DNA of 64,000 nucleotides from Alphaproteobacteria bacterium (lineage in GTDB: Bacteria > Pseudomonadota > Alphaproteobacteria > Rhizobiales > GCA-2746425), in NCBI GenBank assembly GCA_024743215.1, contig JANSWZ010000001.1, forward strand, positions 558,001 through 622,000, read 5' to 3'. Positions within the stretch are counted from its first letter, which is position 1, and every line of letters starts with the position of its first letter. A program made the position numbers and the translations under genes. The notes beneath the pieces were generated by a model. The model worked only from the letters and a program-made list of their open reading frames with translations, had not been told where the DNA came from and ran no database searches. This document shows positions 1 through 64,000 of this stretch, piece by piece.

Positions 1-558
1 GGCAGGAATCTGATGATTTCTCATGGAGCTTTGGATCAGGGATCAGTGCGAGAAGGCCAACGTGCAGACGTGTTGTCTTACGACAGTGTTCCGCTAGAGG
101 ACGACGTCGTTGTTATGGGACATATATATGGAAAGGTATCAGTCAGTTCAGATGCGCCTGATACAGACTTCACCGTCAAGATCATGGATATCAGTCCTGA
201 TGGAACAGCTACTTTGGTTACAGAGGGTATCCAAAGAGCGCGGTTCAGGGAAGGTCTAGACAAACAGGTTTTTATGAAACCTGGCGAAGTATATCAATTG
301 AGTGTTGATCTGGGGCATATTGCCTGGCGGTTTAAACCGGGTCACCGCATCGCCGTCGATATATCTTCCAGTAACTTTCCTCAATGGGACAGAAACCTAA
401 ATACCGATCAGCCATTATATTCCAGCACCGATATGAAAACAGCGAATAATATTGTTCATCACGGCGGGAAATTTGCTTCATTTATCGAGTTGCCCATCGT
501 ATCTGACCTAGGACAACTAGAACGACTTCCGGACTTTAGAACATCGGTGAGTGATTAG
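1..558 (+). CDS. CocE/NonD-family hydrolase, C-terminal part (cut by window start)
   Basis: The reading frame is open from base 1, so the true start lies upstream; the first internal ATG is at 13. The visible ~185 residues match the C-terminal beta-sandwich domain (X-Pro dipeptidyl-peptidase C-terminal type) of CocE/NonD-family hydrolases. Typical signatures are a 'hVxGxh' strand followed by 'SDAPDTDFTVKIMDISPDG', then 'PGEVYQLSVDLG' and 'FKPGHRIAVDISSSNFPQWDRN'-like spacing near residues 110-125. The catalytic alpha/beta-hydrolase domain would be off the left edge, so substrate (ester or acyl-peptide) cannot be judged. Family assignment is good, specific function unknown. Confidence 0.75.
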   Translation, partial: GRNLMISHGALDQGSVREGQRADVLSYDSVPLEDDVVVMGHIYGKVSVSSDAPDTDFTVKIMDISPDGTATLVTEGIQRARFREGLDKQVFMKPGEVYQLSVDLGHIAWRFKPGHRIAVDISSSNFPQWDRNLNTDQPLYSSTDMKTANNIVHHGGKFASFIELPIVSDLGQLERLPDFRTSVSD

Positions 559-852
559 TTAGGAACGAAGTAAACTATGAGAACATCATTAAATTTATAA
601 AACTCTGCAGCACAGCATTGCAGCCGTTCGTTTGGCTATCGCAAAAGGATGGTAGTTGCACCACATATACTGCCACACTTCCAAATCCATGCAGTCTCTC
701 CATTGGAAAGTAAGTTTCTACTTGCCACTCATTCTCACAAAATATGGCTTTTGCAATGCCGGTCCGCAAGATTCATTTGTGGAACAACCAACTTCATGTC
801 CGCCGGCACATGAGACCGGACCTGGAACGCCGCAAACGCTTGCTTGTGGCTC
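559..852. other. Intergenic stretch, no gene seen
   Basis: 294 bases between the hydrolase stop and the convergent LysE-family stop. Short ORFs here show no recognisable family and no good ribosome binding site. A weak inverted repeat (GTCCG ... CGGAC, about 798-821) could form a hairpin between the convergent genes, but it has no T-tract. Nothing else was recognised. Confidence 0.4.
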
Positions 853-1482
853 TCATCGTTCCTGCAGAGCTATTCGTATACCCAATGCGCAATAGATGCT
901 TCCAACGATCTTACCCTGCCATTTCAAAACTTTGGGATTGCGTCGCAGAAAGTTTCCGAGGCTGCCTGCACTGACCGCAAAAACGACTGTGCTGAAAAGG
1001 CCTATGAATGCGAACAGCACACCCAGAATACTCAACTGAAAAATTACTGCCCCATTCTCGGGTTTTACAAACTGCGGCAGGAAGGCCAGAAAGAACAGGG
1101 CTGTTTTGGGGTTCAGCAACTCCGCCAGAACAGCCTGTCTAAAGGCCTGTGGTGCGGTTATGGGAAGTTGCCCTTTTCCACCGAGGGATGTTGGAGACTT
1201 TTCGATTATCGCCTTGATTCCAAGGTAAACGAGATACGCAGCCCCCAAATATTTGATGATGCTAAAAAGAACCGCAGACGTTGCGATTATGGCCGAAACC
1301 CCAACTATTGCTAGAAGTGTATGAACGATGTCGCCGACGGTAATGCCTGCGACTGTTGCAATGCCCACTCTTGTCCCGGAAGTTGTCGCGCGGGCTACAG
1401 TCAAAAGTGTCGCGGGACCGGGAATAAATACGAAACCAAGCACGATGGCGACGTAGGTGATGAGTGTTGGTTGGTCTATCAA
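853..1482 (-). CDS. LysE/RhtB-family amino-acid exporter
   Basis: 209 residues, the usual size for this family. The N-terminus has the family signature 'GFVFIPGPATLLTVARAT' followed by 'GTRVGIATVAGITVGD', and about six hydrophobic segments span residues ~8-28, 40-62, 68-90, 115-135, 145-170 and 185-203. Members export amino acids or related small metabolites (lysine, homoserine/threonine, leucine) across the inner membrane; the substrate cannot be read from sequence. It stands alone, convergent with the upstream hydrolase, with no adjacent LysG-type regulator visible. Confidence 0.85.
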   Translation of the reverse strand: MIDQPTLITYVAIVLGFVFIPGPATLLTVARATTSGTRVGIATVAGITVGDIVHTLLAIVGVSAIIATSAVLFSIIKYLGAAYLVYLGIKAIIEKSPTSLGGKGQLPITAPQAFRQAVLAELLNPKTALFFLAFLPQFVKPENGAVIFQLSILGVLFAFIGLFSTVVFAVSAGSLGNFLRRNPKVLKWQGKIVGSIYCALGIRIALQER

Positions 1483-1600
1483 AATTCTTACCTGTTTTCA
1501 GACGTGGAATACCGCAAAACCATCGTTACGCTCTCTGCAGGAATTCACCCCGACACAGCAATGTATTTGATTGAAATGGATGCGGTTTAGTCCTGTCGTG

Positions 1601-3004
1601 TCATGCAGCAGTGCTGGTGATATCTTCCGGGTCGGTTTTCACAAAACGGCCAAATTTATTGCGGAATTCCGGACCGTTTTTGGGATCCACTCGAACTGTC
1701 AGAAGGACTGAACCATCCGTCTCGTTTGCAAGGCGGTTCAGAACCTCTGCATGTTCGTAAAGCCAATAGAGCCTGCCGAGTTCTTCTGTTGGCAGATGAA
1801 CCGACAGAACTGTGCGCTTCTCCGATATTTTCCGTTCGATATGGTCAATCAGTGCGGCAATACCCTTGCCTGTCTGCGCAGATACCGGGAAGCCGGTGTC
1901 ATCACCGGTGAAGTTGGGGCCAGTTTCTCTACGTGGATCGCCTTCTGGTAAGAGGTCAATCTTGTTCCAGACCTCCAGAACGCGGCTGGAATCCCCCGGA
2001 TTGACCTTAAGCTCCATCAGAATTTGCTTTACGTCTTCTGCCTGTGCATCGCTGTCATCATGTGCAATGTCACGCACATGAACGATGAGATCTGCGTCGA
2101 TCACTTCTTCAAGTGTCGCGCGAAATGCGGCCACGAGATCATGAGGCAACTCGGACACAAAACCCACCGTATCGGATAGAATGACCGTATCCCCGTGTGG
2201 TAACTGGACTTCACGCAGTGTTGGGTCAAGAGTCGCGAACAGCAGGTCCTCAGCCATCACATCTGCATTGGTAATGCGATTGAAGAGCGTTGACTTTCCT
2301 GCATTGGTATAGCCAACAAGTGCGATGATCGGGTGTGGTTTACGTTTGCGGTTCTTGCGATGCAGATCACGGGTTTTCCTGACATCTGCCAAAGCTGTTT
2401 CAAGTGATTTGATCCGTTGCTGCAGCATGCGACGATCAGATTCGATTTGGGTTTCACCCGGGCCGCCCATAAAGCCGCCGCCGCCGCGTTGACGTTCCAG
2501 ATGGGTCCAACTGCGGACCAGTCGCCCTTTCTGGTAATTCAAGTGAGCGAGTTCGACCTGCAGCCGGCCTTCCTTGGTTTGGGCGCGCTCACCAAAGATT
2601 TCCAGAATGATGCCAGTCCGGTCGAGCACCTTGATCTCGAGTGCCTTTTCCAGATTACGCTGTTGGATTGGGGTGAGTGCGTGATCCACGATCAGGAGCT
2701 TGATACCCTTCTCGATTATATGCTGCTTCACTTCATCCAGAGCACCCTGCCCAATGAGCGTTGCCGGGCGGTATTTTCGCAGGTTGAAGTGATTGGAAAA
2801 GACGACTTCCAGATCACTGATGGCATTGGCCAGTCCAACGGCTTCCTCAAGCCGAGCTTCGCCGGTGCGCGGATTTGTTCTTTGCCCTGCCGCAGCACCA
2901 TAAGCCGATATGATCGGAACAATGACTGCACATTTTGTTTTTTGCCGTTCCGTGGAATGGAATTCGGACTTCTTATGATCGTCTGTTTCCGTAGAAGAAC
3001 TCAA
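1601..3004 (-). CDS. hflX: Ribosome-associated GTPase HflX
   Basis: 467 residues. An N-terminal HflX domain ends with the glycine-rich linker '[16 protein letters not shown]', followed by a GTPase domain with G1 'GYTNAGKST', G3 '[10 protein letters not shown]' and G4 'NKIDLL'. HflX binds 50S/70S ribosomes and rescues stalled or hibernating ones, notably after heat stress (known for the family). Its ATG overlaps the hfq stop by four bases, so the two are very likely translationally coupled, as in many proteobacteria. All GTP-binding motifs are intact. Confidence 0.95.
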
Positions 3005-3252
3005 TCGGATTCATCCTCATTGTCCGGCTCAAACAGCTGGATTGGCTGTGCCGGCATGATTGTTGAAATGGCATGCTTGTAAACGAGCTGGGAGTGCCCA
3101 TCGCGTCTCAAGAGGAGACAAAAATTGTCGAACCAGGTAACGATGCCCTGAAGCTTGACGCCATTTACGAGAAAAATTGTTAAGGTGGTTTTGTTTTTGC
3201 GCACATTGTTCAAAAACGCGTCTTGGAGGTTTTGTGTTCGTTCGGCCATCAT
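3001..3252 (-). CDS. hfq: RNA chaperone Hfq
   Basis: 83 residues. The Sm1 motif '[23 protein letters not shown]' region and the Sm2 motif '[10 protein letters not shown]' (family consensus YKHA-IST) are both present, and a short acidic C-terminal tail ends in 'EPDNEDESD', typical of alphaproteobacterial Hfq. It forms a hexamer that pairs small RNAs with mRNAs. Two consecutive ATGs (3252 and 3249) are possible starts; the family usually begins 'MAER', which favours 3249. It is followed immediately by hflX with a 4-base overlap. Confidence 0.97.
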
Positions 3253-3275
3253 TTATCCTGTGGTCTGGTGGCTCA

Positions 3276-4139
3276 TTATGAGTCAGCTATCTCTGCCTGA
3301 GTATGAAACAGCGAACGCAGTGTTGTGGCAATGTGTCCGGGAGCGCCATTGGCCACGGTAACATCATCAACAACAACGACGGGCATTACAAGAGTTGTTG
3401 CTGCTGTAATAAATGCCTCTCTCGCCTGCTGGGCTTCTTCTATTGTAAACGACCGCTCCTCGAATTTCATTCCCTCTCGTTCTACCAATTCCAGAACGAT
3501 TGCCCGGGTAATGCCTTTCAAGATGCCATTGTCAGCTGGCCGTGTGATTAAGGTTCCGTCTTTTGTGACAATCCACGCATTGGTTGACGAGCCTTCAGTA
3601 ACATATCCCTCGTCATCCACAAACCATGCCTCAAAGGCCCCCTGTTCGCGGGCCATCTGTTTGGCCAGCACATTTGGTAGAAGTGAGACGCTCTTGATAT
3701 CAACACGGTCCCAACGGTTGTCCGGCATAGAGATTACTGCGACGCCTTTTTCCGCCATTGCCGAGGATTTAGCAACAGAGGCATTGCGTGCTGTTACAAC
3801 GATTCCAGGCGCAGTATGGTCAGGTGGAAAGAAATGGTTTCTTGGTGCCACACCGCGGGTAACCTGCAGATAGACCAGTCCGTCACGTACCTTGTTGCGA
3901 ACCACAACTTCCCGCAGGACGACACCCAGCGCTTTGTCGGACATGGGATGCGAAATTCGAAGCTCGGTCAGTGACCTGGACAGTCGTTTCAAATGGCGTT
4001 TTTCGTCTATCAGACGGCCCCCCAAAACCTCGCACACTTCGTAGACGCCGTCGGCAAACTGGTAGCCTCGGTCTTCAACGTGAACAGATGCATGCTGATG
4101 GGGAAGATATTGTCCGTTTACATAGGCAATTCGCGACAT
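3276..4139 (-). CDS. dat: D-amino-acid aminotransferase (class IV PLP)
   Basis: 287 residues, a fold-type IV PLP enzyme. The probable catalytic lysine sits in 'DIKSVSLLPNVLAKQ', which closely matches D-amino-acid transaminase, where the lysine of DIKS binds PLP. 'VTEGSSTNAWIV' is the cofactor-contacting segment and 'GILKGITR' the phosphate region. It would interconvert D-alanine/D-glutamate and 2-oxo acids for cell-wall precursors. A branched-chain or 4-amino-4-deoxychorismate lyase relative is the main alternative, but the DIKS pattern favours D-amino acids. It lies 23 bases upstream of hfq, in the place this gene usually has in rhizobia. Confidence 0.8.
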   Translation of the reverse strand: MSRIAYVNGQYLPHQHASVHVEDRGYQFADGVYEVCEVLGGRLIDEKRHLKRLSRSLTELRISHPMSDKALGVVLREVVVRNKVRDGLVYLQVTRGVAPRNHFFPPDHTAPGIVVTARNASVAKSSAMAEKGVAVISMPDNRWDRVDIKSVSLLPNVLAKQMAREQGAFEAWFVDDEGYVTEGSSTNAWIVTKDGTLITRPADNGILKGITRAIVLELVEREGMKFEERSFTIEEAQQAREAFITAATTLVMPVVVVDDVTVANGAPGHIATTLRSLFHTQAEIADS

Positions 4140-4148
4140 ATAGGGCCT

Positions 4149-5615
4149 TTACCGAGAGTTCCAGTAAGTCAGGTTAAACACTCCGAAGAAAGCTAAAATC
4201 TCAATTCGGCCAAGTAGCATCGTGACACCAAGTGCGGATTTGGACAATACTGGCATATCAACAAATTCCGGCCAAAGGCCAAGATCATTCCATTCAGGGC
4301 TGTAAGCGCTGCCCATACTCGAAAAAGCCGCCAGTGACGCAATAATAGAAGCCTCGAACGGAATACCATCCAGGGTCAATACAGCGGCACACCCCCACAC
4401 CAGAAGAACTGCAACAATAAGAAAACTCCAGATGGCTTTCAGCAATCCGATTTCCACCTGGCTTCCGCCAAACCGATCTGATTGAACGCTGTGCGGGAAT
4501 ACCAGTCGGTTCAATTCGTGAAATGACTGCAACAACATGCCACCAATGCGATAAAACTTCAGGCCACCGGCTGTTGAAAACGCACCGCCGCCGACAATGA
4601 CGATACTACCGATTGCTATTGGTTGAATATGCATGAGCTGAGAGCCGCTCCATTCAAACCCAGTCGTCGTGATCAGCGATGCAGCTAGAAAGAAGCCGTC
4701 CAGAAATGGCGTGATGGCAGATGTTTGCTGTCCGGGTAGAGTTGGAATCTGCGAGAACGCCAATGTCAGCAAGACACCAAGCACGGCAATGCCAGCGATG
4801 ATCATATAGCTTTCGCGATGTTCTCGCAGCAATTGGCCGCGTCGCGTAAACAGCATTCTGTGCCACAAGATGCTGGTTGCACCTATGATCATGAAAATAA
4901 ACATGATTGGATACATCAACGGTGCATTGTAGGAGGCCAGACCGCCTTCGGTTGGCATAAAACCACCTGTCGACACTGTGCCAGCGGCAAGACAAATGCT
5001 TTCAAACAACGGCACGCCGGACAAGGCGATGCCGCCCGCACAAATCAATGTTAAGAGCGTGTATATCCCGCCAACATTCATGCAGGTTTTCAAAATCCTG
5101 CCGCCGCCACCAATGCCAACCTTTTCCAACAACGCAATCTGTCGTCTGGGCAATCCGCCCACCCCGGCTGGCGCCAGCACGATGACCAACGACAAAAGGG
5201 TCAAAAGGCCGCCCATCCATTGGAGCTGAACGCGCCAGAACAGCACAGATCGCGGCAGACCCTCAACGCTTGTGATAACTGATGCGTTAGAGGTGGTGAT
5301 GGCGGAAATGGTCTCGAAAATCACATCGATGGTGGACATTTGTGTTGTAAGCGCCAAAGGCAGCGCTCCACTGGCCAGAAGCAATACCCAGGCCAGCAAC
5401 AGCAACCCGAATGTCTCGACCCGCTTCAAACCGCGTTCTTTGCCGCGCAGTGTTATGAAAATGGCAGACGCAAAAAATGCGTAGGCTGCCGCGGTTGAAC
5501 CGAACAATTGCGCAGCCTGAAACTCATCCATGTAAAGGGCGATCAGAAAGGGAGCCGCCAAAGCTGCTGCCACGCTGCCCAAAATGGCAGCCAGTACGAT
5601 CAGTCCCGCAGCCAT
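4149..5615 (-). CDS. trkH: Trk potassium uptake system, membrane subunit TrkH
   Basis: 488 residues with many hydrophobic segments throughout and TrkH-type pore repeats, for example 'ITTSNASVI', 'TVSTGGFMP', 'TTTGFEWS' and 'SSMGSAYSPE', which supply selectivity-filter glycines. It forms the K+-translocating channel of the Trk system in the inner membrane. The ATG lies two bases after the trkA stop codon, so both subunits come from one transcript. The usual rhizobial order has trkA next to the aminotransferase; here trkH is placed between them. Confidence 0.92.
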   Translation of the reverse strand: MAAGLIVLAAILGSVAAALAAPFLIALYMDEFQAAQLFGSTAAAYAFFASAIFITLRGKERGLKRVETFGLLLLAWVLLLASGALPLALTTQMSTIDVIFETISAITTSNASVITSVEGLPRSVLFWRVQLQWMGGLLTLLSLVIVLAPAGVGGLPRRQIALLEKVGIGGGGRILKTCMNVGGIYTLLTLICAGGIALSGVPLFESICLAAGTVSTGGFMPTEGGLASYNAPLMYPIMFIFMIIGATSILWHRMLFTRRGQLLREHRESYMIIAGIAVLGVLLTLAFSQIPTLPGQQTSAITPFLDGFFLAASLITTTGFEWSGSQLMHIQPIAIGSIVIVGGGAFSTAGGLKFYRIGGMLLQSFHELNRLVFPHSVQSDRFGGSQVEIGLLKAIWSFLIVAVLLVWGCAAVLTLDGIPFEASIIASLAAFSSMGSAYSPEWNDLGLWPEFVDMPVLSKSALGVTMLLGRIEILAFFGVFNLTYWNSR

Positions 5616-5617
5616 CT

Positions 5618-6994
5618 CTAAAAGAAGTCGAGGCTGACGCGGAACATCTGCTCAACTTTTCGCACATATTCTGCGAGTGCAAAAATGATGACACGGTCAT
5701 GAGCGCGAATTTTCATATCGCCGTCTGGCCGTGCATAGACGCCGTCATGGATGATCGCGCCGATGCGAACGCCGTCCGGCAGATCGAGATCACGTAGCGC
5801 TTTGCCCACAAGTGGAGACGTTTCCAGGGCCTCGGCCTCAATGACCTCAGCCTTCCCGTCCTGCACCGGATACACACCGCGTACCCGACCACGTCTGACG
5901 TGCTGCAGAATTTTGGACAAGGTAACAACTCGAGGATTGATATGGGCATCAATTCCAAGGGATTGGGTGAAAGTGGGATAGCTGGTGTTGTTCAGCAGGC
6001 TCAAGGTGCGACGGCATCCCATACGCTTGGCCATGACGCAGGCAAGTACATTCACCTCATCATTGTTGGTCAGCGTGACCATGGTATCAACATCCTGGAT
6101 TTCAGCCTCGCGCAGAATTTCCTGATCCAACGCGTCGCCATGCAAAACGACGGCTCGCTTAAGGTCATCGGCGATGTCAATGGCGCGATCGCGAGACCTT
6201 TCGATGATCTTGACTTTGGACTTGGAGTGACGTGCCTCCAGGTTTTGAGCCACGTAAAGGCCGATATTTCCGCCGCCTGCCAGAACGATGCGTCCTGCTT
6301 CCTGTTCTTCATGGCCGAAGATGGACAGTGTGCGTTTAACCCGCTTGGTCTGGGTGATCACATAGACCTGATCGCCCTGAAGCATGGAATCATCAGACCG
6401 CGGCACGAACAGCGTTCCGTTTCGGTTGATCCCCACCACCACGGCGCTGAGGTCGGGAAACAATTCACTGAGCTGCTTCAGCGGCGTGTCGATGACGGGA
6501 CAATCATCCTCGCAGATAATGCCCAATGTTGTGACTTCACCATTGGCAAACTCAACTGCGTCAAACGCACCTGGCAGCGCGAGGCGGCGCAACACCATTT
6601 CGCCAACTTCAATTTCAGGCGAAATGATTACGTCGATGGGCATGTGATCCCGCGAAAACAGATCGGCATAATAGGATTTAAGGTAGCTCTGCGCACGGAC
6701 GCGCGCCACTTTGGTTGGCACATTGAACAAGGAATGCGCAACCTGACAGGCCACCATGTTGACCTCATCATACAAGGTCACGGCGATGATCATATCTGCT
6801 TCATCAACCCCGGCCTGTGCCAGAGTATCAGGGTGTGCGCCGTGGCCGACGATGCCGCGTACATCCAGATGATCTCGAACGGCCTGAACAAGCCTGGGAG
6901 AGCTGTCTATGACGGACACATCATTTTGTTCCGAAGACAACCGTTCTGCGATACCGTAGCCCACCTGGCCTGCACCGCAAATGACAACTTTCAT
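5618..6994 (-). CDS. trkA: Trk potassium uptake regulatory subunit TrkA
   Basis: 458 residues with two tandem RCK/TrkA-N nucleotide-binding domains. The first opens with 'MKVVICGAGQVGYGIAE' (a GxGxxG Rossmann loop) and the second has 'IVLAGGGNIGLYVAQNLE' near residue 235. Each is followed by a TrkA-C domain. TrkA is the cytoplasmic NAD(H)/ATP-binding gating subunit of TrkH. It sits downstream of ntrYX and directly upstream of trkH (2-base gap), the classic alphaproteobacterial arrangement. Confidence 0.95.
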   Translation of the reverse strand: MKVVICGAGQVGYGIAERLSSEQNDVSVIDSSPRLVQAVRDHLDVRGIVGHGAHPDTLAQAGVDEADMIIAVTLYDEVNMVACQVAHSLFNVPTKVARVRAQSYLKSYYADLFSRDHMPIDVIISPEIEVGEMVLRRLALPGAFDAVEFANGEVTTLGIICEDDCPVIDTPLKQLSELFPDLSAVVVGINRNGTLFVPRSDDSMLQGDQVYVITQTKRVKRTLSIFGHEEQEAGRIVLAGGGNIGLYVAQNLEARHSKSKVKIIERSRDRAIDIADDLKRAVVLHGDALDQEILREAEIQDVDTMVTLTNNDEVNVLACVMAKRMGCRRTLSLLNNTSYPTFTQSLGIDAHINPRVVTLSKILQHVRRGRVRGVYPVQDGKAEVIEAEALETSPLVGKALRDLDLPDGVRIGAIIHDGVYARPDGDMKIRAHDRVIIFALAEYVRKVEQMFRVSLDFF

Positions 6995-7070
6995 ATTCGA
7001 CTGGCCTTAGCTTTTTCTGCGTCTCAGGCATACAGTGTTAGGCCGTCGAATCCAAACCCTTTAAATCCCG

Positions 7071-8441
7071 TCAGCCTATGTTGAGCGATTTCAGCTTGCG
7101 ATGCAGTGCGGAGCGCTCCATGCCCACAAACTCGGATGTTTTGGAGATGTTTCCGCCAAACCGGGCAATCTGCGCTGATAGATATTCACGCTCGAACACT
7201 TCTCTGGCTTCGCGTAGGGGCATCGACATCAGGTGCTCGGATTCACGTCCTCCGTCAGATGTGGAAGGTAGCAATTCGCCAATTTCCTTGGGTAACAGAT
7301 CAGCCGACAATGCGGCTTCCTGATCGCCTCGGGTCAAGATCAAAAGGCGCTCAAGATTGTTGCGTAACTGCCGAATATTTCCGGGCCATGGATGAGCCTG
7401 TAAAACAGCCAAAGCATCGGATTCCAGCGTTCTGATTGGGATTCCCACTGTAGACGCGATCTGTTCGATGAAATGCTCAACAAGCAAAGGAATGTCATCA
7501 CGACGCTCTGCAAGTGATGGGACTTTCAAAGGTACCACCGCAAGCCGGTGATACAAATCCTCGCGGAAGTTTCCAGTTGCAATCTCTTCTTCCAGATTGC
7601 GCGCTGTTGATGACAATATCCTGACATCAACATTTACTTTTTTTGTTCCGCCGACGCGTTGAAAGCCCTGCTCAACCAGAACACGTAGGATCTTGTTCTG
7701 GGTTTCGCGGGGCATTTCTGCAACTTCGTCCAGATAAAGGGTGCCGCCATGAGCTTCTTCAAGCGCTCCGACAGAACGACCGCTGCCATTTTCTGATTCT
7801 GTTCCGAATAATGCAATTTCGGTCATTTCAGGCGTTAACGCCGCAGCATTCAAACAGATGAACGGGCCTTCCTCTCGAGCCGAGTTTTTGTGCAGCGTTC
7901 GGGCAACCAGTTCCTTGCCACAACCGGACGGACCGAAAATCATGACGCGACTGTTGGTCGGAGCGATCTTTTCGATTGAACTGCGCAACTGCGTCATAGC
8001 AGCGGAATCGCCGATCAGTTCAGCGGCATCAACGCTGCGCTGCCGTAATTCGATGACTTCTTTTTTCAGCTTGACGTTTTCAAGGGCGCGCTCGGCGATT
8101 AGTACCAGTCGGTCCGCCTTGAAGGGTTTTTCAATGTAGTCATAAGCGCCGCGTCTGATTGCGGAAACCGCTGTTTCGATGTTTCCGTGGCCTGATATGA
8201 TCACCACCGCCAGATCTGGATGCTGCTCCTTGATGACATCCAGCAATGCCAATCCATCCAGGCGACTGCCCTGCAACCAAATGTCAAGAAACACCAGACT
8301 GGGCCGCCGGTCATTTATCGCAGCCAGTGCGCTGTCACTATCCTGCGCCGTACGCACATCGTAACCATCATCTTCCAGAATACCGGCAACCAGGTCGCGG
8401 ATATCTGCTTCATCGTCTACAATCAGTATGTCTGACGCCAT
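7071..8441 (-). CDS. ntrX: Response regulator NtrX (AAA+ type, no GAFTGA loop)
   Basis: 456 residues: receiver domain with phospho-acceptor Asp53 ('FLDIWLQGS'), AAA+ ATPase with Walker A 'GPSGCGKE' (170-177) and Walker B 'GGTLYLDEV', and a C-terminal Fis-type helix-turn-helix. Where NtrC-type activators carry GAFTGA, the sequence reads 'LFGTESENGSGRSVGALEEA' (211-230). The sigma-54-contacting loop is therefore absent, as reported for other alphaproteobacterial NtrX. It probably acts as a DNA-binding regulator in nitrogen, redox or envelope control rather than as a classical sigma-54 activator. The stop of ntrY and start of ntrX share one base (TAATG). Confidence 0.93.
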   Translation of the reverse strand: MASDILIVDDEADIRDLVAGILEDDGYDVRTAQDSDSALAAINDRRPSLVFLDIWLQGSRLDGLALLDVIKEQHPDLAVVIISGHGNIETAVSAIRRGAYDYIEKPFKADRLVLIAERALENVKLKKEVIELRQRSVDAAELIGDSAAMTQLRSSIEKIAPTNSRVMIFGPSGCGKELVARTLHKNSAREEGPFICLNAAALTPEMTEIALFGTESENGSGRSVGALEEAHGGTLYLDEVAEMPRETQNKILRVLVEQGFQRVGGTKKVNVDVRILSSTARNLEEEIATGNFREDLYHRLAVVPLKVPSLAERRDDIPLLVEHFIEQIASTVGIPIRTLESDALAVLQAHPWPGNIRQLRNNLERLLILTRGDQEAALSADLLPKEIGELLPSTSDGGRESEHLMSMPLREAREVFEREYLSAQIARFGGNISKTSEFVGMERSALHRKLKSLNIG

Positions 8442-10696
8442 TAGCCTACTTCTTTTTCTTGCGCATCAATATCAATGGCAGTTACCGGCATGGTCAGCCG
8501 GACCATGGCTCCAAATTGTTCCCCATCTGAATTTTCGGGAGCATCCAGAAGTTCGATTCCTCCACCATGCTCTTCAAAAATCTTCCTAACTATGGCGAGA
8601 CCAAGGCCTGTGCCCTTTTCCCTTGTGGTCATGTACGGTTCCAGCAATTTACTTCTGTTCTGTTTCGGCAATCCAACACCATTATCTGTGACATTGATGA
8701 CGAAGGTTTCGCCGTTCTGAATGGCCGTTACGAGTATTTTACCCCGTCGATTCAATTCGGAAGGAACCGCTGAAATTCCTTCGGTTGCGTTTTTGACAAT
8801 GTTGGTCAGTGCCTGTGAGATCAGTCGGTGATCGAAGCGCCCGATCATTTCTGATTCAGGCAAATCCATTGTGAATTGAATTTCTGGATGTGCGACTTCC
8901 TGAAGGAAGACTGCTTCCTTGATCGCATCCGACAAGTTCCGTTCGACCATCACAGGCTGAGGCATCCGGGCAAAGGAGGAGAACTCATCTACCATTCGCC
9001 CGATATCGCCAACCTGACGAATGATTGTGGCTGTGCATTGGTCGAAAACTTCCCGATCTGTTTCAAGCTTACGCCCATAGCGGCGCTGGAGCCGCTCCGC
9101 AGACAATTGGATTGGTGTCAGCGGATTTTTGATTTCGTGGGCAATTCGGCGCGCTACATCGGCCCAGGCGGACCGTCGTTGTGCTGCAATGAGATCGGTG
9201 ATTTCATCCAGAGTGATGACAAAGCGATGCTCTGCCTCGTCTGATTGCTCCATGGTAATGCGTACATTCAGGGTTCGCTCGTCGCCCTTTCTGCGAATGC
9301 TGATCTGATCTTGATGCAACGGGCGCTGATTGGCGACTGCAGCTGCAACTGTGGATGCCAGTTCTGGTATGGCGTCTGCAACGTTTTCAGACAGGAGTTT
9401 GCTTCTATCGACTTCCAGAATGCGCAATGCCGAGCGATTCACAAGGCTGATCGTTCCGTCGGTTTCAATTCCGATAACACCTGCTGTTACACCAGCCAGG
9501 ACCGCTTCACTAAAACGGCGTCGCTCATCGACCTGATCTTTGGCAAGAATGAGATCATCTCTCTGGCTCTGGAGCTGCTCTGTCATGGTGTTGAAGGTTT
9601 GCGAGAGCGTTCCCAGGTCCCCTTCTTTCTTGTCCCATGGAACACGGACACCAAGGTTTCCCGATGAAATTTCAGTTGCTGCGGTCATAAGACGCCGAAT
9701 GGGCGAAACCAGCCGATTGGCAAAATTGATGCCCATCCAGATGGCCGACAGAAGAACAATGAGCGCAATCCCGATATAGAGCAAGCCGAAGGCGATCTGA
9801 ACGCTGAATTGAGTTCTCTCAAGCTCCTGATATTCAGCAGCTCGTTCATTTACCAAAAGGACGTATTCAAGCACTTCAGGATTTAGTGCACGTACAAGAT
9901 ACAGATACGTGTCCTGATCGAAGGACGATAGTTTCATGGCCGCGCCAGCTACATTCGACAGACCCCGGTTCTGGAGGGCTACTTCATCTGCTGTAAGGCC
10001 GCGCAGGGCATTAGCGCTTGGTATCGGGAGTACTTCCGTCTCGGCGCCGCCACTGCTGCGGGTAACAACATTGGCATCAGCGTCCAGAATCAGAATGGCT
10101 GTGAGTCGCCTCAGGCGCGCCTGCGTGGTGAGATACCCCAGAAGCCGGTCCTGATCTGATGTCAGATTGGTGCCTGCATTGTTCAGGCTTGTTGCGATTG
10201 TAATCACATCATTGGCCAGTACGCGGGTGTGTTCCTGTACATAGGCTTGAGCCACAGAACGGGATGTATTGACGATTTCTTTGGTCCGCGTGTCAAACCA
10301 ACGATCAAGGCCCCGGTCCAGCGTCACGCCCGCTACAATGGCCACAAGAATGGCAGGTGCGGCCGCAACTACGCTGAAAAGTGCAACGACCCGAACATGA
10401 AGGCGGGCAGCTGCTCTGCGATTCTTGCGCGCAAGCCATATGCCGACCAGTTCCCAGACGATTGCCCCAACCAGCACGCTGACCAGCATTCCGTTTACGA
10501 CAACGGCAACTTGAACAGTGTCCTGGTCTGGCTCGATGGACGTAAATCCCATCAGAACCATGAAAGAAATACCAGCGGAAATCAGTGCAAGAATGGCTGC
10601 CACGAACCCGATAAGCCGAATAAGGCGCGGTCGATCTGACGTGCCTTTTGAGGTCACATTGGTCGTCCCGCTAGAAGTGATATCCAGTTGGGTCAT
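8441..10696 (-). CDS. ntrY: Membrane sensor histidine kinase NtrY
   Basis: 751 residues from the ATG at 10696; an in-frame TTG at 10759 would add 21 unlikely residues. Order: N-terminal transmembrane helices, a periplasmic sensing region, another transmembrane segment (~residues 305-330), HAMP, PAS, and a HisKA domain with phospho-acceptor His in '[19 protein letters not shown]'. The HATPase_c domain follows, with 'TDNGVGLP' and 'EKGTGLGLAI'. It phosphorylates NtrX, whose start codon overlaps its stop by one base. The ntrBC-ntrYX block is complete and in normal order. Confidence 0.94.
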   Translation of the reverse strand: MTQLDITSSGTTNVTSKGTSDRPRLIRLIGFVAAILALISAGISFMVLMGFTSIEPDQDTVQVAVVVNGMLVSVLVGAIVWELVGIWLARKNRRAAARLHVRVVALFSVVAAAPAILVAIVAGVTLDRGLDRWFDTRTKEIVNTSRSVAQAYVQEHTRVLANDVITIATSLNNAGTNLTSDQDRLLGYLTTQARLRRLTAILILDADANVVTRSSGGAETEVLPIPSANALRGLTADEVALQNRGLSNVAGAAMKLSSFDQDTYLYLVRALNPEVLEYVLLVNERAAEYQELERTQFSVQIAFGLLYIGIALIVLLSAIWMGINFANRLVSPIRRLMTAATEISSGNLGVRVPWDKKEGDLGTLSQTFNTMTEQLQSQRDDLILAKDQVDERRRFSEAVLAGVTAGVIGIETDGTISLVNRSALRILEVDRSKLLSENVADAIPELASTVAAAVANQRPLHQDQISIRRKGDERTLNVRITMEQSDEAEHRFVITLDEITDLIAAQRRSAWADVARRIAHEIKNPLTPIQLSAERLQRRYGRKLETDREVFDQCTATIIRQVGDIGRMVDEFSSFARMPQPVMVERNLSDAIKEAVFLQEVAHPEIQFTMDLPESEMIGRFDHRLISQALTNIVKNATEGISAVPSELNRRGKILVTAIQNGETFVINVTDNGVGLPKQNRSKLLEPYMTTREKGTGLGLAIVRKIFEEHGGGIELLDAPENSDGEQFGAMVRLTMPVTAIDIDAQEKEVG

Positions 10697-10838
10697 AGAA
10701 AGCTGTTTGGGTCCGCATATGATGTGATGCAAATATACAACAAATGCATACCATGGCAAACACGGATAGTGTGGCTTAATTGTGGAGACTGCAAAGCTGA
10801 AAGTGAATCAACGCTGTTTCCAGTGTGGGAGCCTCCCT

Positions 10839-12278
10839 TTAAACTGCTTTCATTATTTTGATATCTAATTCTTTGATTTTTTTGCGTAATGTATTGCGGT
10901 TCAAGCCAAGAATATCGGCTGCCTTGATCTGATTCCCGCCAGTGTGGGCAAGTGTCGTGCTGATAAGGGGCCTCTCCATTCGATGAAGGACGGTTTGATA
11001 CAGGTGTTCCGGAGCACCAGATGGCGCCTCGGAGAAAGCCGATTTCACCAGCGATTCAATAAGCAGTGAAATGTCCTGAGGTTGCGAGTTGGCTGGTTCA
11101 TCTCCGGCAATGGTGTTCACCTTGCCAAGCTCATGATCAACAATCGAATGGGTGATTACATCTTGAGGATACAGTGCTGCCAGTCGTCTCACGACGTTTT
11201 CCAGCTCCCGCACATTGCCGGGCCAGCTGTGCTTTCGCATGCGCGACAGAGCGTTGCCGTCAATTTGTTTTGCGCCCAACCCTTCTTTCGCTGCCAGATT
11301 GAAGAAATGTCTGACCAGATCATCAATGTCTTCAAGTCGGTCCCTGAGTGATGGCAATCGAATCGGAATCACATTCAAGCGGTAGTACAGATCCTCACGG
11401 AAACGTCCCTCGCCTATCAGGTGATGCAAATCCTTGTTTGTGGCGGCCACAATACGGACGTCTGTCTTGATGGACTTTCTGCCACCGACAGTCATGTATT
11501 CGCCTTGCTGAAGCACACGCAGCAATCGCGTTTGAGCGTCCATTGGCATATCACCAATTTCGTCCAGAAACAGAGTGCCGCCTTCTGCCTGTTCAAAGCG
11601 ACCGCTTCCTCGATTATGGGCGCCAGTAAAGGCTCCCTTCTCGTAGCCAAACAACTCAGCTTCAATCAAATCGCGCGGAATCGCAGCCATGTTAATGGCA
11701 ACAAAAGGTCCATTCTTACGCTTGCCATAATCGTGGAGCGCCCGGGCAACCAATTCCTTGCCTGTCCCCGACTCTCCTTCGATAAGCACAGTCAGGTCAT
11801 TCTGCATCAGTCTTGCAAGAACCCGATAAATCTCCTGCATGGCTGACGATCGACCCACCAGCGGAATATCATCTCCGTCACGATTGGTTACATCTGCCAC
11901 TTTGCCAACGTCACGTTCTGACAAAGCACGTTCAACGATGGAAACCAGTTCGCGCAGATCAAACGGTTTTGGCAGATAGTCATAGGCTCCGCGCTCTGAC
12001 GCCGTAATGGCTGTCATGAATGTATTCTGTGCGCTCATTACCAAGATCGGTAAGCCGGGACGCACATTCTTTATGCGCGGCAAGAGATTAAAGGCATTGT
12101 CATCAGGCATCACAACATCGGTGATGATCAAATCGCCCTCATTCTGGCTTGCCCAACGCCACAGCGTTCCAGCTGTTCCGGTCAGGCGAACCTGATAGCC
12201 TGCACGCGTGAGTGCCTGATCCAGAATGGTTCGGATTGCAGCATCATCATCGGCAACAAGGATCGTTTCACCGGCCAT
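10839..12278 (-). CDS. ntrC: Nitrogen regulator NtrC (sigma-54 activator)
   Basis: 479 residues: receiver with Asp54 ('[10 protein letters not shown]'), AAA+ domain with Walker A 'GESGTGKE', an intact sigma-54 contact loop '[12 protein letters not shown]', Walker B '[13 protein letters not shown]', and a C-terminal Fis-type HTH ('[16 protein letters not shown]'). Phosphorylated by NtrB under nitrogen limitation, it activates sigma-54 promoters for glutamine synthetase, ammonium transport and related genes (family knowledge). It starts 18 bases after the ntrB stop and is followed by ntrYX. The intact loop contrasts with NtrX next door. Confidence 0.97.
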
Positions 12279-12296
12279 CAGCAGGGGCCCTTTCTC

Positions 12297-13427
12297 TTAC
12301 TCATTGATTTTCTCTTCCTTGAAAGCTGGAAGCAAGATTTTGAAAACTGTGCTGCCTTTACGGCTTTCGCAATCAATCACGCCACCGTGGTCACGCACGA
12401 TCTTTGCGACCAATGCGAGGCCAAGGCCCGTCCCATTGGTTTTTGTCGTGATGAATGGGTCAAACAGATGTGGCAGCAGGTCTTCGGGGATGCCCGGCCC
12501 ATTGTCTTCAACACTGAACTCGAGTGGAAGGCTCATCCGATCGCTGGTTCCGGGCAGCGCCAAACGAATACCAGGTCGAAAGGCTGTACGGAGCGTGATT
12601 TGCGGATCTGGTTCGTCATGCAGCGCTTCGGCAGCATTCTTGACAAGGTTCAAAAAAATCTGGATTAGCTGATCATGATTGGCATAGACGAATGGCAGTG
12701 ACGGATCGTAGCGTTCAATCATCCTGATATCACGTCCGAAACTGGATTGGGAAACAGACTTAACCCGCTCCAGAACAACGTGAATGTTTACTGGGGCACG
12801 TTCCACAGGCCGTTCATCGGAAAAAACCTCCATCCGATCCACCAAACGGACAATGCGGTCTGTTTCATCGCAGATGAGGCGGGTCAGCGTCCGATCATTT
12901 TCATCCGCTGAAGTTTCCAGAAGCTGGGCGGCGCCGCGTATGCCAAACAGCGGGTTTTTGATTTCGTGGGCCAGCATGGCGGCAAGTCCTGTGACCGTTC
13001 TGGCGGCGCCGCGATGAGTTAGCTGGCGATCAAGCTTTTCTGTCATGGTGCGCTCCAGGAACATCAGCACCAGCCCCTCCATATCCTCCGACACCGGAAC
13101 GGCGTTTACGTCGATGCGCCTTTCATCGGCCCTGCCCTGAAACGCGATGGCTACCCGGTATTCAAAAACCGGCAGGTTCCGGTCAATGGCCTGTTGGGCA
13201 ACATCTATTACCGGACTGCCAAATGGCAGAAGAGAAGACAATGAACGCCCTTTGAGAACTGTAGAACTGCTTTGGAAAAAGGTCTCAGCTTCTTGATTCA
13301 TCGACTTTATTTCCAATGCCCGATTGAGAAATAACACCGGATGTGGCAAGGCGTTCAAAATCGCATTCGATGTTGGAGCATCGCTGCCAATGGCAGCATT
13401 CAGCAGTGATCTTGCAAGTCCGCTCAT
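12297..13427 (-). CDS. ntrB: Nitrogen-sensing histidine kinase NtrB
   Basis: 376 residues, soluble: N-terminal PAS domain (~25-130), HisKA with '[19 protein letters not shown]' (phospho-acceptor His), and HATPase_c with 'VEDNGPGIP' and '[11 protein letters not shown]'. It phosphorylates or dephosphorylates NtrC according to PII signalling. Its ATG overlaps the dusB stop by four bases, so the dusB-ntrB-ntrC transcript is translationally coupled. This is the standard nifR3-ntrBC operon of alphaproteobacteria. Confidence 0.96.
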
Positions 13428-14440
13428 GCTGCTATCTCCAGTTTCTCGTTGGTTTCGGGCGCTGATGAGAAAGCGTCATCCAGCGCCTTCAGAACGGTTT
13501 GAGGATCTGTGCCCGTGAGGATGTCCTTGCGAAGCCCCGAGTTGCTTATGCCAGCGTCGTCCAGATACCAGCCAAGATGCTTGCGTGCCGCGCGAATGCC
13601 AACCTTAATGCCATAGTGAGACAGAATTGCTTCGTAATGCTCTGAAGCCAATGCGTGTTTTTCATCCCGCGATGGTTCTGGCATTGGGTTTGGATTGGAG
13701 GAGAAACGGCTTGTTACATAACCAGGGAACCATGGTCTGCCATAAGCCCCACGGCCAATCATAATCCCGTCTGCGCCGGAGAGTTTCAACACGTTCTCAA
13801 TTTGATCCAATGCAACAATATCGCCATTGGCAATGACCGGGATACGCACGCTGTCAGACACCCGGCGAATTGCTGCCCAGTCTGCCTTACCCTTGTAGAA
13901 CTGGTTTCTGGTACGTCCGTGGATTGTCACCAGTTGAATTCCAGCGCCTTCGGCTCGCCGCGCGATTTCATCTGCATTCAGGCTGTTTTCGTCCCATCCC
14001 AAACGCATTTTCAGACAGACAGGCAATTCGGTTGCGTTGACGGTTGCTTCAATCAGACGAAGAGCATGATCAGGGTCCTGCATGAGTGCTGAGCCTGAGT
14101 ATCCGTGGGTCACCTTGCGGGCCGGGCAGCCCATATTGATATCCAGTATGTCGGCACCATTATCAGCCGCAATTTTTGCGCCTTCAGCCATCCATTTTTC
14201 TTCACGGCCTGCCAATTGCACGACGTGAATGCCCACGCCTTCGCCTCGGGCTCGGGTGGCCATTTCCCGACTTTTGTTGGCCAGTGCTTCACAGGCCACC
14301 ATCTCGGACACAACCAGACCAGCTCCGTACCGCCAAGCAAGTCGGCGGAATGGCAGGTCTGACACGCCAGACATGGGGGCGAGATACACAGGGCACTCTA
14401 TTTTATGGCGTCCAATGCAAATGGGCGGTATCATGAACAC
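13424..14440 (-). CDS. dusB: tRNA-dihydrouridine synthase DusB (NifR3)
   Basis: 338 residues from a GTG at 14440; an ATG two codons in (14434) is equally likely and would give 336. FMN-binding TIM barrel beginning '[16 protein letters not shown]', catalytic Cys in '[11 protein letters not shown]', and the phosphate-binding '[16 protein letters not shown]'. It reduces uridine to dihydrouridine in the tRNA D-loop. It is the first gene of the dusB-ntrB-ntrC transcript and overlaps ntrB by four bases. A plausible sigma-70 promoter lies 27-54 bases upstream of the GTG. Confidence 0.95.
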
Positions 14441-14466
14441 AAAGACCCTGACTATAATTTAAGCAG

Positions 14467-14494
14467 TTTATAGCACTGCATGGAATTTAGGCAA
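14467..14494 (-). promoter_or_regulatory. Candidate promoter for dusB-ntrBC
   Basis: On the minus strand TTGCCT (14494-14489) and TATAAA (14472-14467) are 16 bases apart, a good match to the vegetative promoter consensus. They lie a short distance upstream of the dusB start, in the divergent gap with ispDF. Called by eye. Confidence 0.45.
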
Positions 14495-14563
14495 ACGCAA
14501 TTTGCCCAAACGGAGCAGAATGGTTTCATTCGCGTTCTCCAAGGTTAACAGGACTGTGCAGAT

Positions 14564-15817
14564 ATGAGTGATGAACAACCGCCTCGGGTTGCTGTTTTGA
14601 TCGTTGGGGCGGGCAAGGGAAGTCGTGCTTCTGAAGAAACAAAAGGAATCCCCAAGCAGTTTTACCCAATTGCGGGAAAACCCCTGTTTCAGTGGACGGT
14701 TGACGCGTTTGGAGCGGTGCCTGAAGTCGATCATATTGCCTGTGTGGTGCCTGAAAACACAGATATTACGTGGTTGCCAAGGCTGGATGATGACACTGGC
14801 TCCACAGGTTTTTCTACTGTCAGTGGCGGCCCGTCCCGACAATTGTCCGTGTTGAATGGCCTGCATCACTTAGCCGCACATTCTGAGCCGTGGGATGTAG
14901 TGCTTGTGCATGACGCAGCGCGGCCCTTTGTTTCAACGCGGATTATTACAAGTGTTATCAACCTGGCCGTTCAACATGGTGGATGTATTGCTGCTATTCC
15001 CGTTGTAGACAGCCTTAAGCAAGGCGATAGTGGTTCGAATTGGGACGAGAACATTGTCTGTATTTCCGGGTCGATTCGCCGTGACGGAATTTACCAGGCT
15101 CAGACCCCTCAAGGATTTGATTTTAAAAAACTTCTTGATGCTCATGTCAGGGCTTTGGAAGATGGACATCAAGACTGTTCAGACGATTCTGTGATCTTTG
15201 AGACTTATTGCGGGGCCGTGGTTATCGCCGCTGGCGACCGTAACAATTGGAAAGTTACTGAACCAGATGATTTTGAAACTGCGAGATTATTGATGGATGC
15301 AAGACAGAAGTGCTGTTCCGTGCCTGATGTTCGGGTTGGTCATGGCTATGATGTTCATGCATTTGAACCTGGGAATGAGGTGATCTTGTGTGGCGTCACC
15401 CTGCCCCATGAACGCGCATTAAAGGGTCATTCAGACGCTGATGTCGGTCTGCACGCTCTGACAGATGCTGTTTTGGGTGCGCTGGCTGATGGCGACATTG
15501 GTTCGCACTTTCCGCCCAGTGACCCAAAATGGAAAGCGGCCTCTTCGGATCAGTTTCTGGCTCACGCAATTGCCCGGGCCGAACAACGGCAGGCGACTAT
15601 CACCCATCTGGATGTTACGCTTGTGTGTGAAGCGCCCAAAATCGGTCCACACCGGGATATCATGCGTGATCGCATTGCCGAAATTACAGGCCTGGGGCGT
15701 GACCGCATCAGCGTAAAGGCCACGACCTCGGAGCGGCTTGGCTTCACTGGTCGCAAGGAAGGTATTTCTGCTTTTGCAACTGCAACACTTGTATTTCAGG
15801 GACCCGAGAACCGATGA
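14564..15817 (+). CDS. ispDF: Bifunctional IspD/IspF (MEP isoprenoid pathway)
   Basis: 417 residues. The N-terminal half is IspD, 2-C-methyl-D-erythritol 4-phosphate cytidylyltransferase ('VAVLIVGAGKGSR', then 'VHDAARPFV'). From about residue 256 it is IspF, MECDP synthase ('VRVGHGYDVHAFE' with metal-binding Asp/His, then 'LKGHSDADVGLHALTDAVLG'). The fusion is common in alphaproteobacteria and catalyses two non-consecutive steps of the MEP pathway. It is divergent from dusB, and its stop overlaps the pncC ATG by four bases. Confidence 0.97.
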   Translation: MSDEQPPRVAVLIVGAGKGSRASEETKGIPKQFYPIAGKPLFQWTVDAFGAVPEVDHIACVVPENTDITWLPRLDDDTGSTGFSTVSGGPSRQLSVLNGLHHLAAHSEPWDVVLVHDAARPFVSTRIITSVINLAVQHGGCIAAIPVVDSLKQGDSGSNWDENIVCISGSIRRDGIYQAQTPQGFDFKKLLDAHVRALEDGHQDCSDDSVIFETYCGAVVIAAGDRNNWKVTEPDDFETARLLMDARQKCCSVPDVRVGHGYDVHAFEPGNEVILCGVTLPHERALKGHSDADVGLHALTDAVLGALADGDIGSHFPPSDPKWKAASSDQFLAHAIARAEQRQATITHLDVTLVCEAPKIGPHRDIMRDRIAEITGLGRDRISVKATTSERLGFTGRKEGISAFATATLVFQGPENR

Positions 15818-16317
15818 TCGAAGAGCGCCTCCAGGAAGCCGCAATATCAACTCTGGAAGCCTGCGAGGTTGCGGGTAAAATGCTGGCGACTGTGGAGTCG
15901 TGCACAGGCGGACTGATCGCTGCCAGCCTTACAGAGATTGCAGGGTCTTCGGCTGTGGTAGAAGCCGGATTTGTGACTTACTCAAATGATGCAAAAACCC
16001 GTTTGGTTGGTGTGCCATCAAGCCTGATTGAACAACATGGTGCGGTTAGCCAGGAAGTCGCGATTGCGATGGCTGAGGGTGGCTTGTGGCGTTGTGCTGC
16101 AGATATTGTGGTGTCTGTGACCGGAGTTGCCGGCCCAGGTGGCGGGTCAGACGAAAAGCCAGTAGGCACCGTCCACATGGCGTGTGCCATTCGGGGGGGC
16201 ATGACCCGACATGTTTTGCAAAACTATCCGGATAATGGGCGTTCTGAAATTAGAATTCAAACCGTACTTGATGCACTTTTGCTGGTTCAGGCCTGTTTAA
16301 CCGAAGAGACATTGTAA
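15814..16317 (+). CDS. pncC: CinA C-terminal domain protein (NMN amidohydrolase PncC)
   Basis: 167 residues, a stand-alone CinA-C domain with 'LATVESCTGGLIAASLTEIAGSS' features, 'GFVTYSNDAKT' and 'VSVTGVAGPGGGSDEKPVGTV'. The family hydrolyses nicotinamide mononucleotide to nicotinate mononucleotide in NAD salvage. It is translationally coupled to ispDF by an ATGA overlap. Its 3' end overlaps the convergent START-domain gene by 31 bases. Confidence 0.92.
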   Translation: MIEERLQEAAISTLEACEVAGKMLATVESCTGGLIAASLTEIAGSSAVVEAGFVTYSNDAKTRLVGVPSSLIEQHGAVSQEVAIAMAEGGLWRCAADIVVSVTGVAGPGGGSDEKPVGTVHMACAIRGGMTRHVLQNYPDNGRSEIRIQTVLDALLLVQACLTEETL

Positions 16318-16769
16318 ATTGTATCAGCTCTGGCTTCGAATGCTTCAGCGAATTTGCGAAAAGCCCGGTCGAACATGGAGCCCATCAGCATCCCCAATGC
16401 GCGCGATTTGAACTCGTAGTCGATTTTAAAATTGACTGCCGAGGTGATATTTGCGTCCGCGGTTTCGCGGTTTTCAAATCGCCATAGATTATCCAGATGG
16501 GAAAAAGGTCCGTCGAGATATGTGGCCCGTATTGTTAACCTGGGAGCGTCCAGTATCACACGTGTCACAAATGTTTCATTGACGGGTCCGTAAGCGACCG
16601 ACATGTCTGCAATCATGATTTCTGTGCCGTCAGATTGTTGTTCCCGTCCACGGACGGATAAGCGCTGACACAGTGGGACAAACTCCGGATATTGCTCAAT
16701 ATCAGCAACCAGTGCAAACATCTGCTCTGCGGTGTGGCCGACGATCCGTGTGGTCTCAAACTTTGGCAA
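16287..16769 (-). CDS. RatA/Coq10-like START-domain protein
   Basis: 160 residues beginning at TTG ('MPKFETTRIVGHTAEQMFALV'-type start, the usual N-terminus of this family); no in-frame ATG precedes it. Polyketide-cyclase/START fold with 'EQYPEFVPLCQRLSV' and 'KIDYEFKSRALGMLMG'. Relatives bind ubiquinone (Coq10) or, in E. coli, associate with 50S ribosomes (RatA); the rhizobial copy beside lipA is uncharacterised. It follows lipA by 11 bases and ends inside the convergent pncC. Confidence 0.85.
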   Translation of the reverse strand: MPKFETTRIVGHTAEQMFALVADIEQYPEFVPLCQRLSVRGREQQSDGTEIMIADMSVAYGPVNETFVTRVILDAPRLTIRATYLDGPFSHLDNLWRFENRETADANITSAVNFKIDYEFKSRALGMLMGSMFDRAFRKFAEAFEARADTIYNVSSVKQA

Positions 16770-16780
16770 TGGCCGTGTCT

Positions 16781-17791
16781 CTAGGCAGCATTGTTTAATT
16801 TGGAAGCGCGTGCCGCTCTAAGGCGCGCAAAGTCTTCACCCGCATGATGTGACGAGCGCGTCAGTGGACTGGAAGAGACCATGAGAAAGCCCTTTGAATA
16901 CGCAACGGTTTCATAGGCTTCGAATTCCTCGGGCGTTACAAACTTCACGATCCGATGGTGTTTTCGGGTTGGCTGCAGATACTGGCCGATAGTGATAAAG
17001 TCCACATCTGCAGAACGCAGATCATCCATCAGTTGCAACACTTCATTGCGCTCTTCACCAAGGCCAACCATGATGCCGGATTTGGTGAAAATGGTTGGGT
17101 CCAGTTCCTTGACTCGTTGCAGCAATCGGATGGAATGAAAATACCGCGCGCCTGGACGTACAGTCAGGTAGTTGGAGGCAACCGTTTCCAGATTGTGATT
17201 GAAGACGTCAGGCTTTGCCTCAACCACAATTTCCAATGCGCCCTCTTTCCGCAGAAAGTCAGGTGTCAGAATTTCGATTGTGGTATCTGGGCTTTGCTTT
17301 CGGATGGCACGAATAACATCAGCAAAATGCTGTGCGCCACCATCATCCAGATCATCGCGATCGACCGATGTGATCACGACATGGTTCAGTCCAAGCTTTT
17401 CAACGGCATCAGCAACATTAGCGGGTTCGTTGGGGTCCAGCGGTAGTGGAATACCTGTGCGCACATTGCAGAATGCGCAGGCGCGTGTGCAGGTGTCCCC
17501 CATGATCATCATGGTGGCATGTTTTTTGGACCAGCATTCACCAATGTTGGGACAACCAGCCTCTTGGCAGACTGTCACCAGATTATTGGCGCTCACAATC
17601 GCCTTGGTCTCCTTGTAGACCTCAGAGCCAAGTCCAGTTCCTGGCGCTTTTACACGAATCCAGTCAGGTTTTCTCAGAATGTCCGAATCCGGCTTATGAG
17701 CCTTCTCTGGATGCCGTTGTTTTGCCGCCTGGTCCGCCGGTGCTGGCTTTGCAGAAAGCCGCGATGTGGAATTGTCTATCAGAGTAACCAT
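16781..17791 (-). CDS. lipA: Lipoyl synthase LipA
   Basis: 336 residues. The auxiliary [4Fe-4S] cluster ligands are Cys75, Cys80 and Cys86 ('[12 protein letters not shown]') and the radical-SAM cluster ligands are Cys101, Cys105 and Cys108 ('CTRACAFC'). The terminal '[10 protein letters not shown]' supplies the conserved serine near the C-terminus. It inserts two sulfurs into octanoyl groups on lipoyl domains, which fits its position directly downstream of lpd and the pdh genes encoding lipoylated E1-beta and E2. Confidence 0.97.
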
Positions 17792-17828
17792 GTTGTTCCG
17801 GCCTTTTGAGTTCCCGATCTGAATCGCT

Positions 17829-19268
17829 CTAGCTGTGGATCACACGCCCGTAAGCATCCAACACACTTTCATGCATTGTTTCTGACAATGTAGGGTGTGG
17901 GAAGACGGTATGCATCAGCTCTTCTTCAGTTGTTTCGAGATTCATGGCAACCACATAGCCCTGAATGAGTTCCGTCACTTCGGCGCCCACCATATGAGCA
18001 CCCAGCAATTGGCCGGTTTTCTCATCAAAGACAGTTTTCACCAGTCCATCTGGTTCGCCAAGAGCAATGGCCTTGCCATTGCCCACAAATGGGAAACGGC
18101 CAACTTTAACCTTGTGACCAGCTTCTTTGGCTTTTGCTTCGGTTAGCCCGACCGATGCGACCTGAGGATTGCAATAGGTACAACCAGGGATCATGCCCTT
18201 GTCCATTGGATGCGGATTCTTGCCGGCTATTGCCTCAACACAGATAACACCTTCATGCTCTGCCTTGTGGGCGAGCATGGGAGGTCCTGCCACATCGCCA
18301 ATGGCATAAATGCCAGGGATATTGGTGTTTCCAAAGCCATCAATGACAACACATCCACGATCTGTCTTGACGCCTAGTTTTTCCAGGCCCAGCCCTTCGA
18401 TGTTACCTTGCACACCGACAGCGGAAATCAGCTTCTCTGCTGTGATTTCCTGCGTCTTGCCATCTTTGGTTTCAACTGTGGCTGTCACCGAACCCTTGCC
18501 TTTGGCGACCTTGGTAACTTTGGCTTCCGTGAGTATTTTCATGCCCTGTTTTTCGAAACGCTTTCGCGCAAGGGCCGATATTTCCGCGTCTTCCACAGGC
18601 ATGACTTGTGGCATTAATTCCACGACCGTAACCTCTGCACCCATGGTGCGGTAGAAGGAGGCGAATTCAATGCCGATTGCGCCCGATCCCATCACGACGA
18701 GGGATTTGGGCATGGATGGCGGAACCATGGCCTCGAAATACGTCCAGATCAGATCGCCATCCGGTTCGATGCCTGGCAACGCACGCGGGCGAGCCCCAGT
18801 AGATACAATGATATGTTTTGCTGAATAGGTGCCTTCGCCCAAGGTTCCCTTCGGCGCAGGGTGCTGGGGCTCGACAGCCTTCTTCTTGGGCTTTCCAACT
18901 TTCACTTCACCGGGTTTGGTGATTTCTGCTTCGCCCCAGATAACGTCCACTTTATTTTTCTTGAGCAGAAACCCAACACCGCCATTCAACTGACCAGATA
19001 CGCCCCGGGATCGCTTGACTATGGCGTCCATATCGAAACCGAACTTATCTGCCGTCAGACCATAGTCTTTGGCATGTTCCATGTAATGGTAGACTTCGGC
19101 AGACCGCAAAAGCGCTTTGGTTGGGATACAACCCCAGTTCAAGCAAATGCCACCCAGATGCTCTCGCTCTACCACTGCTGTTTTCAAACCCAGTTGGCTT
19201 GCGCGAATGGCGGCGACATAACCACCCGGCCCGCCGCCAATCACGATTACATCATAGGAATTTGCCAC
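17829..19268 (-). CDS. lpd: Dihydrolipoyl dehydrogenase (E3)
   Basis: 479 residues. FAD-binding '[21 protein letters not shown]', redox-active disulfide Cys42/Cys47 ('[15 protein letters not shown]'), NAD-binding '[16 protein letters not shown]', and a C-terminal dimerisation domain with active-site 'HPHPTLSE'. A Lys/Pro-rich insertion ('[19 protein letters not shown]') near residues 124-144 is shared, as I recall, with the rhizobial PDH-linked E3. It reoxidises lipoyl arms of pyruvate dehydrogenase. Order is pdhA-pdhB-pdhC-(DUF465)-lpd-lipA. Confidence 0.96.
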
Positions 19269-19324
19269 TTTGCCATCTCCTTCTTAAACGCCGCTTTTTT
19301 GCAGCGCCGGGATGGCTGGGGTTC

Positions 19325-19561
19325 TTAGGCGCTCAGCATCCCATAAATTTCATCTTTCAACCGCATGCGTTTTTTGCGCATATTTTCCATATGGAGGTCG
19401 TCGGTTGGTTCAATATTCGTCTCTGCGCGATGAATGGACCGGTTTACATCATGATATTCATTAGACAGGCGTGAGAAATGCCCGTCATTCATCTTCAAAT
19501 CACGAATTTTTTCAACGTGTTCCGGAAATTCTTCTGCAAGTTCATGCGGCGTGTTGCTCAT
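19325..19561 (-). CDS. DUF465 (YdcH-like) small helical protein
   Basis: 78 residues from the ATG at 19561, preceded by a good ribosome binding site (GGAGAAGGG, about 8 bases upstream); the longer frame up to 19615 lacks this. The sequence contains 'HELAEEFPEHVEKI' and 'HDVNRSIHRAE', and ends 'RMRLKDEIYGML', matching the DUF465 helical-hairpin family, whose role is unknown. Here it lies inside the pdh-lpd operon between pdhC and lpd. Confidence 0.8.
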   Translation of the reverse strand: MSNTPHELAEEFPEHVEKIRDLKMNDGHFSRLSNEYHDVNRSIHRAETNIEPTDDLHMENMRKKRMRLKDEIYGMLSA

Positions 19562-19667
19562 GGGGTGTCCCTTCTCCTGATGACTTCCCCGAAACTCTAT
19601 TCGCCGCCTGTTCAACTCTCCTTGATCTGCGTCAATTCTGGCTTTGCATACCGCAAAGCATGCTGGC

Positions 19668-20987
19668 TTAAACCAGCATGCTCATGGGATTTTCGATGAA
19701 GCCCTTGAAGGCCTGCATCAGTTCCGCACCCAATGCGCCATCGACAGCTCTGTGATCGGTTGAGAGCGTGACCGACATGATTGTTGCCGCAGCAACCGCG
19801 CCATCTTTTATGACAGCTTGCTGTGTGCCTGCACCAACAGCGAGGATGGATCCATGCGGTGGATTTACGATCGCCGCAAAATCCTTCACGCCAAACATGC
19901 CAAGGTTTGAGACAGCCGATGTTCCGCCCTGATATTCCTGTGGCTGAAGCTTGCGGTCTCGCGCCCGTTTTGCCAGATCCTTCATCTCACTGGAAATGGT
20001 CGACAGGGATTTTTCCTCCGCACGAGTGATAATGGGCGTAATCAGGCCGCCTGGAATAGAGACGGCAACTCCGATGTCGGAATGCTTGTGTTTCAGCATG
20101 CCACCAGCGCTCCAGGAGACATTCGCTTCCGGTACGGCACGCAGAGACAGTGCGTGTGCCTTGATCACCATATCATTGACCGAAATCTTGTAGGCAGGTT
20201 TGCCTTCAGAATCCTTCGGTGCAGCCGCATTCAACTGGCTGCGCAAGGCAAGCAATGCATCCAGATCGCAATCGATTGTCAGGTAGAAATGCGGAATGGT
20301 TTGTTTGGCTTCCGTCAGACGGGCCGCAATGGTTTTGCGCATGCCATCATGGGGAACCAACTCGTAGGAATCGTCCGCGTATAGTTTCAGAACTGCGTCA
20401 TCCAACATGCCCGATGGGGCAGAAGTCGGAGCGGCGGCAGCTTTTGCAGTTGGTGCTGTCTGTGCAGAAGCTGTCGTTCCGCCACTGGCAATGGCTTCTT
20501 CCACGTCACGTTTGATCACCCGGTTTCTGGGACCTGACCCCTTTACGGCTGCAATGTCGATGCCGCTTTCTTTTGCCAGTCGACGTGCCAGAGGCGAAGA
20601 GAACACACGATCACCACTGCTGCCAGACTCTGCCTTGGCAGGCGCTGGCATGTTTGCCGGTGCTGCTTCAGACTTGGCTGGTGCCGGTTTTTCTGATTCT
20701 GCTTTGGCCGTCGGAGCTTCGGATGAAATCGCCGATGCATCCTCGCCCTCTTCCAGAATGACTGCAATGCGGGCATTCACCTTAACAGCCTCAGTGCCTG
20801 CCTCGACGAATATCTTGCCGATGACACCTTCATCAATGGATTCAACTTCCATCGTGGCTTTGTCAGTTTCAATTTCTGCAAGGACATCGCCGGAAGAAAC
20901 GCTGTCGCCTTCCTTAACGAGCCATTTTGCCAGATTGCCCTCCTCCATGGTTGGAGACAGCGCCGGCATCAAAATATCAATTGGCAT
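19668..20987 (-). CDS. pdhC: Pyruvate dehydrogenase E2, dihydrolipoamide acetyltransferase
   Basis: 439 residues from the ATG at 20987 (GGAG 7 bases upstream; the frame extends further but that part overlaps pdhB). One lipoyl domain (~1-80) with the lipoylated lysine in '[12 protein letters not shown]', an Ala/Pro/Lys-rich linker, and a peripheral-subunit-binding domain 'VFSSPLARRLAKESGID' (~125-165). The catalytic acetyltransferase core has the 'STDHRAVDGALGAE' active-site histidine motif. It forms the core of the PDH complex. It follows pdhB by 13 bases. Confidence 0.96.
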   Translation of the reverse strand: MPIDILMPALSPTMEEGNLAKWLVKEGDSVSSGDVLAEIETDKATMEVESIDEGVIGKIFVEAGTEAVKVNARIAVILEEGEDASAISSEAPTAKAESEKPAPAKSEAAPANMPAPAKAESGSSGDRVFSSPLARRLAKESGIDIAAVKGSGPRNRVIKRDVEEAIASGGTTASAQTAPTAKAAAAPTSAPSGMLDDAVLKLYADDSYELVPHDGMRKTIAARLTEAKQTIPHFYLTIDCDLDALLALRSQLNAAAPKDSEGKPAYKISVNDMVIKAHALSLRAVPEANVSWSAGGMLKHKHSDIGVAVSIPGGLITPIITRAEEKSLSTISSEMKDLAKRARDRKLQPQEYQGGTSAVSNLGMFGVKDFAAIVNPPHGSILAVGAGTQQAVIKDGAVAAATIMSVTLSTDHRAVDGALGAELMQAFKGFIENPMSMLV

Positions 20988-21000
20988 CTTTTTTCTCCAA

Positions 21001-22389
21001 TCAGTCGGTGTAGGTGACAGCTTTGACTGCATCAATCACTTCGCCAACATTCGGCAGAGCGAGTTTTTCCAGATTGGCTGCATAAGGCATTGGCACATCC
21101 TTGCCGCAGATCCGCAGGACCGGTGCATCAAGGAAATCAAAAGCCTTTTCCATCAATTGAGCGACGATTTCAGACCCGACACCTGATTGTGGGAAGCCCT
21201 CTTCGACAGCCACACAACGACCCGTCTTCTTCACCGATTTTATAATCGTGTCGACATCCATTGGGCGAATTGTGCGTAGGTCCACGACTTCCGCCTCCAC
21301 GCCCATGGCAGACAACTCTTCTGCTGCCTTGAGCGCGTAAGTCATGCCAATCCCGAAGGATACGATGGTGACATCAGAGCCTGCACGCGCGATGCGTGCC
21401 TTACCGATTGGCAGCACCAGGTCTTCAACATCGGGAACATCGAAAGATTGCCCATAGAGAATTTCGTTTTCCAAAAAGATGATCGGATTCGGATCACGAA
21501 TGGCCGCTTTCAGCAATCCTTTTGCATCTGCCGCTGAATAGGGCATCACAACTTTGAGGCCCGGAACATTGGAATACCAGGCTGCATAATCCTGACTGTG
21601 CTGGGCCCCAACGCGAGCGGCGGCGCCGTTTGGACCACGGAACACGATGGGTGCGCCCATCTGACCACCTGACATGTAGAGCGTCTTAGCGGCAGAATTG
21701 ATGATGTGATCAATGGCCTGCATAGCAAAGTTGAAGGTCATGAACTCGACAATCGGACGCAAACCTGCCATCGCGGCGCCAACACCGAGGCCAGCAAAGC
21801 CATGTTCGGTGATGGGTGTATCGATGACACGGTCTGCTCCGAACTCCTGCAACAAACCCTGTGTGATCTTGTAAGCGCCCTGATATTCGGCAACTTCCTC
21901 GCCCATCACGAAGACATCTCCATCCCGCCGCATTTCTTCGGCCATGGCATCACGCAGTGCTTCACGCACCGTTGTGGAGACCATTGGGGTTCCAGCAGGA
22001 ACCTCTGGATCAGAAGGTGCTTCGGGTTCCGCTGCCTGCGCTGCAACCGGAGCCGAGGCCTGAATTTGTTCTTCTTCTGGCTGTTCTGCAGTCTTTTCGA
22101 CAGAGGCAGTCGCAGAGCCGGCCTCAGACATTGCATCAGCGCTTTCGCCGTCTTCCAGAATAACTGCGATCCGTGCATTGACCTTCACATTTTCGGTGCC
22201 TTCGGCAACGAATATCTTGCCAATAGTGCCTTCATCAATGGATTCAACTTCCATGGTCGCCTTGTCGGTCTCAATCTCAGCAATGACATCGCCGGAAGAC
22301 ACAGCGTCGCCTTCCTTTTTGAGCCATTTAGACAGTGTGCCTTCTTCCATCGTCGGGGAAAGCGCGGGCATTAAAATATCAATTGGCAT
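21001..22389 (-). CDS. pdhB: Pyruvate dehydrogenase E1 beta with N-terminal lipoyl domain
   Basis: 462 residues from the ATG at 22389 (AGGGGAG upstream). An N-terminal lipoyl domain (lysine in '[12 protein letters not shown]'), nearly identical to that of pdhC, is followed by an acidic Ala/Glu/Pro linker. The transketolase-like E1-beta starts at about residue 140 ('[13 protein letters not shown]'). An E1-beta carrying its own lipoyl domain is characteristic of alphaproteobacteria. With PdhA it decarboxylates pyruvate using thiamine diphosphate. Confidence 0.96.
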
Positions 22390-22403
22390 ATGTCTCGCTC
22401 CCC

Positions 22404-23489
22404 TTAGCGGTAAATGTCGGTCCAAAGCTCAGATGCATCCGGTTCCGGATTGGCTTGAGCAAATTCAGCAGACTCAGCAACAATTGACCGGACTTCCTTG
22501 TCGATTTCCTTCAACTCGTCCTCCTTCGCCCAGTCTTTCTCCAACAATCGTTTCCGGACCTGTTCAATCGGGTCCTGCTCGTCGCGCATTTTCTGCACTT
22601 CTTCCTTGGACCGGTATTTTGCAGGGTCAGACATGGAATGGCCGCGATAGCGATAAGTCAACATCTCAAGGATCATTGGGCCCTTGCCAGCGCGACACCA
22701 AGTAACGGCTTCGTCGCCCAGAGCCTTGACTGAGCGCACATCCATGCCGTCAACCTGTTTGCCAGGGACGCCAAAGCTTTCGCCGCGGCGGTAAAAATCG
22801 GGCTGTGATGACGACCGCGCCACGGAAGTGCCCATGGCGTAGCGGTTATTTTCGATGATGTAGATGCACGGCAGCTTCCAGAGCTCAGCCATGTTCAGGC
22901 TTTCATAGACCTGGCCCTGATTGGCAGCGCCATCGCCGAAATATGTCAGCGTTACGCGATCATTCTTGCGGTAATGATTTGAAAAGGCGAGACCGGTTCC
23001 CAATGAAACCTGACCTGCGACAATGCCGTGACCGCCATAGAAATTCTTCTCCTTGGAGAACATGTGCATTGAGCCACCCTTGCCGCGAGAGTAGCCGCCA
23101 ATACGACCCGTCAGCTCAGCCATTACACCTTTGGGGTCCATCCCGCAGGCAAGCATATGGCCGTGATCGCGATAGCCGGTAATAACCTGATCACCTTCAT
23201 CGATCGCCATTTGCATGCCGATAACAACAGCTTCCTGACCAATATACAAATGGCAAAAACCACCGATGAGGCCCATTCCGTAGAGTTGGCCGGCCTTTTC
23301 CTCGAACCGACGGATAAGAAGCATATCCCGGAAGGCTTTGAGTTCCTGATCTTTGGTGAACTCCGCCACAGCGGGTTTGGTAGATTTGCTTCTGGTCTTG
23401 CGCGACGTGGATGTCGCAGCACCACGTGACCCCGATGCCCTGGCAGCGGATGTCTTCGCGCGCGTCGTCGATTGCTTTGCGGCAGCCAT
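22404..23489 (-). CDS. pdhA: Pyruvate dehydrogenase E1 alpha
   Basis: 361 residues. A basic Ala/Ser/Lys/Arg-rich leader of ~45 residues precedes '[19 protein letters not shown]'. The thiamine-diphosphate motif is '[17 protein letters not shown]', and '[15 protein letters not shown]' is the phosphorylation-loop region. The ATG is preceded by a strong ribosome binding site (AGGGGAGG). First gene of the pdhA-pdhB-pdhC-DUF465-lpd-lipA run on the minus strand. Confidence 0.97.
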
Positions 23490-23651
23490 ACGTATGAACC
23501 TCCCCTTAGAATGATTGGTAAGCTACATACATATAGGACAATACGGGGAAAATCAAAGGCGAATTTGACGCTGCTGAATGCGCCAAATGTCTGATATAAC
23601 TAGGCAAAAATGACTTAACTGGATTTTTGTTAATTGCTGCAAAGCAACAAA

Positions 23652-23966
23652 TCATCGGTTGAAATAGATCAGCAATTCATCTGAGCGGACATAACCCAGA
23701 AGCTGTCTTGCCCGCTCATCAAGCAGGTCCGCATCAATTGCAGCAAGTTTCAGCAAATTTGCGCGATCACGCATGGCTTTACGCTCATCAAGCAATTTGG
23801 CACGTTGCTCCAGCAGTTCGGCAATGCGCACCTGCTCTGTTTGCAAAGCGCGGTAGCCATAACGGCCATTGACTGCATGGAAGGTAAAATAGGTCAGCAC
23901 AAGCACTGTTAAAACAGGCAGAAACAAGCGACCGTAAAGGCTTTGTTTTTTATAACGTGTAGACAT
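23652..23966 (-). CDS. ftsB: Cell-division protein FtsB/DivIC family
   Basis: 104 residues from the ATG at 23966; the open frame extends two codons to a TTG. A short basic cytoplasmic N-terminus, one transmembrane helix (~13-33, 'LFLPVLTVLVLTYFTFHAV') and a coiled coil ('LLEQRAKLLDERKAM'), then 'DERARQLLGYVRSDEL' typical of alphaproteobacterial septum-formation initiators. It links FtsL/FtsQ to the divisome. It sits between eno and pdhA, its standard position. Confidence 0.88.
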   Translation of the reverse strand: MSTRYKKQSLYGRLFLPVLTVLVLTYFTFHAVNGRYGYRALQTEQVRIAELLEQRAKLLDERKAMRDRANLLKLAAIDADLLDERARQLLGYVRSDELLIYFNR

Positions 23967-24095
23967 TGGCAATACGCGCCTAAACTATCGAGCGGTACGC
24001 GGAACTTGAAGCCGCCCTCGAAAACGACATTATGCGCTGAGGGTTAAAAAAAACTTTCGGGAATCCATTTCGCTGTCTGGTGAACGAAAAATATC

Positions 24096-24128
24096 AAAAA
24101 AAAGACCCGACACAAATATCGGGCCTTT
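24096..24128 (-). terminator. Intrinsic terminator downstream of eno
   Basis: Inverted repeat GACCCGA (24104-24110) / TCGGGCC (24119-24125) with an 8-base loop. On the minus strand it is followed by an uninterrupted run of eight T residues. It lies about 20 bases after the eno stop codon. This is the clearest factor-independent terminator in the window. Confidence 0.85.
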
Positions 24129-24146
24129 TGCATTCGATTGACCGTT

Positions 24147-25445
<1,299 letters not shown>

Positions 25446-25632
25446 TTATTTTCTGCAAATCAGCGGGTGTTGTAGGCAAGTCTGGTGAGAATGCCAAGCT
25501 GAGGGATGCTGGTTTTGCCGAAATTGCGGTTGAACTTCTGATTCCATTCAGAAAATAGGGCTTCAATGTAACAGCAAAATTGCAATGCGGGGCGCAGGGG
25601 TTATATAGTAGCGGAAACGAAAGGTCGGGAAA

Positions 25633-26007
25633 ATGGCCCACACTGAGACACAAGACAACTCGCCCAAGAGATATGCACCGACCGGACGGGCCGCAAAATT
25701 CAGCATTGGTGATGTTGTGAAGCATCGCATCTATGCATTTCGCGGCGTGATTTTCGATGTGGATCCGGAGTTTTCCAATACTGACGAATGGTGGGATTCA
25801 ATTCCCGAAGACGTGCGTCCCAAGAAAGATCAGCCTTTCTATCATCTCTTCGCCGAGAATGAAGAAACCGAGTATGTTGCTTATGTGTCGGAGCAAAATC
25901 TGTTGCCTGATACCAGCGGCGATCCTGTGCGCCATCCCCAGGTCGCCGAGGTTTTTGAAAATATCAAAGACGGTCGCTATCAGCCATTTGATATCCTGAA
26001 ACACTAA
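25633..26007 (+). CDS. hspQ: Heat-shock protein HspQ (hemimethylated-DNA-binding family)
   Basis: 124 residues. 'KFSIGDVVKHRIYAFRGVIFDVDPEF' region, 'QPFYHLFAENEET' and 'YVSEQNLLPD' match the HspQ/YccV family, with a C-terminal extension of ~20 residues. In E. coli HspQ is a heat-shock protein that stimulates Lon protease and affects DnaA; only the family assignment is visible here. Single gene, divergent from eno. Confidence 0.9.
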   Translation: MAHTETQDNSPKRYAPTGRAAKFSIGDVVKHRIYAFRGVIFDVDPEFSNTDEWWDSIPEDVRPKKDQPFYHLFAENEETEYVAYVSEQNLLPDTSGDPVRHPQVAEVFENIKDGRYQPFDILKH

Positions 26008-26011
26008 ACTC

Positions 26012-26036
26012 TCTGCACAGATCGTGATCGGTGCAG
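26012..26036. other. Inverted repeat after hspQ
   Basis: CTGCAC / GTGCAG arms around a centre containing GATC twice, located right after the hspQ stop codon. It may help end the hspQ transcript, but no T-tract follows. Confidence 0.35.
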
Positions 26037-26109
26037 TTCGAATTCAAAGCATGGGCAACGCTTTTGTTGTGGCTAGTATTTGATTTTTTTAATGGTCTTT
26101 GCAGTCGCA

Positions 26110-26151
26110 GTACGGCAACCTTTCAGACGATCTTGTCTTGAAAGGCTGCCG
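26110..26151. terminator. Long hairpin between convergent hspQ and ialB-like genes
   Basis: Arms at 26113-26128 and 26135-26151 pair over about 16 positions (one bulge, one mismatch) around a 6-base loop GATCTT. It lies between the two convergent genes, 10 bases beyond the ialB-like stop on the minus strand. There is no T-run next to it, so it may be a factor-assisted bidirectional terminator or an mRNA 3' end stabiliser. Confidence 0.5.
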
Positions 26152-26161
26152 TCAAAGCCAG

Positions 26162-26785
26162 TTATTGGGTGGCTTCTTGCTGCATTTTAATCAGGTTGTC
26201 TCTGGCCTGTTGGGCTTTTTCGGCCATCTCCTGCTGCGCTTTTTCGCGCTGTGCCTGAACTGCGGCTGGATCAATCGGGTCGCCATCATAGGTCGCCGTG
26301 AAGCCTGTCAATGTCAGCTCAAATCCAATCGCCTTTCCTTGCTGGCTGAAGGTTGTGACCGTGAGATTGTTGCCGCCCTTCAATTCGTCGATCACATCTT
26401 TTTTGATCGGCAATTCTGAGTAGCAATATTTTTGGAAGCAGATGCCGTATTTGACCGGGCGCGGCTCGTTTTCGTCAACCTTGAATTGGATGCCAGGCTG
26501 CAACAACATGCCTGGCGGCACCGAAATCAGGAGAGAACGGTTTTCATCGCCATCAATTTCCCGCACAGCTACAGATGCCAAAAACTGACCATTTGCAGAT
26601 CGGATTTCCTGTGAAACCAGGCAAATGTCTTTTTTGGTTTGCTTGTTTTGCGTGCAGATCTTGGTCCATGGCTTGGGGCCTTCAGCGGCATCCTGTGCGT
26701 TCGATACGCCCGGTGATGTCACCAGAAAAAGTGGTGCCAGAACTGGCAGCAACCGAGTGAGTGTCTGTTTCTTGAAAAAAGCCAT
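26162..26785 (-). CDS. IalB-family periplasmic protein (copy 2)
   Basis: 207 residues from the ATG at 26785 (GAGG upstream); the frame continues to 26818 without a better site. Signal peptide ~1-31 ending near 'SNAQDA'. The IalB domain contains conserved cysteines ('WTKICTQ', 'KDICLVSQEI', 'YGICFQKYCYSELP') and is followed by a Gln/Glu/Ala-rich coiled-coil tail. IalB was named for Bartonella invasion; in environmental alphaproteobacteria the role is unknown, possibly envelope integrity. It is clearly a paralogue of the gene 45 bases upstream. Confidence 0.85.
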   Translation of the reverse strand: MAFFKKQTLTRLLPVLAPLFLVTSPGVSNAQDAAEGPKPWTKICTQNKQTKKDICLVSQEIRSANGQFLASVAVREIDGDENRSLLISVPPGMLLQPGIQFKVDENEPRPVKYGICFQKYCYSELPIKKDVIDELKGGNNLTVTTFSQQGKAIGFELTLTGFTATYDGDPIDPAAVQAQREKAQQEMAEKAQQARDNLIKMQQEATQ

Positions 26786-26830
26786 TAGAGCCTCAGACTT
26801 CCTATTTGGTTTCGTCAAATCACTTACCGC

Positions 26831-27451
26831 TTAGTTGCCGGTTGCGTTTTGCTGTTGTTCAATCAGGCGCTTGCGTGCTGCTTCAGCCTTTTGCTGCAAT
26901 TCATCGCGCAGTGTTTCCTGTTGCGCTTTCAATTGTGCCGGGTCAATTGCTTCACCATCGTAGCTGGCCGTAAAGCCGACGAGCGTCAGCTTGAAATTGA
27001 TCGCCTTTGCCTGTTGGTTCAGCGTGGTCAGCACCAATGAGTTTCCGCGTTTCATCTCGGTAATAACAGATGGATCAATCGGCAACTCAGCATAACATGC
27101 ATTCGGGAAACATATGCCGTATTTGATTTCCTTCTGCGTGTTCTTGTCGACCTGAAGTCTCAGACCGGGTTGAACCAGCATTCCGGTTGGAACGGCGATG
27201 ACCAGACTTTGCTTTTCTTCTCCCCCAATCTCGCGCACTGCAACTGACGCCAGGAACTGGCCTGAATCTGCTCTGATTTCCTGAGTGGTCAGGCATACAT
27301 CTTTTTTGGATGTGGGGTCCTGATTACAGACTTTTACCCATGCTGCCTGTGCCGGGGCAGCTTGCTGTGCATGGACGTTTCCGATTGTGCCAACCAGCAC
27401 CGCTGTCGCGATTGTCGTGGCTGCCAGGATTTTTTGTTTCAGAGGTATCAT
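26831..27451 (-). CDS. IalB-family periplasmic protein (copy 1)
   Basis: 206 residues from the ATG at 27451. Signal peptide ~1-29 ending 'GNVHAQQ', then an IalB domain with the same cysteine pattern as its neighbour ('WVKVCNQ', 'KDVCLTTQEI', 'YGICFPNACYAELP') and a C-terminal Gln/Glu/Lys coiled coil. The two proteins share long identical stretches such as 'GQFLASVAVREI', pointing to tandem duplication. They are probably cotranscribed, with copy 1 first. Confidence 0.85.
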   Translation of the reverse strand: MIPLKQKILAATTIATAVLVGTIGNVHAQQAAPAQAAWVKVCNQDPTSKKDVCLTTQEIRADSGQFLASVAVREIGGEEKQSLVIAVPTGMLVQPGLRLQVDKNTQKEIKYGICFPNACYAELPIDPSVITEMKRGNSLVLTTLNQQAKAINFKLTLVGFTASYDGEAIDPAQLKAQQETLRDELQQKAEAARKRLIEQQQNATGN

Positions 27452-27791
27452 GTTGATTGCTCTTCGCTTGTCAGGGCTCTTGGTTGTTTCGTGTGTCAGT
27501 GGTCGAACAGTTCGGACAGTCGGCACTGACAAGTGTTGTGTTGTGTTTCGCAAATTTGCGGCAAGGTCGCAAATTGTAATTTCGTCATGTTACACAAACA
27601 GTGAGTTTGGAAGTTGGTTAGACAGTGGTTGGGCAACAAATAAGGCGATAAATTGGCCCAAGGACAGTTGGAAGTGCTGAGAACGATCATTTTTGACCCG
27701 CATTGCATGCTACTTCTTGGATGCGCCATACTCTTTGCCTAATGCAAAGGATGATTCGCGTCTCGGCGATTTTGTAATTCTGGAGGATGTT
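27452..27791. other. Divergent intergenic region ialB-like / yejA-like
   Basis: 340 bases between divergent genes, presumably holding both promoters. It contains a perfect 12-base palindrome CGCAAATTTGCG (27549-27560) and, seven bases further on, a related half copy TCGCAAATT (27567-27575). This could be an operator for an unknown regulator. No gene is recognised in it. Confidence 0.4.
27549..27575. promoter_or_regulatory. Palindrome plus half-site, candidate operator
   Basis: CGCAAATTTGCG is perfectly self-complementary and is followed by a second CGCAAATT half-site. It lies about 100 bases upstream of the ialB-like start, where a regulator could act. No known regulator is assigned. Confidence 0.3.
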
Positions 27792-29690
27792 GTGGTTTCC
27801 GCTAACATGGCTGTTTGTTCAATGAAATTGCGCCTGAAGGCCTCGTTTGGTCTGCTTGCCTGTCTGTTGTTTTCCCTCTCGGGCGGCGTTTCAGTTGCTG
27901 CTGACCGAGCCCAGGACGCACCCGTTGGTGCAGAATATACAGGAGAAGTTGCCAATCCGCCTCACGGATTAGCCATGCATGGACAACCGGCCCTGCCCTC
28001 CGACTTTACCAGCTTTTCCTATGCGAACCCTGATGCGCCCCAAGGCGGCCTCATCACATATGGGTTCAATGGATCATTTGACAGCCTGAACCAGTTCATC
28101 GTTCGGGGCGTGGCACCGCGTGGCTTGTCTGACGGGGTGTTGGGCGCAAATGTCTATGAGGGTCTGATGCAGCGCAATCGGGACGAGGCCTTCACAATGT
28201 ATGGCCTGATTGCAGATACCATCAAAACAGACCCGGAACGTACATTCCTGGAAGTCACGATTCACCCGGAAGCCAAATTTTCCGATGGCGAGCCAATTAA
28301 GGTGGACGACGTGTTGTTCACGATTGATTTGTTCCGCGAAAAAGGCCGCCCGCCCTATAGTCGGTGGATGCAGGCCATAGAGAGTGTTGAGCGGATTGGT
28401 GAACGCGGCGTGCGGATGAATCTGGGCGAAGGGAAGAACCGCGAATTGCCGCTGTTGCTCGGTATCATTCCCATTCTGCCCAAACACGCCATTGATTTTG
28501 ATACATTCGACCGTTCCAGCTTAACGCCTGTTCTTGGTTCCGGCCCATATGTTGTTGCCGATGTTAATGCGGGAACGCGGGTCGTCTTGAAGAAAAACCC
28601 GGACTATTGGGGCAATGATCTGCCTGTTCGAGCGGGATTTGACAATTTTGATACCATACACATCGACTATTATCGCGAGGAAAGCACCAGATTTGAAGCG
28701 TTCCGCAAAGGCCTGTTTGATATAAACCCGGAAGAAAGCCCTGCGCGCTGGGCCAATGATTATGATTTTCCAGCTGTTCGCAATGGTGAGATCGTTCTGG
28801 ATACTTATGAAACGGGTACGCCAACAGGCATGCGCGGCATGATTTTCAATACGCGACAGGACAAGTTTGCCGATAAACGGGTACGGGAAGCGTTCACATA
28901 TCTGTTTGATTTCCAATGGGTCAACGAAAACCTGTTTTCTGGTGCTTATCAACGGACCGCGAGTCTGTTCCATAATTCCGAATTGTCGGCATTTCAACGT
29001 CCGGTGGACGATGCTGAAAGAGCATTGCTGGGCAGTTCCATAGATCAGTTATTACCCGAGGTTCTGGATGGCACATATACCCCGCCAGTAAGTGATGGGA
29101 CTGGACGTGATCGGAAAAATCTGCGCAAGGCTGTCGAATTGTTCCGCGAGGCAGGCTACGTCCTCAAGGACGGAAAAATGGTGGATGGCGAAACCGGCGA
29201 GCAGTTTTCTTTTGAGTTTATGGCCGCTTCACAACCTCAGGAACGACTTGCCCTGGCGTTGCAGCGCAATGTGGAACGCATTGGCGTTGAAATGACCATC
29301 CGCACCGTTGATTCCGCCCAATATTGGGAGCGCTGGAAGCGGTTCGACTACGACATGCTGCAATATATTTTTACGGCCTCCCTATCTCCCGGATCGGAGC
29401 AATATGGTCGTTGGGGACAAGTTGCTGCCACTACAGATGGCAGTCTGAACCTGTCCGGCGCAAGCAATCCAGCGATTGATGCCATTATCGACAAGCTGGT
29501 TGCAGCCCGTGACCGTGAGGAATTTGTCACTGCGGTACGTGCCTTTGATCGCATGATCCTGTCTGGCATCTATTTCATCCCGCTGTTTCATACACCTGGC
29601 CAATGGCTGGCGCGCAGAACGCGTATTTCCGTTCCGGAGAAAACATCTGTTTACGGCTATCAACCTGCGACATGGTGGGCTACCCAGTAG
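27792..29690 (+). CDS. YejA-like extracellular solute-binding protein (ABC, family 5)
   Basis: About 632 residues from a GTG at 27792, chosen because GGAGG lies 5 bases upstream; ATGs at 27807 and 27822 are alternatives that still keep the signal peptide ('LLACLLFSLSGGVSVAAD'). The mature part matches the SBP_bac_5 family, closest in style to YejA: 'HGLAMHGQPALP', 'PDAPQGGLITYGFNGSFDSL', 'VYEGLMQR', 'GSGPYVV'. It would bind oligopeptides or modified peptides in the periplasm. No permease or ATPase genes are adjacent, so it is an orphan here. Confidence 0.85.
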   Translation: MVSANMAVCSMKLRLKASFGLLACLLFSLSGGVSVAADRAQDAPVGAEYTGEVANPPHGLAMHGQPALPSDFTSFSYANPDAPQGGLITYGFNGSFDSLNQFIVRGVAPRGLSDGVLGANVYEGLMQRNRDEAFTMYGLIADTIKTDPERTFLEVTIHPEAKFSDGEPIKVDDVLFTIDLFREKGRPPYSRWMQAIESVERIGERGVRMNLGEGKNRELPLLLGIIPILPKHAIDFDTFDRSSLTPVLGSGPYVVADVNAGTRVVLKKNPDYWGNDLPVRAGFDNFDTIHIDYYREESTRFEAFRKGLFDINPEESPARWANDYDFPAVRNGEIVLDTYETGTPTGMRGMIFNTRQDKFADKRVREAFTYLFDFQWVNENLFSGAYQRTASLFHNSELSAFQRPVDDAERALLGSSIDQLLPEVLDGTYTPPVSDGTGRDRKNLRKAVELFREAGYVLKDGKMVDGETGEQFSFEFMAASQPQERLALALQRNVERIGVEMTIRTVDSAQYWERWKRFDYDMLQYIFTASLSPGSEQYGRWGQVAATTDGSLNLSGASNPAIDAIIDKLVAARDREEFVTAVRAFDRMILSGIYFIPLFHTPGQWLARRTRISVPEKTSVYGYQPATWWATQ

Positions 29691-29732
29691 GAAACCGGCT
29701 TACAGGTTTCCGTCATAACGAAAGACCAATTC

Positions 29733-30386
29733 ATGCAATCTATCCGCGTTGAAATTGTTTCCGATGTCATGTGTCCTTGGTGTTACATCGGCAAAAAACG
29801 CCTCGAGATGGCGCAAAATCTACTTGATGGTATCGAATTGGATGTTCATTGGCTCCCATTTCAGCTTGATGGGACGCTGCCAAAAAGCGGCAAGCCAAGG
29901 GCTGATTATCTGTCAGAAAAATTTGGCGGCAAGGAACGTGCGCAGACCGCCTATAGCCAGATCGAAGAAACCGGGGCGGCGATGGATATCCCCTTTGCGT
30001 TTGATCTGATTGAATATTCGTCCAATACGCTTGATGCACATCGTTTGATCCATTGGGCGGAGCAGGAAGACTTGCAGAACCAAATGGCTGAACGTTTGTT
30101 TCAGGCCTATTTTCTGGAAGGCCAGAATATTGGTGACGATGACGTGTTAGCGGCTCTGTCGGGCGACATTGGCATGGATGACGATGAGATTCTCGACAAG
30201 CTCCACACTGATCTGGCGAAAGATGTGGTGAAGCAACAGATCGCAGAAGCCCAAAAGATCGGCGTGACCGGGGTTCCCTGTTTTATTCTGGGGCAGAAAT
30301 ACGCAATCATGGGTGCTCAGGAGCCTGAAACCCTGGCAGAAGCGATTACCCGCACAGCAGCAGAAGCCGATCAAGACGCTTCCTGA
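29733..30386 (+). CDS. DsbA-family oxidoreductase, FrnE-like
   Basis: 217 residues, no signal peptide, so cytoplasmic. Thioredoxin-fold DsbA domain with active-site Cys14-Pro-Trp-Cys17 ('VMCPWCYIGKKRLEMA') and the cis-proline loop in 'GVTGVPCFILG'. Similar to FrnE/2-hydroxychromene-2-carboxylate isomerase-type proteins; FrnE of Deinococcus is a cytoplasmic disulfide isomerase induced by stress. The real substrate is unknown. Its 3' end overlaps the convergent mfd by 16 bases. Confidence 0.85.
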   Translation: MQSIRVEIVSDVMCPWCYIGKKRLEMAQNLLDGIELDVHWLPFQLDGTLPKSGKPRADYLSEKFGGKERAQTAYSQIEETGAAMDIPFAFDLIEYSSNTLDAHRLIHWAEQEDLQNQMAERLFQAYFLEGQNIGDDDVLAALSGDIGMDDDEILDKLHTDLAKDVVKQQIAEAQKIGVTGVPCFILGQKYAIMGAQEPETLAEAITRTAAEADQDAS

Positions 30387-33300
30387 TCAGCCTCGCTGGC
30401 GATTTTTGCCAGTTGGGCCAATGCGACTGCAGCCCCTTTGAGGCGCTGAACAGGCTTCGGCCAATCCCGGATCAGCACGATCTTCTGGTCCGGTCTGATT
30501 TTCGCAAGTGTTCCCTGTTGTGCAATGTATTCAATCAAGCCGGTTGGGTTTGGATAGACACCCTTGCGCAGTGAGAAGACCATGCCCTTGGGCCCCGCAT
30601 CGACCTTTTCAATATTGCATTGGCGGCACAATTGTTTGACGAAAACCAGCTTTAGCAAGTGGTCGACTTCCTCGGGAAGCGATCCAAACCGATCAATCAA
30701 TTCTGCGCCAAAATCGTCGATTTCCTGCGCTGATTCCAGCGAAGACAGGCGTTTGTAAAGAGACAGACGCAACTGCAGGTCCGGGACATAGTTTTCCGGT
30801 ATCATCACAGCCAGGCCGAGTGTGATTTGCGGCGACCATTGGTCTTCCATCTCCGCTTCCAGATCACCTGCTTTCATGCTGGCAACCGCTTCTTCCAACA
30901 TTTGCTGATAAAGCTCAAACCCGACTTCGCGCACTTGCCCGGATTGTTCTTCACCCAACAGGTTGCCTGCACCACGAATGTCCATGTCATGGCTGGCTAA
31001 TTCAAAGCCGGCACCCAGACTGTTCAGCGATTGAAGGACACGTAAACGACGATCTGCTGTGGCTGTGAGTTTCATGTTGGTGGGGACTGTGAACAATGCA
31101 TATGCTCGTGTTTTGGAGCGCCCGACACGGCCGCGTAACTGATACATTTGTGCCAGACCAAACATATGTGCCCGGTGAATGATCAGTGTATTGGCGGTCG
31201 GAATATCCAGGCCTGATTCCACAATGGTCGTCGATAGAAGCACATCAAACTGTCCGTCATAAAAAGCATTCATGACATCATCGAGTTCACTGGGCGGCAT
31301 TTGCCCATGTGCCACCACGGCTTTGATTTCGGGAACATGTTGTTCAAGAAAGGCTTTTCGTTCTGCCAAATCGGAGACCCTTGGACAAACGTAAAAGCTC
31401 TGACCGCCTCGGAAATGCTCGCGCAGCAGAGCTTCCCGGATTGTCACCGGATCTACCGGTGAGACAAAGGTCCGCACTGCCAAGCGGTCTACCGGTGGCG
31501 TGCTGATAAGAGATAATTCGCGTACACCAGTCAGTGCCAATTGGAGTGTGCGCGGTATTGGCGTAGCCGTGAGCGTCAGAACATGAACATCGGATTTCAG
31601 CTCTTTCAGCCGTTCTTTGTGTCGAACGCCAAACCGCTGTTCTTCATCGATAACCAGTAGTCCGAGATCGCGGAACTTGATGGCTTTTCCAAGCAAGGCA
31701 TGGGTGCCGATCACAATGTCGACTTCGCCGGTTTCAAGACCAGATTTGGTTTCCGACAGTTCCTTTGCGGGCACCAGTCTGGATGCGTGACGTACCTTGA
31801 TCGGCAGTCCTGCAAACCGGTCTGCAAATGTTTTGAAATGTTGCCGCGCCAATAGTGTGGTTGGCACCACTACGGCCACTTGCCGACCGGACATTGACGC
31901 CACAAAGGCTGCGCGCAGTGCCACCTCTGTCTTGCCGAAGCCGACATCACCGCAGACCAACCTATCCATAGGACGACCTGACGCCAGATCATCGGTGATT
32001 GCGTCTATTGCACCTAATTGATCCTCAGTCTCTTCATAAGGGAACCGCGCCGCAAACTCGTCATAGATGCCTTCATCGAGGGTCAGCGGTGCAGCAGTCT
32101 TCAAAGCCCTGGCGGCTGCAACTTTGATAAGTGCTTCCGCCATATCGCGAATGCGTTTTTTGAGTCTCGACTTGCGGGCCTGCCATGCAACGCCACCCAG
32201 CTTGTCCAGGGACGTTTCGGTGCCTTCGGAGCCATAGCGGGTGAGCAGTTCAATATTTTCCACGGGCAGGAACAGCTTGTCGCCACCGGAATAGATGAGT
32301 TCCAGGCAATCATGAGGCGCACCTGCTGCCATTATGGTGCTCAGTCCGGCAAATTGCGCAATGCCGTGCTCGACGTGAACAACAAAGTCTCCCTCGTTCA
32401 GACTTGCAGCTTCGGTCAGAACATCGGCATCACGGCGTTTGCGTTTGCCCTTGCGCACAAGACGGTCACCAAGCACATCCTGCTCACCGATGAGGGCGAA
32501 GCCATCAAAAGAAAATCCGTTTTCCAGTTCAAGAACAGACAATCCGACCGTTCCATTCTGCAGACCTTTGGCATCAGTCCATGAATTGATCAGCCTTTGC
32601 TTTATCAGGCCGTGGTCCTGAAGCACCTGCGCCAACCGGTCCCGTGCGCCTTCACTCCATGCTGCAATCAGCACCCGGTTCTTGTCGGCAATCAGACTGC
32701 CGATATGAGCGATCAAAGCATCGAAGATATTTTGGTCATTGGCTGCGCGCTCTGCAGCGAAAGTTCGGCTCTGGCGGCCGCCCATCAGGATTACCTTACC
32801 TGCGTGAGTTTCCTGAATGACATCAAATGGTGTCAGCGCAACTGTCCGGCGCTGCTGTAACAATTCGTTCCAGCTGTTGATATTCAGATAAAGCAGGTCG
32901 GGTTCTGAGGGGCGGTAAACCGCCCCCTCGCCGCTGTGTTCCAGTCGCGTTTGATAGTGATCTTCAATTTGGTTGGCACGATCATCCAAGGCATCTTCAA
33001 GCAAATGATCCAGAATGACCGGCGCTTCAGGTGCGAAGCTTAAGACCGGCACCAGTTCTGGCTCCAGATATCCCAGCCAGTGCTCCAGACCGGGATACCG
33101 GCGGCCCTCGCTGACGGCTTCATATAGCGGATCATCTTTTGTGACGGTTCCGTTGGAGGCTCGATAATTTTGCCGGAAGCGCTGAATGCGGTCTTCGTCC
33201 AATATTGCTTCACTGGCGGGCACCAGTTCGAGTTCCTGAAGCGCATTTGTGGTGCGTTGCGTCTCCGGGTCAAACCGCCGCAGTGTTTCTAAAGTGTCGC

Positions 33301-33877
33301 CAAAGAAGTCCAGGCGTATTGGCTCTTCATCACCTGGCGCAAATAGATCGAGGATACCGCCGCGCACGGCATATTCACTGGTCTCGCGTACAGTTGGAAC
33401 GCGCAAAAAGCCGTTGCTTTCAAGCCATGCAACAAGATCGGACATGGACACGACACTGCCCGGCTTTGCCTGCCACACCCGTTTTGGAATGATTGATGGC
33501 GGAAGTGACTTTTGCAGGGCCGCATTCGCTGTCATCAAGATGATGCGTTGTTTTCCCTTGGCCGTTGCGGTCTGCAACTGTGCCAATGCCATCATGCGCT
33601 GCGCGCTGGTTTGAGCGGTTGGCGAAACGCGATCGTATGGCAGGCAATCCCAGGCTGGAACGAAGATGATTTCTGACAAAGGCGCAAAAAACTCTAACGA
33701 CTGGCGCAATAATTCTGCGCGCCGGCTGTCGCGGGCCACGTAACACCATTCTTTGATGCTGGGATTGTTGGCCAGCATTTCAGCCAGGACATAACCTTCA
33801 GCCCCATCCGCCACGCTGCTCAAGGTTACGCGTTCTGTGATTTGAAACAGGTTTTTGAGTTTGAGTCGCATGGACAT
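30371..33877 (-). CDS. mfd: Transcription-repair coupling factor Mfd
   Basis: 1168 residues, normal length. N-terminal UvrB-homology region, RNA-polymerase-interacting domain ('EGDFVVHVEHGIAQFAGLS'), RecG-like translocase with Walker A 'GDVGFGKTEVALRAAF' and 'DEEQRFGVRHKE', and a C-terminal TRCF domain. It removes RNA polymerase stalled at DNA lesions and recruits UvrA. Two ATGs are possible (33877, 33871). It lies next to sdhE and recG, as in many rhizobia. Confidence 0.97.
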   Translation of the reverse strand: MSMRLKLKNLFQITERVTLSSVADGAEGYVLAEMLANNPSIKEWCYVARDSRRAELLRQSLEFFAPLSEIIFVPAWDCLPYDRVSPTAQTSAQRMMALAQLQTATAKGKQRIILMTANAALQKSLPPSIIPKRVWQAKPGSVVSMSDLVAWLESNGFLRVPTVRETSEYAVRGGILDLFAPGDEEPIRLDFFGDTLETLRRFDPETQRTTNALQELELVPASEAILDEDRIQRFRQNYRASNGTVTKDDPLYEAVSEGRRYPGLEHWLGYLEPELVPVLSFAPEAPVILDHLLEDALDDRANQIEDHYQTRLEHSGEGAVYRPSEPDLLYLNINSWNELLQQRRTVALTPFDVIQETHAGKVILMGGRQSRTFAAERAANDQNIFDALIAHIGSLIADKNRVLIAAWSEGARDRLAQVLQDHGLIKQRLINSWTDAKGLQNGTVGLSVLELENGFSFDGFALIGEQDVLGDRLVRKGKRKRRDADVLTEAASLNEGDFVVHVEHGIAQFAGLSTIMAAGAPHDCLELIYSGGDKLFLPVENIELLTRYGSEGTETSLDKLGGVAWQARKSRLKKRIRDMAEALIKVAAARALKTAAPLTLDEGIYDEFAARFPYEETEDQLGAIDAITDDLASGRPMDRLVCGDVGFGKTEVALRAAFVASMSGRQVAVVVPTTLLARQHFKTFADRFAGLPIKVRHASRLVPAKELSETKSGLETGEVDIVIGTHALLGKAIKFRDLGLLVIDEEQRFGVRHKERLKELKSDVHVLTLTATPIPRTLQLALTGVRELSLISTPPVDRLAVRTFVSPVDPVTIREALLREHFRGGQSFYVCPRVSDLAERKAFLEQHVPEIKAVVAHGQMPPSELDDVMNAFYDGQFDVLLSTTIVESGLDIPTANTLIIHRAHMFGLAQMYQLRGRVGRSKTRAYALFTVPTNMKLTATADRRLRVLQSLNSLGAGFELASHDMDIRGAGNLLGEEQSGQVREVGFELYQQMLEEAVASMKAGDLEAEMEDQWSPQITLGLAVMIPENYVPDLQLRLSLYKRLSSLESAQEIDDFGAELIDRFGSLPEEVDHLLKLVFVKQLCRQCNIEKVDAGPKGMVFSLRKGVYPNPTGLIEYIAQQGTLAKIRPDQKIVLIRDWPKPVQRLKGAAVALAQLAKIASEADQEAS

Positions 33878-33900
33878 GGCTTGGTGTGAGCTTTCGCCTG

Positions 33901-34215
33901 TTACAAAATATGTTGTTGCTGTTTTTTTGATTTTTCGGCTTGGTAGGCAACCCAGCGCTGAAACAGCGGCGTGTTGTAATTGTCAGGCACTGGCAACGTC
34001 CCTGTGACCCATTTGTAGATGTCCCAATCCGGCGCTTCCATCAATTGTTCCAGATCATCCATTTCCGCATCAGAGAATGAATGGACTTCAAATTCGACAA
34101 AGCCGCCCAGCAAAATATCCATTTCTCGGGTGCCGCGATGAGTCGCGCGGAAAATCGCCTGCCTTTTGCGAGAACTCAGGCCACTGTGATCCGGTCTGAT
34201 ACTGGTATTCGTCAT
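33901..34215 (-). CDS. sdhE: Succinate dehydrogenase flavinylation factor SdhE
   Basis: 104 residues from the ATG at 34215; the frame extends 43 codons upstream but into the recG promoter region and without family similarity. 'SRKRQAIFRATHRGTREMD' contains the RGxxE motif required for covalent FAD attachment to SdhA (DUF339). It follows no sdh genes here. It is divergent from recG and upstream of mfd (23-base gap). Confidence 0.92.
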   Translation of the reverse strand: MTNTSIRPDHSGLSSRKRQAIFRATHRGTREMDILLGGFVEFEVHSFSDAEMDDLEQLMEAPDWDIYKWVTGTLPVPDNYNTPLFQRWVAYQAEKSKKQQQHIL

Positions 34216-34347
34216 AACGCGCCTTTGGAAGGTTTCCGGTTTGCTATACCCAAGCCACTGGAGTTTGTCAGCCCATGCAACTGGAATAAGCTTGTTGAAA
34301 TTCGTGAGCAGAGGTTGCTTGCGGGGGCGCTTGAAAAACGGCATTTA

Positions 34348-36459
34348 ATGAACATGCGCCCAGAGATTCTGACACCTCTTTACCAATCTGTTCAAGTCCT
34401 CCCTAAAATTGGGCCAAAACTGGCTGTTTTGTTGGGGAAACTGACCCGTGGGGCCGAGAATGAAGATGCACGTGTCATCGATTTGTTGTTCCACAGACCT
34501 TACAGCCTTATCGACCGGCAGCAGCAACCGGGGGCAGCGCATGCAAGAGATGGCGAAATCGCGACAATAAAACTGCATATTGATGAACATGTGCCGCCAC
34601 CGCGCGGAAACAAGCGGCTGCCCTACCGGGTGACTGGACATGATGACAGTGGCGAGTTGGACCTTGTGTTTTTTCACGCACATGCATCATACCTTGAAAA
34701 AGCACTTCCAGAGGGCGAAATCCGGTATGTTAGTGGGACCGTAGAATGGTTCCGCAACGTGCCGCAGATGGTGCATCCAGATCACATTGTAAGCGCTGAA
34801 GACTTTGCCACCATGCCGCTGATTGAGCCTGTCTATGCAATGACCGGCGGCCTGTCGCGCAAAGTTTTTGGACGCGCTGTGAATGCAGCTGTTGAACTGG
34901 TGCCTGACCTGCCTGAATGGCATGATCAAACAATTTTGAGACCAAGAAACTGGCCAGACTTCCAGCAGGCGCTGTATAAATTGCACGCACCTAAAACCGC
35001 CTCGGATCTGGAGCCGGAAAGTCCGCACCAGAACCGCCTCGCTTATGATGAATTGCTGGCGACGCAGCTTGCCCTGTCGATTACGCGTCAGAAGATGAGA
35101 AAACAAAGGGGTGTCTCAAGAGACTTTTTCGGGGAGAAAAGTGAAGCAATAAGGTCTGCGCTTCCTTTCTCGCTGACAGGATCGCAGCAAACCGCCATCA
35201 GTCAGATTGAAACAGATTTGCGCAAGCCAGAACGTATGTTGCGTTTGCTGCAGGGAGATGTCGGGTCCGGCAAGACACTGGTTGGCCTGATTGCCATGGC
35301 CGACGTGGTGGAAGCCGGTTCACAGGCTGGATTTATGGCTCCCACAGAATTGTTGGCTCGGCAGCATTTTCAGACCATGGAGCCGCTTTGTGAAGCCGCC
35401 GGTCTGCGCATTGCCATTTTGACCGGTAAGGACCGTCAATCCCATCGCAAGGCAGTGTTGGCGGATCTGGAAGCAGGTCTGATCGATATTCTGGTCGGCA
35501 CGCATGCATTGTTCCAGGAAAGCGTCGCCTTCCGCGATCTGGGTCTTATCATCGTCGATGAGCAGCACAGATTTGGCGTACATCAACGTCTGGCGTTGTC
35601 AGCCAAAGGTGTCGCGGTTGATGTTCTGGTCATGACGGCAACGCCGATCCCGCGCACATTGGTGCTCACCTACTTTGGTGACATGGATGTTTCGAAATTG
35701 ACCGAGAAGCCTGCGGGCCGGCAGCCAATCGATACACGGTCGGTTTCACAGGATCGGCTGGATGATGTGATTTCAGGGCTGCAACGCGCCCTCAGCGGTG
35801 GCACGAAAGCCTATTGGGTCTGTCCTCTGGTTGAAGATGCAGAAGTCCTTGATCTCACATCTGCCGAGGAGCGTTTTGCAACATTGCAATCCGTATTTGG
35901 CACTCGGGTTGGTCTGGTACATGGACGTATGACACCGGCCGAAAAAGATGCAGCCATGTCCGCCTTCAAATCGGGCGAAACCAGAATTCTGGTTGCGACC
36001 ACCGTCATTGAAGTCGGCGTGGATGTTCCTGACGCAACCATTATGGTGATTGAACATGCAGAGCGCTTTGGGCTTTCACAGCTTCACCAGTTGCGTGGAC
36101 GTGTTGGCCGCGGCGCCGAAAAGTCATCCTGTATTTTGATGTATAAAGGGCCATTGGGCGAAACTGCCAAAGCGCGTTTGAATATTCTGAGGGATACGGA
36201 AGACGGTTTTCGGATTGCTGAGGAAGACTTGAAGCTGCGCGGTGAAGGCGAAGTTCTGGGCATTCGCCAAAGTGGCGCTCCAACGTTCCGAATTGCAGAT
36301 TTGCAGGCGCATGCGGATTTACTTGAAATGGCCCGGAAAGAATCGCGCCTCATCCTGGAGCGGGATACAGATATGCAAAGCGAACGTGGTCAGAAACTAC
36401 GGGTGTTGTTGTATCTGTTCGGGTTGGATGAAGCTATCCGGTATCTGAAATCAGGATAA
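34348..36459 (+). CDS. recG: ATP-dependent DNA helicase RecG
   Basis: 703 residues from the ATG at 34348, matching the usual RecG size; the open frame extends upstream into sdhE antisense and should not be used. N-terminal wedge/OB domain ('LPYRVTGHDDSGELDLVFF'), Walker A 'GDVGSGKTLVGLIAM', 'VDEQHRFGVHQR', motif VI 'QLRGRVGRG'. It remodels stalled replication forks and branched recombination intermediates. Divergent from sdhE, convergent with the DUF502 gene. Confidence 0.96.
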   Translation: MNMRPEILTPLYQSVQVLPKIGPKLAVLLGKLTRGAENEDARVIDLLFHRPYSLIDRQQQPGAAHARDGEIATIKLHIDEHVPPPRGNKRLPYRVTGHDDSGELDLVFFHAHASYLEKALPEGEIRYVSGTVEWFRNVPQMVHPDHIVSAEDFATMPLIEPVYAMTGGLSRKVFGRAVNAAVELVPDLPEWHDQTILRPRNWPDFQQALYKLHAPKTASDLEPESPHQNRLAYDELLATQLALSITRQKMRKQRGVSRDFFGEKSEAIRSALPFSLTGSQQTAISQIETDLRKPERMLRLLQGDVGSGKTLVGLIAMADVVEAGSQAGFMAPTELLARQHFQTMEPLCEAAGLRIAILTGKDRQSHRKAVLADLEAGLIDILVGTHALFQESVAFRDLGLIIVDEQHRFGVHQRLALSAKGVAVDVLVMTATPIPRTLVLTYFGDMDVSKLTEKPAGRQPIDTRSVSQDRLDDVISGLQRALSGGTKAYWVCPLVEDAEVLDLTSAEERFATLQSVFGTRVGLVHGRMTPAEKDAAMSAFKSGETRILVATTVIEVGVDVPDATIMVIEHAERFGLSQLHQLRGRVGRGAEKSSCILMYKGPLGETAKARLNILRDTEDGFRIAEEDLKLRGEGEVLGIRQSGAPTFRIADLQAHADLLEMARKESRLILERDTDMQSERGQKLRVLLYLFGLDEAIRYLKSG

Positions 36460-36464
36460 ACCCC

Positions 36465-37247
36465 TTACTCTGCGGGCTCGATTTCACGGGCAGCCTTTTC
36501 AAGCATTTCTTTGGCAGCTTTCGGATCGTCGCCTTTAACGCTGACAACATTTTCAGGATTGGTTACCACCTTACCCAGATCCTTGTCTGGATTTACCAGA
36601 CCTGCCGAAATGACCAACTTGGCGGCTTGTTCAACCGACATGTCCAGCGGAGTCAGGTCTTTGCTGGGTACAAAGAGCAAGAAACCGGATGTTGGATTGG
36701 GTGTGGTCGGTAAAAATATTGAAACCATGCTGTCGTCTACAAACTCGCCGAGTTTGACCTTCACCTCACCTTTTGTTTCGGTTGAGATAAACACAATAGC
36801 CCAGAGGCCGCGGCGAGGATATTCCAGAAGTGCAGCTGTTTGAAAAGATTTCGAGCTATCAGACAGCACGGTTTCGAAAATCTGTTTCAAGCCTTGATAC
36901 AGATTTCTGACAAGTGGCATGCGGCCTAAAAGCGTCTCTCCATAACGGATAATCGTTTTACCTACGATACCAGCTGTGAAGAACCCCAGCAGTGTGATCG
37001 CAAGAAATGCAAACAGCAGGCCGCCACCTGGTACCGAGAATGGAAGATACGTATCCGGATTGTAAACAGATGGTATGAGTGGCTTAACCCAGCCATCAAT
37101 CCACTGGATGAAAGTCCAGGTAAGATAAATCGTTATGCTGACGGGGGCCGCAATCACGAGGCCGGTAAGAAAATAGTTGCGCAGACGCAGTCCGGGACTG
37201 AGTCGCTTGCGAATGTCTTTGCCTGTTTTAGGGTGTTTAGGGGCCAT
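36465..37247 (-). CDS. DUF502 inner-membrane protein
   Basis: 260 residues with two strong hydrophobic segments (~25-47, 'YFLTGLVIAAPVSITIYLTW', and ~70-92) and a conserved cytoplasmic part with 'IFLPTTPNPTSGFLLFVP'. This matches the DUF502 family, of unknown function, widespread in alphaproteobacteria and often next to recG. The C-terminal ~40 residues are charged. Its stop is six bases from the convergent recG stop. Confidence 0.85.
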   Translation of the reverse strand: MAPKHPKTGKDIRKRLSPGLRLRNYFLTGLVIAAPVSITIYLTWTFIQWIDGWVKPLIPSVYNPDTYLPFSVPGGGLLFAFLAITLLGFFTAGIVGKTIIRYGETLLGRMPLVRNLYQGLKQIFETVLSDSSKSFQTAALLEYPRRGLWAIVFISTETKGEVKVKLGEFVDDSMVSIFLPTTPNPTSGFLLFVPSKDLTPLDMSVEQAAKLVISAGLVNPDKDLGKVVTNPENVVSVKGDDPKAAKEMLEKAAREIEPAE

Positions 37248-37359
37248 TTTTTTCCATCAACTGGCCACGAAAAACGACTGTGGCTTTCCGACAACATAAT
37301 TCTCAAATGTGAAAGCGCAATGGCAGGCTGTGCTTTCTATCGACAAATTACGATTAATA

Positions 37360-39186
37360 TCACTCCACTGTGACAGATTTAGCGAGATTCCGTGGTTGAT
37401 CGACGTCAGTCCCCATGAAAACGGCTGTGTGATAGGCCAGAAGCTGGATCGGAATGGAATAGATCAAGGGCGCAATGTCCGGATGAACATCTGGTAAAAT
37501 AATGGTTTTCAGCGTTTCCACTTCCGCCTTTGCAGCGCCTGCTGCATTGGTAAACAGGATGATCTGCCCACCTCTGGCAGCGACTTCCTGCATGTTGGAG
37601 ACGGTTTTTTCAAACACATTGTCAAATGGGGCGATAACCACCACCGGCATGTCTTCGTCAACCAGCGCAATGGGACCGTGCTTCAACTCGCCAGCCGCAT
37701 AACCTTCTGCATGAATATATGAGATTTCCTTGAGCTTCAGGGCGCCTTCCTGAGCCAATGGGAAGTTCGTGCCCCGGCCCAGATAAAGCGCGTGGCTGGC
37801 TTTTGACAGATCGCGCGCCAGACTTTCCACATCATCTTCCTGAGACAGCGCCATAGCGGTCAATCTCGGCACTGCAGAGAGCGATGCTACAATTTCCTTT
37901 TCGGCTGCGGGGTCTATGAAACCACGCGCAACACCGGCCCGTACGGCCAGGGAAGCCAAGACCGATAATTGACAGGTGAAGGCCTTGGTTGAGGCAACGC
38001 CAATTTCTGGCCCGGCCAAAGTAGGGAAAATGACATCTGATTCCCGCGCAATTGTGCTTTCTGGCACGTTGACAATGCTGGCAATGGTTTGGCCGTTTTG
38101 CTTGCAGTAACGCAAGGAAGCCAGCGTGTCCGCTGTTTCGCCCGATTGAGAAATGAACAGTGACAAACCATTTTTGTCGAGCGGTGCCTCGCGATAGCGA
38201 AACTCTGATGCAACATCAATATCGACTGGCAGGCGGGCCAGTTTTTCAAACCAGTATTTTGCGATTTGACCTGCGATATACGCGGTTCCGCAGGCTGTCA
38301 TGCTGATGCGAGACAGTTTTGCAAAGTCAAATGGCAGATCCTGCTGTTGGCTGGCCTTGCCTTCTGCAAAGTCCAGATAGTGGCTCAGCGTATGGCTGAT
38401 CACTTCCGGCTGCTCATAAATTTCTTTCAGCATGAAATGCTTGTAGTTACCCTTGTCGACCATCAAAGCGCTGGAGCTTGAACGCTGCATCGGGCGTTCG
38501 ACGAGGTTGCCCTCGCTGTCGAGAATTTCCAGGCTGTCACGGGTAATTGTGGCCCAATCGCCATCATCGAGATAGGTGATGCGGTCGGTAAATGGAGATA
38601 AAGCGATAGCGTCGGAACCGATATACATTTCGCCATCGCCATGACCAATAGCTATGGGGCTGCCGCGACGGGCCGCGATCAGCAGGTTCGCATCACTCTT
38701 GAACAAGACAGCCAGAGCAAAAGCGCCCTGAAGCTTGTTCAACGTATTGAAGACGGCTTCCTTTGGAGAGCTTCCACTTGCCACTTCGCGCGAAATTAGA
38801 TGCGCAATGACTTCCGTATCGGTTTCTGATTCAAATATCGCGCCCTCTTCCAGCAGATTTTCGCGTAGACCGCTGAAGTTTTCGATAATCCCATTATGGA
38901 CGACGGACACATCGGTGGTGGCGTGCGGATGAGCATTGCGGACAGAGGGAACACCGTGCGTTGCCCATCGGGTATGACCAATTCCTGACAGACCATCGAG
39001 AGGTACTTCAGCCACGTGTTGCTCAAGATTGATCAATTTGCCTTCTGCACGACGTCTGTCGAGTATGCCATCATGAACTGTGGCAATGCCGGCAGAATCA
39101 TAGCCGCGATACTCGAGCCTCTTAAGCGCATCAACCAGAAGCGGGGCGACCGGCTTGGTCCCCAATATTCCTACGATACCACACAT
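37360..39186 (-). CDS. glmS: Glutamine-fructose-6-phosphate aminotransferase GlmS
   Basis: 608 residues from the ATG at 39186, chosen because the catalytic Cys must follow the initiator Met ('MCGIVGILG'). N-terminal glutaminase domain ('RLEYRGYDSAGIA', 'GHTRWATHGVPS') and two SIS isomerase domains ('ACGTAYIAGQIAKYW', 'LGRGTNFPLAQEGALKLKE'). It makes glucosamine-6-phosphate for peptidoglycan and LPS. The C-terminus ends '...NLAKSVTVE', as in the family. No glmS ribozyme-like leader was recognised. Confidence 0.97.
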   Translation of the reverse strand: MCGIVGILGTKPVAPLLVDALKRLEYRGYDSAGIATVHDGILDRRRAEGKLINLEQHVAEVPLDGLSGIGHTRWATHGVPSVRNAHPHATTDVSVVHNGIIENFSGLRENLLEEGAIFESETDTEVIAHLISREVASGSSPKEAVFNTLNKLQGAFALAVLFKSDANLLIAARRGSPIAIGHGDGEMYIGSDAIALSPFTDRITYLDDGDWATITRDSLEILDSEGNLVERPMQRSSSSALMVDKGNYKHFMLKEIYEQPEVISHTLSHYLDFAEGKASQQQDLPFDFAKLSRISMTACGTAYIAGQIAKYWFEKLARLPVDIDVASEFRYREAPLDKNGLSLFISQSGETADTLASLRYCKQNGQTIASIVNVPESTIARESDVIFPTLAGPEIGVASTKAFTCQLSVLASLAVRAGVARGFIDPAAEKEIVASLSAVPRLTAMALSQEDDVESLARDLSKASHALYLGRGTNFPLAQEGALKLKEISYIHAEGYAAGELKHGPIALVDEDMPVVVIAPFDNVFEKTVSNMQEVAARGGQIILFTNAAGAAKAEVETLKTIILPDVHPDIAPLIYSIPIQLLAYHTAVFMGTDVDQPRNLAKSVTVE

Positions 39187-39570
39187 ATTTATGCTGCTCC
39201 CCAACGAACACGAGTAAACAAATGACCCGTTACCATTTCTGGTGATGTGCCAAAAAGCTCTGCGATAGCCAAATCAAGTCATATGTCGAAATATTGCTGT
39301 TGAGGCCTGAATTCAGAGCATAATTTTGCAATGCGATGTGGGATTGTCTTGTAGGCAAACATTCTAAGAACGCGTTAAAGTTCGCCCGTCGCTGCTTCAG
39401 ATGCTTCACAAAGTCTAAATCTGGAATCATCCCGATATTGATCTGCGCTCTGCCTCGGTTCGCCCTGAGGTCTGGAGTTCGCATAAAGAAATCTTTATAT
39501 CTTCAATTCATTTATTGACATTTTGCTTCCATGGCGCGATTGCAAAGAAAACACCCATTGGAATTTGATC
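39187..39570. other. Divergent intergenic region glmS / bmt
   Basis: 384 bases between divergent genes. A small open frame on each strand shows no recognisable family. The main feature is the palindromic element near its right end (39482-39503), followed by TTGACA (39515-39520), which could be a -35 box for bmt. Nothing else was recognised. Confidence 0.5.
39482..39503. promoter_or_regulatory. Palindromic element upstream of bmt, candidate SahR-type operator
   Basis: The 22-base sequence starting CATAAAGAAATCTTTATATC has perfect 7-base arms ATAAAGA / TCTTTAT around AA. It lies about 70-90 bases before the bmt start. An identical 22-base copy occurs at 45153-45174, before the methyltetrahydrofolate:corrinoid methyltransferase gene. 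From memory it resembles the sites proposed for SahR (ArsR family) ahead of S-adenosylmethionine-cycle genes in alphaproteobacteria; this is unverified. Confidence 0.6.
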
Positions 39571-40578
39571 ATGACCGCCACAACGCTTTCCAGCCTGCTG
39601 GATCAAAAACCTGTTCTACTGGCCGACGGGGCCACAGGAACAAATTTTTTCGATTTGGGTCTTGGACCAGGAGACCCGCCGGAGTTCTGGAATCTGGATG
39701 AACCGGAAAAGGTAACGGAGCTCCATCAGGCTTTTGTTGATGCCGGGTCTGACATCATCCTCACCAACACATTTGGCTCAAACGCCCCTCGTCTGAAGCT
39801 GCACAAGGTTCAGGATCGGGTTTTTGAGTATAATTACGCCGGAGCAAAGCTGGCCCGGGCTGTCGCTGATAAATCAGACCGGCCGGTTGTGGTGGCTGGA
39901 TCTGTCGGTCCGACAGGTGAGTTATTCGCGCCCCTTGGCGAAATGACCTATGATGGCGCTGTCAAAGCATTTGTGGATCAGATGAAAGGCCTGAAAGATG
40001 GCGGTGCTGATGTCGCATGGATTGAAACCATGTCCGCAAAGGAAGAAATGCAGGCTGCAGCTGATGCAGCCAATATTTGCGGCCTGCCCTATGTGGTCAC
40101 GGCCAGCTTCGACACTGCTGGAATGACAATGATGGGACTTCCGCCAGCAGACATGCCGCATCTGCTGGATGGTTTGGAGACCCCCCCATTGGCGGTTGGT
40201 GCCAATTGCGGTGTTGGTGCCTCAGATCTTTTGATGTCGGTTCTGTCAATGTCCGAACAGCCCGGTAACGTGGTCATTGTTGCCAAGGCAAATTGTGGCA
40301 TCCCGCAGATCAAAGGTGATCAAGTGGAATATACCGGCACACCGGATTTGATGGCGGATTATATCCGGCTCGCGGTTGATTCCGGGGCGCGCATTATAGG
40401 CGGGTGTTGTGGCACCTCTGCCATTCATTTGGCTGCCATGCGCGCCGCTCTGGACGCCCACCAAAAGGGAGAGCGGCCGGATGAAACCAAAATCGTCGAG
40501 ACCATTGGACCGATCGTCAATCCAATTTCGTCTGGTGCCGACAAACCTCAGCGCCGCTCGCGCCGCCGAGATCGTTAA
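39571..40578 (+). CDS. bmt: Homocysteine S-methyltransferase, Bmt (betaine-homocysteine) type
   Basis: 335 residues from the ATG at 39571. Zn-dependent homocysteine methyltransferase barrel: 'LLADGATGTNFFDLG', 'DIILTNTFGSNAPRLKLH', and the three zinc cysteines Cys213 ('GANCGVG') and Cys279/Cys280 ('IIGGCCGTSAIHL'). It has no cobalamin or folate domains, unlike MetH. Similar rhizobial genes are called bmt and tied to methionine formation from glycine betaine. The methyl donor here (betaine or a methyl-corrinoid made by its neighbours) cannot be decided. An Arg-rich tail, residues 326-335 ('PQRRSRRRDR'), follows the barrel. Convergent with the MttB-like gene. Confidence 0.85.
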   Translation: MTATTLSSLLDQKPVLLADGATGTNFFDLGLGPGDPPEFWNLDEPEKVTELHQAFVDAGSDIILTNTFGSNAPRLKLHKVQDRVFEYNYAGAKLARAVADKSDRPVVVAGSVGPTGELFAPLGEMTYDGAVKAFVDQMKGLKDGGADVAWIETMSAKEEMQAAADAANICGLPYVVTASFDTAGMTMMGLPPADMPHLLDGLETPPLAVGANCGVGASDLLMSVLSMSEQPGNVVIVAKANCGIPQIKGDQVEYTGTPDLMADYIRLAVDSGARIIGGCCGTSAIHLAAMRAALDAHQKGERPDETKIVETIGPIVNPISSGADKPQRRSRRRDR

Positions 40579-40584
40579 GACGCT

Positions 40585-42249
40585 TTAGTCGGGTTTACCG
40601 TCCTTCAGGCCGAAAGATTCCTGCATGGCGGTGCTGCGGATTTTCATTGAACGCGCCATGGCATCCTTTTTGGGATCCTTTGGTGCGAACGCATCTTCCA
40701 TTTCGCCTTTCCTGCGTGCAATGAAGGCATTCAGACGCTCTTCGATGCCTGGATCAAGCGTTGGTGCTTCATATTCGTGCAGCATCTTTTTCCAAAGCGT
40801 GTTTGCGCGTTGTTCCGCTGTTTGTTCGCCGTCAGCCTGCCACTGCTCGTAGGAGTTGTTGTCCGCAATGGTTGAGCGGTAAAAGGCCGTTTCAAAGTTC
40901 TCCTGCGTGTGCTCGCAGCCCAGATAATGGCTTCCGGGACCAACTTCCCGGATAGCGCTCATAGCCTGACCGGTTTCTGACAGGTCAATGCCTTCAGCGA
41001 AACGCTGCATCATCGCGAGTTGGTCGCAATCCATGACAAATTTTTCATAGGAAGACGCCAGACCGCCTTCAAGCCACCCTGCCGAATGCAATGCAAAATT
41101 TACACCGCCCATGAGGGTTGGCATGATCGTTTGGGCGCTCTCGTAAGCCGATTGGGCATCGCAGACCTTTGAACCGCACAAGGACCCGCCAGAGCGGAAA
41201 GGAATGCCAAGTCTTCTGGCCAATTGGCCAGCACCATACAGAACCAAGGCCGGCTCAGGTGTCCCGAATGTCGGGGCTCCCGATTGCATGGAGATGGAAC
41301 TTGCAAACGTTCCAAACACAACTGGCGCACCAGGGCGGCAAAGTTGAGAGAACGCGGCGCCGGCCATGACTTCTGCCAGTATTTGGGTCAGAGTGCCCGC
41401 AACCGTTACCGGTGACATGGCGCCAGCGAGAATGAATGGTGACACGACGGTCGCCTGCCCGGCCTTTGCATAGACTTTGAGTGCGCCCAGCATGGTTGAA
41501 TCAAATACCATGGGTGAGTTTGCGTTGATCAGGTTGATCAGCACACAATTCTCATCGACAAACTCATCGCCGAAGAGCAATTTCACCATGGCAACTGAAT
41601 CTTCGGCGCGGTCAGGATGGGTGACTGACCCCATGAAGGGTTTATCTGAGTATTTGATGTGGGCCATCACCATGTCGAGATGGCGTTTGTTAACCGGCAC
41701 ATCGACCGGCTCACACACAGTTCCTCCGGAATGGTGGATTGCCGGCGCCATATAGGCCAGCTTCACAAAACTATGGAAATCCTCCAGCGTCGCATAGCGG
41801 CGACCGCCATCAAGATCACGGACGAATGGAGGACCATAGACCGGCGCGAATACGGTTGTTTTGCCGCCAATCTGGACTGAGCGTTCCGGATTTCGTGCAA
41901 ATTGTGTGAATTCACCTGGGGCCGTTTCAATCAGCTTGCGACAAAGTCCTTTTGGGAATCGTACACGCTCGCCTTGCACATCCGCACCGGCGTCGCGCCA
42001 CATCTGCAATGCTTCGGGGTCTTCGCGGAATTCAATGCCAATTTCCTGAAGCACGGTATCTGCATTGGCTTCAATCAAAGCCAGACCTTCTTCGTCCAGA
42101 ATTTCGACGGTCGAGATTTTGCGCAAAATGGCAGGCATCTGAGGATCGCGACGATTGGCACGCAAGGCTCTGCGCCCATCCATGCCGCCGCCGCGTCTGC
42201 GGCGTGGTGATTTTGTTGGTTCTGCGCTGCTTTGGCGACTGTCGGTCAT
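40585..42249 (-). CDS. MttB-family amine:corrinoid methyltransferase, non-pyrrolysine
   Basis: 554 residues from the ATG at 42249. After an Arg/Gly-rich N-terminus ('SPRRRRGGGMDGRRALRANR', residues ~14-33) comes a full MttB-type barrel, e.g. 'TVLQEIGIEFREDPEAL', 'GGTVCEPVDVPVNKRH', 'SGAPTFGTPEPALVLYGAGQ'. There is no in-frame amber codon, so no pyrrolysine; the nearest characterised model is MtgB, a glycine betaine:corrinoid methyltransferase. It would move a methyl group from a quaternary amine to the corrinoid protein encoded divergently at 42515. The substrate (betaine, proline betaine, carnitine, others) is unknown. Confidence 0.88.
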   Translation of the reverse strand: MTDSRQSSAEPTKSPRRRRGGGMDGRRALRANRRDPQMPAILRKISTVEILDEEGLALIEANADTVLQEIGIEFREDPEALQMWRDAGADVQGERVRFPKGLCRKLIETAPGEFTQFARNPERSVQIGGKTTVFAPVYGPPFVRDLDGGRRYATLEDFHSFVKLAYMAPAIHHSGGTVCEPVDVPVNKRHLDMVMAHIKYSDKPFMGSVTHPDRAEDSVAMVKLLFGDEFVDENCVLINLINANSPMVFDSTMLGALKVYAKAGQATVVSPFILAGAMSPVTVAGTLTQILAEVMAGAAFSQLCRPGAPVVFGTFASSISMQSGAPTFGTPEPALVLYGAGQLARRLGIPFRSGGSLCGSKVCDAQSAYESAQTIMPTLMGGVNFALHSAGWLEGGLASSYEKFVMDCDQLAMMQRFAEGIDLSETGQAMSAIREVGPGSHYLGCEHTQENFETAFYRSTIADNNSYEQWQADGEQTAEQRANTLWKKMLHEYEAPTLDPGIEERLNAFIARRKGEMEDAFAPKDPKKDAMARSMKIRSTAMQESFGLKDGKPD

Positions 42250-42514
42250 GGTGATTGCCCTCACGATTTGCCCATAGGCAAAGATGCCGTATGGCACGGG
42301 GATGATGCGTTCCTATTGCGTCATACAGTAGTGGCTTTCGCGACAGTCAACCAGTCCTGACCGCGTTCTGCTGGCGAAGTTTCGTCGTTTCTATCTCGCT
42401 GCAGGTCGTTTTCAGTTGCACGAAACATTAAACAAATGCGGAATACTCTTGCAATTGCACGCGTGGTAACGCAGTGGAATATGAAATACAGCAACGTCCG
42501 AGAGTGAGTTGGTT
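42250..42514. other. Shared divergent control region of mttB-like and corrinoid-protein genes
   Basis: 265 bases between divergent genes of the same pathway. TTGCAC occurs twice (about 42418 and 42458). No cobalamin riboswitch-like core and no copy of the palindrome seen at 39482 was found here. Confidence 0.4.
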
Positions 42515-43216
42515 ATGTCCGATGATGATGACATCATTCTATCCGAATTGAATGACGAAGAACTCGTCCTTCAAATGCATGACGATTTGTATGACGGGCT
42601 GAAGGAAGAAATTGCTGAAAGTGTGAACATTCTGCTGGAGCGGAATTGGACACCTTACGATATTCTCACCAAAGGCCTGGTTGAAGGAATGCGGATCGTC
42701 GGTATCGATTTCCGCGATGGAATTCTTTTTGTTCCTGAGGTTCTTCTGGCTGCCAATGCCATGAAACAAGGCATGGCCATATTACGCCCTCTTCTGACCG
42801 AGACAGGTGCACCCAAGGTTGGGACAATGGTGATTGGCACCGTCAAGGGTGACATTCATGACATTGGCAAGAACCTTGTCGGTATGATGATGGAGGGTGC
42901 CGGATTCGAAGTTTTCGATCTGGGGATCAACAATCCTGTTGAGGACTATCTGGCGGCGATCGAAGAGCACAAGCCGGACATTCTTGGCATGTCTGCGCTG
43001 TTGACCACAACCATGCCCTATATGAAGGTCGTAATTGATACGATGAAAGAAATGGGCATTCGCGATAAGCACATAGTTCTTGTTGGTGGTGCGCCGCTGA
43101 ATGAGGAATTTGGCTTGGCCATTGGTGCTGATGCCTACTGTCGCGACGCAGCGGTTGCTGTTGAAACTGCGAAAGAGTGGATGGCACGCAAGCACAATCA
43201 GATGGCCAACGCATAA
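42515..43216 (+). CDS. Methyltransferase corrinoid carrier protein (MtbC/MttC-like)
   Basis: 233 residues from the ATG at 42515 (GAGTGAG upstream). A four-helix cap domain (~15-95) is followed by a cobalamin-binding Rossmann domain with the base-off/His-on motif D113-I-H-D-I-G118, where His115 is the expected lower cobalt ligand, and 'VLVGGAPLNEEFGLAIGAD'. It carries the methyl group between the MttB-like enzyme and acceptor enzymes. The first 32 residues hold 13 Asp/Glu and one Lys ('MSDDDDIILSELNDEE'), unusually acidic. First gene of the plus-strand operon running to 48254. Confidence 0.92.
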   Translation: MSDDDDIILSELNDEELVLQMHDDLYDGLKEEIAESVNILLERNWTPYDILTKGLVEGMRIVGIDFRDGILFVPEVLLAANAMKQGMAILRPLLTETGAPKVGTMVIGTVKGDIHDIGKNLVGMMMEGAGFEVFDLGINNPVEDYLAAIEEHKPDILGMSALLTTTMPYMKVVIDTMKEMGIRDKHIVLVGGAPLNEEFGLAIGADAYCRDAAVAVETAKEWMARKHNQMANA

Positions 43217-43260
43217 TTTTGCACCGGGAGTGATTTGTCTCCCGCATTGGGAGCCAAAAC

Positions 43261-43920
43261 ATGTCTCTTCCAAGTGAACATATTCTAACTGAACAAGGAT
43301 TTGGTGAAAGCCAAGACGGATCCGTTCTGCTGATCGGTTGTGGTGCTTTGGCGCGCGAAATTCTGGCGCTCAAGGCCGCAAATTCCTGGAATCACATGGT
43401 TCTGCGTTGTTTGCCTGCAAAACTGCATCTCTATCCGGAAAAGATTACACCTGCAGTTCGCGAAGCGATTCACAAAGGACGTGAGGATGGATTTGGAACC
43501 ATCTACATCCTGTACGCTGATTGCGGTACTGGTGGGCATTTGGATGCATTATGTGCCGAAGAAGGTGTTGAGCGCATTGCAGGGCCACATTGCTATTCCT
43601 TCTTTGATGGCAATGAAGCATTCGCCGAACGGGCTGACGATGAAATGCGGTCATTTTATCTGACCGACTTTCTGGTGAAGCAGTTTGACGCTTTTGTCTG
43701 GCGGCCGATGGGGCTGGACCGGCATCCTGAGTTACGGGATATGTATTTCGGCAATTATGAAAGCCTGATTTATCTGGCTCAAACCAACAATCCCGAACTT
43801 GATGCCAAGGCAGCTCTTTGCGCAGAGCGTCTTGGGCTTCGTTATGAGCGTCGTTCAACAGGCTATGGTGATTTGGAAATTTCCATGAAAAGCCTTGCCG
43901 TTGATCGTTTGAGCCCCTAA
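43261..43920 (+). CDS. DUF1638 protein, function unknown
   Basis: 219 residues. Matches the DUF1638 family, whose members I recall near methylamine methyltransferase genes in methanogens and proteobacteria. It has cysteine and histidine motifs, 'LIGCGALARE' (Cys27), 'YADCGTGGHLDALC' (Cys88, His93, Cys98) and 'GPHCYSFF' (His110, Cys111), suggesting metal or corrinoid-related chemistry. No signal peptide or membrane segment. Its position directly after the corrinoid protein (44 bases) supports a role in corrinoid loading, methyl transfer or sensing, but no function is established. Confidence 0.75.
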   Translation: MSLPSEHILTEQGFGESQDGSVLLIGCGALAREILALKAANSWNHMVLRCLPAKLHLYPEKITPAVREAIHKGREDGFGTIYILYADCGTGGHLDALCAEEGVERIAGPHCYSFFDGNEAFAERADDEMRSFYLTDFLVKQFDAFVWRPMGLDRHPELRDMYFGNYESLIYLAQTNNPELDAKAALCAERLGLRYERRSTGYGDLEISMKSLAVDRLSP

Positions 43921-44012
43921 ATCGCTGTCGCAGTCGCATTCCCACCATGTCATGTCGCTGGTAATGCAGCGCAAAGTCAGTATGACCCACATTCTCACCC
44001 TAGGAGCAGGAA

Positions 44013-44327
44013 ATGGCACAGAAGACCATCGTCTATTGGAAAGATATTCCAACGCAGATCATCGTTAAGGCAGGACGCAAGGCTGCCAAACGGGAATTGC
44101 CGGAATATTTCATTCAATCGGTGGACCAATGCGCCATGCGGCTTGGGGCCAAAGACAGTGATGCCTATCTGGAAGAATGGCGACGCGGTTCGCCGGAAGA
44201 GGTATCAAGTGATCTGGAAGCTGAAGCGGATCAGGCATTGGAAGCCATGATTGCGGCTTATCCCAAAACGCGGCTCAAGGCTTTGATTGATGCTGGAGGC
44301 GTTGACCATGGAACTAGCGGTACCTGA
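44013..44327 (+). CDS. Small 'virulence factor' family protein (PF13769-like)
   Basis: 104 residues, soluble. 'YWKDIPTQIIVKAGRK' and 'CAMRLGAKDSDAYLEEW' fit a small family annotated 'virulence factor' in alphaproteobacteria; the name has no clear experimental basis that I know. The gene is always a candidate partner of the MetF-like gene: its last 20 bases overlap that gene's start. The function is unknown; an accessory or scaffold role for the reductase is a guess. Confidence 0.65.
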   Translation: MAQKTIVYWKDIPTQIIVKAGRKAAKRELPEYFIQSVDQCAMRLGAKDSDAYLEEWRRGSPEEVSSDLEAEADQALEAMIAAYPKTRLKALIDAGGVDHGTSGT

Positions 44328-45192
44328 ACAACGATTGACTGCGTCCATTGAGGCTTCGGCCAAACAGGTCCTGTCGACCGATGGGCTGAGCGGACTGTTT
44401 CCGGCCGGCACGTGGGTCTATCTGACTGATGTTGGTGTCGATCCGCTGGATACCATCGTAGCTGCTGCAGCTAAGGTGCGTGCCTGCGGCTATGCTCCAG
44501 TGCCCCACCTTCCTGCCCGGCGCATTGGAAGCCGCGATGCGCTGGAGTTACGGGTCAACCGTTTCGTAGGCGAAGCGGGCGTGGATAATGTTCTGGTCAT
44601 TGCTGGCGAAGCAGATGAGCAGAAAGGCCCCTATTCCGCGTCAATTGATATTTTGCGCAGCGATGTTCTGAGTAAGCATGGCATCCAAAAAATTGGCGTG
44701 GCTGGTCATCCGGAAGGCAACACGACCATTCCGGCAGATATTGTCAAATCAAGTCTGCTCGAAAAAGCGGCTTATGCCGCTGACACAGACGCTGAGATGC
44801 GCATTGTCACCCAGTTCGGGTTTGACGCGGAGCGCTTCATTACCTGGGCTGACAGTCTTCCTGAGCAGGGTATCAGCCTGCCTGTTCACATCGGCATGGC
44901 TGGACCTGCCAAGATGACCACCCTCATCAAATATGCAGCTATATGCGGTGTTGGTCCTTCCATGAGCTTCCTGAAAAAGCGAGGATCAGCCCTTGCCGCG
45001 CTTGCAATGGGTTTTGATCCTGATCCAATTTTGTTGGCGATGGAGGATCATGTGGCCACAAATCCGTTCACTCCCATCAAAGCTGCGCATGTATTTCCCT
45101 TCGGCGGGCTTAAAAAAACAGCGAATTGGCTTGACGAAAGAGGCAGTTGGGACATAAAGAAATCTTTATATCTTGATGCAAGTGTGATTTAA
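44308..45192 (+). CDS. MetF-like methylenetetrahydrofolate reductase
   Basis: 294 residues from the ATG at 44308, preceded by GGAGG with 8-base spacing; the longer frame from 44287 lacks this. TIM-barrel FAD protein of the MTHFR type: 'ASAKQVLSTDGLSGLFPAGTWVYLTDVG' region, 'HLPARRI', 'KIGVAGHPEGNTTIPA', 'VTQFGFDAERF', 'PVHIGMAGPAK'. In this operon it may run in reverse, oxidising methyl-THF made by the next enzyme to methylene-THF, or may supply methyl-THF for methionine. It diverges from canonical MetF, and the 3' end of the gene contains the palindromic element (45153-45174). Confidence 0.8.
   Translation: MELAVPEQRLTASIEASAKQVLSTDGLSGLFPAGTWVYLTDVGVDPLDTIVAAAAKVRACGYAPVPHLPARRIGSRDALELRVNRFVGEAGVDNVLVIAGEADEQKGPYSASIDILRSDVLSKHGIQKIGVAGHPEGNTTIPADIVKSSLLEKAAYAADTDAEMRIVTQFGFDAERFITWADSLPEQGISLPVHIGMAGPAKMTTLIKYAAICGVGPSMSFLKKRGSALAALAMGFDPDPILLAMEDHVATNPFTPIKAAHVFPFGGLKKTANWLDERGSWDIKKSLYLDASVI
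45153..45174. promoter_or_regulatory. Second copy of the palindromic element, inside the 3' end of the MetF-like gene
   Basis: Identical over 22 bases to 39482-39503, with arms ATAAAGA / TCTTTAT. It lies inside codons of the MetF-like gene (encoding IKKSLYL) and 54-75 bases upstream of the next start codon at 45228. That suggests an internal promoter/operator separately controlling the methyltetrahydrofolate:corrinoid methyltransferase and activator genes. Confidence 0.6.
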
Positions 45193-45227
45193 GCACTTCA
45201 GAACCGCTAACAAATTGGAATTACCCC

Positions 45228-46172
45228 ATGACACAGACTGTTGTCGCGTCCGAAACGCGCACGGCCATTATTGGCTTCGACCAACCTTTCTGCGTGATTG
45301 GTGAGCGTATTAATCCCACAGGTCGTAAAAAGCTGGCAGCCGAAATGCTTGCGGGCAATTTTGAAACTGTGAAAGCAGATGCCCTGGCTCAGGTTGCGGC
45401 TGGCGCGACCATGCTGGATGTGAATGCTGGTGTAACAAGCATCGATCCGAATGAAAGCGAACCTCCTTTGCTTGCAGCCACGGTTGAGCTGGTTCAATCG
45501 CTGGTGGATGTGCCTCTTTGCATCGATTCATCCGTCCCGGCCGCGCTTGCCGCGGGCCTTGCCGTCTGCAAAGGCCGCCCTTTGGTGAACTCGGTTACTG
45601 GGGAAGAGGATCGGCTGGAAATCGTACTGCCGCTTTGCAAAAAATATGATGTCCCCGTTATTGCCATTTCAAATGACGAAACCGGAATTTCGGAAGACCC
45701 GGATGTCCGGTTTGCGGTTGCCAAGAAAATTGTCGAACACGCAATGGATTACGGCATCAAGCCACATGATATTGTTGTTGATCCTCTGGTTATGCCGATT
45801 GGCGCCATGGGTACGGCTGGATTGCAGGTGTTTGCCCTGGTGCGTCGTTTGCGTGAAGAATTGAAGGTCAATACAAGTTGCGGAGCTTCGAATGTTTCGT
45901 TTGGTATACCGCACCGTCACGGCATCAATGCAGCCTTCCTGCCAATGGCGATTGCTTCTGGCATGACATCTGCGATCATGAACCCTTGCCGTCCCGCGGA
46001 GATGGAAGCCGTTCATGCGGCAAATGTGCTGATGGGGACTGATCCGAATTGCCAGACCTGGATTTCCAAGTATCGGGATCACGTTCCTGGTAATGCTGCG
46101 GCGCCAACTGCCGATGCTGGTGGTGGTGGACGTCGCCGTGGTGGGCGGGGCGCACGCCTCGCAAAAGCCTAA
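45228..46172 (+). CDS. Methyltetrahydrofolate:corrinoid methyltransferase (MtvA/AcsE-like)
   Basis: 314 residues, a pterin-binding (DHPS-like) barrel: 'CVIGERINPTGRKKLAAEM', 'ATMLDVNAGVTSIDP', 'LCIDSSVPAALAAGL', 'NTSCGASNVSFGIPHRHG'. It resembles the folate domain of MetH and stand-alone methyl-THF:corrinoid methyltransferases. It would pass the methyl group from the methylated corrinoid carrier to THF, or the reverse. The C-terminus is a Gly/Arg-rich tail (298-314, 'GGGGRRRGGRGARLAKA') not needed for the fold. 35 bases after the MetF-like gene, 15 before the activator gene. Confidence 0.9.
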   Translation: MTQTVVASETRTAIIGFDQPFCVIGERINPTGRKKLAAEMLAGNFETVKADALAQVAAGATMLDVNAGVTSIDPNESEPPLLAATVELVQSLVDVPLCIDSSVPAALAAGLAVCKGRPLVNSVTGEEDRLEIVLPLCKKYDVPVIAISNDETGISEDPDVRFAVAKKIVEHAMDYGIKPHDIVVDPLVMPIGAMGTAGLQVFALVRRLREELKVNTSCGASNVSFGIPHRHGINAAFLPMAIASGMTSAIMNPCRPAEMEAVHAANVLMGTDPNCQTWISKYRDHVPGNAAAPTADAGGGGRRRGGRGARLAKA

Positions 46173-46187
46173 ATCGGAGCAACTCCC

Positions 46188-48254
46188 TTGAGCGATCCAG
46201 CCAGTTCTGATGCAAATCACACTACCAGTATCGCAGATGATGCGTTGGTATTGTTCATGCCGTCGGGTCGACGTGGAAATTTTCCCGTCGGCACTCCGGT
46301 GCTTGATGCTGCGCGCTCATTGGGTGTGTACATAGAATCTGTTTGTGGCGGGCGCGGCATATGCGGTCGGTGTCAGGTGACGGTAGCCGAAGGGCAGTTT
46401 GCCAAACACGGAATTACCAGTTCAGCAGATCATTTGGCGGCTTTTACCGACACTGAAGCACGCTATCGCTCAAAACGCAGCCTGGCCGATGACCGACGCC
46501 TCTCTTGCTCTGCCAAAGTCACTGGCGATATTGTCATCGACATTCCGCAAGATGTGCAGATGCAGCGTCAGGTCGTGCGCAAACGCGCAGAGTATAAACG
46601 CATTGACCGCGACCCTGCGATCCGTCTGCATTTTGTGCAGGTCGAAGAGCCCGATATGGAACAACCATTGGGCGATCTGGATCGTTTGCTGACAGCGTTG
46701 AAGACGGAGTGGCACCTTGAACATCTCCAGATTGAAACATGGCTCTATCCAAAGGTTCAATCGATCCTGCGCAAGGGAAAATGGGAAGTCACCGCGGCCG
46801 TTCACACGGCCGACGGCATTTCAACCTTGATTGGTTTGTGGCCCGGTTTTCATGACAAGTTTTACGGTGTGGCCTTTGATATTGGCTCAACCACAATAGC
46901 TTGTCATCTATCTGATATGATGAGCGGCCGCACGATTGCTTCGTCCGGGACCTCCAACCCGCAAATTCGGTTTGGCGAGGACCTGATGTCCCGCGTTTCA
47001 TTTGTGATGATGAATCCGGGTGGCGAAGAGCAATTAACAAAATCTGTCCGTGATGCCATCCGCAGCCTGATAGAAAAAGTCTGTTCGGAAGCCGGAATAG
47101 ACCGGCATGCCATCCTCGATTCCGTATTCGTCGGCAATCCGGTCATGCATCATTTGTTCCTTGGCATCGACCCAACTGAGCTTGGCGGCGCGCCGTTTGC
47201 GCTGGCTGTCTCCGGCGCATTGGACTTTCCGGCGCGTGATCTTGAGCTGGATCTACATCCGGGCGCACGGACTTACATTCTGCCCTGTATAGCAGGACAT
47301 GTGGGCGCGGATGCTGCCGCTGCAACACTGGCGGAAGCTCCGCACAAGGAAGAAGAATATACCTTGCTTGTGGATGTGGGCACCAATGCGGAGATTGTTC
47401 TTGGTAACAAAGATCGCATTGTTGCGGCCTCTTCTCCAACTGGCCCTGCCTTTGAAGGTGCCGAGATTTCCTGTGGCCAACGCGCTGCGCCAGGTGCGAT
47501 TGAACGGGTCAGGATTGATCCTGAAACATTGGAGACTCGCATCAAGGTCGTCGGTGTTGATGAATGGTCGGATGACCCCGGCTTTGCTGAGCAGATTGAA
47601 GCTGTTGGCGTTACCGGCGTGTGCGGCTCCGGCATTATCGAAGTTCTGGGTGAAATGTTTCTGGCCGGCCTGATTGATGAAGATGGTGTTGTTCAGGGGG
47701 CAATGGCTGAAAAGTCTGACCGCGTCATCGCTGATGGACGCACATTCAGCTACATTTTGTGGCGCGGCGCTGTGGAACTGAAAATCACACAGACTGATGT
47801 TCGTTCCATTCAGTTGGCGAAAGCTGCATTGTATGCTGGGGTTAAACTGTTGATGGACAAGCTGGAGATCAGCGAAATCCGCAAGGTTAAACTGGCGGGG
47901 GCGTTTGGCAGTTATATTGACCCGAAATACGCCATTCTCATTGGTCTGATTCCTGATTGCGATCTCAGCAAGGTTTCAGGTGTTGGGAACGCTGCCGGAA
48001 CTGGCGCTCGCATGGCGTTGCTCAATCGAGTACACCGTACCGAAATTGAAACTCTGGTTCGTCGTATCGAGAAGATTGAAACTGCACTTGAGCCAAAATT
48101 CCAGGAGCACTTTGTCAACGCCATGGCGTTTCCCAACAAAGTCGATGCGTTTCCAAATCTGTCTGAAAAGGTGAGACTGCCGGAACGTAAACAAGGTTCG
48201 TCCGGGTCTGAGAACTCTTCCGGTGGTCGGCGGCGTCGGCGGTCTCGTAGCTGA
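46188..48254 (+). CDS. Corrinoid reductive activator ([2Fe-2S] + ASKHA ATPase, DUF4445/RACE type)
   Basis: 688 residues from a TTG (46188) preceded by GGAG. N-terminal plant-type [2Fe-2S] ferredoxin domain with Cys53, Cys59, Cys62 and Cys107 ('SVCGGRGICGRCQ', 'RRLSCSAK'), a linker, then an ASKHA-type ATPase domain ('GVAFDIGSTTIACHL', 'LLVDVGTNAEIVLG', 'KVKLAGAFGSYID'). Such proteins use ATP to reduce accidentally oxidised Co(II) corrinoid to Co(I), which is essential in an aerobic cell. The C-terminal tail is 'GGRRRRRSRS' (679-688). It completes a working corrinoid methyl-transfer set. Confidence 0.9.
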   Translation: MSDPASSDANHTTSIADDALVLFMPSGRRGNFPVGTPVLDAARSLGVYIESVCGGRGICGRCQVTVAEGQFAKHGITSSADHLAAFTDTEARYRSKRSLADDRRLSCSAKVTGDIVIDIPQDVQMQRQVVRKRAEYKRIDRDPAIRLHFVQVEEPDMEQPLGDLDRLLTALKTEWHLEHLQIETWLYPKVQSILRKGKWEVTAAVHTADGISTLIGLWPGFHDKFYGVAFDIGSTTIACHLSDMMSGRTIASSGTSNPQIRFGEDLMSRVSFVMMNPGGEEQLTKSVRDAIRSLIEKVCSEAGIDRHAILDSVFVGNPVMHHLFLGIDPTELGGAPFALAVSGALDFPARDLELDLHPGARTYILPCIAGHVGADAAAATLAEAPHKEEEYTLLVDVGTNAEIVLGNKDRIVAASSPTGPAFEGAEISCGQRAAPGAIERVRIDPETLETRIKVVGVDEWSDDPGFAEQIEAVGVTGVCGSGIIEVLGEMFLAGLIDEDGVVQGAMAEKSDRVIADGRTFSYILWRGAVELKITQTDVRSIQLAKAALYAGVKLLMDKLEISEIRKVKLAGAFGSYIDPKYAILIGLIPDCDLSKVSGVGNAAGTGARMALLNRVHRTEIETLVRRIEKIETALEPKFQEHFVNAMAFPNKVDAFPNLSEKVRLPERKQGSSGSENSSGGRRRRRSRS

Positions 48255-48286
48255 CGTAACGCTATGATCCTGGTTTGTTTTACCGG

Positions 48287-49285
48287 TTAATTGCCGTTGT
48301 TACTGGCAATTCCAGAATCAGTGCCCGCAGATGCGGCGGCACTTATCGGTTGAAGTGGCTCCAAAGGTGCAACAATCACCGTTTTTGTATCGTTGACCAA
48401 TTGTGCCGCGGGCGTGTCTGAGCTGACAACAACAGGGGCTGACACGCTGACTTCCAAAGGCGCATTTTTCTTGAGCCATTTTTCAGCCAGCCGCACAGCG
48501 TTGCGGCGCTCTTTTTCAGATGCCAGAATGAAAGCTGTTTCATGCGTCAGACGCACTGTCTCGGCATCGTAACCACTGGCACGTTTGAGTGCTATTGTGA
48601 TCCATTTTAGTCCACGGACCCTACGTTGGGAAACGCCTTCACCGTGGAACAGCATCCGCCCAAGCTCGGCCTGCGCAAGCGCATGACCCTTTTCGGCGGC
48701 AAGCTTTAGCCAGCGAGCGGCCTGACGGGTGTTCTTGTCACCGCCCTCGCCTTCCAGATACATTTTGGCAAGTAGATATTGTGCGTTCGGATCGCCAAAA
48801 TATGAAGCTGCATAACCATATATCTGGCGCGCCTGATAGGGATTTTTGCCAACATAGGTTCCGCTTATGCCGGTCATGAAAAACCCGCCCAGCTCGACAA
48901 ATGCATTCGCTACGAATGGCGCTTCAGGGCTGTTGGGACTGTCTTCTGCGTGGACATTGGCGATATCGCGGAAATACTCAAATGCACGCAGCGGGCTGGT
49001 TTCAACTCCGTCGCCCGATGCGTACATGCGTCCGAGTTTCCATTGAGCCATTGCACTGCCCTGGCTTGCAGCGAATTGCAGTGCGTCGACAGCCGTTGCC
49101 TTGTCTCCAGCGCGGTAAGCCTTAAAGCCAAAGCGAAACGCCTCCATCGGCGACGCCTTTTCCTCAATAAGCGGCTTGGCCCCGTCAAATGCGGAAACCG
49201 GATTCGTTGTTGTTGCTAACAGGCCTGCGCCCAGCAACACACACGCAACAAATCGGACCTGCAAATTTCCGTCAAATATCCGCAT
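48287..49285 (-). CDS. Secreted Sel1-repeat protein
   Basis: 332 residues from the ATG at 49285. It overlaps the ilvD 3' end by 14 bases; the longer frame up to 49393 is antisense-like extension inside ilvD. Signal peptide ~1-33 ('[20 protein letters not shown]'), then at least four Sel1/TPR-like repeats, e.g. '[19 protein letters not shown]', '[18 protein letters not shown]', '[19 protein letters not shown]'. Such repeats mediate protein contacts in the periplasm. The Ser/Ala/Val-rich C-terminus is low-complexity. Specific role unknown; translational coupling to ilvD is possible. Confidence 0.85.
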
Positions 49286-50996
49286 AGGTGCTCTTCTCAG
49301 CTTCTCCACCCGGATGCGTAACCGCACCATACCGGGCCGATCCGACAGTCTGTGCATATTTCCATATTGCACCACTTGCCGAATCCGTTTCACGGGATTG
49401 CCATTTTGCTCTTCTGTCAGATAATTCCTGATCGCTCAGATGAGCGGCCAGCACGCCTTCAACGGCGTCGATTTCAATAATGTCGCCATCCTGGAGCAGT
49501 CCGATTGGTCCGCCGACTGCCGCTTCCGGGCCAACATGACCGATGCAGAAACCGCGGGTTGCGCCAGAAAAACGACCATCAGTGATCAACGCAACCTTGT
49601 CTCCCATGCCCTGCCCATAGAGCAATGACGTGGTGGACAGCATTTCCCGCATGCCGGGTCCGCCTTTTGGTCCTTCATAGCGGATTACCAAAACGTCACC
49701 TTCTTTGTATGTCTCGTTCTTCACCGCTTCAAAACAGGCTTCCTCGGAATCAAAACAACGGGCCGGACCTGTAAATTTCTGATTGACCATGCCAGCCACT
49801 TTTACAATGGCACCTTCGGGTGCAAGATTGCCTTTGAGGCCAACTACGCCGCCGGTTACCGTGATCGGATCATTGGCAGGACGCACCACATCCTGATCAG
49901 GGTTCCAGGACACTTTTTCCATGTTCTCTGCAATTGTCCGTCCGCTTACGGTCAAACATTCGCCATGCAGGAAGCCTTGATCCAGAAGGGTCTTCATCAG
50001 CAGAGGAATGCCGCCAGCTTCAAACATGTCTTTGGCGACATATTTGCCACCTGGCTTCAGATCGGCAATGTACGGAGTGCGTTTGAATATTTCGGCGACA
50101 TCGAACAGATCAAACTCAATGCCGCATTCGTGAGCGATGGCTGGCAAATGCAGTGCTGCGTTGGTTGACCCGCCAGAGGCTGCTACCACAGTAGCTGCAT
50201 TTTCAAGCGCCTTTCTGGTGACAATGTCTCTTGGGCGAATATTGTCACGAATGAGTTCCATTACCTTTTCGCCGGCGGCAAAACAGAAGCGGTCACGCAA
50301 TTCATAGGGTGCCGGTGCGCCAGCCGAATATGGCAGTGCAAGGCCAATAGCCTCTGACACAGTCGCCATTGTATTCGCGGTGAATTGAGCACCACAAGCG
50401 CCCGCAGACGGACAGGCCACCTGCTCCAGCTCCGTTAGATCCGCATCGGACATGTTGCCGACAGAATGCTGGCCAACGGCCTCAAACACATCCTGAACCG
50501 TCACCGGCTTGCCACGGAAAGTGCCGGGCAGGATTGATCCACCGTAGATGAATACGGAAGGTACATTCAGGCGCACCATGGCCATCATCATACCTGGAAG
50601 AGATTTATCGCAACCAGCAAGGCCAACGATTGCATCATAGCAATGGCCCCGCATGGTCAGTTCAACGGAATCAGCAATCACGTCTCGCGAGACAAGAGAA
50701 GCCTTCATGCCCTGATGGCCCATGGCAATGCCATCAGTTACAGTAATTGTTGTAAATTCGCGTGGTGTCCCGTGGTTTGCGGCAACACCTTTCTTGACGA
50801 CCTGCGCCTGCCGCATGAGGGAAATATTACAGGGTGCAGCCTCATTCCAGCATGTGGCTACACCAACAAATGGCTGGTGAATCTCGGTATCTGACAAACC
50901 CATAGCATAGTAGTATGACCGATGCGGCGCGCGCGCCGGGCCTTCGGTGACATGCCGACTTGGCAGTTTCGATTTGTCGATTACGCGTGTGCTCAT
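49272..50996 (-). CDS. ilvD: Dihydroxy-acid dehydratase IlvD
   Basis: 574 residues. Fe-S and Mg ligand motifs '[11 protein letters not shown]', '[15 protein letters not shown]' and '[15 protein letters not shown]', plus the C-terminal '[22 protein letters not shown]'. It makes 2-keto acids for isoleucine and valine synthesis. It may be the IlvD/Edd subtype that in rhizobia can act on sugar acids as well; sequence alone does not settle it. It starts at ATG 50996 and runs into the Sel1 gene. Confidence 0.95.
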
Positions 50997-51349
50997 GCTA
51001 AAGAACCCAATTTCCCTGTTTGCCTCAATTGTATTGATTGTGCTGATTTAGTCGTCACACCCTGTGTCCAAAAGACACGAAATTTCTATGACAACTCCAC
51101 CGCACCCTTCCACCCTATTGTCTCTGCCAAAGTCACGGCCCCAACGCCGGAAGCAATAAGCAGAGTGCTGTCTGATACAGCTTTTGTGGCAGTATCGGGG
51201 CAAAAGGTTCTGAAATGGTTGTAGCCTAGATGTTACATCGTGGCTGTTGCCAAAACGCCACAGAATGGCACATGCAACCCTGATGCATGGGGTCGGACCG
51301 ATTTCAATTGGTCCAACCCATCACCTGTTCAACTTTAGGTGGCTGATTT
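50997..51349. other. Intergenic region between ilvD and valS
   Basis: 353 bases between two minus-strand genes; it should hold the ilvD promoter and the end of the valS transcript. Two inverted repeats are visible: GTGTC / GACAC (51064-51078) near ilvD and the hairpin at 51290-51319 near valS. No gene or RNA is recognised. Confidence 0.45.
51290..51319. terminator. Hairpin 30 bases after valS
   Basis: Arms GGGTCGGACC / GGTCCAACCC pair over ten positions (one G-T) around a 10-base loop. Placed just downstream of the valS stop on the minus strand. There is no T-tract, so termination is only inferred. Confidence 0.45.
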
Positions 51350-54064
51350 TTAGTTGGCTGCTTCCAGACGCTCAATTGCGCCTTGGAGCATGTCGCGTTT
51401 TTCATTGGCTTCCTGAAGGCGTGCCCGCTCTTGTGTCACAACTTCTTCTGGTGCACGTGCAACGAATTTTTCATTGCCGAGTTTGCCGTTGATTTTTGCG
51501 ATATCCTGCTCGACCTTGCCAATATCTTTGGTCAGGCGTTGCTTTTCCGCATCGATATCAATGACGCCTTTCAAAGGCATGCAGGCAACGGTTTCGCCAA
51601 TGATGATCTGGGCGCTGCCTTCAGGCGTGGATTCGTCAAAACTTACGACATTCAAACGTGCCATGCGCATCAGCGCCGACAGGTTTTCCTCGGTGCGGCG
51701 CCGAGTTTCTGCATTGGCGCCAACCATGACAATATCGGCCTTGGCGCCCGCAGGGACATTCATCTCGGTGCGAACGGAACGAATGGAGGAAATTGCCTCG
51801 ATTAGCCAGTTGATATCATCGGCGGCCTGCTGGTCCACCAAAGCGGCTGAAGGCCAATTTGTTGTCACCAACATCTCTGTTCTTGTGCCATTTCCGGTCA
51901 CTTCCCACAGTTCCTCAGTTATGAACGGCATGAATGGGTGCAGCATTTTGAGGATTTCGTCGCGAGTCCAGGCAACAACCGCTTTGGCTTCCGCCTTATC
52001 GGCAGAGTCCTCACCCATCAAAGCGGGCTTTGAAAGCTCGATGAACCAGTCTGCGAATTTGTGCCAGACAAACTGATAGGCGACGTTGGCTGCATCATTA
52101 AAGCGATAGCTCTTCAAGGCCAAATTGATGGCTTCAATGGTTTGACCACATTCTGTAATGATCCACCGATTGAGCGGGTTTTTGACGGAATCCGGCGCAA
52201 AATCAGTCGGGATTGAACATTCGTTCATTTCGGCAAAACGCGCGACATTCCAAAGTTTGGTGGCAAAATTTCGATAGCCTTCAACGCGGTTGGTGGCCAG
52301 TTTTATGTCTCTGCCCGCGGCGGCCATGGCACAAAGTGTAAAGCGCAAAGCGTCGGCGCCATACTCTTCAATCAAATCGAGTGGATTGACGACGTTGCCC
52401 TTGGATTTGGACATCTTTGCGCCGTGCTCATCGCGGACCAGGGCATGGATGTAAACGGTGTGAAATGGCTCTTCATCCATGAAATGAAGGCCCATCATCA
52501 TCATTCGTGCGACCCAGAAGAAGATGATGTCAAACCCGGTAATCAAGACATCTGTCTGATAGTAGGTTTTCAGCTCTTCTGTCGTGTCTGGCCAGCCGAG
52601 AGTTGAGAATGGCCACAGCGCGGACGAGAACCAGGTATCCAGTACATCTTCATCCCGCGTCAGTTCGACAGCCTCACCATAGTGGCTCTTGGCTTTCTCA
52701 GCGGCCTCAGCTTCTGACTTTGCTACAAAGACCTTGTCATCAGGTCCGTACCATGCGGGAATTTGATGACCCCACCAAAGTTGACGAGAGATGCACCACG
52801 GCTGAATGTTTTCCATCCAGTCGTAATAGGTTTTGTCCCAGTTCTTTGGGACGAATTCAGTGCGTCCTTCGCGAACAGATGCGATGGCTGGTTTCGCAAG
52901 CGTTTTTGCGTCGACATACCATTGGTCTGTCAGGAATGGTTCTATAGGAACACCGCCGCGGTCACCATGGGGAACAACGTGGGTGTGTTCCTCGATTTTG
53001 TCGAGCAGGCCCAACGCATCGAAAGCGGCGACAATTCTCTTGCGTGCCACGAAACGGTCAAGTCCGTGATAGGCGTCAATTGCAGCCTTCATCATGGCGC
53101 TGTTCTCATCAGGAACGCCAATTTGAAAGTCCTCATTGTCCTTGAGGGCAATGGATGCATCGACCGCCATGATATTGATAGCGGGAAGGTTATTGCGCTT
53201 GCCGACTTCAAAATCGTTGAAATCATGCGCTGGTGTGATTTTTACAGCACCAGAACCGGCTTCCGGGTCGGCATATTCATCTGCCACAATGGGAATATGC
53301 CGTCCGACCAATGGGAGCTCGACGGATTTACCGATCAGATGCGCATAGCGTTCATCGTCGGGATGAACCGCGATGGCTGTATCGCCGAGCATTGTTTCCG
53401 GCCGCGTGGTAGCAACCGTGATGAACACGTTTTCTTCCCCAACCAATGGGTACTTGAAGTGCCAGAGATTGCCGTTGGATTCACGCTGTTCAACTTCAAG
53501 ATCTGAAATAGCGGTCAGAAGGTTCGGGTCCCAATTAACCAGACGCTTGTCCTTGTAGATCAGTCCTTCTTCGTAGAGGCGGACAAACACTTCAAGAACG
53601 GCCGCTGAGAGACCCTTATCCATTGTAAACCGTTCGCGCGACCAGTCGCAGGAAGCACCCAGTCGTTTGAGTTGCCCCAAAATGGTGCCACCAGATTCAG
53701 CTTTCCAGTCCCAGACACGTTCAATGAATTTCTCACGGCCCATGTCACGTCGGCCAGGCAATTGATTTTCCATCAACTGGCGTTCGACGACCATTTGTGT
53801 AGCGATGCCAGCATGGTCCATGCCAGGTTGCCACAAGACGTTTTGCCCAAGCATGCGGTTCCAGCGAACCAGGATGTCCTGCAAGGTGTTATTCAGCGCA
53901 TGTCCCATGTGCAGAGAGCCCGTGACGTTGGGCGGAGGGATGACAATGCAAAAGCTGTCTTCACCCTGTTTCGCGCCGGACCCGGCTGCGAATGCATTCG
54001 CGGCTTCCCAACCGGAATAAATGCGTGGTTCAACTTCGTTGGGCTGATAGGTTTTTTCTAACAT
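51350..54064 (-). CDS. valS: Valyl-tRNA synthetase
   Basis: 904 residues from the ATG at 54064 ('MLEKTYQPNEVEPRIYSGWE'). Class I signatures 'PPPNVTGSLHMGHALNNT' and 'KMSKSKGNVVNP', editing domain in between, and a C-terminal coiled-coil arm ('DIDAEKQRLTKDIGKVEQDI'). It charges tRNA-Val. In rhizobia valS is followed on the chromosome by popZ-tolC-pcm; here a FecR/CHASE2 pair lies between. Confidence 0.97.
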   Translation of the reverse strand: MLEKTYQPNEVEPRIYSGWEAANAFAAGSGAKQGEDSFCIVIPPPNVTGSLHMGHALNNTLQDILVRWNRMLGQNVLWQPGMDHAGIATQMVVERQLMENQLPGRRDMGREKFIERVWDWKAESGGTILGQLKRLGASCDWSRERFTMDKGLSAAVLEVFVRLYEEGLIYKDKRLVNWDPNLLTAISDLEVEQRESNGNLWHFKYPLVGEENVFITVATTRPETMLGDTAIAVHPDDERYAHLIGKSVELPLVGRHIPIVADEYADPEAGSGAVKITPAHDFNDFEVGKRNNLPAINIMAVDASIALKDNEDFQIGVPDENSAMMKAAIDAYHGLDRFVARKRIVAAFDALGLLDKIEEHTHVVPHGDRGGVPIEPFLTDQWYVDAKTLAKPAIASVREGRTEFVPKNWDKTYYDWMENIQPWCISRQLWWGHQIPAWYGPDDKVFVAKSEAEAAEKAKSHYGEAVELTRDEDVLDTWFSSALWPFSTLGWPDTTEELKTYYQTDVLITGFDIIFFWVARMMMMGLHFMDEEPFHTVYIHALVRDEHGAKMSKSKGNVVNPLDLIEEYGADALRFTLCAMAAAGRDIKLATNRVEGYRNFATKLWNVARFAEMNECSIPTDFAPDSVKNPLNRWIITECGQTIEAINLALKSYRFNDAANVAYQFVWHKFADWFIELSKPALMGEDSADKAEAKAVVAWTRDEILKMLHPFMPFITEELWEVTGNGTRTEMLVTTNWPSAALVDQQAADDINWLIEAISSIRSVRTEMNVPAGAKADIVMVGANAETRRRTEENLSALMRMARLNVVSFDESTPEGSAQIIIGETVACMPLKGVIDIDAEKQRLTKDIGKVEQDIAKINGKLGNEKFVARAPEEVVTQERARLQEANEKRDMLQGAIERLEAAN

Positions 54065-54521
54065 TGAGCTCTCGGATATCCAGTATGGGAATTTGTCTGG
54101 TGGGTTATGCCCTGCATGGGTGAGTGTCAACCATTTGACGGTCAATGCATGGAGCCTCTGCTATCGGCTGCCTCCTCATATTCGACCTTCGAACCATCTT
54201 GGTTTGAACTGGAGTGTATGCAGGTACCGCTTTTTGAACCTGTTTTTTACTTCAACACAGAATACCTTCCAGCTGCTTCATTTGAGTCTGAAACCCCTCA
54301 TCGATCATCCTGAAGGTGCATTTTTGCAGTCAGTGATGACTCTCAGTTACACAACGTTTTTGCGTTAAAAAATCAAAATATTCTCGTAGAAATAGAATAT
54401 TCACCATCTGTGAACCTTGAACCCGTCTATTTCCCAACAAAAGATGTCAGGCATTCTGGCTTTCAGTAATTCTTAATATTCAAAATGCAGATTTTTTTCA
54501 AAATATGTCTAAAGGTGACAC
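54065..54521. other. AT-rich intergenic region upstream of the FecR-like gene
   Basis: 457 bases between divergent valS and the FecR-like gene. It becomes clearly AT-rich from about 54350 on and contains short palindromes, for example TTGACGGTCAA near 54136. Small open frames here (e.g. 54107-54313) have no recognisable relatives. It presumably carries the promoters of both flanking genes. Confidence 0.45.
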
Positions 54522-55421
54522 ATGGCGACGAAATTCTATTCATTTATAATATGCTCTATTCTTTTGATTGGAGTCTCTTTTCCAGCATTTTCAGAGGAAT
54601 GGCGTGTAGTACGCGTTACACAACCTGCAGAAATATCTGGAAACGGAAGTGATTGGGAACCTCTGAAGAGAGGAATGATCATTGGACAGAAGGCATGGAT
54701 CAAAACCGGCATGCGCGGCCGCGCTATGCTTCGGAGAAACAAAGAAACCATTCTGTATCGTGCGAATACGCAAGCAAGGTTGGTTCAGAGCAATCGCTCA
54801 GGTCGGAAAACCGAATTGTTGCAGACATCCGGAAGGTTGTTGTTGGATGTGGAGACTCGTAAATACAAACACACAAAGGTTACCACGCCCTATCTCGCTG
54901 TGGTTGTTAAGGGTACACGCTTCGAAGTTTTTGTCGGCAGTGGCAGATCAAGTGTGAATGTGCGGCGTGGTCTCGTTGAAGTAACTGATTCCAGACGCGG
55001 AGAGCGGGTCAACGTTGCAAAGGGCCAGAAGGTTTCATTGAACCGTAGAAAAAACGAACAAATGCAATTGCGTGGCCGAGGAAAAAAAGCTGCCATTGTA
55101 AATGCACGCACAGGCAAACCAGTCATAACTGCCAGCAATCGTGGCAAAAGCTTGAATTCCAACGGGAATGCGTTCGGTAAAACGGGAAATAATGGAAAAG
55201 GTGTTTCCAACGGAAATGGCAACAGCGCTTCGAATGGGAACGGAAACAACTCATCGAACGGCAATGGTAATAGCAATGGTAACGGCAACGGAAATGGCAA
55301 TGGCAATGGTAACGGGAATGGCAATGGCAATGGTAACGGGAATGGCAATGGCAATGGTAACGGGAATGGCAATGGTAACGGGAATGGCAATGGTAACGGT
55401 AACGGGAATGGCAACTCCTAG
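54522..55421 (+). CDS. Secreted FecR-domain protein with Asn-Gly repeat tail
   Basis: 299 residues. AAGGTG ribosome binding site; signal peptide ~1-24 ('IICSILLIGVSFPAFSEEW'). FecR domain (~25-175) with 'GMIIGQKAWIKTGMRGRA', 'LLLDVETRKYKHTKVTTPYLAVVVKGT'-type core and 'RGLVEVTDSRRGERVNVAKGQ'. A basic linker and ~75 residues of Asn/Gly (Ser) repeats (225-299) follow. It lacks the membrane segment and N-terminal region of true FecR anti-sigma factors, so it is probably a periplasmic or surface ligand-sensing partner of the CHASE2 protein encoded 21 bases downstream. No sigma factor or TonB receptor is adjacent. Confidence 0.8.
   Translation: MATKFYSFIICSILLIGVSFPAFSEEWRVVRVTQPAEISGNGSDWEPLKRGMIIGQKAWIKTGMRGRAMLRRNKETILYRANTQARLVQSNRSGRKTELLQTSGRLLLDVETRKYKHTKVTTPYLAVVVKGTRFEVFVGSGRSSVNVRRGLVEVTDSRRGERVNVAKGQKVSLNRRKNEQMQLRGRGKKAAIVNARTGKPVITASNRGKSLNSNGNAFGKTGNNGKGVSNGNGNSASNGNGNNSSNGNGNSNGNGNGNGNGNGNGNGNGNGNGNGNGNGNGNGNGNGNGNGNGNGNGNS
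55200..55415 (+). repeat. Tandem hexanucleotide-type repeat coding Asn-Gly
   Basis: Imperfect 6-base units (AAYGGN, e.g. AATGGC, AACGGG, AATGGT) repeat to the end of the FecR-like gene; from 55321 larger 24-base blocks are almost identical. Repeat number can be expected to vary between strains without breaking frame. Confidence 0.85.
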
Positions 55422-55442
55422 CTCGTCGTACTAAGATTTCTC

Positions 55443-58268
55443 ATGAAACTACCGCCCTTTACGTCATTGTTACCGAGCTGGTTGTTGACTGCTCTCGTCC
55501 CACTCGCGTTGTTGCTGTGTGCGGTGCTCTATCAGTCTGCAGGTCTTTGGCAATCTGCTGATAACTGGGTTGTCGAAAAACGCATGCGGTTTTTAGATCG
55601 TCCCGCTGAGCATGAAATTGTATTTTTGGCTATTGACAGAAAGACACTGAATGGCGTCGGTGTCTGGCCATGGCCAAGAAGCATTATTGCAAAAACCGTT
55701 GATCGACTGGTCGAGCAAGAAGCGCTCGAGGTATTTCTTGATATTGATTTCAGTGCGCCTTCTACCTCAAAAGAAGATGAAATCTTGTCTGAAGCGTTAC
55801 GGAACGCTGACGGGACAGTCATTCTTGCCGCATTTTCGCAAAGCGAATCCGTCACCTCTGACGCTAACGATATGGCAGACAGTCTCCCGCTACCGATGTT
55901 TCAGGAAAACTCCTGGATAGCGACGGTAAATGTAATTCCGGAACCAGACGGGATTGTTCGGAAATTTCCTTACGGCCACATCATCGGTGGTGAGCCGCTC
56001 CCATCAGTACCGGCTGTTCTTTCAGGTAAGACCGGCCCTCCAAACACATATTTCGATATCAACTTCGCGATCGATCCGGCCACAGTTCCCACCTATTCGC
56101 TGATCGACTTCCTGAATGACGAAATTCCCAGATCTGCATTCGAACAAAAGACCGTGGTTGTGGGTGCGCACGCCATGGAATTGAGGGATTCACTGGCAGT
56201 CCCGGTCCACGGCACACTGTCTGGATCCATGTTGCAAATTATTGCGACCGAAACCCTTCGACAGGGTGTGGATTTGGTGCAGGTGTTACCAATTTGGCCG
56301 CTTCTGCTATGCGCAGTTCTGCAAGTGGTTTTCCTGCAAGTGTTACGTCGTCGGCGAATGATATTGCGCGTGATCGCATTGTGCTCAATCTCGATTTGTG
56401 CCGAAGCTGCAGGATATTTCCTGTTTTCCCAACATGCCTTTGTTCTTCCAACAGCTGCAGCGCATGGCATGAATGCCGCCATGCTTATCTTTTTGGCCAT
56501 AAGGGAAATGGATGTTTGGCGTTATATGACACTCATTGCGGATGCACGAGCGAAGAATGCCTCCAGCCTGTTAAGGCAGGTATTTGATGACAGTGCCGAA
56601 GCCATAATAATCGTTGACGAGAATGGGGACATTCTGGAAGCAAGTCCAAAATCACGGCAGATTTTTGACCCGGTAGAATTGGAAACGTCTGCCAATCATC
56701 TGCCCTTGGAAATTTTGGAAAACGCCAGAATTGCGATTGATAGTCTCAAGTCCAATTTGCCTATTCCAGTTTGCGAGGGCGAGTTGCAGTTGGAAACTGA
56801 TGGTGATCACAGGGTGGTCGAATACTCCATTACGCCTTCTCATTTGAGAGATACAGATAATCGCGCGCTTTTGAAAGGCGGTGGTAGGTTTGTGGCCTGC
56901 GTGATGGCTCGGGATATTTCCGAGAAGAGGAAACAGGCGGAAAGATTGTGTTTTCTCTCAAAACGGGATGAACTGACCGGGGCATATCGCCGACACGCAT
57001 TTGCTGACATTCTCGATCAGAAACTGTCCGAGCTGTCTAATGACCAATCCTGTCAGATTCTGGTTCTAAACCTAAACCGATTTAAGACAATCAACGCGAC
57101 GCTTGGCCGGGATGTGGGAAATCAGTTGTTGTGTGCGATTGTGGCCCGATTGGATGCTTCCGATCTTGATTTTGAGTGTGTTGCAAGGTTGCTTGGGGAC
57201 ACTTTTGCAGTTTTACTGAAATCAACCGATCAAAATTATTTGCTAAAAGCCAAAAGCGAGGCAACCGCTAAGCTTCTCGAGGGGACTTATGCGCTTGATG
57301 GTGTTTCGGTCTCCATTGATGCCCGAATTAGCTATGTCTGGTCTGAGAACTCAATTCAGTCCGCTGAAGCAATGCTTCACTGTGCGGAACTTGCGTTGGA
57401 TGACTGCCGAAACACCGGGACGCGTGCCATCAGAGGTTTCGATCCCGTTTCGACAGCAATGCACAGGCGTGCTCGGGAAATCGAACGGGACCTAAGGCCT
57501 GCATTGGAAAGAGAAAACTTCGAAGTCCACTACCAGCCTCAAGTTGACGTAAATGGTCGCCATTTGGTTGGTGTCGAGGCACTGGCGAGATGGACTCACC
57601 CGGTTCTGGGATCGATTTCGCCTTTGGAGTTCATTACGATAGCTGAAGCAAGTGGTACAATTGTTCCGCTCGGGAGATGGATATTAAAGACCTCTTGTCA
57701 TGAAGCAGCCAGTTGGTCCTCTCCCATCAAATTAGGCGTAAATGTCTCGCCGGTACAACTTGTACGAGGGGATATAATTGAAGACATTCAGGCCGCCCTT
57801 GAAGAATCTGGACTGCCTGCCAGTCGTTTACAACTGGAGATTACCGAAACTTCGTTCCTTGATGTGGATGAAGATATCATGGGTACACTAAGAGAAATCC
57901 AGTCACTTGGGGTCTCACTTGCGCTGGATGATTTTGGGACCGGATATGCCTCGCTCGGCTACATCTCTCGTTTTCCAATCGATATGATAAAGGTAGATCA
58001 ATCGTTCATCCGAACGTTGACGACAGATCTTGCAAGCCAATCAATCGTTCAATTTACCAAAACCCTGTCCGATGTCTTGGACCTGACAATGTTGTGTGAG
58101 GGTGTAGAGACCGAGCAGCAGATGAATTTCCTGCGTCTCGTCGGGTGTGACCAGGCCCAGGGTTTTCTATTTGGCCGAGCACAAAGTGCAACCGCGATCC
58201 GCCAAATGATTGGCAGGCTCGGGGGCGATGAAGTCAGCTTGAGACTAGCGTCAAATTCCGGGATCTAA
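55443..58268 (+). CDS. CHASE2-PAS-GGDEF(degenerate)-EAL membrane signalling protein
   Basis: 941 residues. TM1 ~10-32, an extracytoplasmic CHASE2 sensor (~33-275), three further TM helices (~277-365), a PAS domain (from ~372), GGDEF domain (~500-655) and EAL domain (~675-930). The cyclase signature reads Leu-Gly-Asp-Thr-Phe (584-588) instead of GGDEF, so synthesis of c-di-GMP is unlikely. The phosphodiesterase motifs are intact: Glu712-Ala-Leu714, 'NVSPVQL', 'ITETSF', 'LDDFGTGYASLGY', 'KVDQSFI', 'CEGVET'. It should degrade c-di-GMP in response to an envelope signal, perhaps relayed by the FecR-like protein. Confidence 0.88.
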   Translation: MKLPPFTSLLPSWLLTALVPLALLLCAVLYQSAGLWQSADNWVVEKRMRFLDRPAEHEIVFLAIDRKTLNGVGVWPWPRSIIAKTVDRLVEQEALEVFLDIDFSAPSTSKEDEILSEALRNADGTVILAAFSQSESVTSDANDMADSLPLPMFQENSWIATVNVIPEPDGIVRKFPYGHIIGGEPLPSVPAVLSGKTGPPNTYFDINFAIDPATVPTYSLIDFLNDEIPRSAFEQKTVVVGAHAMELRDSLAVPVHGTLSGSMLQIIATETLRQGVDLVQVLPIWPLLLCAVLQVVFLQVLRRRRMILRVIALCSISICAEAAGYFLFSQHAFVLPTAAAHGMNAAMLIFLAIREMDVWRYMTLIADARAKNASSLLRQVFDDSAEAIIIVDENGDILEASPKSRQIFDPVELETSANHLPLEILENARIAIDSLKSNLPIPVCEGELQLETDGDHRVVEYSITPSHLRDTDNRALLKGGGRFVACVMARDISEKRKQAERLCFLSKRDELTGAYRRHAFADILDQKLSELSNDQSCQILVLNLNRFKTINATLGRDVGNQLLCAIVARLDASDLDFECVARLLGDTFAVLLKSTDQNYLLKAKSEATAKLLEGTYALDGVSVSIDARISYVWSENSIQSAEAMLHCAELALDDCRNTGTRAIRGFDPVSTAMHRRAREIERDLRPALERENFEVHYQPQVDVNGRHLVGVEALARWTHPVLGSISPLEFITIAEASGTIVPLGRWILKTSCHEAASWSSPIKLGVNVSPVQLVRGDIIEDIQAALEESGLPASRLQLEITETSFLDVDEDIMGTLREIQSLGVSLALDDFGTGYASLGYISRFPIDMIKVDQSFIRTLTTDLASQSIVQFTKTLSDVLDLTMLCEGVETEQQMNFLRLVGCDQAQGFLFGRAQSATAIRQMIGRLGGDEVSLRLASNSGI

Positions 58269-58310
58269 GCTTAAGAAGCTTAAGAAGCTTAAGAAGCTTA
58301 AGAAGCTTAA
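58267..58310. repeat. Five 9-base tandem repeats (AAGCTTAAG), self-complementary
   Basis: AAGCTTAAG is repeated four full times plus eight bases, beginning within the stop codon of the CHASE2 gene. The unit contains two palindromes (AAGCTT, CTTAAG), so the array reads almost the same on both strands and can fold into hairpins. It sits between convergent genes and could act as a bidirectional terminator or be a slippage-prone minisatellite. Confidence 0.9.
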
Positions 58311-58344
58311 CACCCACGCCGGGCAAATGCTGTCCTTGCAAAAA

Positions 58345-59103
58345 CTATTTGGGGCCAGACAGCCGTCTGATTTCGGCAGCCACCATCTTCTCCACCAAGG
58401 ATGGCAGATTCTCATCAAGCCAGGACTGCAGCATTGGTCGCAACATTTCCTTGAGAAGGTCTTCCATCGTCTTGGCTTGGCTCGAAACGAGGAGACCGGA
58501 CAGGCTGGAAAAGGATTCAGACACCGACGTAGCTGCTTGTTGACTGATGAGACTTTCAAGATCTGACGGACGCTCGACTGGCGCGGAAGCCGGTTCGACG
58601 ACTGGCGTCGGCTCTGGCATTGGTTCAGGTGACAGTGCCGCCTGGACTACAGGTTCTTGAACTGCGATCTCATCCTGAATTTCATCAAACACAATATCCA
58701 TGCCATCGATGAGTTCCAATTCATCATCGTCAGTACTGGTCTCATCATCTTCGATTTCAGCTGCAGTGAGTTCCATCACTTCATCATCTTCAAAAGATGC
58801 TTCTTCTAGCTGGGATGCTTCAGCACCTGTTTCCGCTGCCGCGCCTTTAGCGGAAACTGTTTTGTCATCCTCATCTGGGGCAAACAAGGCATCAAGATCG
58901 TCCGGCGACATTGGTTGGCTAGAACTCAAAAGACCGTCCTCCGTTTCAGCGGCGCCGTTCCCAAGCATTTCTTTGGCTGAGTCGCTGTTTTCTTGAGATT
59001 TTTGCTCGGAAGTCGGATTGCCTTCTTCATCTGTAATGATCCGGCGAATGGAGGCCAGGATTTCCTCCATGGAGGGCTCTTGCGCTGCAGCAGAGTTCGA
59101 CAT
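58345..59103 (-). CDS. popZ: PopZ-like polar organising protein (DUF2497)
   Basis: 252 residues. Conserved N-terminal helix 'EPSMEEILASIRRIITDEEG', a long acidic, low-complexity middle region (Asp/Glu/Ser/Pro), and the conserved C-terminal oligomerisation helices 'MEDLLKEMLRPMLQSWLDENLP' split at ~205-226 and 'VEKMVAAEIRRLSG'. This is the PopZ architecture: a disordered acidic linker between a partner-binding N-terminus and an assembly C-terminus. It marks a cell pole and tethers chromosome origins or growth machinery in alphaproteobacteria. A purine-rich GGGGAAAG ribosome binding site precedes the ATG. Confidence 0.9.
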   Translation of the reverse strand: MSNSAAAQEPSMEEILASIRRIITDEEGNPTSEQKSQENSDSAKEMLGNGAAETEDGLLSSSQPMSPDDLDALFAPDEDDKTVSAKGAAAETGAEASQLEEASFEDDEVMELTAAEIEDDETSTDDDELELIDGMDIVFDEIQDEIAVQEPVVQAALSPEPMPEPTPVVEPASAPVERPSDLESLISQQAATSVSESFSSLSGLLVSSQAKTMEDLLKEMLRPMLQSWLDENLPSLVEKMVAAEIRRLSGPK

Positions 59104-59313
59104 TTGCTTTCCCCAAAAATTAAGCCAACGAACAACTGCTTGGCTTCACCAAGAGTCGAGGGCGCGCCGATTCGCTAGACCTCAGTATATCTGACGAGTT
59201 GCCGGAAAGGTAACCCCGCATGAAAACCCAACCAAAAGCGATAAGTGCATCAGCATGATTGCTGCGATGTTATCCACTCGACCGAACGCTTCAATTTGAT
59301 TTATTGAATAGAG
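59104..59313. other. popZ-tolC intergenic region
   Basis: 210 bases upstream of popZ and downstream of tolC (both minus strand). It should hold the popZ promoter. One DnaA-box-like 9-mer (TTATCCACT, 59270-59278) is present, alone, which is not enough to suggest an origin. Confidence 0.4.
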
Positions 59314-60729
59314 TTAACGGCCATCGGGTGTGCGCAGCCCAAACCATTTATCGCGGACTTTTTCGTAATGCTCTTCAGCCTGGTAAATCTGAACACCCAA
59401 TCCAAGTCGCTCCGCGTTCAATTTACCAACGGCTGATGACAGCGCAAATGCTGCCACTACCTGGTCACGTCTTGCTGATACGAGATTGACACGCGCATCC
59501 TGCAATTCCTGTTGTGCGTTCAGGACATCAAGCGTTGTACGTTGACCGACGCGTTGTTCTTCAATGACACCGCTCAAAGCAATCTGACTTGCATTGCGTT
59601 GTGCTTCCGCGGCGATGATAACCGCGCGGCTGGCAGTCAATTGGCCCCAGGCAGAAATGACGGCAGCGCGCACCTGATGGCGTGCAAGATCCAACCGAAG
59701 CAGCGCCTCACCTTCTTTTTGCTTTGCCTGACGTACGCGTGATGACACCCCACCGCCCTGGTAAATCGGAATATTCACCCGGCCGGTGATGGACGCAGTG
59801 TCAGTCGAACGGGTCGCCCCATCGAAATTATATGTTCTGGACAAGTCACCTTCCAACGTCACTGTTGGCAGCAATTCGCCTTCGATGACCTTGGTGTCGA
59901 ATGAGGAGGCATCAGCATTGTAGGTCGCAGCCAGAATGGCTGGATGATCACGCAAGGCCACATCCAGAGCTGCATCCATATTGTTGGGGATCAGCCGCTC
60001 GGCAGAAAAATTCTGCTGCAGATTTGACGGTTCATTGCCAATAATCTGCTGATAAACAGCCCGGCTTGAATTCAGATTTGCCTGGGCAAGATTGAGTTCA
60101 GATGATGCAAGACTGACGCGTGCATCCGCTTGGGCAACATCTGTTCGAGTTGTTTCACCAACTTCAAACCGATCCCGTGTCGCACGTGCCTGCTCGCCCA
60201 AGAAACTTACGTTTTGTGACCGGAGTTGAACCAGTGCCTGATCACGCAGAACGTTCATGAACGCTTCTGCCGCATCGAACAAAATGTTCTGCTCAGTGTT
60301 CATCAATCCTGCACGGCTTGCCAACACAGCCGCTTCGGCTTTCTTGGTGCTGTTTGCAGTGCGGAAACCTCGAAACAGATTTTGAGTCACATTCAGACCC
60401 AGCGTCGCACTAGCGCTATCTGAGGATGTGTCGCTTCCGTTGCGAATGTCACTGTCTGTCCATGTCTGAGTGACACTTCCGGAGGCACTGATGTCAGGTC
60501 GGTAACCCGACAAGGCCTGAGGTACACCTTCGTCAACGGCACGGGTTGCTGCACGCTCAGCATTCAGTTCCGGATTGTTGCTGTAGGCAGAAGACAGTGC
60601 CTGAAGAAGAGTTTCAGCTGATGCAGGCCCAAATGGGCTGACAACCATGGCGGTTAGTAACAAAGCGGAGGTTATTCCCGTCAACAAGCCCTGTCGTTTT
60701 CTACTCACAACCATTCCTTTCAAAACCAT
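59314..60729 (-). CDS. tolC: TolC-family outer-membrane channel protein
   Basis: 471 residues from the ATG at 60729. ATG 60714 and GTG 60708 are alternatives; AAAGGA lies six bases before the GTG, and all keep the signal peptide ('LLTAMVVSPFGPASAETL'). Two OEP repeats follow with 'AYSNNPELNAERAATRA', 'YQQIIGNEPSN', 'GGVSSRVRQAKQKE' and 'LDVLNAQQELQDARVN'. It forms the trimeric export duct for type I secretion and RND pumps. Upstream neighbour is pcm; downstream popZ, the usual order. Confidence 0.93.
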   Translation of the reverse strand: MVLKGMVVSRKRQGLLTGITSALLLTAMVVSPFGPASAETLLQALSSAYSNNPELNAERAATRAVDEGVPQALSGYRPDISASGSVTQTWTDSDIRNGSDTSSDSASATLGLNVTQNLFRGFRTANSTKKAEAAVLASRAGLMNTEQNILFDAAEAFMNVLRDQALVQLRSQNVSFLGEQARATRDRFEVGETTRTDVAQADARVSLASSELNLAQANLNSSRAVYQQIIGNEPSNLQQNFSAERLIPNNMDAALDVALRDHPAILAATYNADASSFDTKVIEGELLPTVTLEGDLSRTYNFDGATRSTDTASITGRVNIPIYQGGGVSSRVRQAKQKEGEALLRLDLARHQVRAAVISAWGQLTASRAVIIAAEAQRNASQIALSGVIEEQRVGQRTTLDVLNAQQELQDARVNLVSARRDQVVAAFALSSAVGKLNAERLGLGVQIYQAEEHYEKVRDKWFGLRTPDGR

Positions 60730-60949
60730 CAGACCCAGAGCGCAAACAGTATAGTTAATGCTTCATGGTCCAAACACTTATCTTTATGCACTGCGACCTC
60801 CAACAAGCGATCCAGCACTTACCCACAGGTAATTTACTGATCGTCAAAAAAGGTCAATGGTGTGACCAAACAGGCACGCAAGTTATTTTGCACCTTGTCT
60901 GTCTCACTTTTACATCACGTCGGACCATGGTCCCAAACATGTCTCGTAG

Positions 60950-61618
60950 CTAAAAAACGAAGCTTTCAGCGCGTTCAAAGCCTGGAAGTGATGGCACGCA
61001 GGCATTCATGATTGGAACTGAGGTCGTTCCAGTGCCAGTCTTCCTGAACATTGTCAGATTTCCCGATTGGCCGCGCCCCACAAATGTCAAAAGTCGCCCA
61101 TCTGCACGCAATTGATCAAACAGTGCCGCTGGCACTTCATCGACTGCTCCGTTGATGACAATCAGATCGTAAGGGCCTTCCTTCGCGTATCCGTCCTGCA
61201 AATCGCTCTGCAGAATCACTGCATTGTCGATTTTTAGATCAAGCAGATTGCCCGTCGCGGTTTCAACCAGTTCAGCAGCGCTTTCGATAGCCACGACAGA
61301 TTCGCAGAAACCAGCTAGAATAGAAGTCGAATACCCCGATCCGCAGCCAATATCCAAAACCAGATCGGTGGGGCGTATCTGAGCGGCCTGTACAAGACGT
61401 GCAAACGGATAGGCCTCCATCAGGAATCGTTCGTCGCCGGCCCCATTGTTCCAGACCCGTATGTCGCTGTCGGTGTAGGCGAATGCTCTTTTGTCAGCGG
61501 GGACAAATGTCTCTCGCGGCAAATCTTCAAAACGGTCAAGAATTTCATGTGATGTTACATCATTGGTGCGAAGCTGGTGCTCCACCATGTTCTTTCTTAA
61601 ATCCGCAAAATCCAACAT
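60950..61618 (-). CDS. Protein-L-isoaspartate O-methyltransferase family protein
   Basis: 222 residues. 'RKNMVEHQLRTNDVTSHEILDRFEDLPRE'-type N-terminus (shown here in part), then the SAM-binding 'LVLDIGCGSGYSTSILAG' and 'YDLIVINGAVDEVP'. In rhizobia this PCMT-like gene regularly precedes tolC. It would methylate isoaspartyl residues for repair, though the 'DxGAVDEVP' motif is shared with diverged members whose substrate is untested. The C-terminus ends 'ERAESFVF'. Confidence 0.85.
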   Translation of the reverse strand: MLDFADLRKNMVEHQLRTNDVTSHEILDRFEDLPRETFVPADKRAFAYTDSDIRVWNNGAGDERFLMEAYPFARLVQAAQIRPTDLVLDIGCGSGYSTSILAGFCESVVAIESAAELVETATGNLLDLKIDNAVILQSDLQDGYAKEGPYDLIVINGAVDEVPAALFDQLRADGRLLTFVGRGQSGNLTMFRKTGTGTTSVPIMNACVPSLPGFERAESFVF

Positions 61619-61884
61619 CGTTCAACTACTTTCGTCTGGACGCTATAAGGTTGTTATTCCTTTCTTAAGTCCTTACCGTTGCTGGATGACACACGCAAGA
61701 CTGGAATGCGGTCCTGAGACAATTGATTCCATATTTCCATGTGGCACATTTATGTCCGTAGACAGGTGGCTGAGTTCAGAGACGGTTAACATTGCTCTGA
61801 GCCATCCAAGGAAATTTGTGTCTATTCACGTTTTAGTGTTGTCCGAATGAATCCCGTTTGCTAAAGCGACACCGACCAGATGAA
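61619..61884. other. Intergenic region upstream of tRNA-Cys
   Basis: 266 bases between divergent pcm-like and tRNA-Cys. Apart from the tRNA promoter candidate at its right end, no gene, hairpin or repeat stood out. Confidence 0.4.
61839..61867 (+). promoter_or_regulatory. Candidate promoter of tRNA-Cys
   Basis: TTGTCC (61839-61844) and TAAAGC (61862-61867) are 17 bases apart and end 18 bases before the mature tRNA. Fair -35, weak -10. Confidence 0.35.
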
Positions 61885-61958
61885 GGCCTCGTGGCGGAGT
61901 GGTTACGCAGCGGATTGCAAATCCGTGAACCCCGGTTCGATTCCGGGCGAGGCCTCCA
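61885..61958 (+). tRNA. tRNA-Cys (GCA)
   Basis: 74 bases including an encoded CCA (61956-61958). Acceptor stem GGCCTCG pairs with CGAGGCC; anticodon loop TTGCAAA gives anticodon GCA (Cys); T-arm contains GGTTCGATTCC. All four arms can be drawn. An open frame running through it is an artefact. Confidence 0.95.
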
Positions 61959-62023
61959 ATTTCCAACAAAGCCGTTTTCGCGCCAAGATTTGGGCATCAG
62001 CTTATGACCAGTCGAGGCCTGAC

Positions 62024-63013
62024 ATGAAACATGGTGGTGATCCCCCATTCAAAAACAAGGCGGATCGCAGGGATTGGCTTGACCTGTCCACGGGTATCAA
62101 TCCGCAGTCCTATTCCGTTCAAAACTTATCTGCGGCTGATTGGCAATCGCTTCCGAGCCAGTTCGGTCTGGATGAGTTGCAATCTGCTGCAAGACGTTAC
62201 TATCAAGTCCCAGATTCAATCGGAATTATTGCTGTTCCGGGAACGGAAGCGGCCATCAGCCAGTTTCCAGCATTTTGTCCAGGTTCGGTTGATATCATCG
62301 AACCAACCTATTCCAGCCATCGCAGCGCCTGGTCGGCTGATGGCCGAATAGCGACTTCGCGCAGCGCCTTGCCTGCCAAGCCTGCCCAGAACCATCTTGT
62401 GGTTGTTAATCCAAACAATCCGACTGGGGAACTTGTGGCTCCGGGGGAATTACTGGCTGTCGCTCGCAGTCTGGTACCTGACCGGTTTTTGTTTGTGGAT
62501 GAGGCTTTCATGGATTGCACCCCCGAGATGAGTGTTGTCCCACATTTGCTGCCCGACATGCCGGTTATCGTGTTGAAGTCATTTGGAAAGTTTTTTGGTC
62601 TGGCCGGTTTGAGGCTTGGTTTCGTCATCGGTCATCCGGCGTTGCTTACCGAGTTTTCCAACCGCTTTGGCGAATGGTGCGTTAGCGGCCCTGCCCTGAA
62701 AATCGGGGCGGCAGCTTTCAACGATACCCAGTGGCAGTCCACCATGCGTGGCCGGCTCGGCACAAAGATGGACACATTGGCGGATTTGTTGTCTCCCCGG
62801 CTTGAGTTGGTGGGCAAAACAAATCTATTTCTGACATGTCGACACAGGGACGCTCAGGGCCTTCACCATTTTTTGGCCGATCATAAAATCTGGACCCGAA
62901 TCTTTTCGTATGAACCAGATTGGTTACGTTTTGGCCTTCCCGAAACCGAATTTGACCTTATGCGTCTTGGGCAGTGCCTGGCTGCATTCGATGAACCGCT
63001 CGGCAGGCCCTGA
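62024..63013 (+). CDS. cobC: Threonine-phosphate decarboxylase (cobalamin synthesis)
   Basis: 329 residues from the ATG at 62024 (GAGG upstream); the frame upstream runs through the tRNA gene and is not coding. Class I/II PLP aminotransferase fold with 'LDLSTGINPQSY' (characteristic of this family), 'VVVNPNNPTGELV', 'FVDEAFMD', and the PLP-binding lysine in 'VLKSFGKFFGLAGLRLGF'. It produces (R)-1-amino-2-propanol phosphate for the nucleotide loop of cobalamin. Followed by cobD with a 3-base gap. Confidence 0.93.
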   Translation: MKHGGDPPFKNKADRRDWLDLSTGINPQSYSVQNLSAADWQSLPSQFGLDELQSAARRYYQVPDSIGIIAVPGTEAAISQFPAFCPGSVDIIEPTYSSHRSAWSADGRIATSRSALPAKPAQNHLVVVNPNNPTGELVAPGELLAVARSLVPDRFLFVDEAFMDCTPEMSVVPHLLPDMPVIVLKSFGKFFGLAGLRLGFVIGHPALLTEFSNRFGEWCVSGPALKIGAAAFNDTQWQSTMRGRLGTKMDTLADLLSPRLELVGKTNLFLTCRHRDAQGLHHFLADHKIWTRIFSYEPDWLRFGLPETEFDLMRLGQCLAAFDEPLGRP

Positions 63014-63016
63014 GAG

Positions 63017-64000
63017 ATGTTGCTTGATTACACGCTTTTTCTATCCGGCACGCTTGCAAGTCTTCTGGTGGCTTTGCTGCTAGACGCTGTTTTTGGCGAT
63101 CCAGACTGGATCTGGCGGCGCCTGCCCCACCCTGTTTCCTGGATTGGGGCGCTCATTTCGGGTTCTGACAAACTCTTGAACTTCCGGGGAAACGGTACAG
63201 TCAATTATCTGTCTGGAACATTTGCCATTTTGGTTTTGGCCGGGCTGGCAGGAATTGCGGGATTGGGCATGCGCTGGGTGTCGGCTCAATCATTGGGCGG
63301 GTCAATTGCGATGATTGTCCTTGCTGCCATTCTGCTGGCTCAGAAGAGCCTCTATGTGCATGTTGCGCGCGTTGTCATCGCTCTGGGTGATCCCGACATT
63401 CAGGTAGCACGACGCGCGATTGCCATGATCGTTGGACGCAATCCGGATGATCTTGATCGTGACGCGATCTCACGCGCTGCTGTTGAATCCACAGCGGAAA
63501 ACCTTTCCGATGGTGTAATAGCACCAGCATTCTGGTTTGCCATTGCCGGTTTCCCCGGGTTGCTGGTTTACAAAACCGTCAATACCGCCGATTCCATGAT
63601 TGGGCACCGTAATGAGACTTATGGCGCTTTTGGATGGGCAACTGCGCGGCTGGATGATCTTCTCAATCTTATTCCTGCACGCTTGACGGCACTCTTACTG
63701 TCTCTGTGTGCCCCGATTGTCGGCGGGTCACCGCTCAGGTCCATTATCGGAGCTGTTCGTGAAGCAGGTTGGCACAAATCTCCGAATGCAGGGTGGCCGG
63801 AGGCCGCGACAGCATATGCGTTGGGTATTTCGTTGGCTGGACCCAGGCAATATGGCAATGAGACGGTCGATGCGCCCTTCTTCAATGCATCAGGGCGAAC
63901 TGATTGTGATAAGCAAGATGTGCGACGTGCATTGCGTTTGATGATTGCTGCTCTGGTTTTGCACTGGCTGATCTATTTGGGCCTTTATGCTTCTCTGGCG
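63017..64000 (+). CDS. cobD: Adenosylcobinamide-phosphate synthase (3' end outside window)
   Basis: 328 codons are visible from ATG 63017 and the frame is still open at the window edge, so only a short C-terminal piece can be missing. Multi-pass membrane protein of the CobD/CbiB family: 'LLLDAVFGDPDWIWRRLPHP', 'VESTAENLSDGVIAP', 'VNTADSMIGHRNETYGAFG', and 'ARLDDLLNLIPARLTALLL'. It attaches aminopropanol phosphate (from CobC) to adenosylcobyric acid. Forms a cobCD pair relevant to the corrinoid-dependent enzymes at 39.5-48 kb. Confidence 0.93.
   Translation, partial: MLLDYTLFLSGTLASLLVALLLDAVFGDPDWIWRRLPHPVSWIGALISGSDKLLNFRGNGTVNYLSGTFAILVLAGLAGIAGLGMRWVSAQSLGGSIAMIVLAAILLAQKSLYVHVARVVIALGDPDIQVARRAIAMIVGRNPDDLDRDAISRAAVESTAENLSDGVIAPAFWFAIAGFPGLLVYKTVNTADSMIGHRNETYGAFGWATARLDDLLNLIPARLTALLLSLCAPIVGGSPLRSIIGAVREAGWHKSPNAGWPEAATAYALGISLAGPRQYGNETVDAPFFNASGRTDCDKQDVRRALRLMIAALVLHWLIYLGLYASLA

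What the first reader, a model, noticed from the sequence alone, without database searches (positions are those of the whole stretch)
39482..48254. Compact corrinoid methyl-transfer system in an apparently aerobic alphaproteobacterium
Eight genes encode every part of a corrinoid one-carbon route: MttB-family methyltransferase without pyrrolysine, corrinoid carrier (DxHxxG), methyl-THF:corrinoid methyltransferase, MetF-like reductase, reductive activator, and a Zn homocysteine methyltransferase, plus DUF1638 and a small unknown protein. Such routes are best known in anaerobes. Here the likely flow is quaternary amine -> methyl-corrinoid -> THF (then oxidation) or -> homocysteine (methionine). 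Homologous clusters exist in other rhizobia, so this is poorly characterised rather than certainly new; the substrate and the direction of the MetF-like step are open.
Basis: partly seen in the sequence, partly recalled or inferred. Interest (0 to 1): 0.85.

Follow-up and report, generated by a model that had tools for sequence, protein, structure and literature searches.

The report
Split methionine synthase and betaine demethylase
This gene cluster of an alphaproteobacterium most likely strips methyl groups from glycine betaine and also makes methionine, using one shared vitamin B12 carrier protein; such a system was described in 2025, but a small conserved partner protein in it, labelled a 'virulence factor', seems to have gone unnoticed.

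Summary
In detail: eight genes at 39523-48254 encode an MttB-family methyltransferase, a B12 carrier, DUF1638, a 104-aa PF13769 protein, a MetF-like protein, a methyl-THF:corrinoid methyltransferase, a RACo-type activator and a homocysteine methyltransferase. The system is already published: it matches MtgBCDE, the combined glycine betaine demethylase and split methionine synthase of Ruegeria pomeroyi (PMC12478193), whose methionine half was found earlier in Phaeobacter (PMC5764234). A Sinorhizobium meliloti pSymB carries a related cluster, 57-83% identical in six proteins. New here: (1) the host genome shows no MetH or MetE, so these genes are probably its main methionine synthase; (2) a standard MetF lies elsewhere and the cluster's MetF is of another kind, which favours methyl-THF oxidation; (3) PF13769 is a constant companion, in 34 of 38 sampled genomes with MttB plus RACo and in 0 of the other 152, and is one coding frame with RACo in one record. 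My searches found no paper naming it in this role. Substrate and directions remain inferred. A new member of a known kind with one apparently unreported component.

The parts
39523..40578 (+). mtgE-like homocysteine S-methyltransferase (PF02574; NCBIfam label betaine--homocysteine S-methyltransferase); ATG start possible at 39571
   Evidence: best solved relative is the methionine synthase 1q7m (133.7 bits) rather than BHMT 1lt7 (52.6 bits); matches MetH profile positions 43-322
40585..42297 (-). mtgB-like MttB-superfamily methyltransferase without pyrrolysine; ATG start possible at 42249
   Evidence: 838.9 bits to 4yyc, 431.5 bits to glycine betaine methyltransferase 9yce, 129 bits to trimethylamine methyltransferase 7xcl; the only PF06253 match in the genome
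42509..43216 (+). mtgC-like corrinoid carrier; divergent from mtgB
   Evidence: DIHDIG motif in 22 of 22 compared; 83% identical to the S. meliloti pSymB carrier
43261..43920 (+). DUF1638 protein, possible metal-binding helper in corrinoid reactivation
   Evidence: Cys27, 88, 111 and His56, 110 invariant and Cys50 at least 90% in 20 aligned; no solved relative
44013..44327 (+). PF13769 ('Virulence_fact') 104-aa protein, proposed accessory of the corrinoid system
   Evidence: co-occurrence 34 of 38; conserved WKD/WRDIPxQ motif; one coding frame with RACo in Terrarubrum
44287..45192 (+). metF2-like methylenetetrahydrofolate reductase, proposed to run as methyl-THF oxidation; its start overlaps the end of PF13769
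45228..46172 (+). mtgD-like methyl-THF:corrinoid methyltransferase
   Evidence: (PRK07535, 396.7 bits, cut-off 259); matches MetH profile positions 323-596
46188..48254 (+). RACo/RamA-type reductive activator of corrinoid (2Fe-2S + ASKHA)
61880..64000 (+). start of the neighbouring cobalamin gene group (class I/II aminotransferase, likely cobC, and CobD/CbiB); beyond the window follow, on the other strand, cobQ, cobO, cobN, cobW and a cobP-like gene

Best explanation
The cluster is an MtgBCDE-type system. MtgB (40585-42297) moves a methyl group from a quaternary amine, most likely glycine betaine, to Co(I) on the carrier MtgC. MtgD passes it to tetrahydrofolate, and the MetF2-like enzyme oxidises methyl-THF to methylene-THF for energy and biosynthesis. 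For methionine, MtgD runs the other way or MtgC is loaded by MtgB, and MtgE takes the methyl group from MtgC to homocysteine. The RACo activator, with DUF1638 and probably PF13769, returns oxidised Co(II) to Co(I). Shown here by sequence: gene content, motifs, no detected MetH or MetE, a second MetF, downstream sarcosine oxidase genes and B12 genes. Inferred from published relatives: substrate, directions and the methionine role. Inferred here only: the part played by PF13769.
For: Families and motifs. The genome's four MetH-profile matches are the three cluster proteins, which cover its homocysteine, folate and B12 segments, and one 29.5-bit hit elsewhere; no MetE match. A separate standard MetF, 333 bits, over cut-off. 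The MttB protein scores 431.5 bits to glycine betaine methyltransferase against 129 to trimethylamine methyltransferase. Three soxB matches over cut-off; the one examined lies beside a soxA over cut-off and a DAO/FAO_M/GCV_T protein, an architecture I take for a dimethylglycine dehydrogenase. B12 genes about 14 kb downstream. S. meliloti pSymB has mtgB, mtgC, DUF1638, PF13769, a MetF module, mtgD and RACo in the same order and orientation, with other genes inserted, 57-83% identical in the six compared. Published mutants of mtgC and mtgD in R. pomeroyi and fitness data in P. inhibens.
Against: No experiment in this organism. MttB proteins use many substrates, and the tools cannot read the substrate from sequence. 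P. inhibens Bmt (an MtgE) makes methionine from betaine and DMSP on its own in vitro, so MtgE might not need MtgC. Of 34 sampled genomes with PF13769, 14 also have a MetH over the cut-off, so such a cluster is not always the methionine synthase. The PF02574-type hit on contig 3 (29.5 bits to the MetH profile) could be another homocysteine methyltransferase; it was not examined. GbcB was found only under its cut-off (best 76.5 against 500 bits), but GbcA was not searched. The direction of MetF2 rests on homology, and I did not compare it with the R. pomeroyi MetF2 itself.
Confidence: 0.85

Rival explanations
1. MtgE is a stand-alone betaine (or DMSP)-homocysteine methyltransferase, and MtgBCD plus MetF2 is a separate catabolic route; the two merely sit side by side.
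For: P. inhibens Bmt is reported to make methionine directly from DMSP and betaine in vitro; NCBIfam names the protein betaine--homocysteine S-methyltransferase, 494.4 bits against a cut-off of 338.
Against: MtgE is closer to the MetH homocysteine module than to BHMT (133.7 against 52.6 bits); with no MetH or MetE detected the cell would then make methionine only when betaine or a like donor is at hand; in R. pomeroyi mtgC and mtgD mutants are methionine auxotrophs. That the bmt deletion of P. inhibens is a methionine auxotroph fits both readings.
Confidence: 0.1
2. The MttB protein acts on another quaternary amine (proline betaine, carnitine, gamma-butyrobetaine, choline) rather than glycine betaine.
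For: Members of the MttB superfamily use several such substrates (Discussion of PMC12478193; titles and abstract starts); sequence alone does not settle it.
Against: Only one MttB gene in this genome, together with sarcosine oxidase and dimethylglycine-dehydrogenase-like genes; a good score to glycine betaine methyltransferase, although the five solved sequences matched bear no other quaternary-amine specificity by name.
Confidence: 0.2
3. The MetF-like enzyme works as a normal reductase, making methyl-THF for MtgD and MtgE, and the cluster is chiefly for methionine.
For: Reduction is the direction given as physiological for mammalian members of the family; MtgE and MtgD are in the same cluster.
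Against: A standard MetF is present elsewhere; the cluster enzyme is close to 7xg9 (159.4 bits) and far from the other solved reductases matched (29.6 bits or less); I recall 7xg9 to be the Sphingobium SYK-6 enzyme, and a review describes the SYK-6 enzyme as preferring oxidation; in R. pomeroyi MetF2 is the most induced protein on N-osmolytes.
Confidence: 0.15

Closest known systems
MtgBCDE of Ruegeria pomeroyi DSS-3 (PMC12478193)
   Same: Same four modules, RamA-type activator, DUF1638 and a metF2; host without MetH.
   Different: Genes are dispersed in R. pomeroyi and in one cluster here; R. pomeroyi has two induced PF06253 proteins, this genome one PF06253 gene. The words 'virulence' and SPO2161 do not occur in its main text; supplements were not read. 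I had no R. pomeroyi sequence to compare.
Cluster on pSymB of S. meliloti Ak57 (record CP090106.1)
   Same: mtgB divergent from mtgC, then DUF1638, PF13769, MetF module, mtgD, RACo in the same order; 57-83% identity in six proteins.
   Different: The MetF slot holds MetV (PF12225) plus a MetF over the Pfam cut-off instead of MetF2; no mtgE in the 18.3-kb stretch; other genes inserted. PMC12478193 reports MtgBCDE and B12 genes colocalised in S. meliloti; I did not establish that this is the same locus.
Split methionine synthase of Phaeobacter inhibens (PMC5764234)
   Same: Three MetH modules as separate proteins plus RamA-like and DUF1638 proteins.
   Different: A methionine role only was described in the passages I read, without MttB.
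MtgABC of Desulfitobacterium hafniense
   Same: Glycine betaine to corrinoid to THF scheme, as described in PMC12478193.
   Different: An anaerobe; PMC12478193 places its carrier apart from the roseobacter MtgC. The placement of the window's carrier was not tested by a tree.

Membership tests
MtgBCDE dual glycine betaine demethylase / split methionine synthase | Separate MtgB (PF06253), MtgC (PF02310), MtgD (PF00809) and MtgE (PF02574) genes | tested here: met
MtgBCDE dual glycine betaine demethylase / split methionine synthase | RamA-type activator and DUF1638 present | tested here: met
MtgBCDE dual glycine betaine demethylase / split methionine synthase | Usually found without MetH (108 of 156 MtgBCD genomes in the paper) | tested here: met
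   no MetH over cut-off and no MetE match in an assembly given as 100% complete
MtgBCDE dual glycine betaine demethylase / split methionine synthase | mtgC and mtgD needed for methionine synthesis and for growth on glycine betaine | not testable with these tools
   needs mutants
MtgBCDE dual glycine betaine demethylase / split methionine synthase | Glycine betaine is the substrate of MtgB | tested here: inconclusive
   431.5 bits to a glycine betaine methyltransferase, but the substrate cannot be read from a score
MtgBCDE dual glycine betaine demethylase / split methionine synthase | Carrier falls in the aerobic MtgC clade | not tested
   no tree was built; 83% identity to the S. meliloti pSymB carrier only
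Pyrrolysine-containing trimethylamine methyltransferase (MttB) | In-frame TAG and match over the trimeth_pyl cut-off | tested here: not met
   open frame of 570 aa; 272.6 bits against cut-off 525
Human-type BHMT | Closer to BHMT than to the MetH homocysteine module | tested here: not met
   (52.6 against 133.7 bits)
Human-type BHMT | Betaine-binding residues of BHMT | not tested
   PMC12478193 says the S. meliloti homologue lacks them; not checked here
Methyl-THF-oxidising MetF subfamily (SYK-6 type) | Sequence relation to the SYK-6 enzyme and preference for oxidation | tested here: inconclusive
   159.4 bits to 7xg9; that 7xg9 is the SYK-6 enzyme is recalled; activity not testable

The most novel reading that the evidence does not exclude
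PF13769, now called 'virulence factor', is an essential but undescribed partner of the MtgBCDE system: it works with the RACo activator (with which it forms one coding frame in Terrarubrum flagellatum), helping to dock or reactivate the corrinoid carrier. It stays constant while the methylene-THF reductase beside it is exchanged among MetF2, MetV-MetF, MetF-MetV or none.
Probability: 0.5. Interest if true: 0.55.

Novelty: new member of a known kind. Interest (0 to 1): 0.36.

Why it matters
The cluster is a compact, complete copy of a B12-dependent system that joins osmolyte breakdown and methionine synthesis, in a genome where no other methionine synthase was detected. The PF13769 link gives a testable role to a family now annotated as a virulence factor, and points to a possible missing part of how these bacteria keep corrinoid proteins active.

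Tried and rejected
Riboswitch control of the cluster: the only Rfam match at gathering score in 36000-64000 is a tRNA. Promoter and terminator patterns were no more frequent than in shuffles (6 against a mean of 7.0, and 11 against 10.8). Solved relatives of DUF1638 and PF13769: none at E up to 1. Literature on PF13769: no paper held carries the accession; of the CvfC papers I saw only the listing of 5. PMC12366328 passages gave nothing of use. Pyrrolysine MttB was rejected. I considered PF13769 as a subunit of the MetF module, because a MetF module is the next recognised gene in 19 of 34 stretches, but it is kept where mtgD (5) or RACo (2) follows, so I favour the activator. No structure could be predicted.
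Full report
Observation. The eighth, the MetF-like protein, falls about one bit short but aligns over 264 residues with a solved methylenetetrahydrofolate reductase, 7xg9, at E 1.4e-45; the other eight solved sequences matched score 29.6 bits or less. Key motifs are present: DIHDIG in the carrier, in 22 of 22 carriers compared; GANC and GGCCG in the homocysteine enzyme; CX5CX2C in the activator.

Literature. The system is published. PMC12478193 (abstract and introduction, Results and Discussion read, plus passages) shows that MtgC and MtgD of Ruegeria pomeroyi are needed both for methionine synthesis and for growth on glycine betaine. It names RamA and DUF1638 as predicted reactivation parts and MetF2 as the likely methyl-THF oxidiser, and says that in S. 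meliloti MtgBCDE, the reactivation modules and the B12 operon are colocalised. PMC5764234 (passages) found the split methionine synthase, the RamA-like protein and DUF1638 in Phaeobacter by mutant fitness. PMC12366255 (passages) reports that the Phaeobacter Bmt can make methionine alone in vitro, a rival reading for the homocysteine enzyme. PMC13001107 (passages) describes a subfamily of methylenetetrahydrofolate reductases, with Sphingobium SYK-6 as the example, that prefers oxidation. Supplements were not read.

The host genome. The assembly has 5.09 Mb and is given as 100% complete. No MetH exceeds the cut-off: the four matches to the MetH profile are the three cluster proteins, covering profile positions 43-322, 323-596 and 633-863, and one 29.5-bit hit on contig 3 that I did not examine. 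MetE gives no match, while the same search rings in 10 of 14 control genomes. A standard MetF lies on contig 5. GbcB gives only sub-threshold matches; GbcA was not searched. Three soxB matches exceed the cut-off. One was examined: soxA follows it, and on the other strand beside it lies a DAO/FAO_M/GCV_T protein, which I take for a dimethylglycine dehydrogenase from its domains. B12 genes begin at 61880 in the window, with cobQ, cobO, cobN, cobW and a cobP-like gene just beyond it. The only named relative that the contig scan returned is Rhizobiales bacterium IMCC20636, with the same eight genes in the same order. I did not test whether the organism is aerobic.

MttB. This is the only PF06253 match in the genome. 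It scores 838.9 bits to 4yyc, 431.5 to a glycine betaine methyltransferase and 129 to trimethylamine methyltransferase. The S. meliloti pSymB protein reads the same as 4yyc over the part of its first 400 residues that both outputs show, compared by eye. Glycine betaine is the likeliest substrate but is not proven.

Comparison with S. meliloti pSymB. mtgB, mtgC, DUF1638, PF13769, mtgD and RACo have the same order and orientation, with further genes inserted; identities are 71, 83, 61, 57, 78 and 66%. The MetF slot differs: MetV (PF12225) plus a MetF over the Pfam cut-off there, MetF2 here. No mtgE lies in the 18.3-kb stretch, so this may not be the S. meliloti locus of the paper.

PF13769. In 190 sampled genomes of the class, PF13769 is found in 34, DUF1638 in 34, RACo in 41 and MttB in 40. 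All 34 PF13769 genomes have both MttB and RACo; of the 38 genomes with MttB and RACo, 34 have PF13769 and 32 have DUF1638. The four without PF13769 are G071, G077, G173 and G178; three are 82-88% complete, and G077 (95%) has only partial RACo and MttB matches in the rows listed. Four PF13769 genomes show no DUF1638: G007, G074, G109 and G176. The genomes are related, so the Fisher values (8.7e-32 with MttB, 5.1e-31 with RACo) overstate independence. A MetH over the cut-off is present in 14 of the 34. Stretches were fetched for 30 of the 35 PF13769 matches, the window's own among them; with L002 and L062-L064 that makes 34. Of these, 33 show another cluster gene; the exception, L024, lies near a contig end. 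The next recognised gene downstream is MetF2 in 9, MetV-MetF in 8, MetF-MetV in 2, mtgD in 5 and RACo in 2; in 8 none is recognised next to it, though one of these (L016) has a weak MetV match 1.4 kb on. DUF1638 lies just upstream in 24 of 34, one of them (L020) by a weak partial match. In Terrarubrum flagellatum one annotated 760-aa CDS holds PF13769 followed by Fer2 and RACo; this is a single record. The protein is strongly conserved: Trp9, Asp11, Ile12, Pro13, Gln15, Leu29, Phe33, Asp38, Ala41, Tyr52 and Leu53 are invariant in the 16 sequences I chose to align from 37 on hand. The words searched for it do not occur in the main text of either key paper, and no paper held carries its accession. 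The PF13769 search also rings in Bacillus subtilis among 14 controls, so the family is wider than this system.

DUF1638. In 20 aligned sequences, out of 30 on hand, Cys27, Cys88, Cys111, His56 and His110 are invariant and Cys50 is at least 90% conserved. This pattern suggests a bound metal or cluster, which would suit a redox or cobalt-handling helper; it is inference.

Verdict. A new member of the MtgBCDE kind. It is interesting mainly as the likely main methionine synthase of its host and for the PF13769 lead.

Noticed in passing
window 44013-44327: PF13769, annotated elsewhere as 'virulence factor', belongs to a corrinoid cluster in the genomes sampled; the label is probably misleading there.
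   Followed up: yes
L062:9296-10971, L063:8336-9825: MetV (PF12225) plus MetF, a pair I recall from acetogens, sits in the MetF slot of this cluster in S. meliloti and Azoarcus; the window has MetF2 instead.
   Followed up: partly
L064:6001-8283: One annotated CDS in Terrarubrum flagellatum joins PF13769 with Fer2 and RACo.
   Followed up: partly
   Followed up: no
window 41082-41181, - strand: Sub-threshold Rfam match to PYLIS_3 (31.8 bits, gathering 38) inside mtgB, although the frame has no TAG; probably plain mttB sequence homology.
   Followed up: no
window 43261-43920: DUF1638 has three invariant and one nearly invariant cysteine and two invariant histidines in 20 aligned sequences, suggesting a metal site; the passages I read do not discuss one.
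   Followed up: partly
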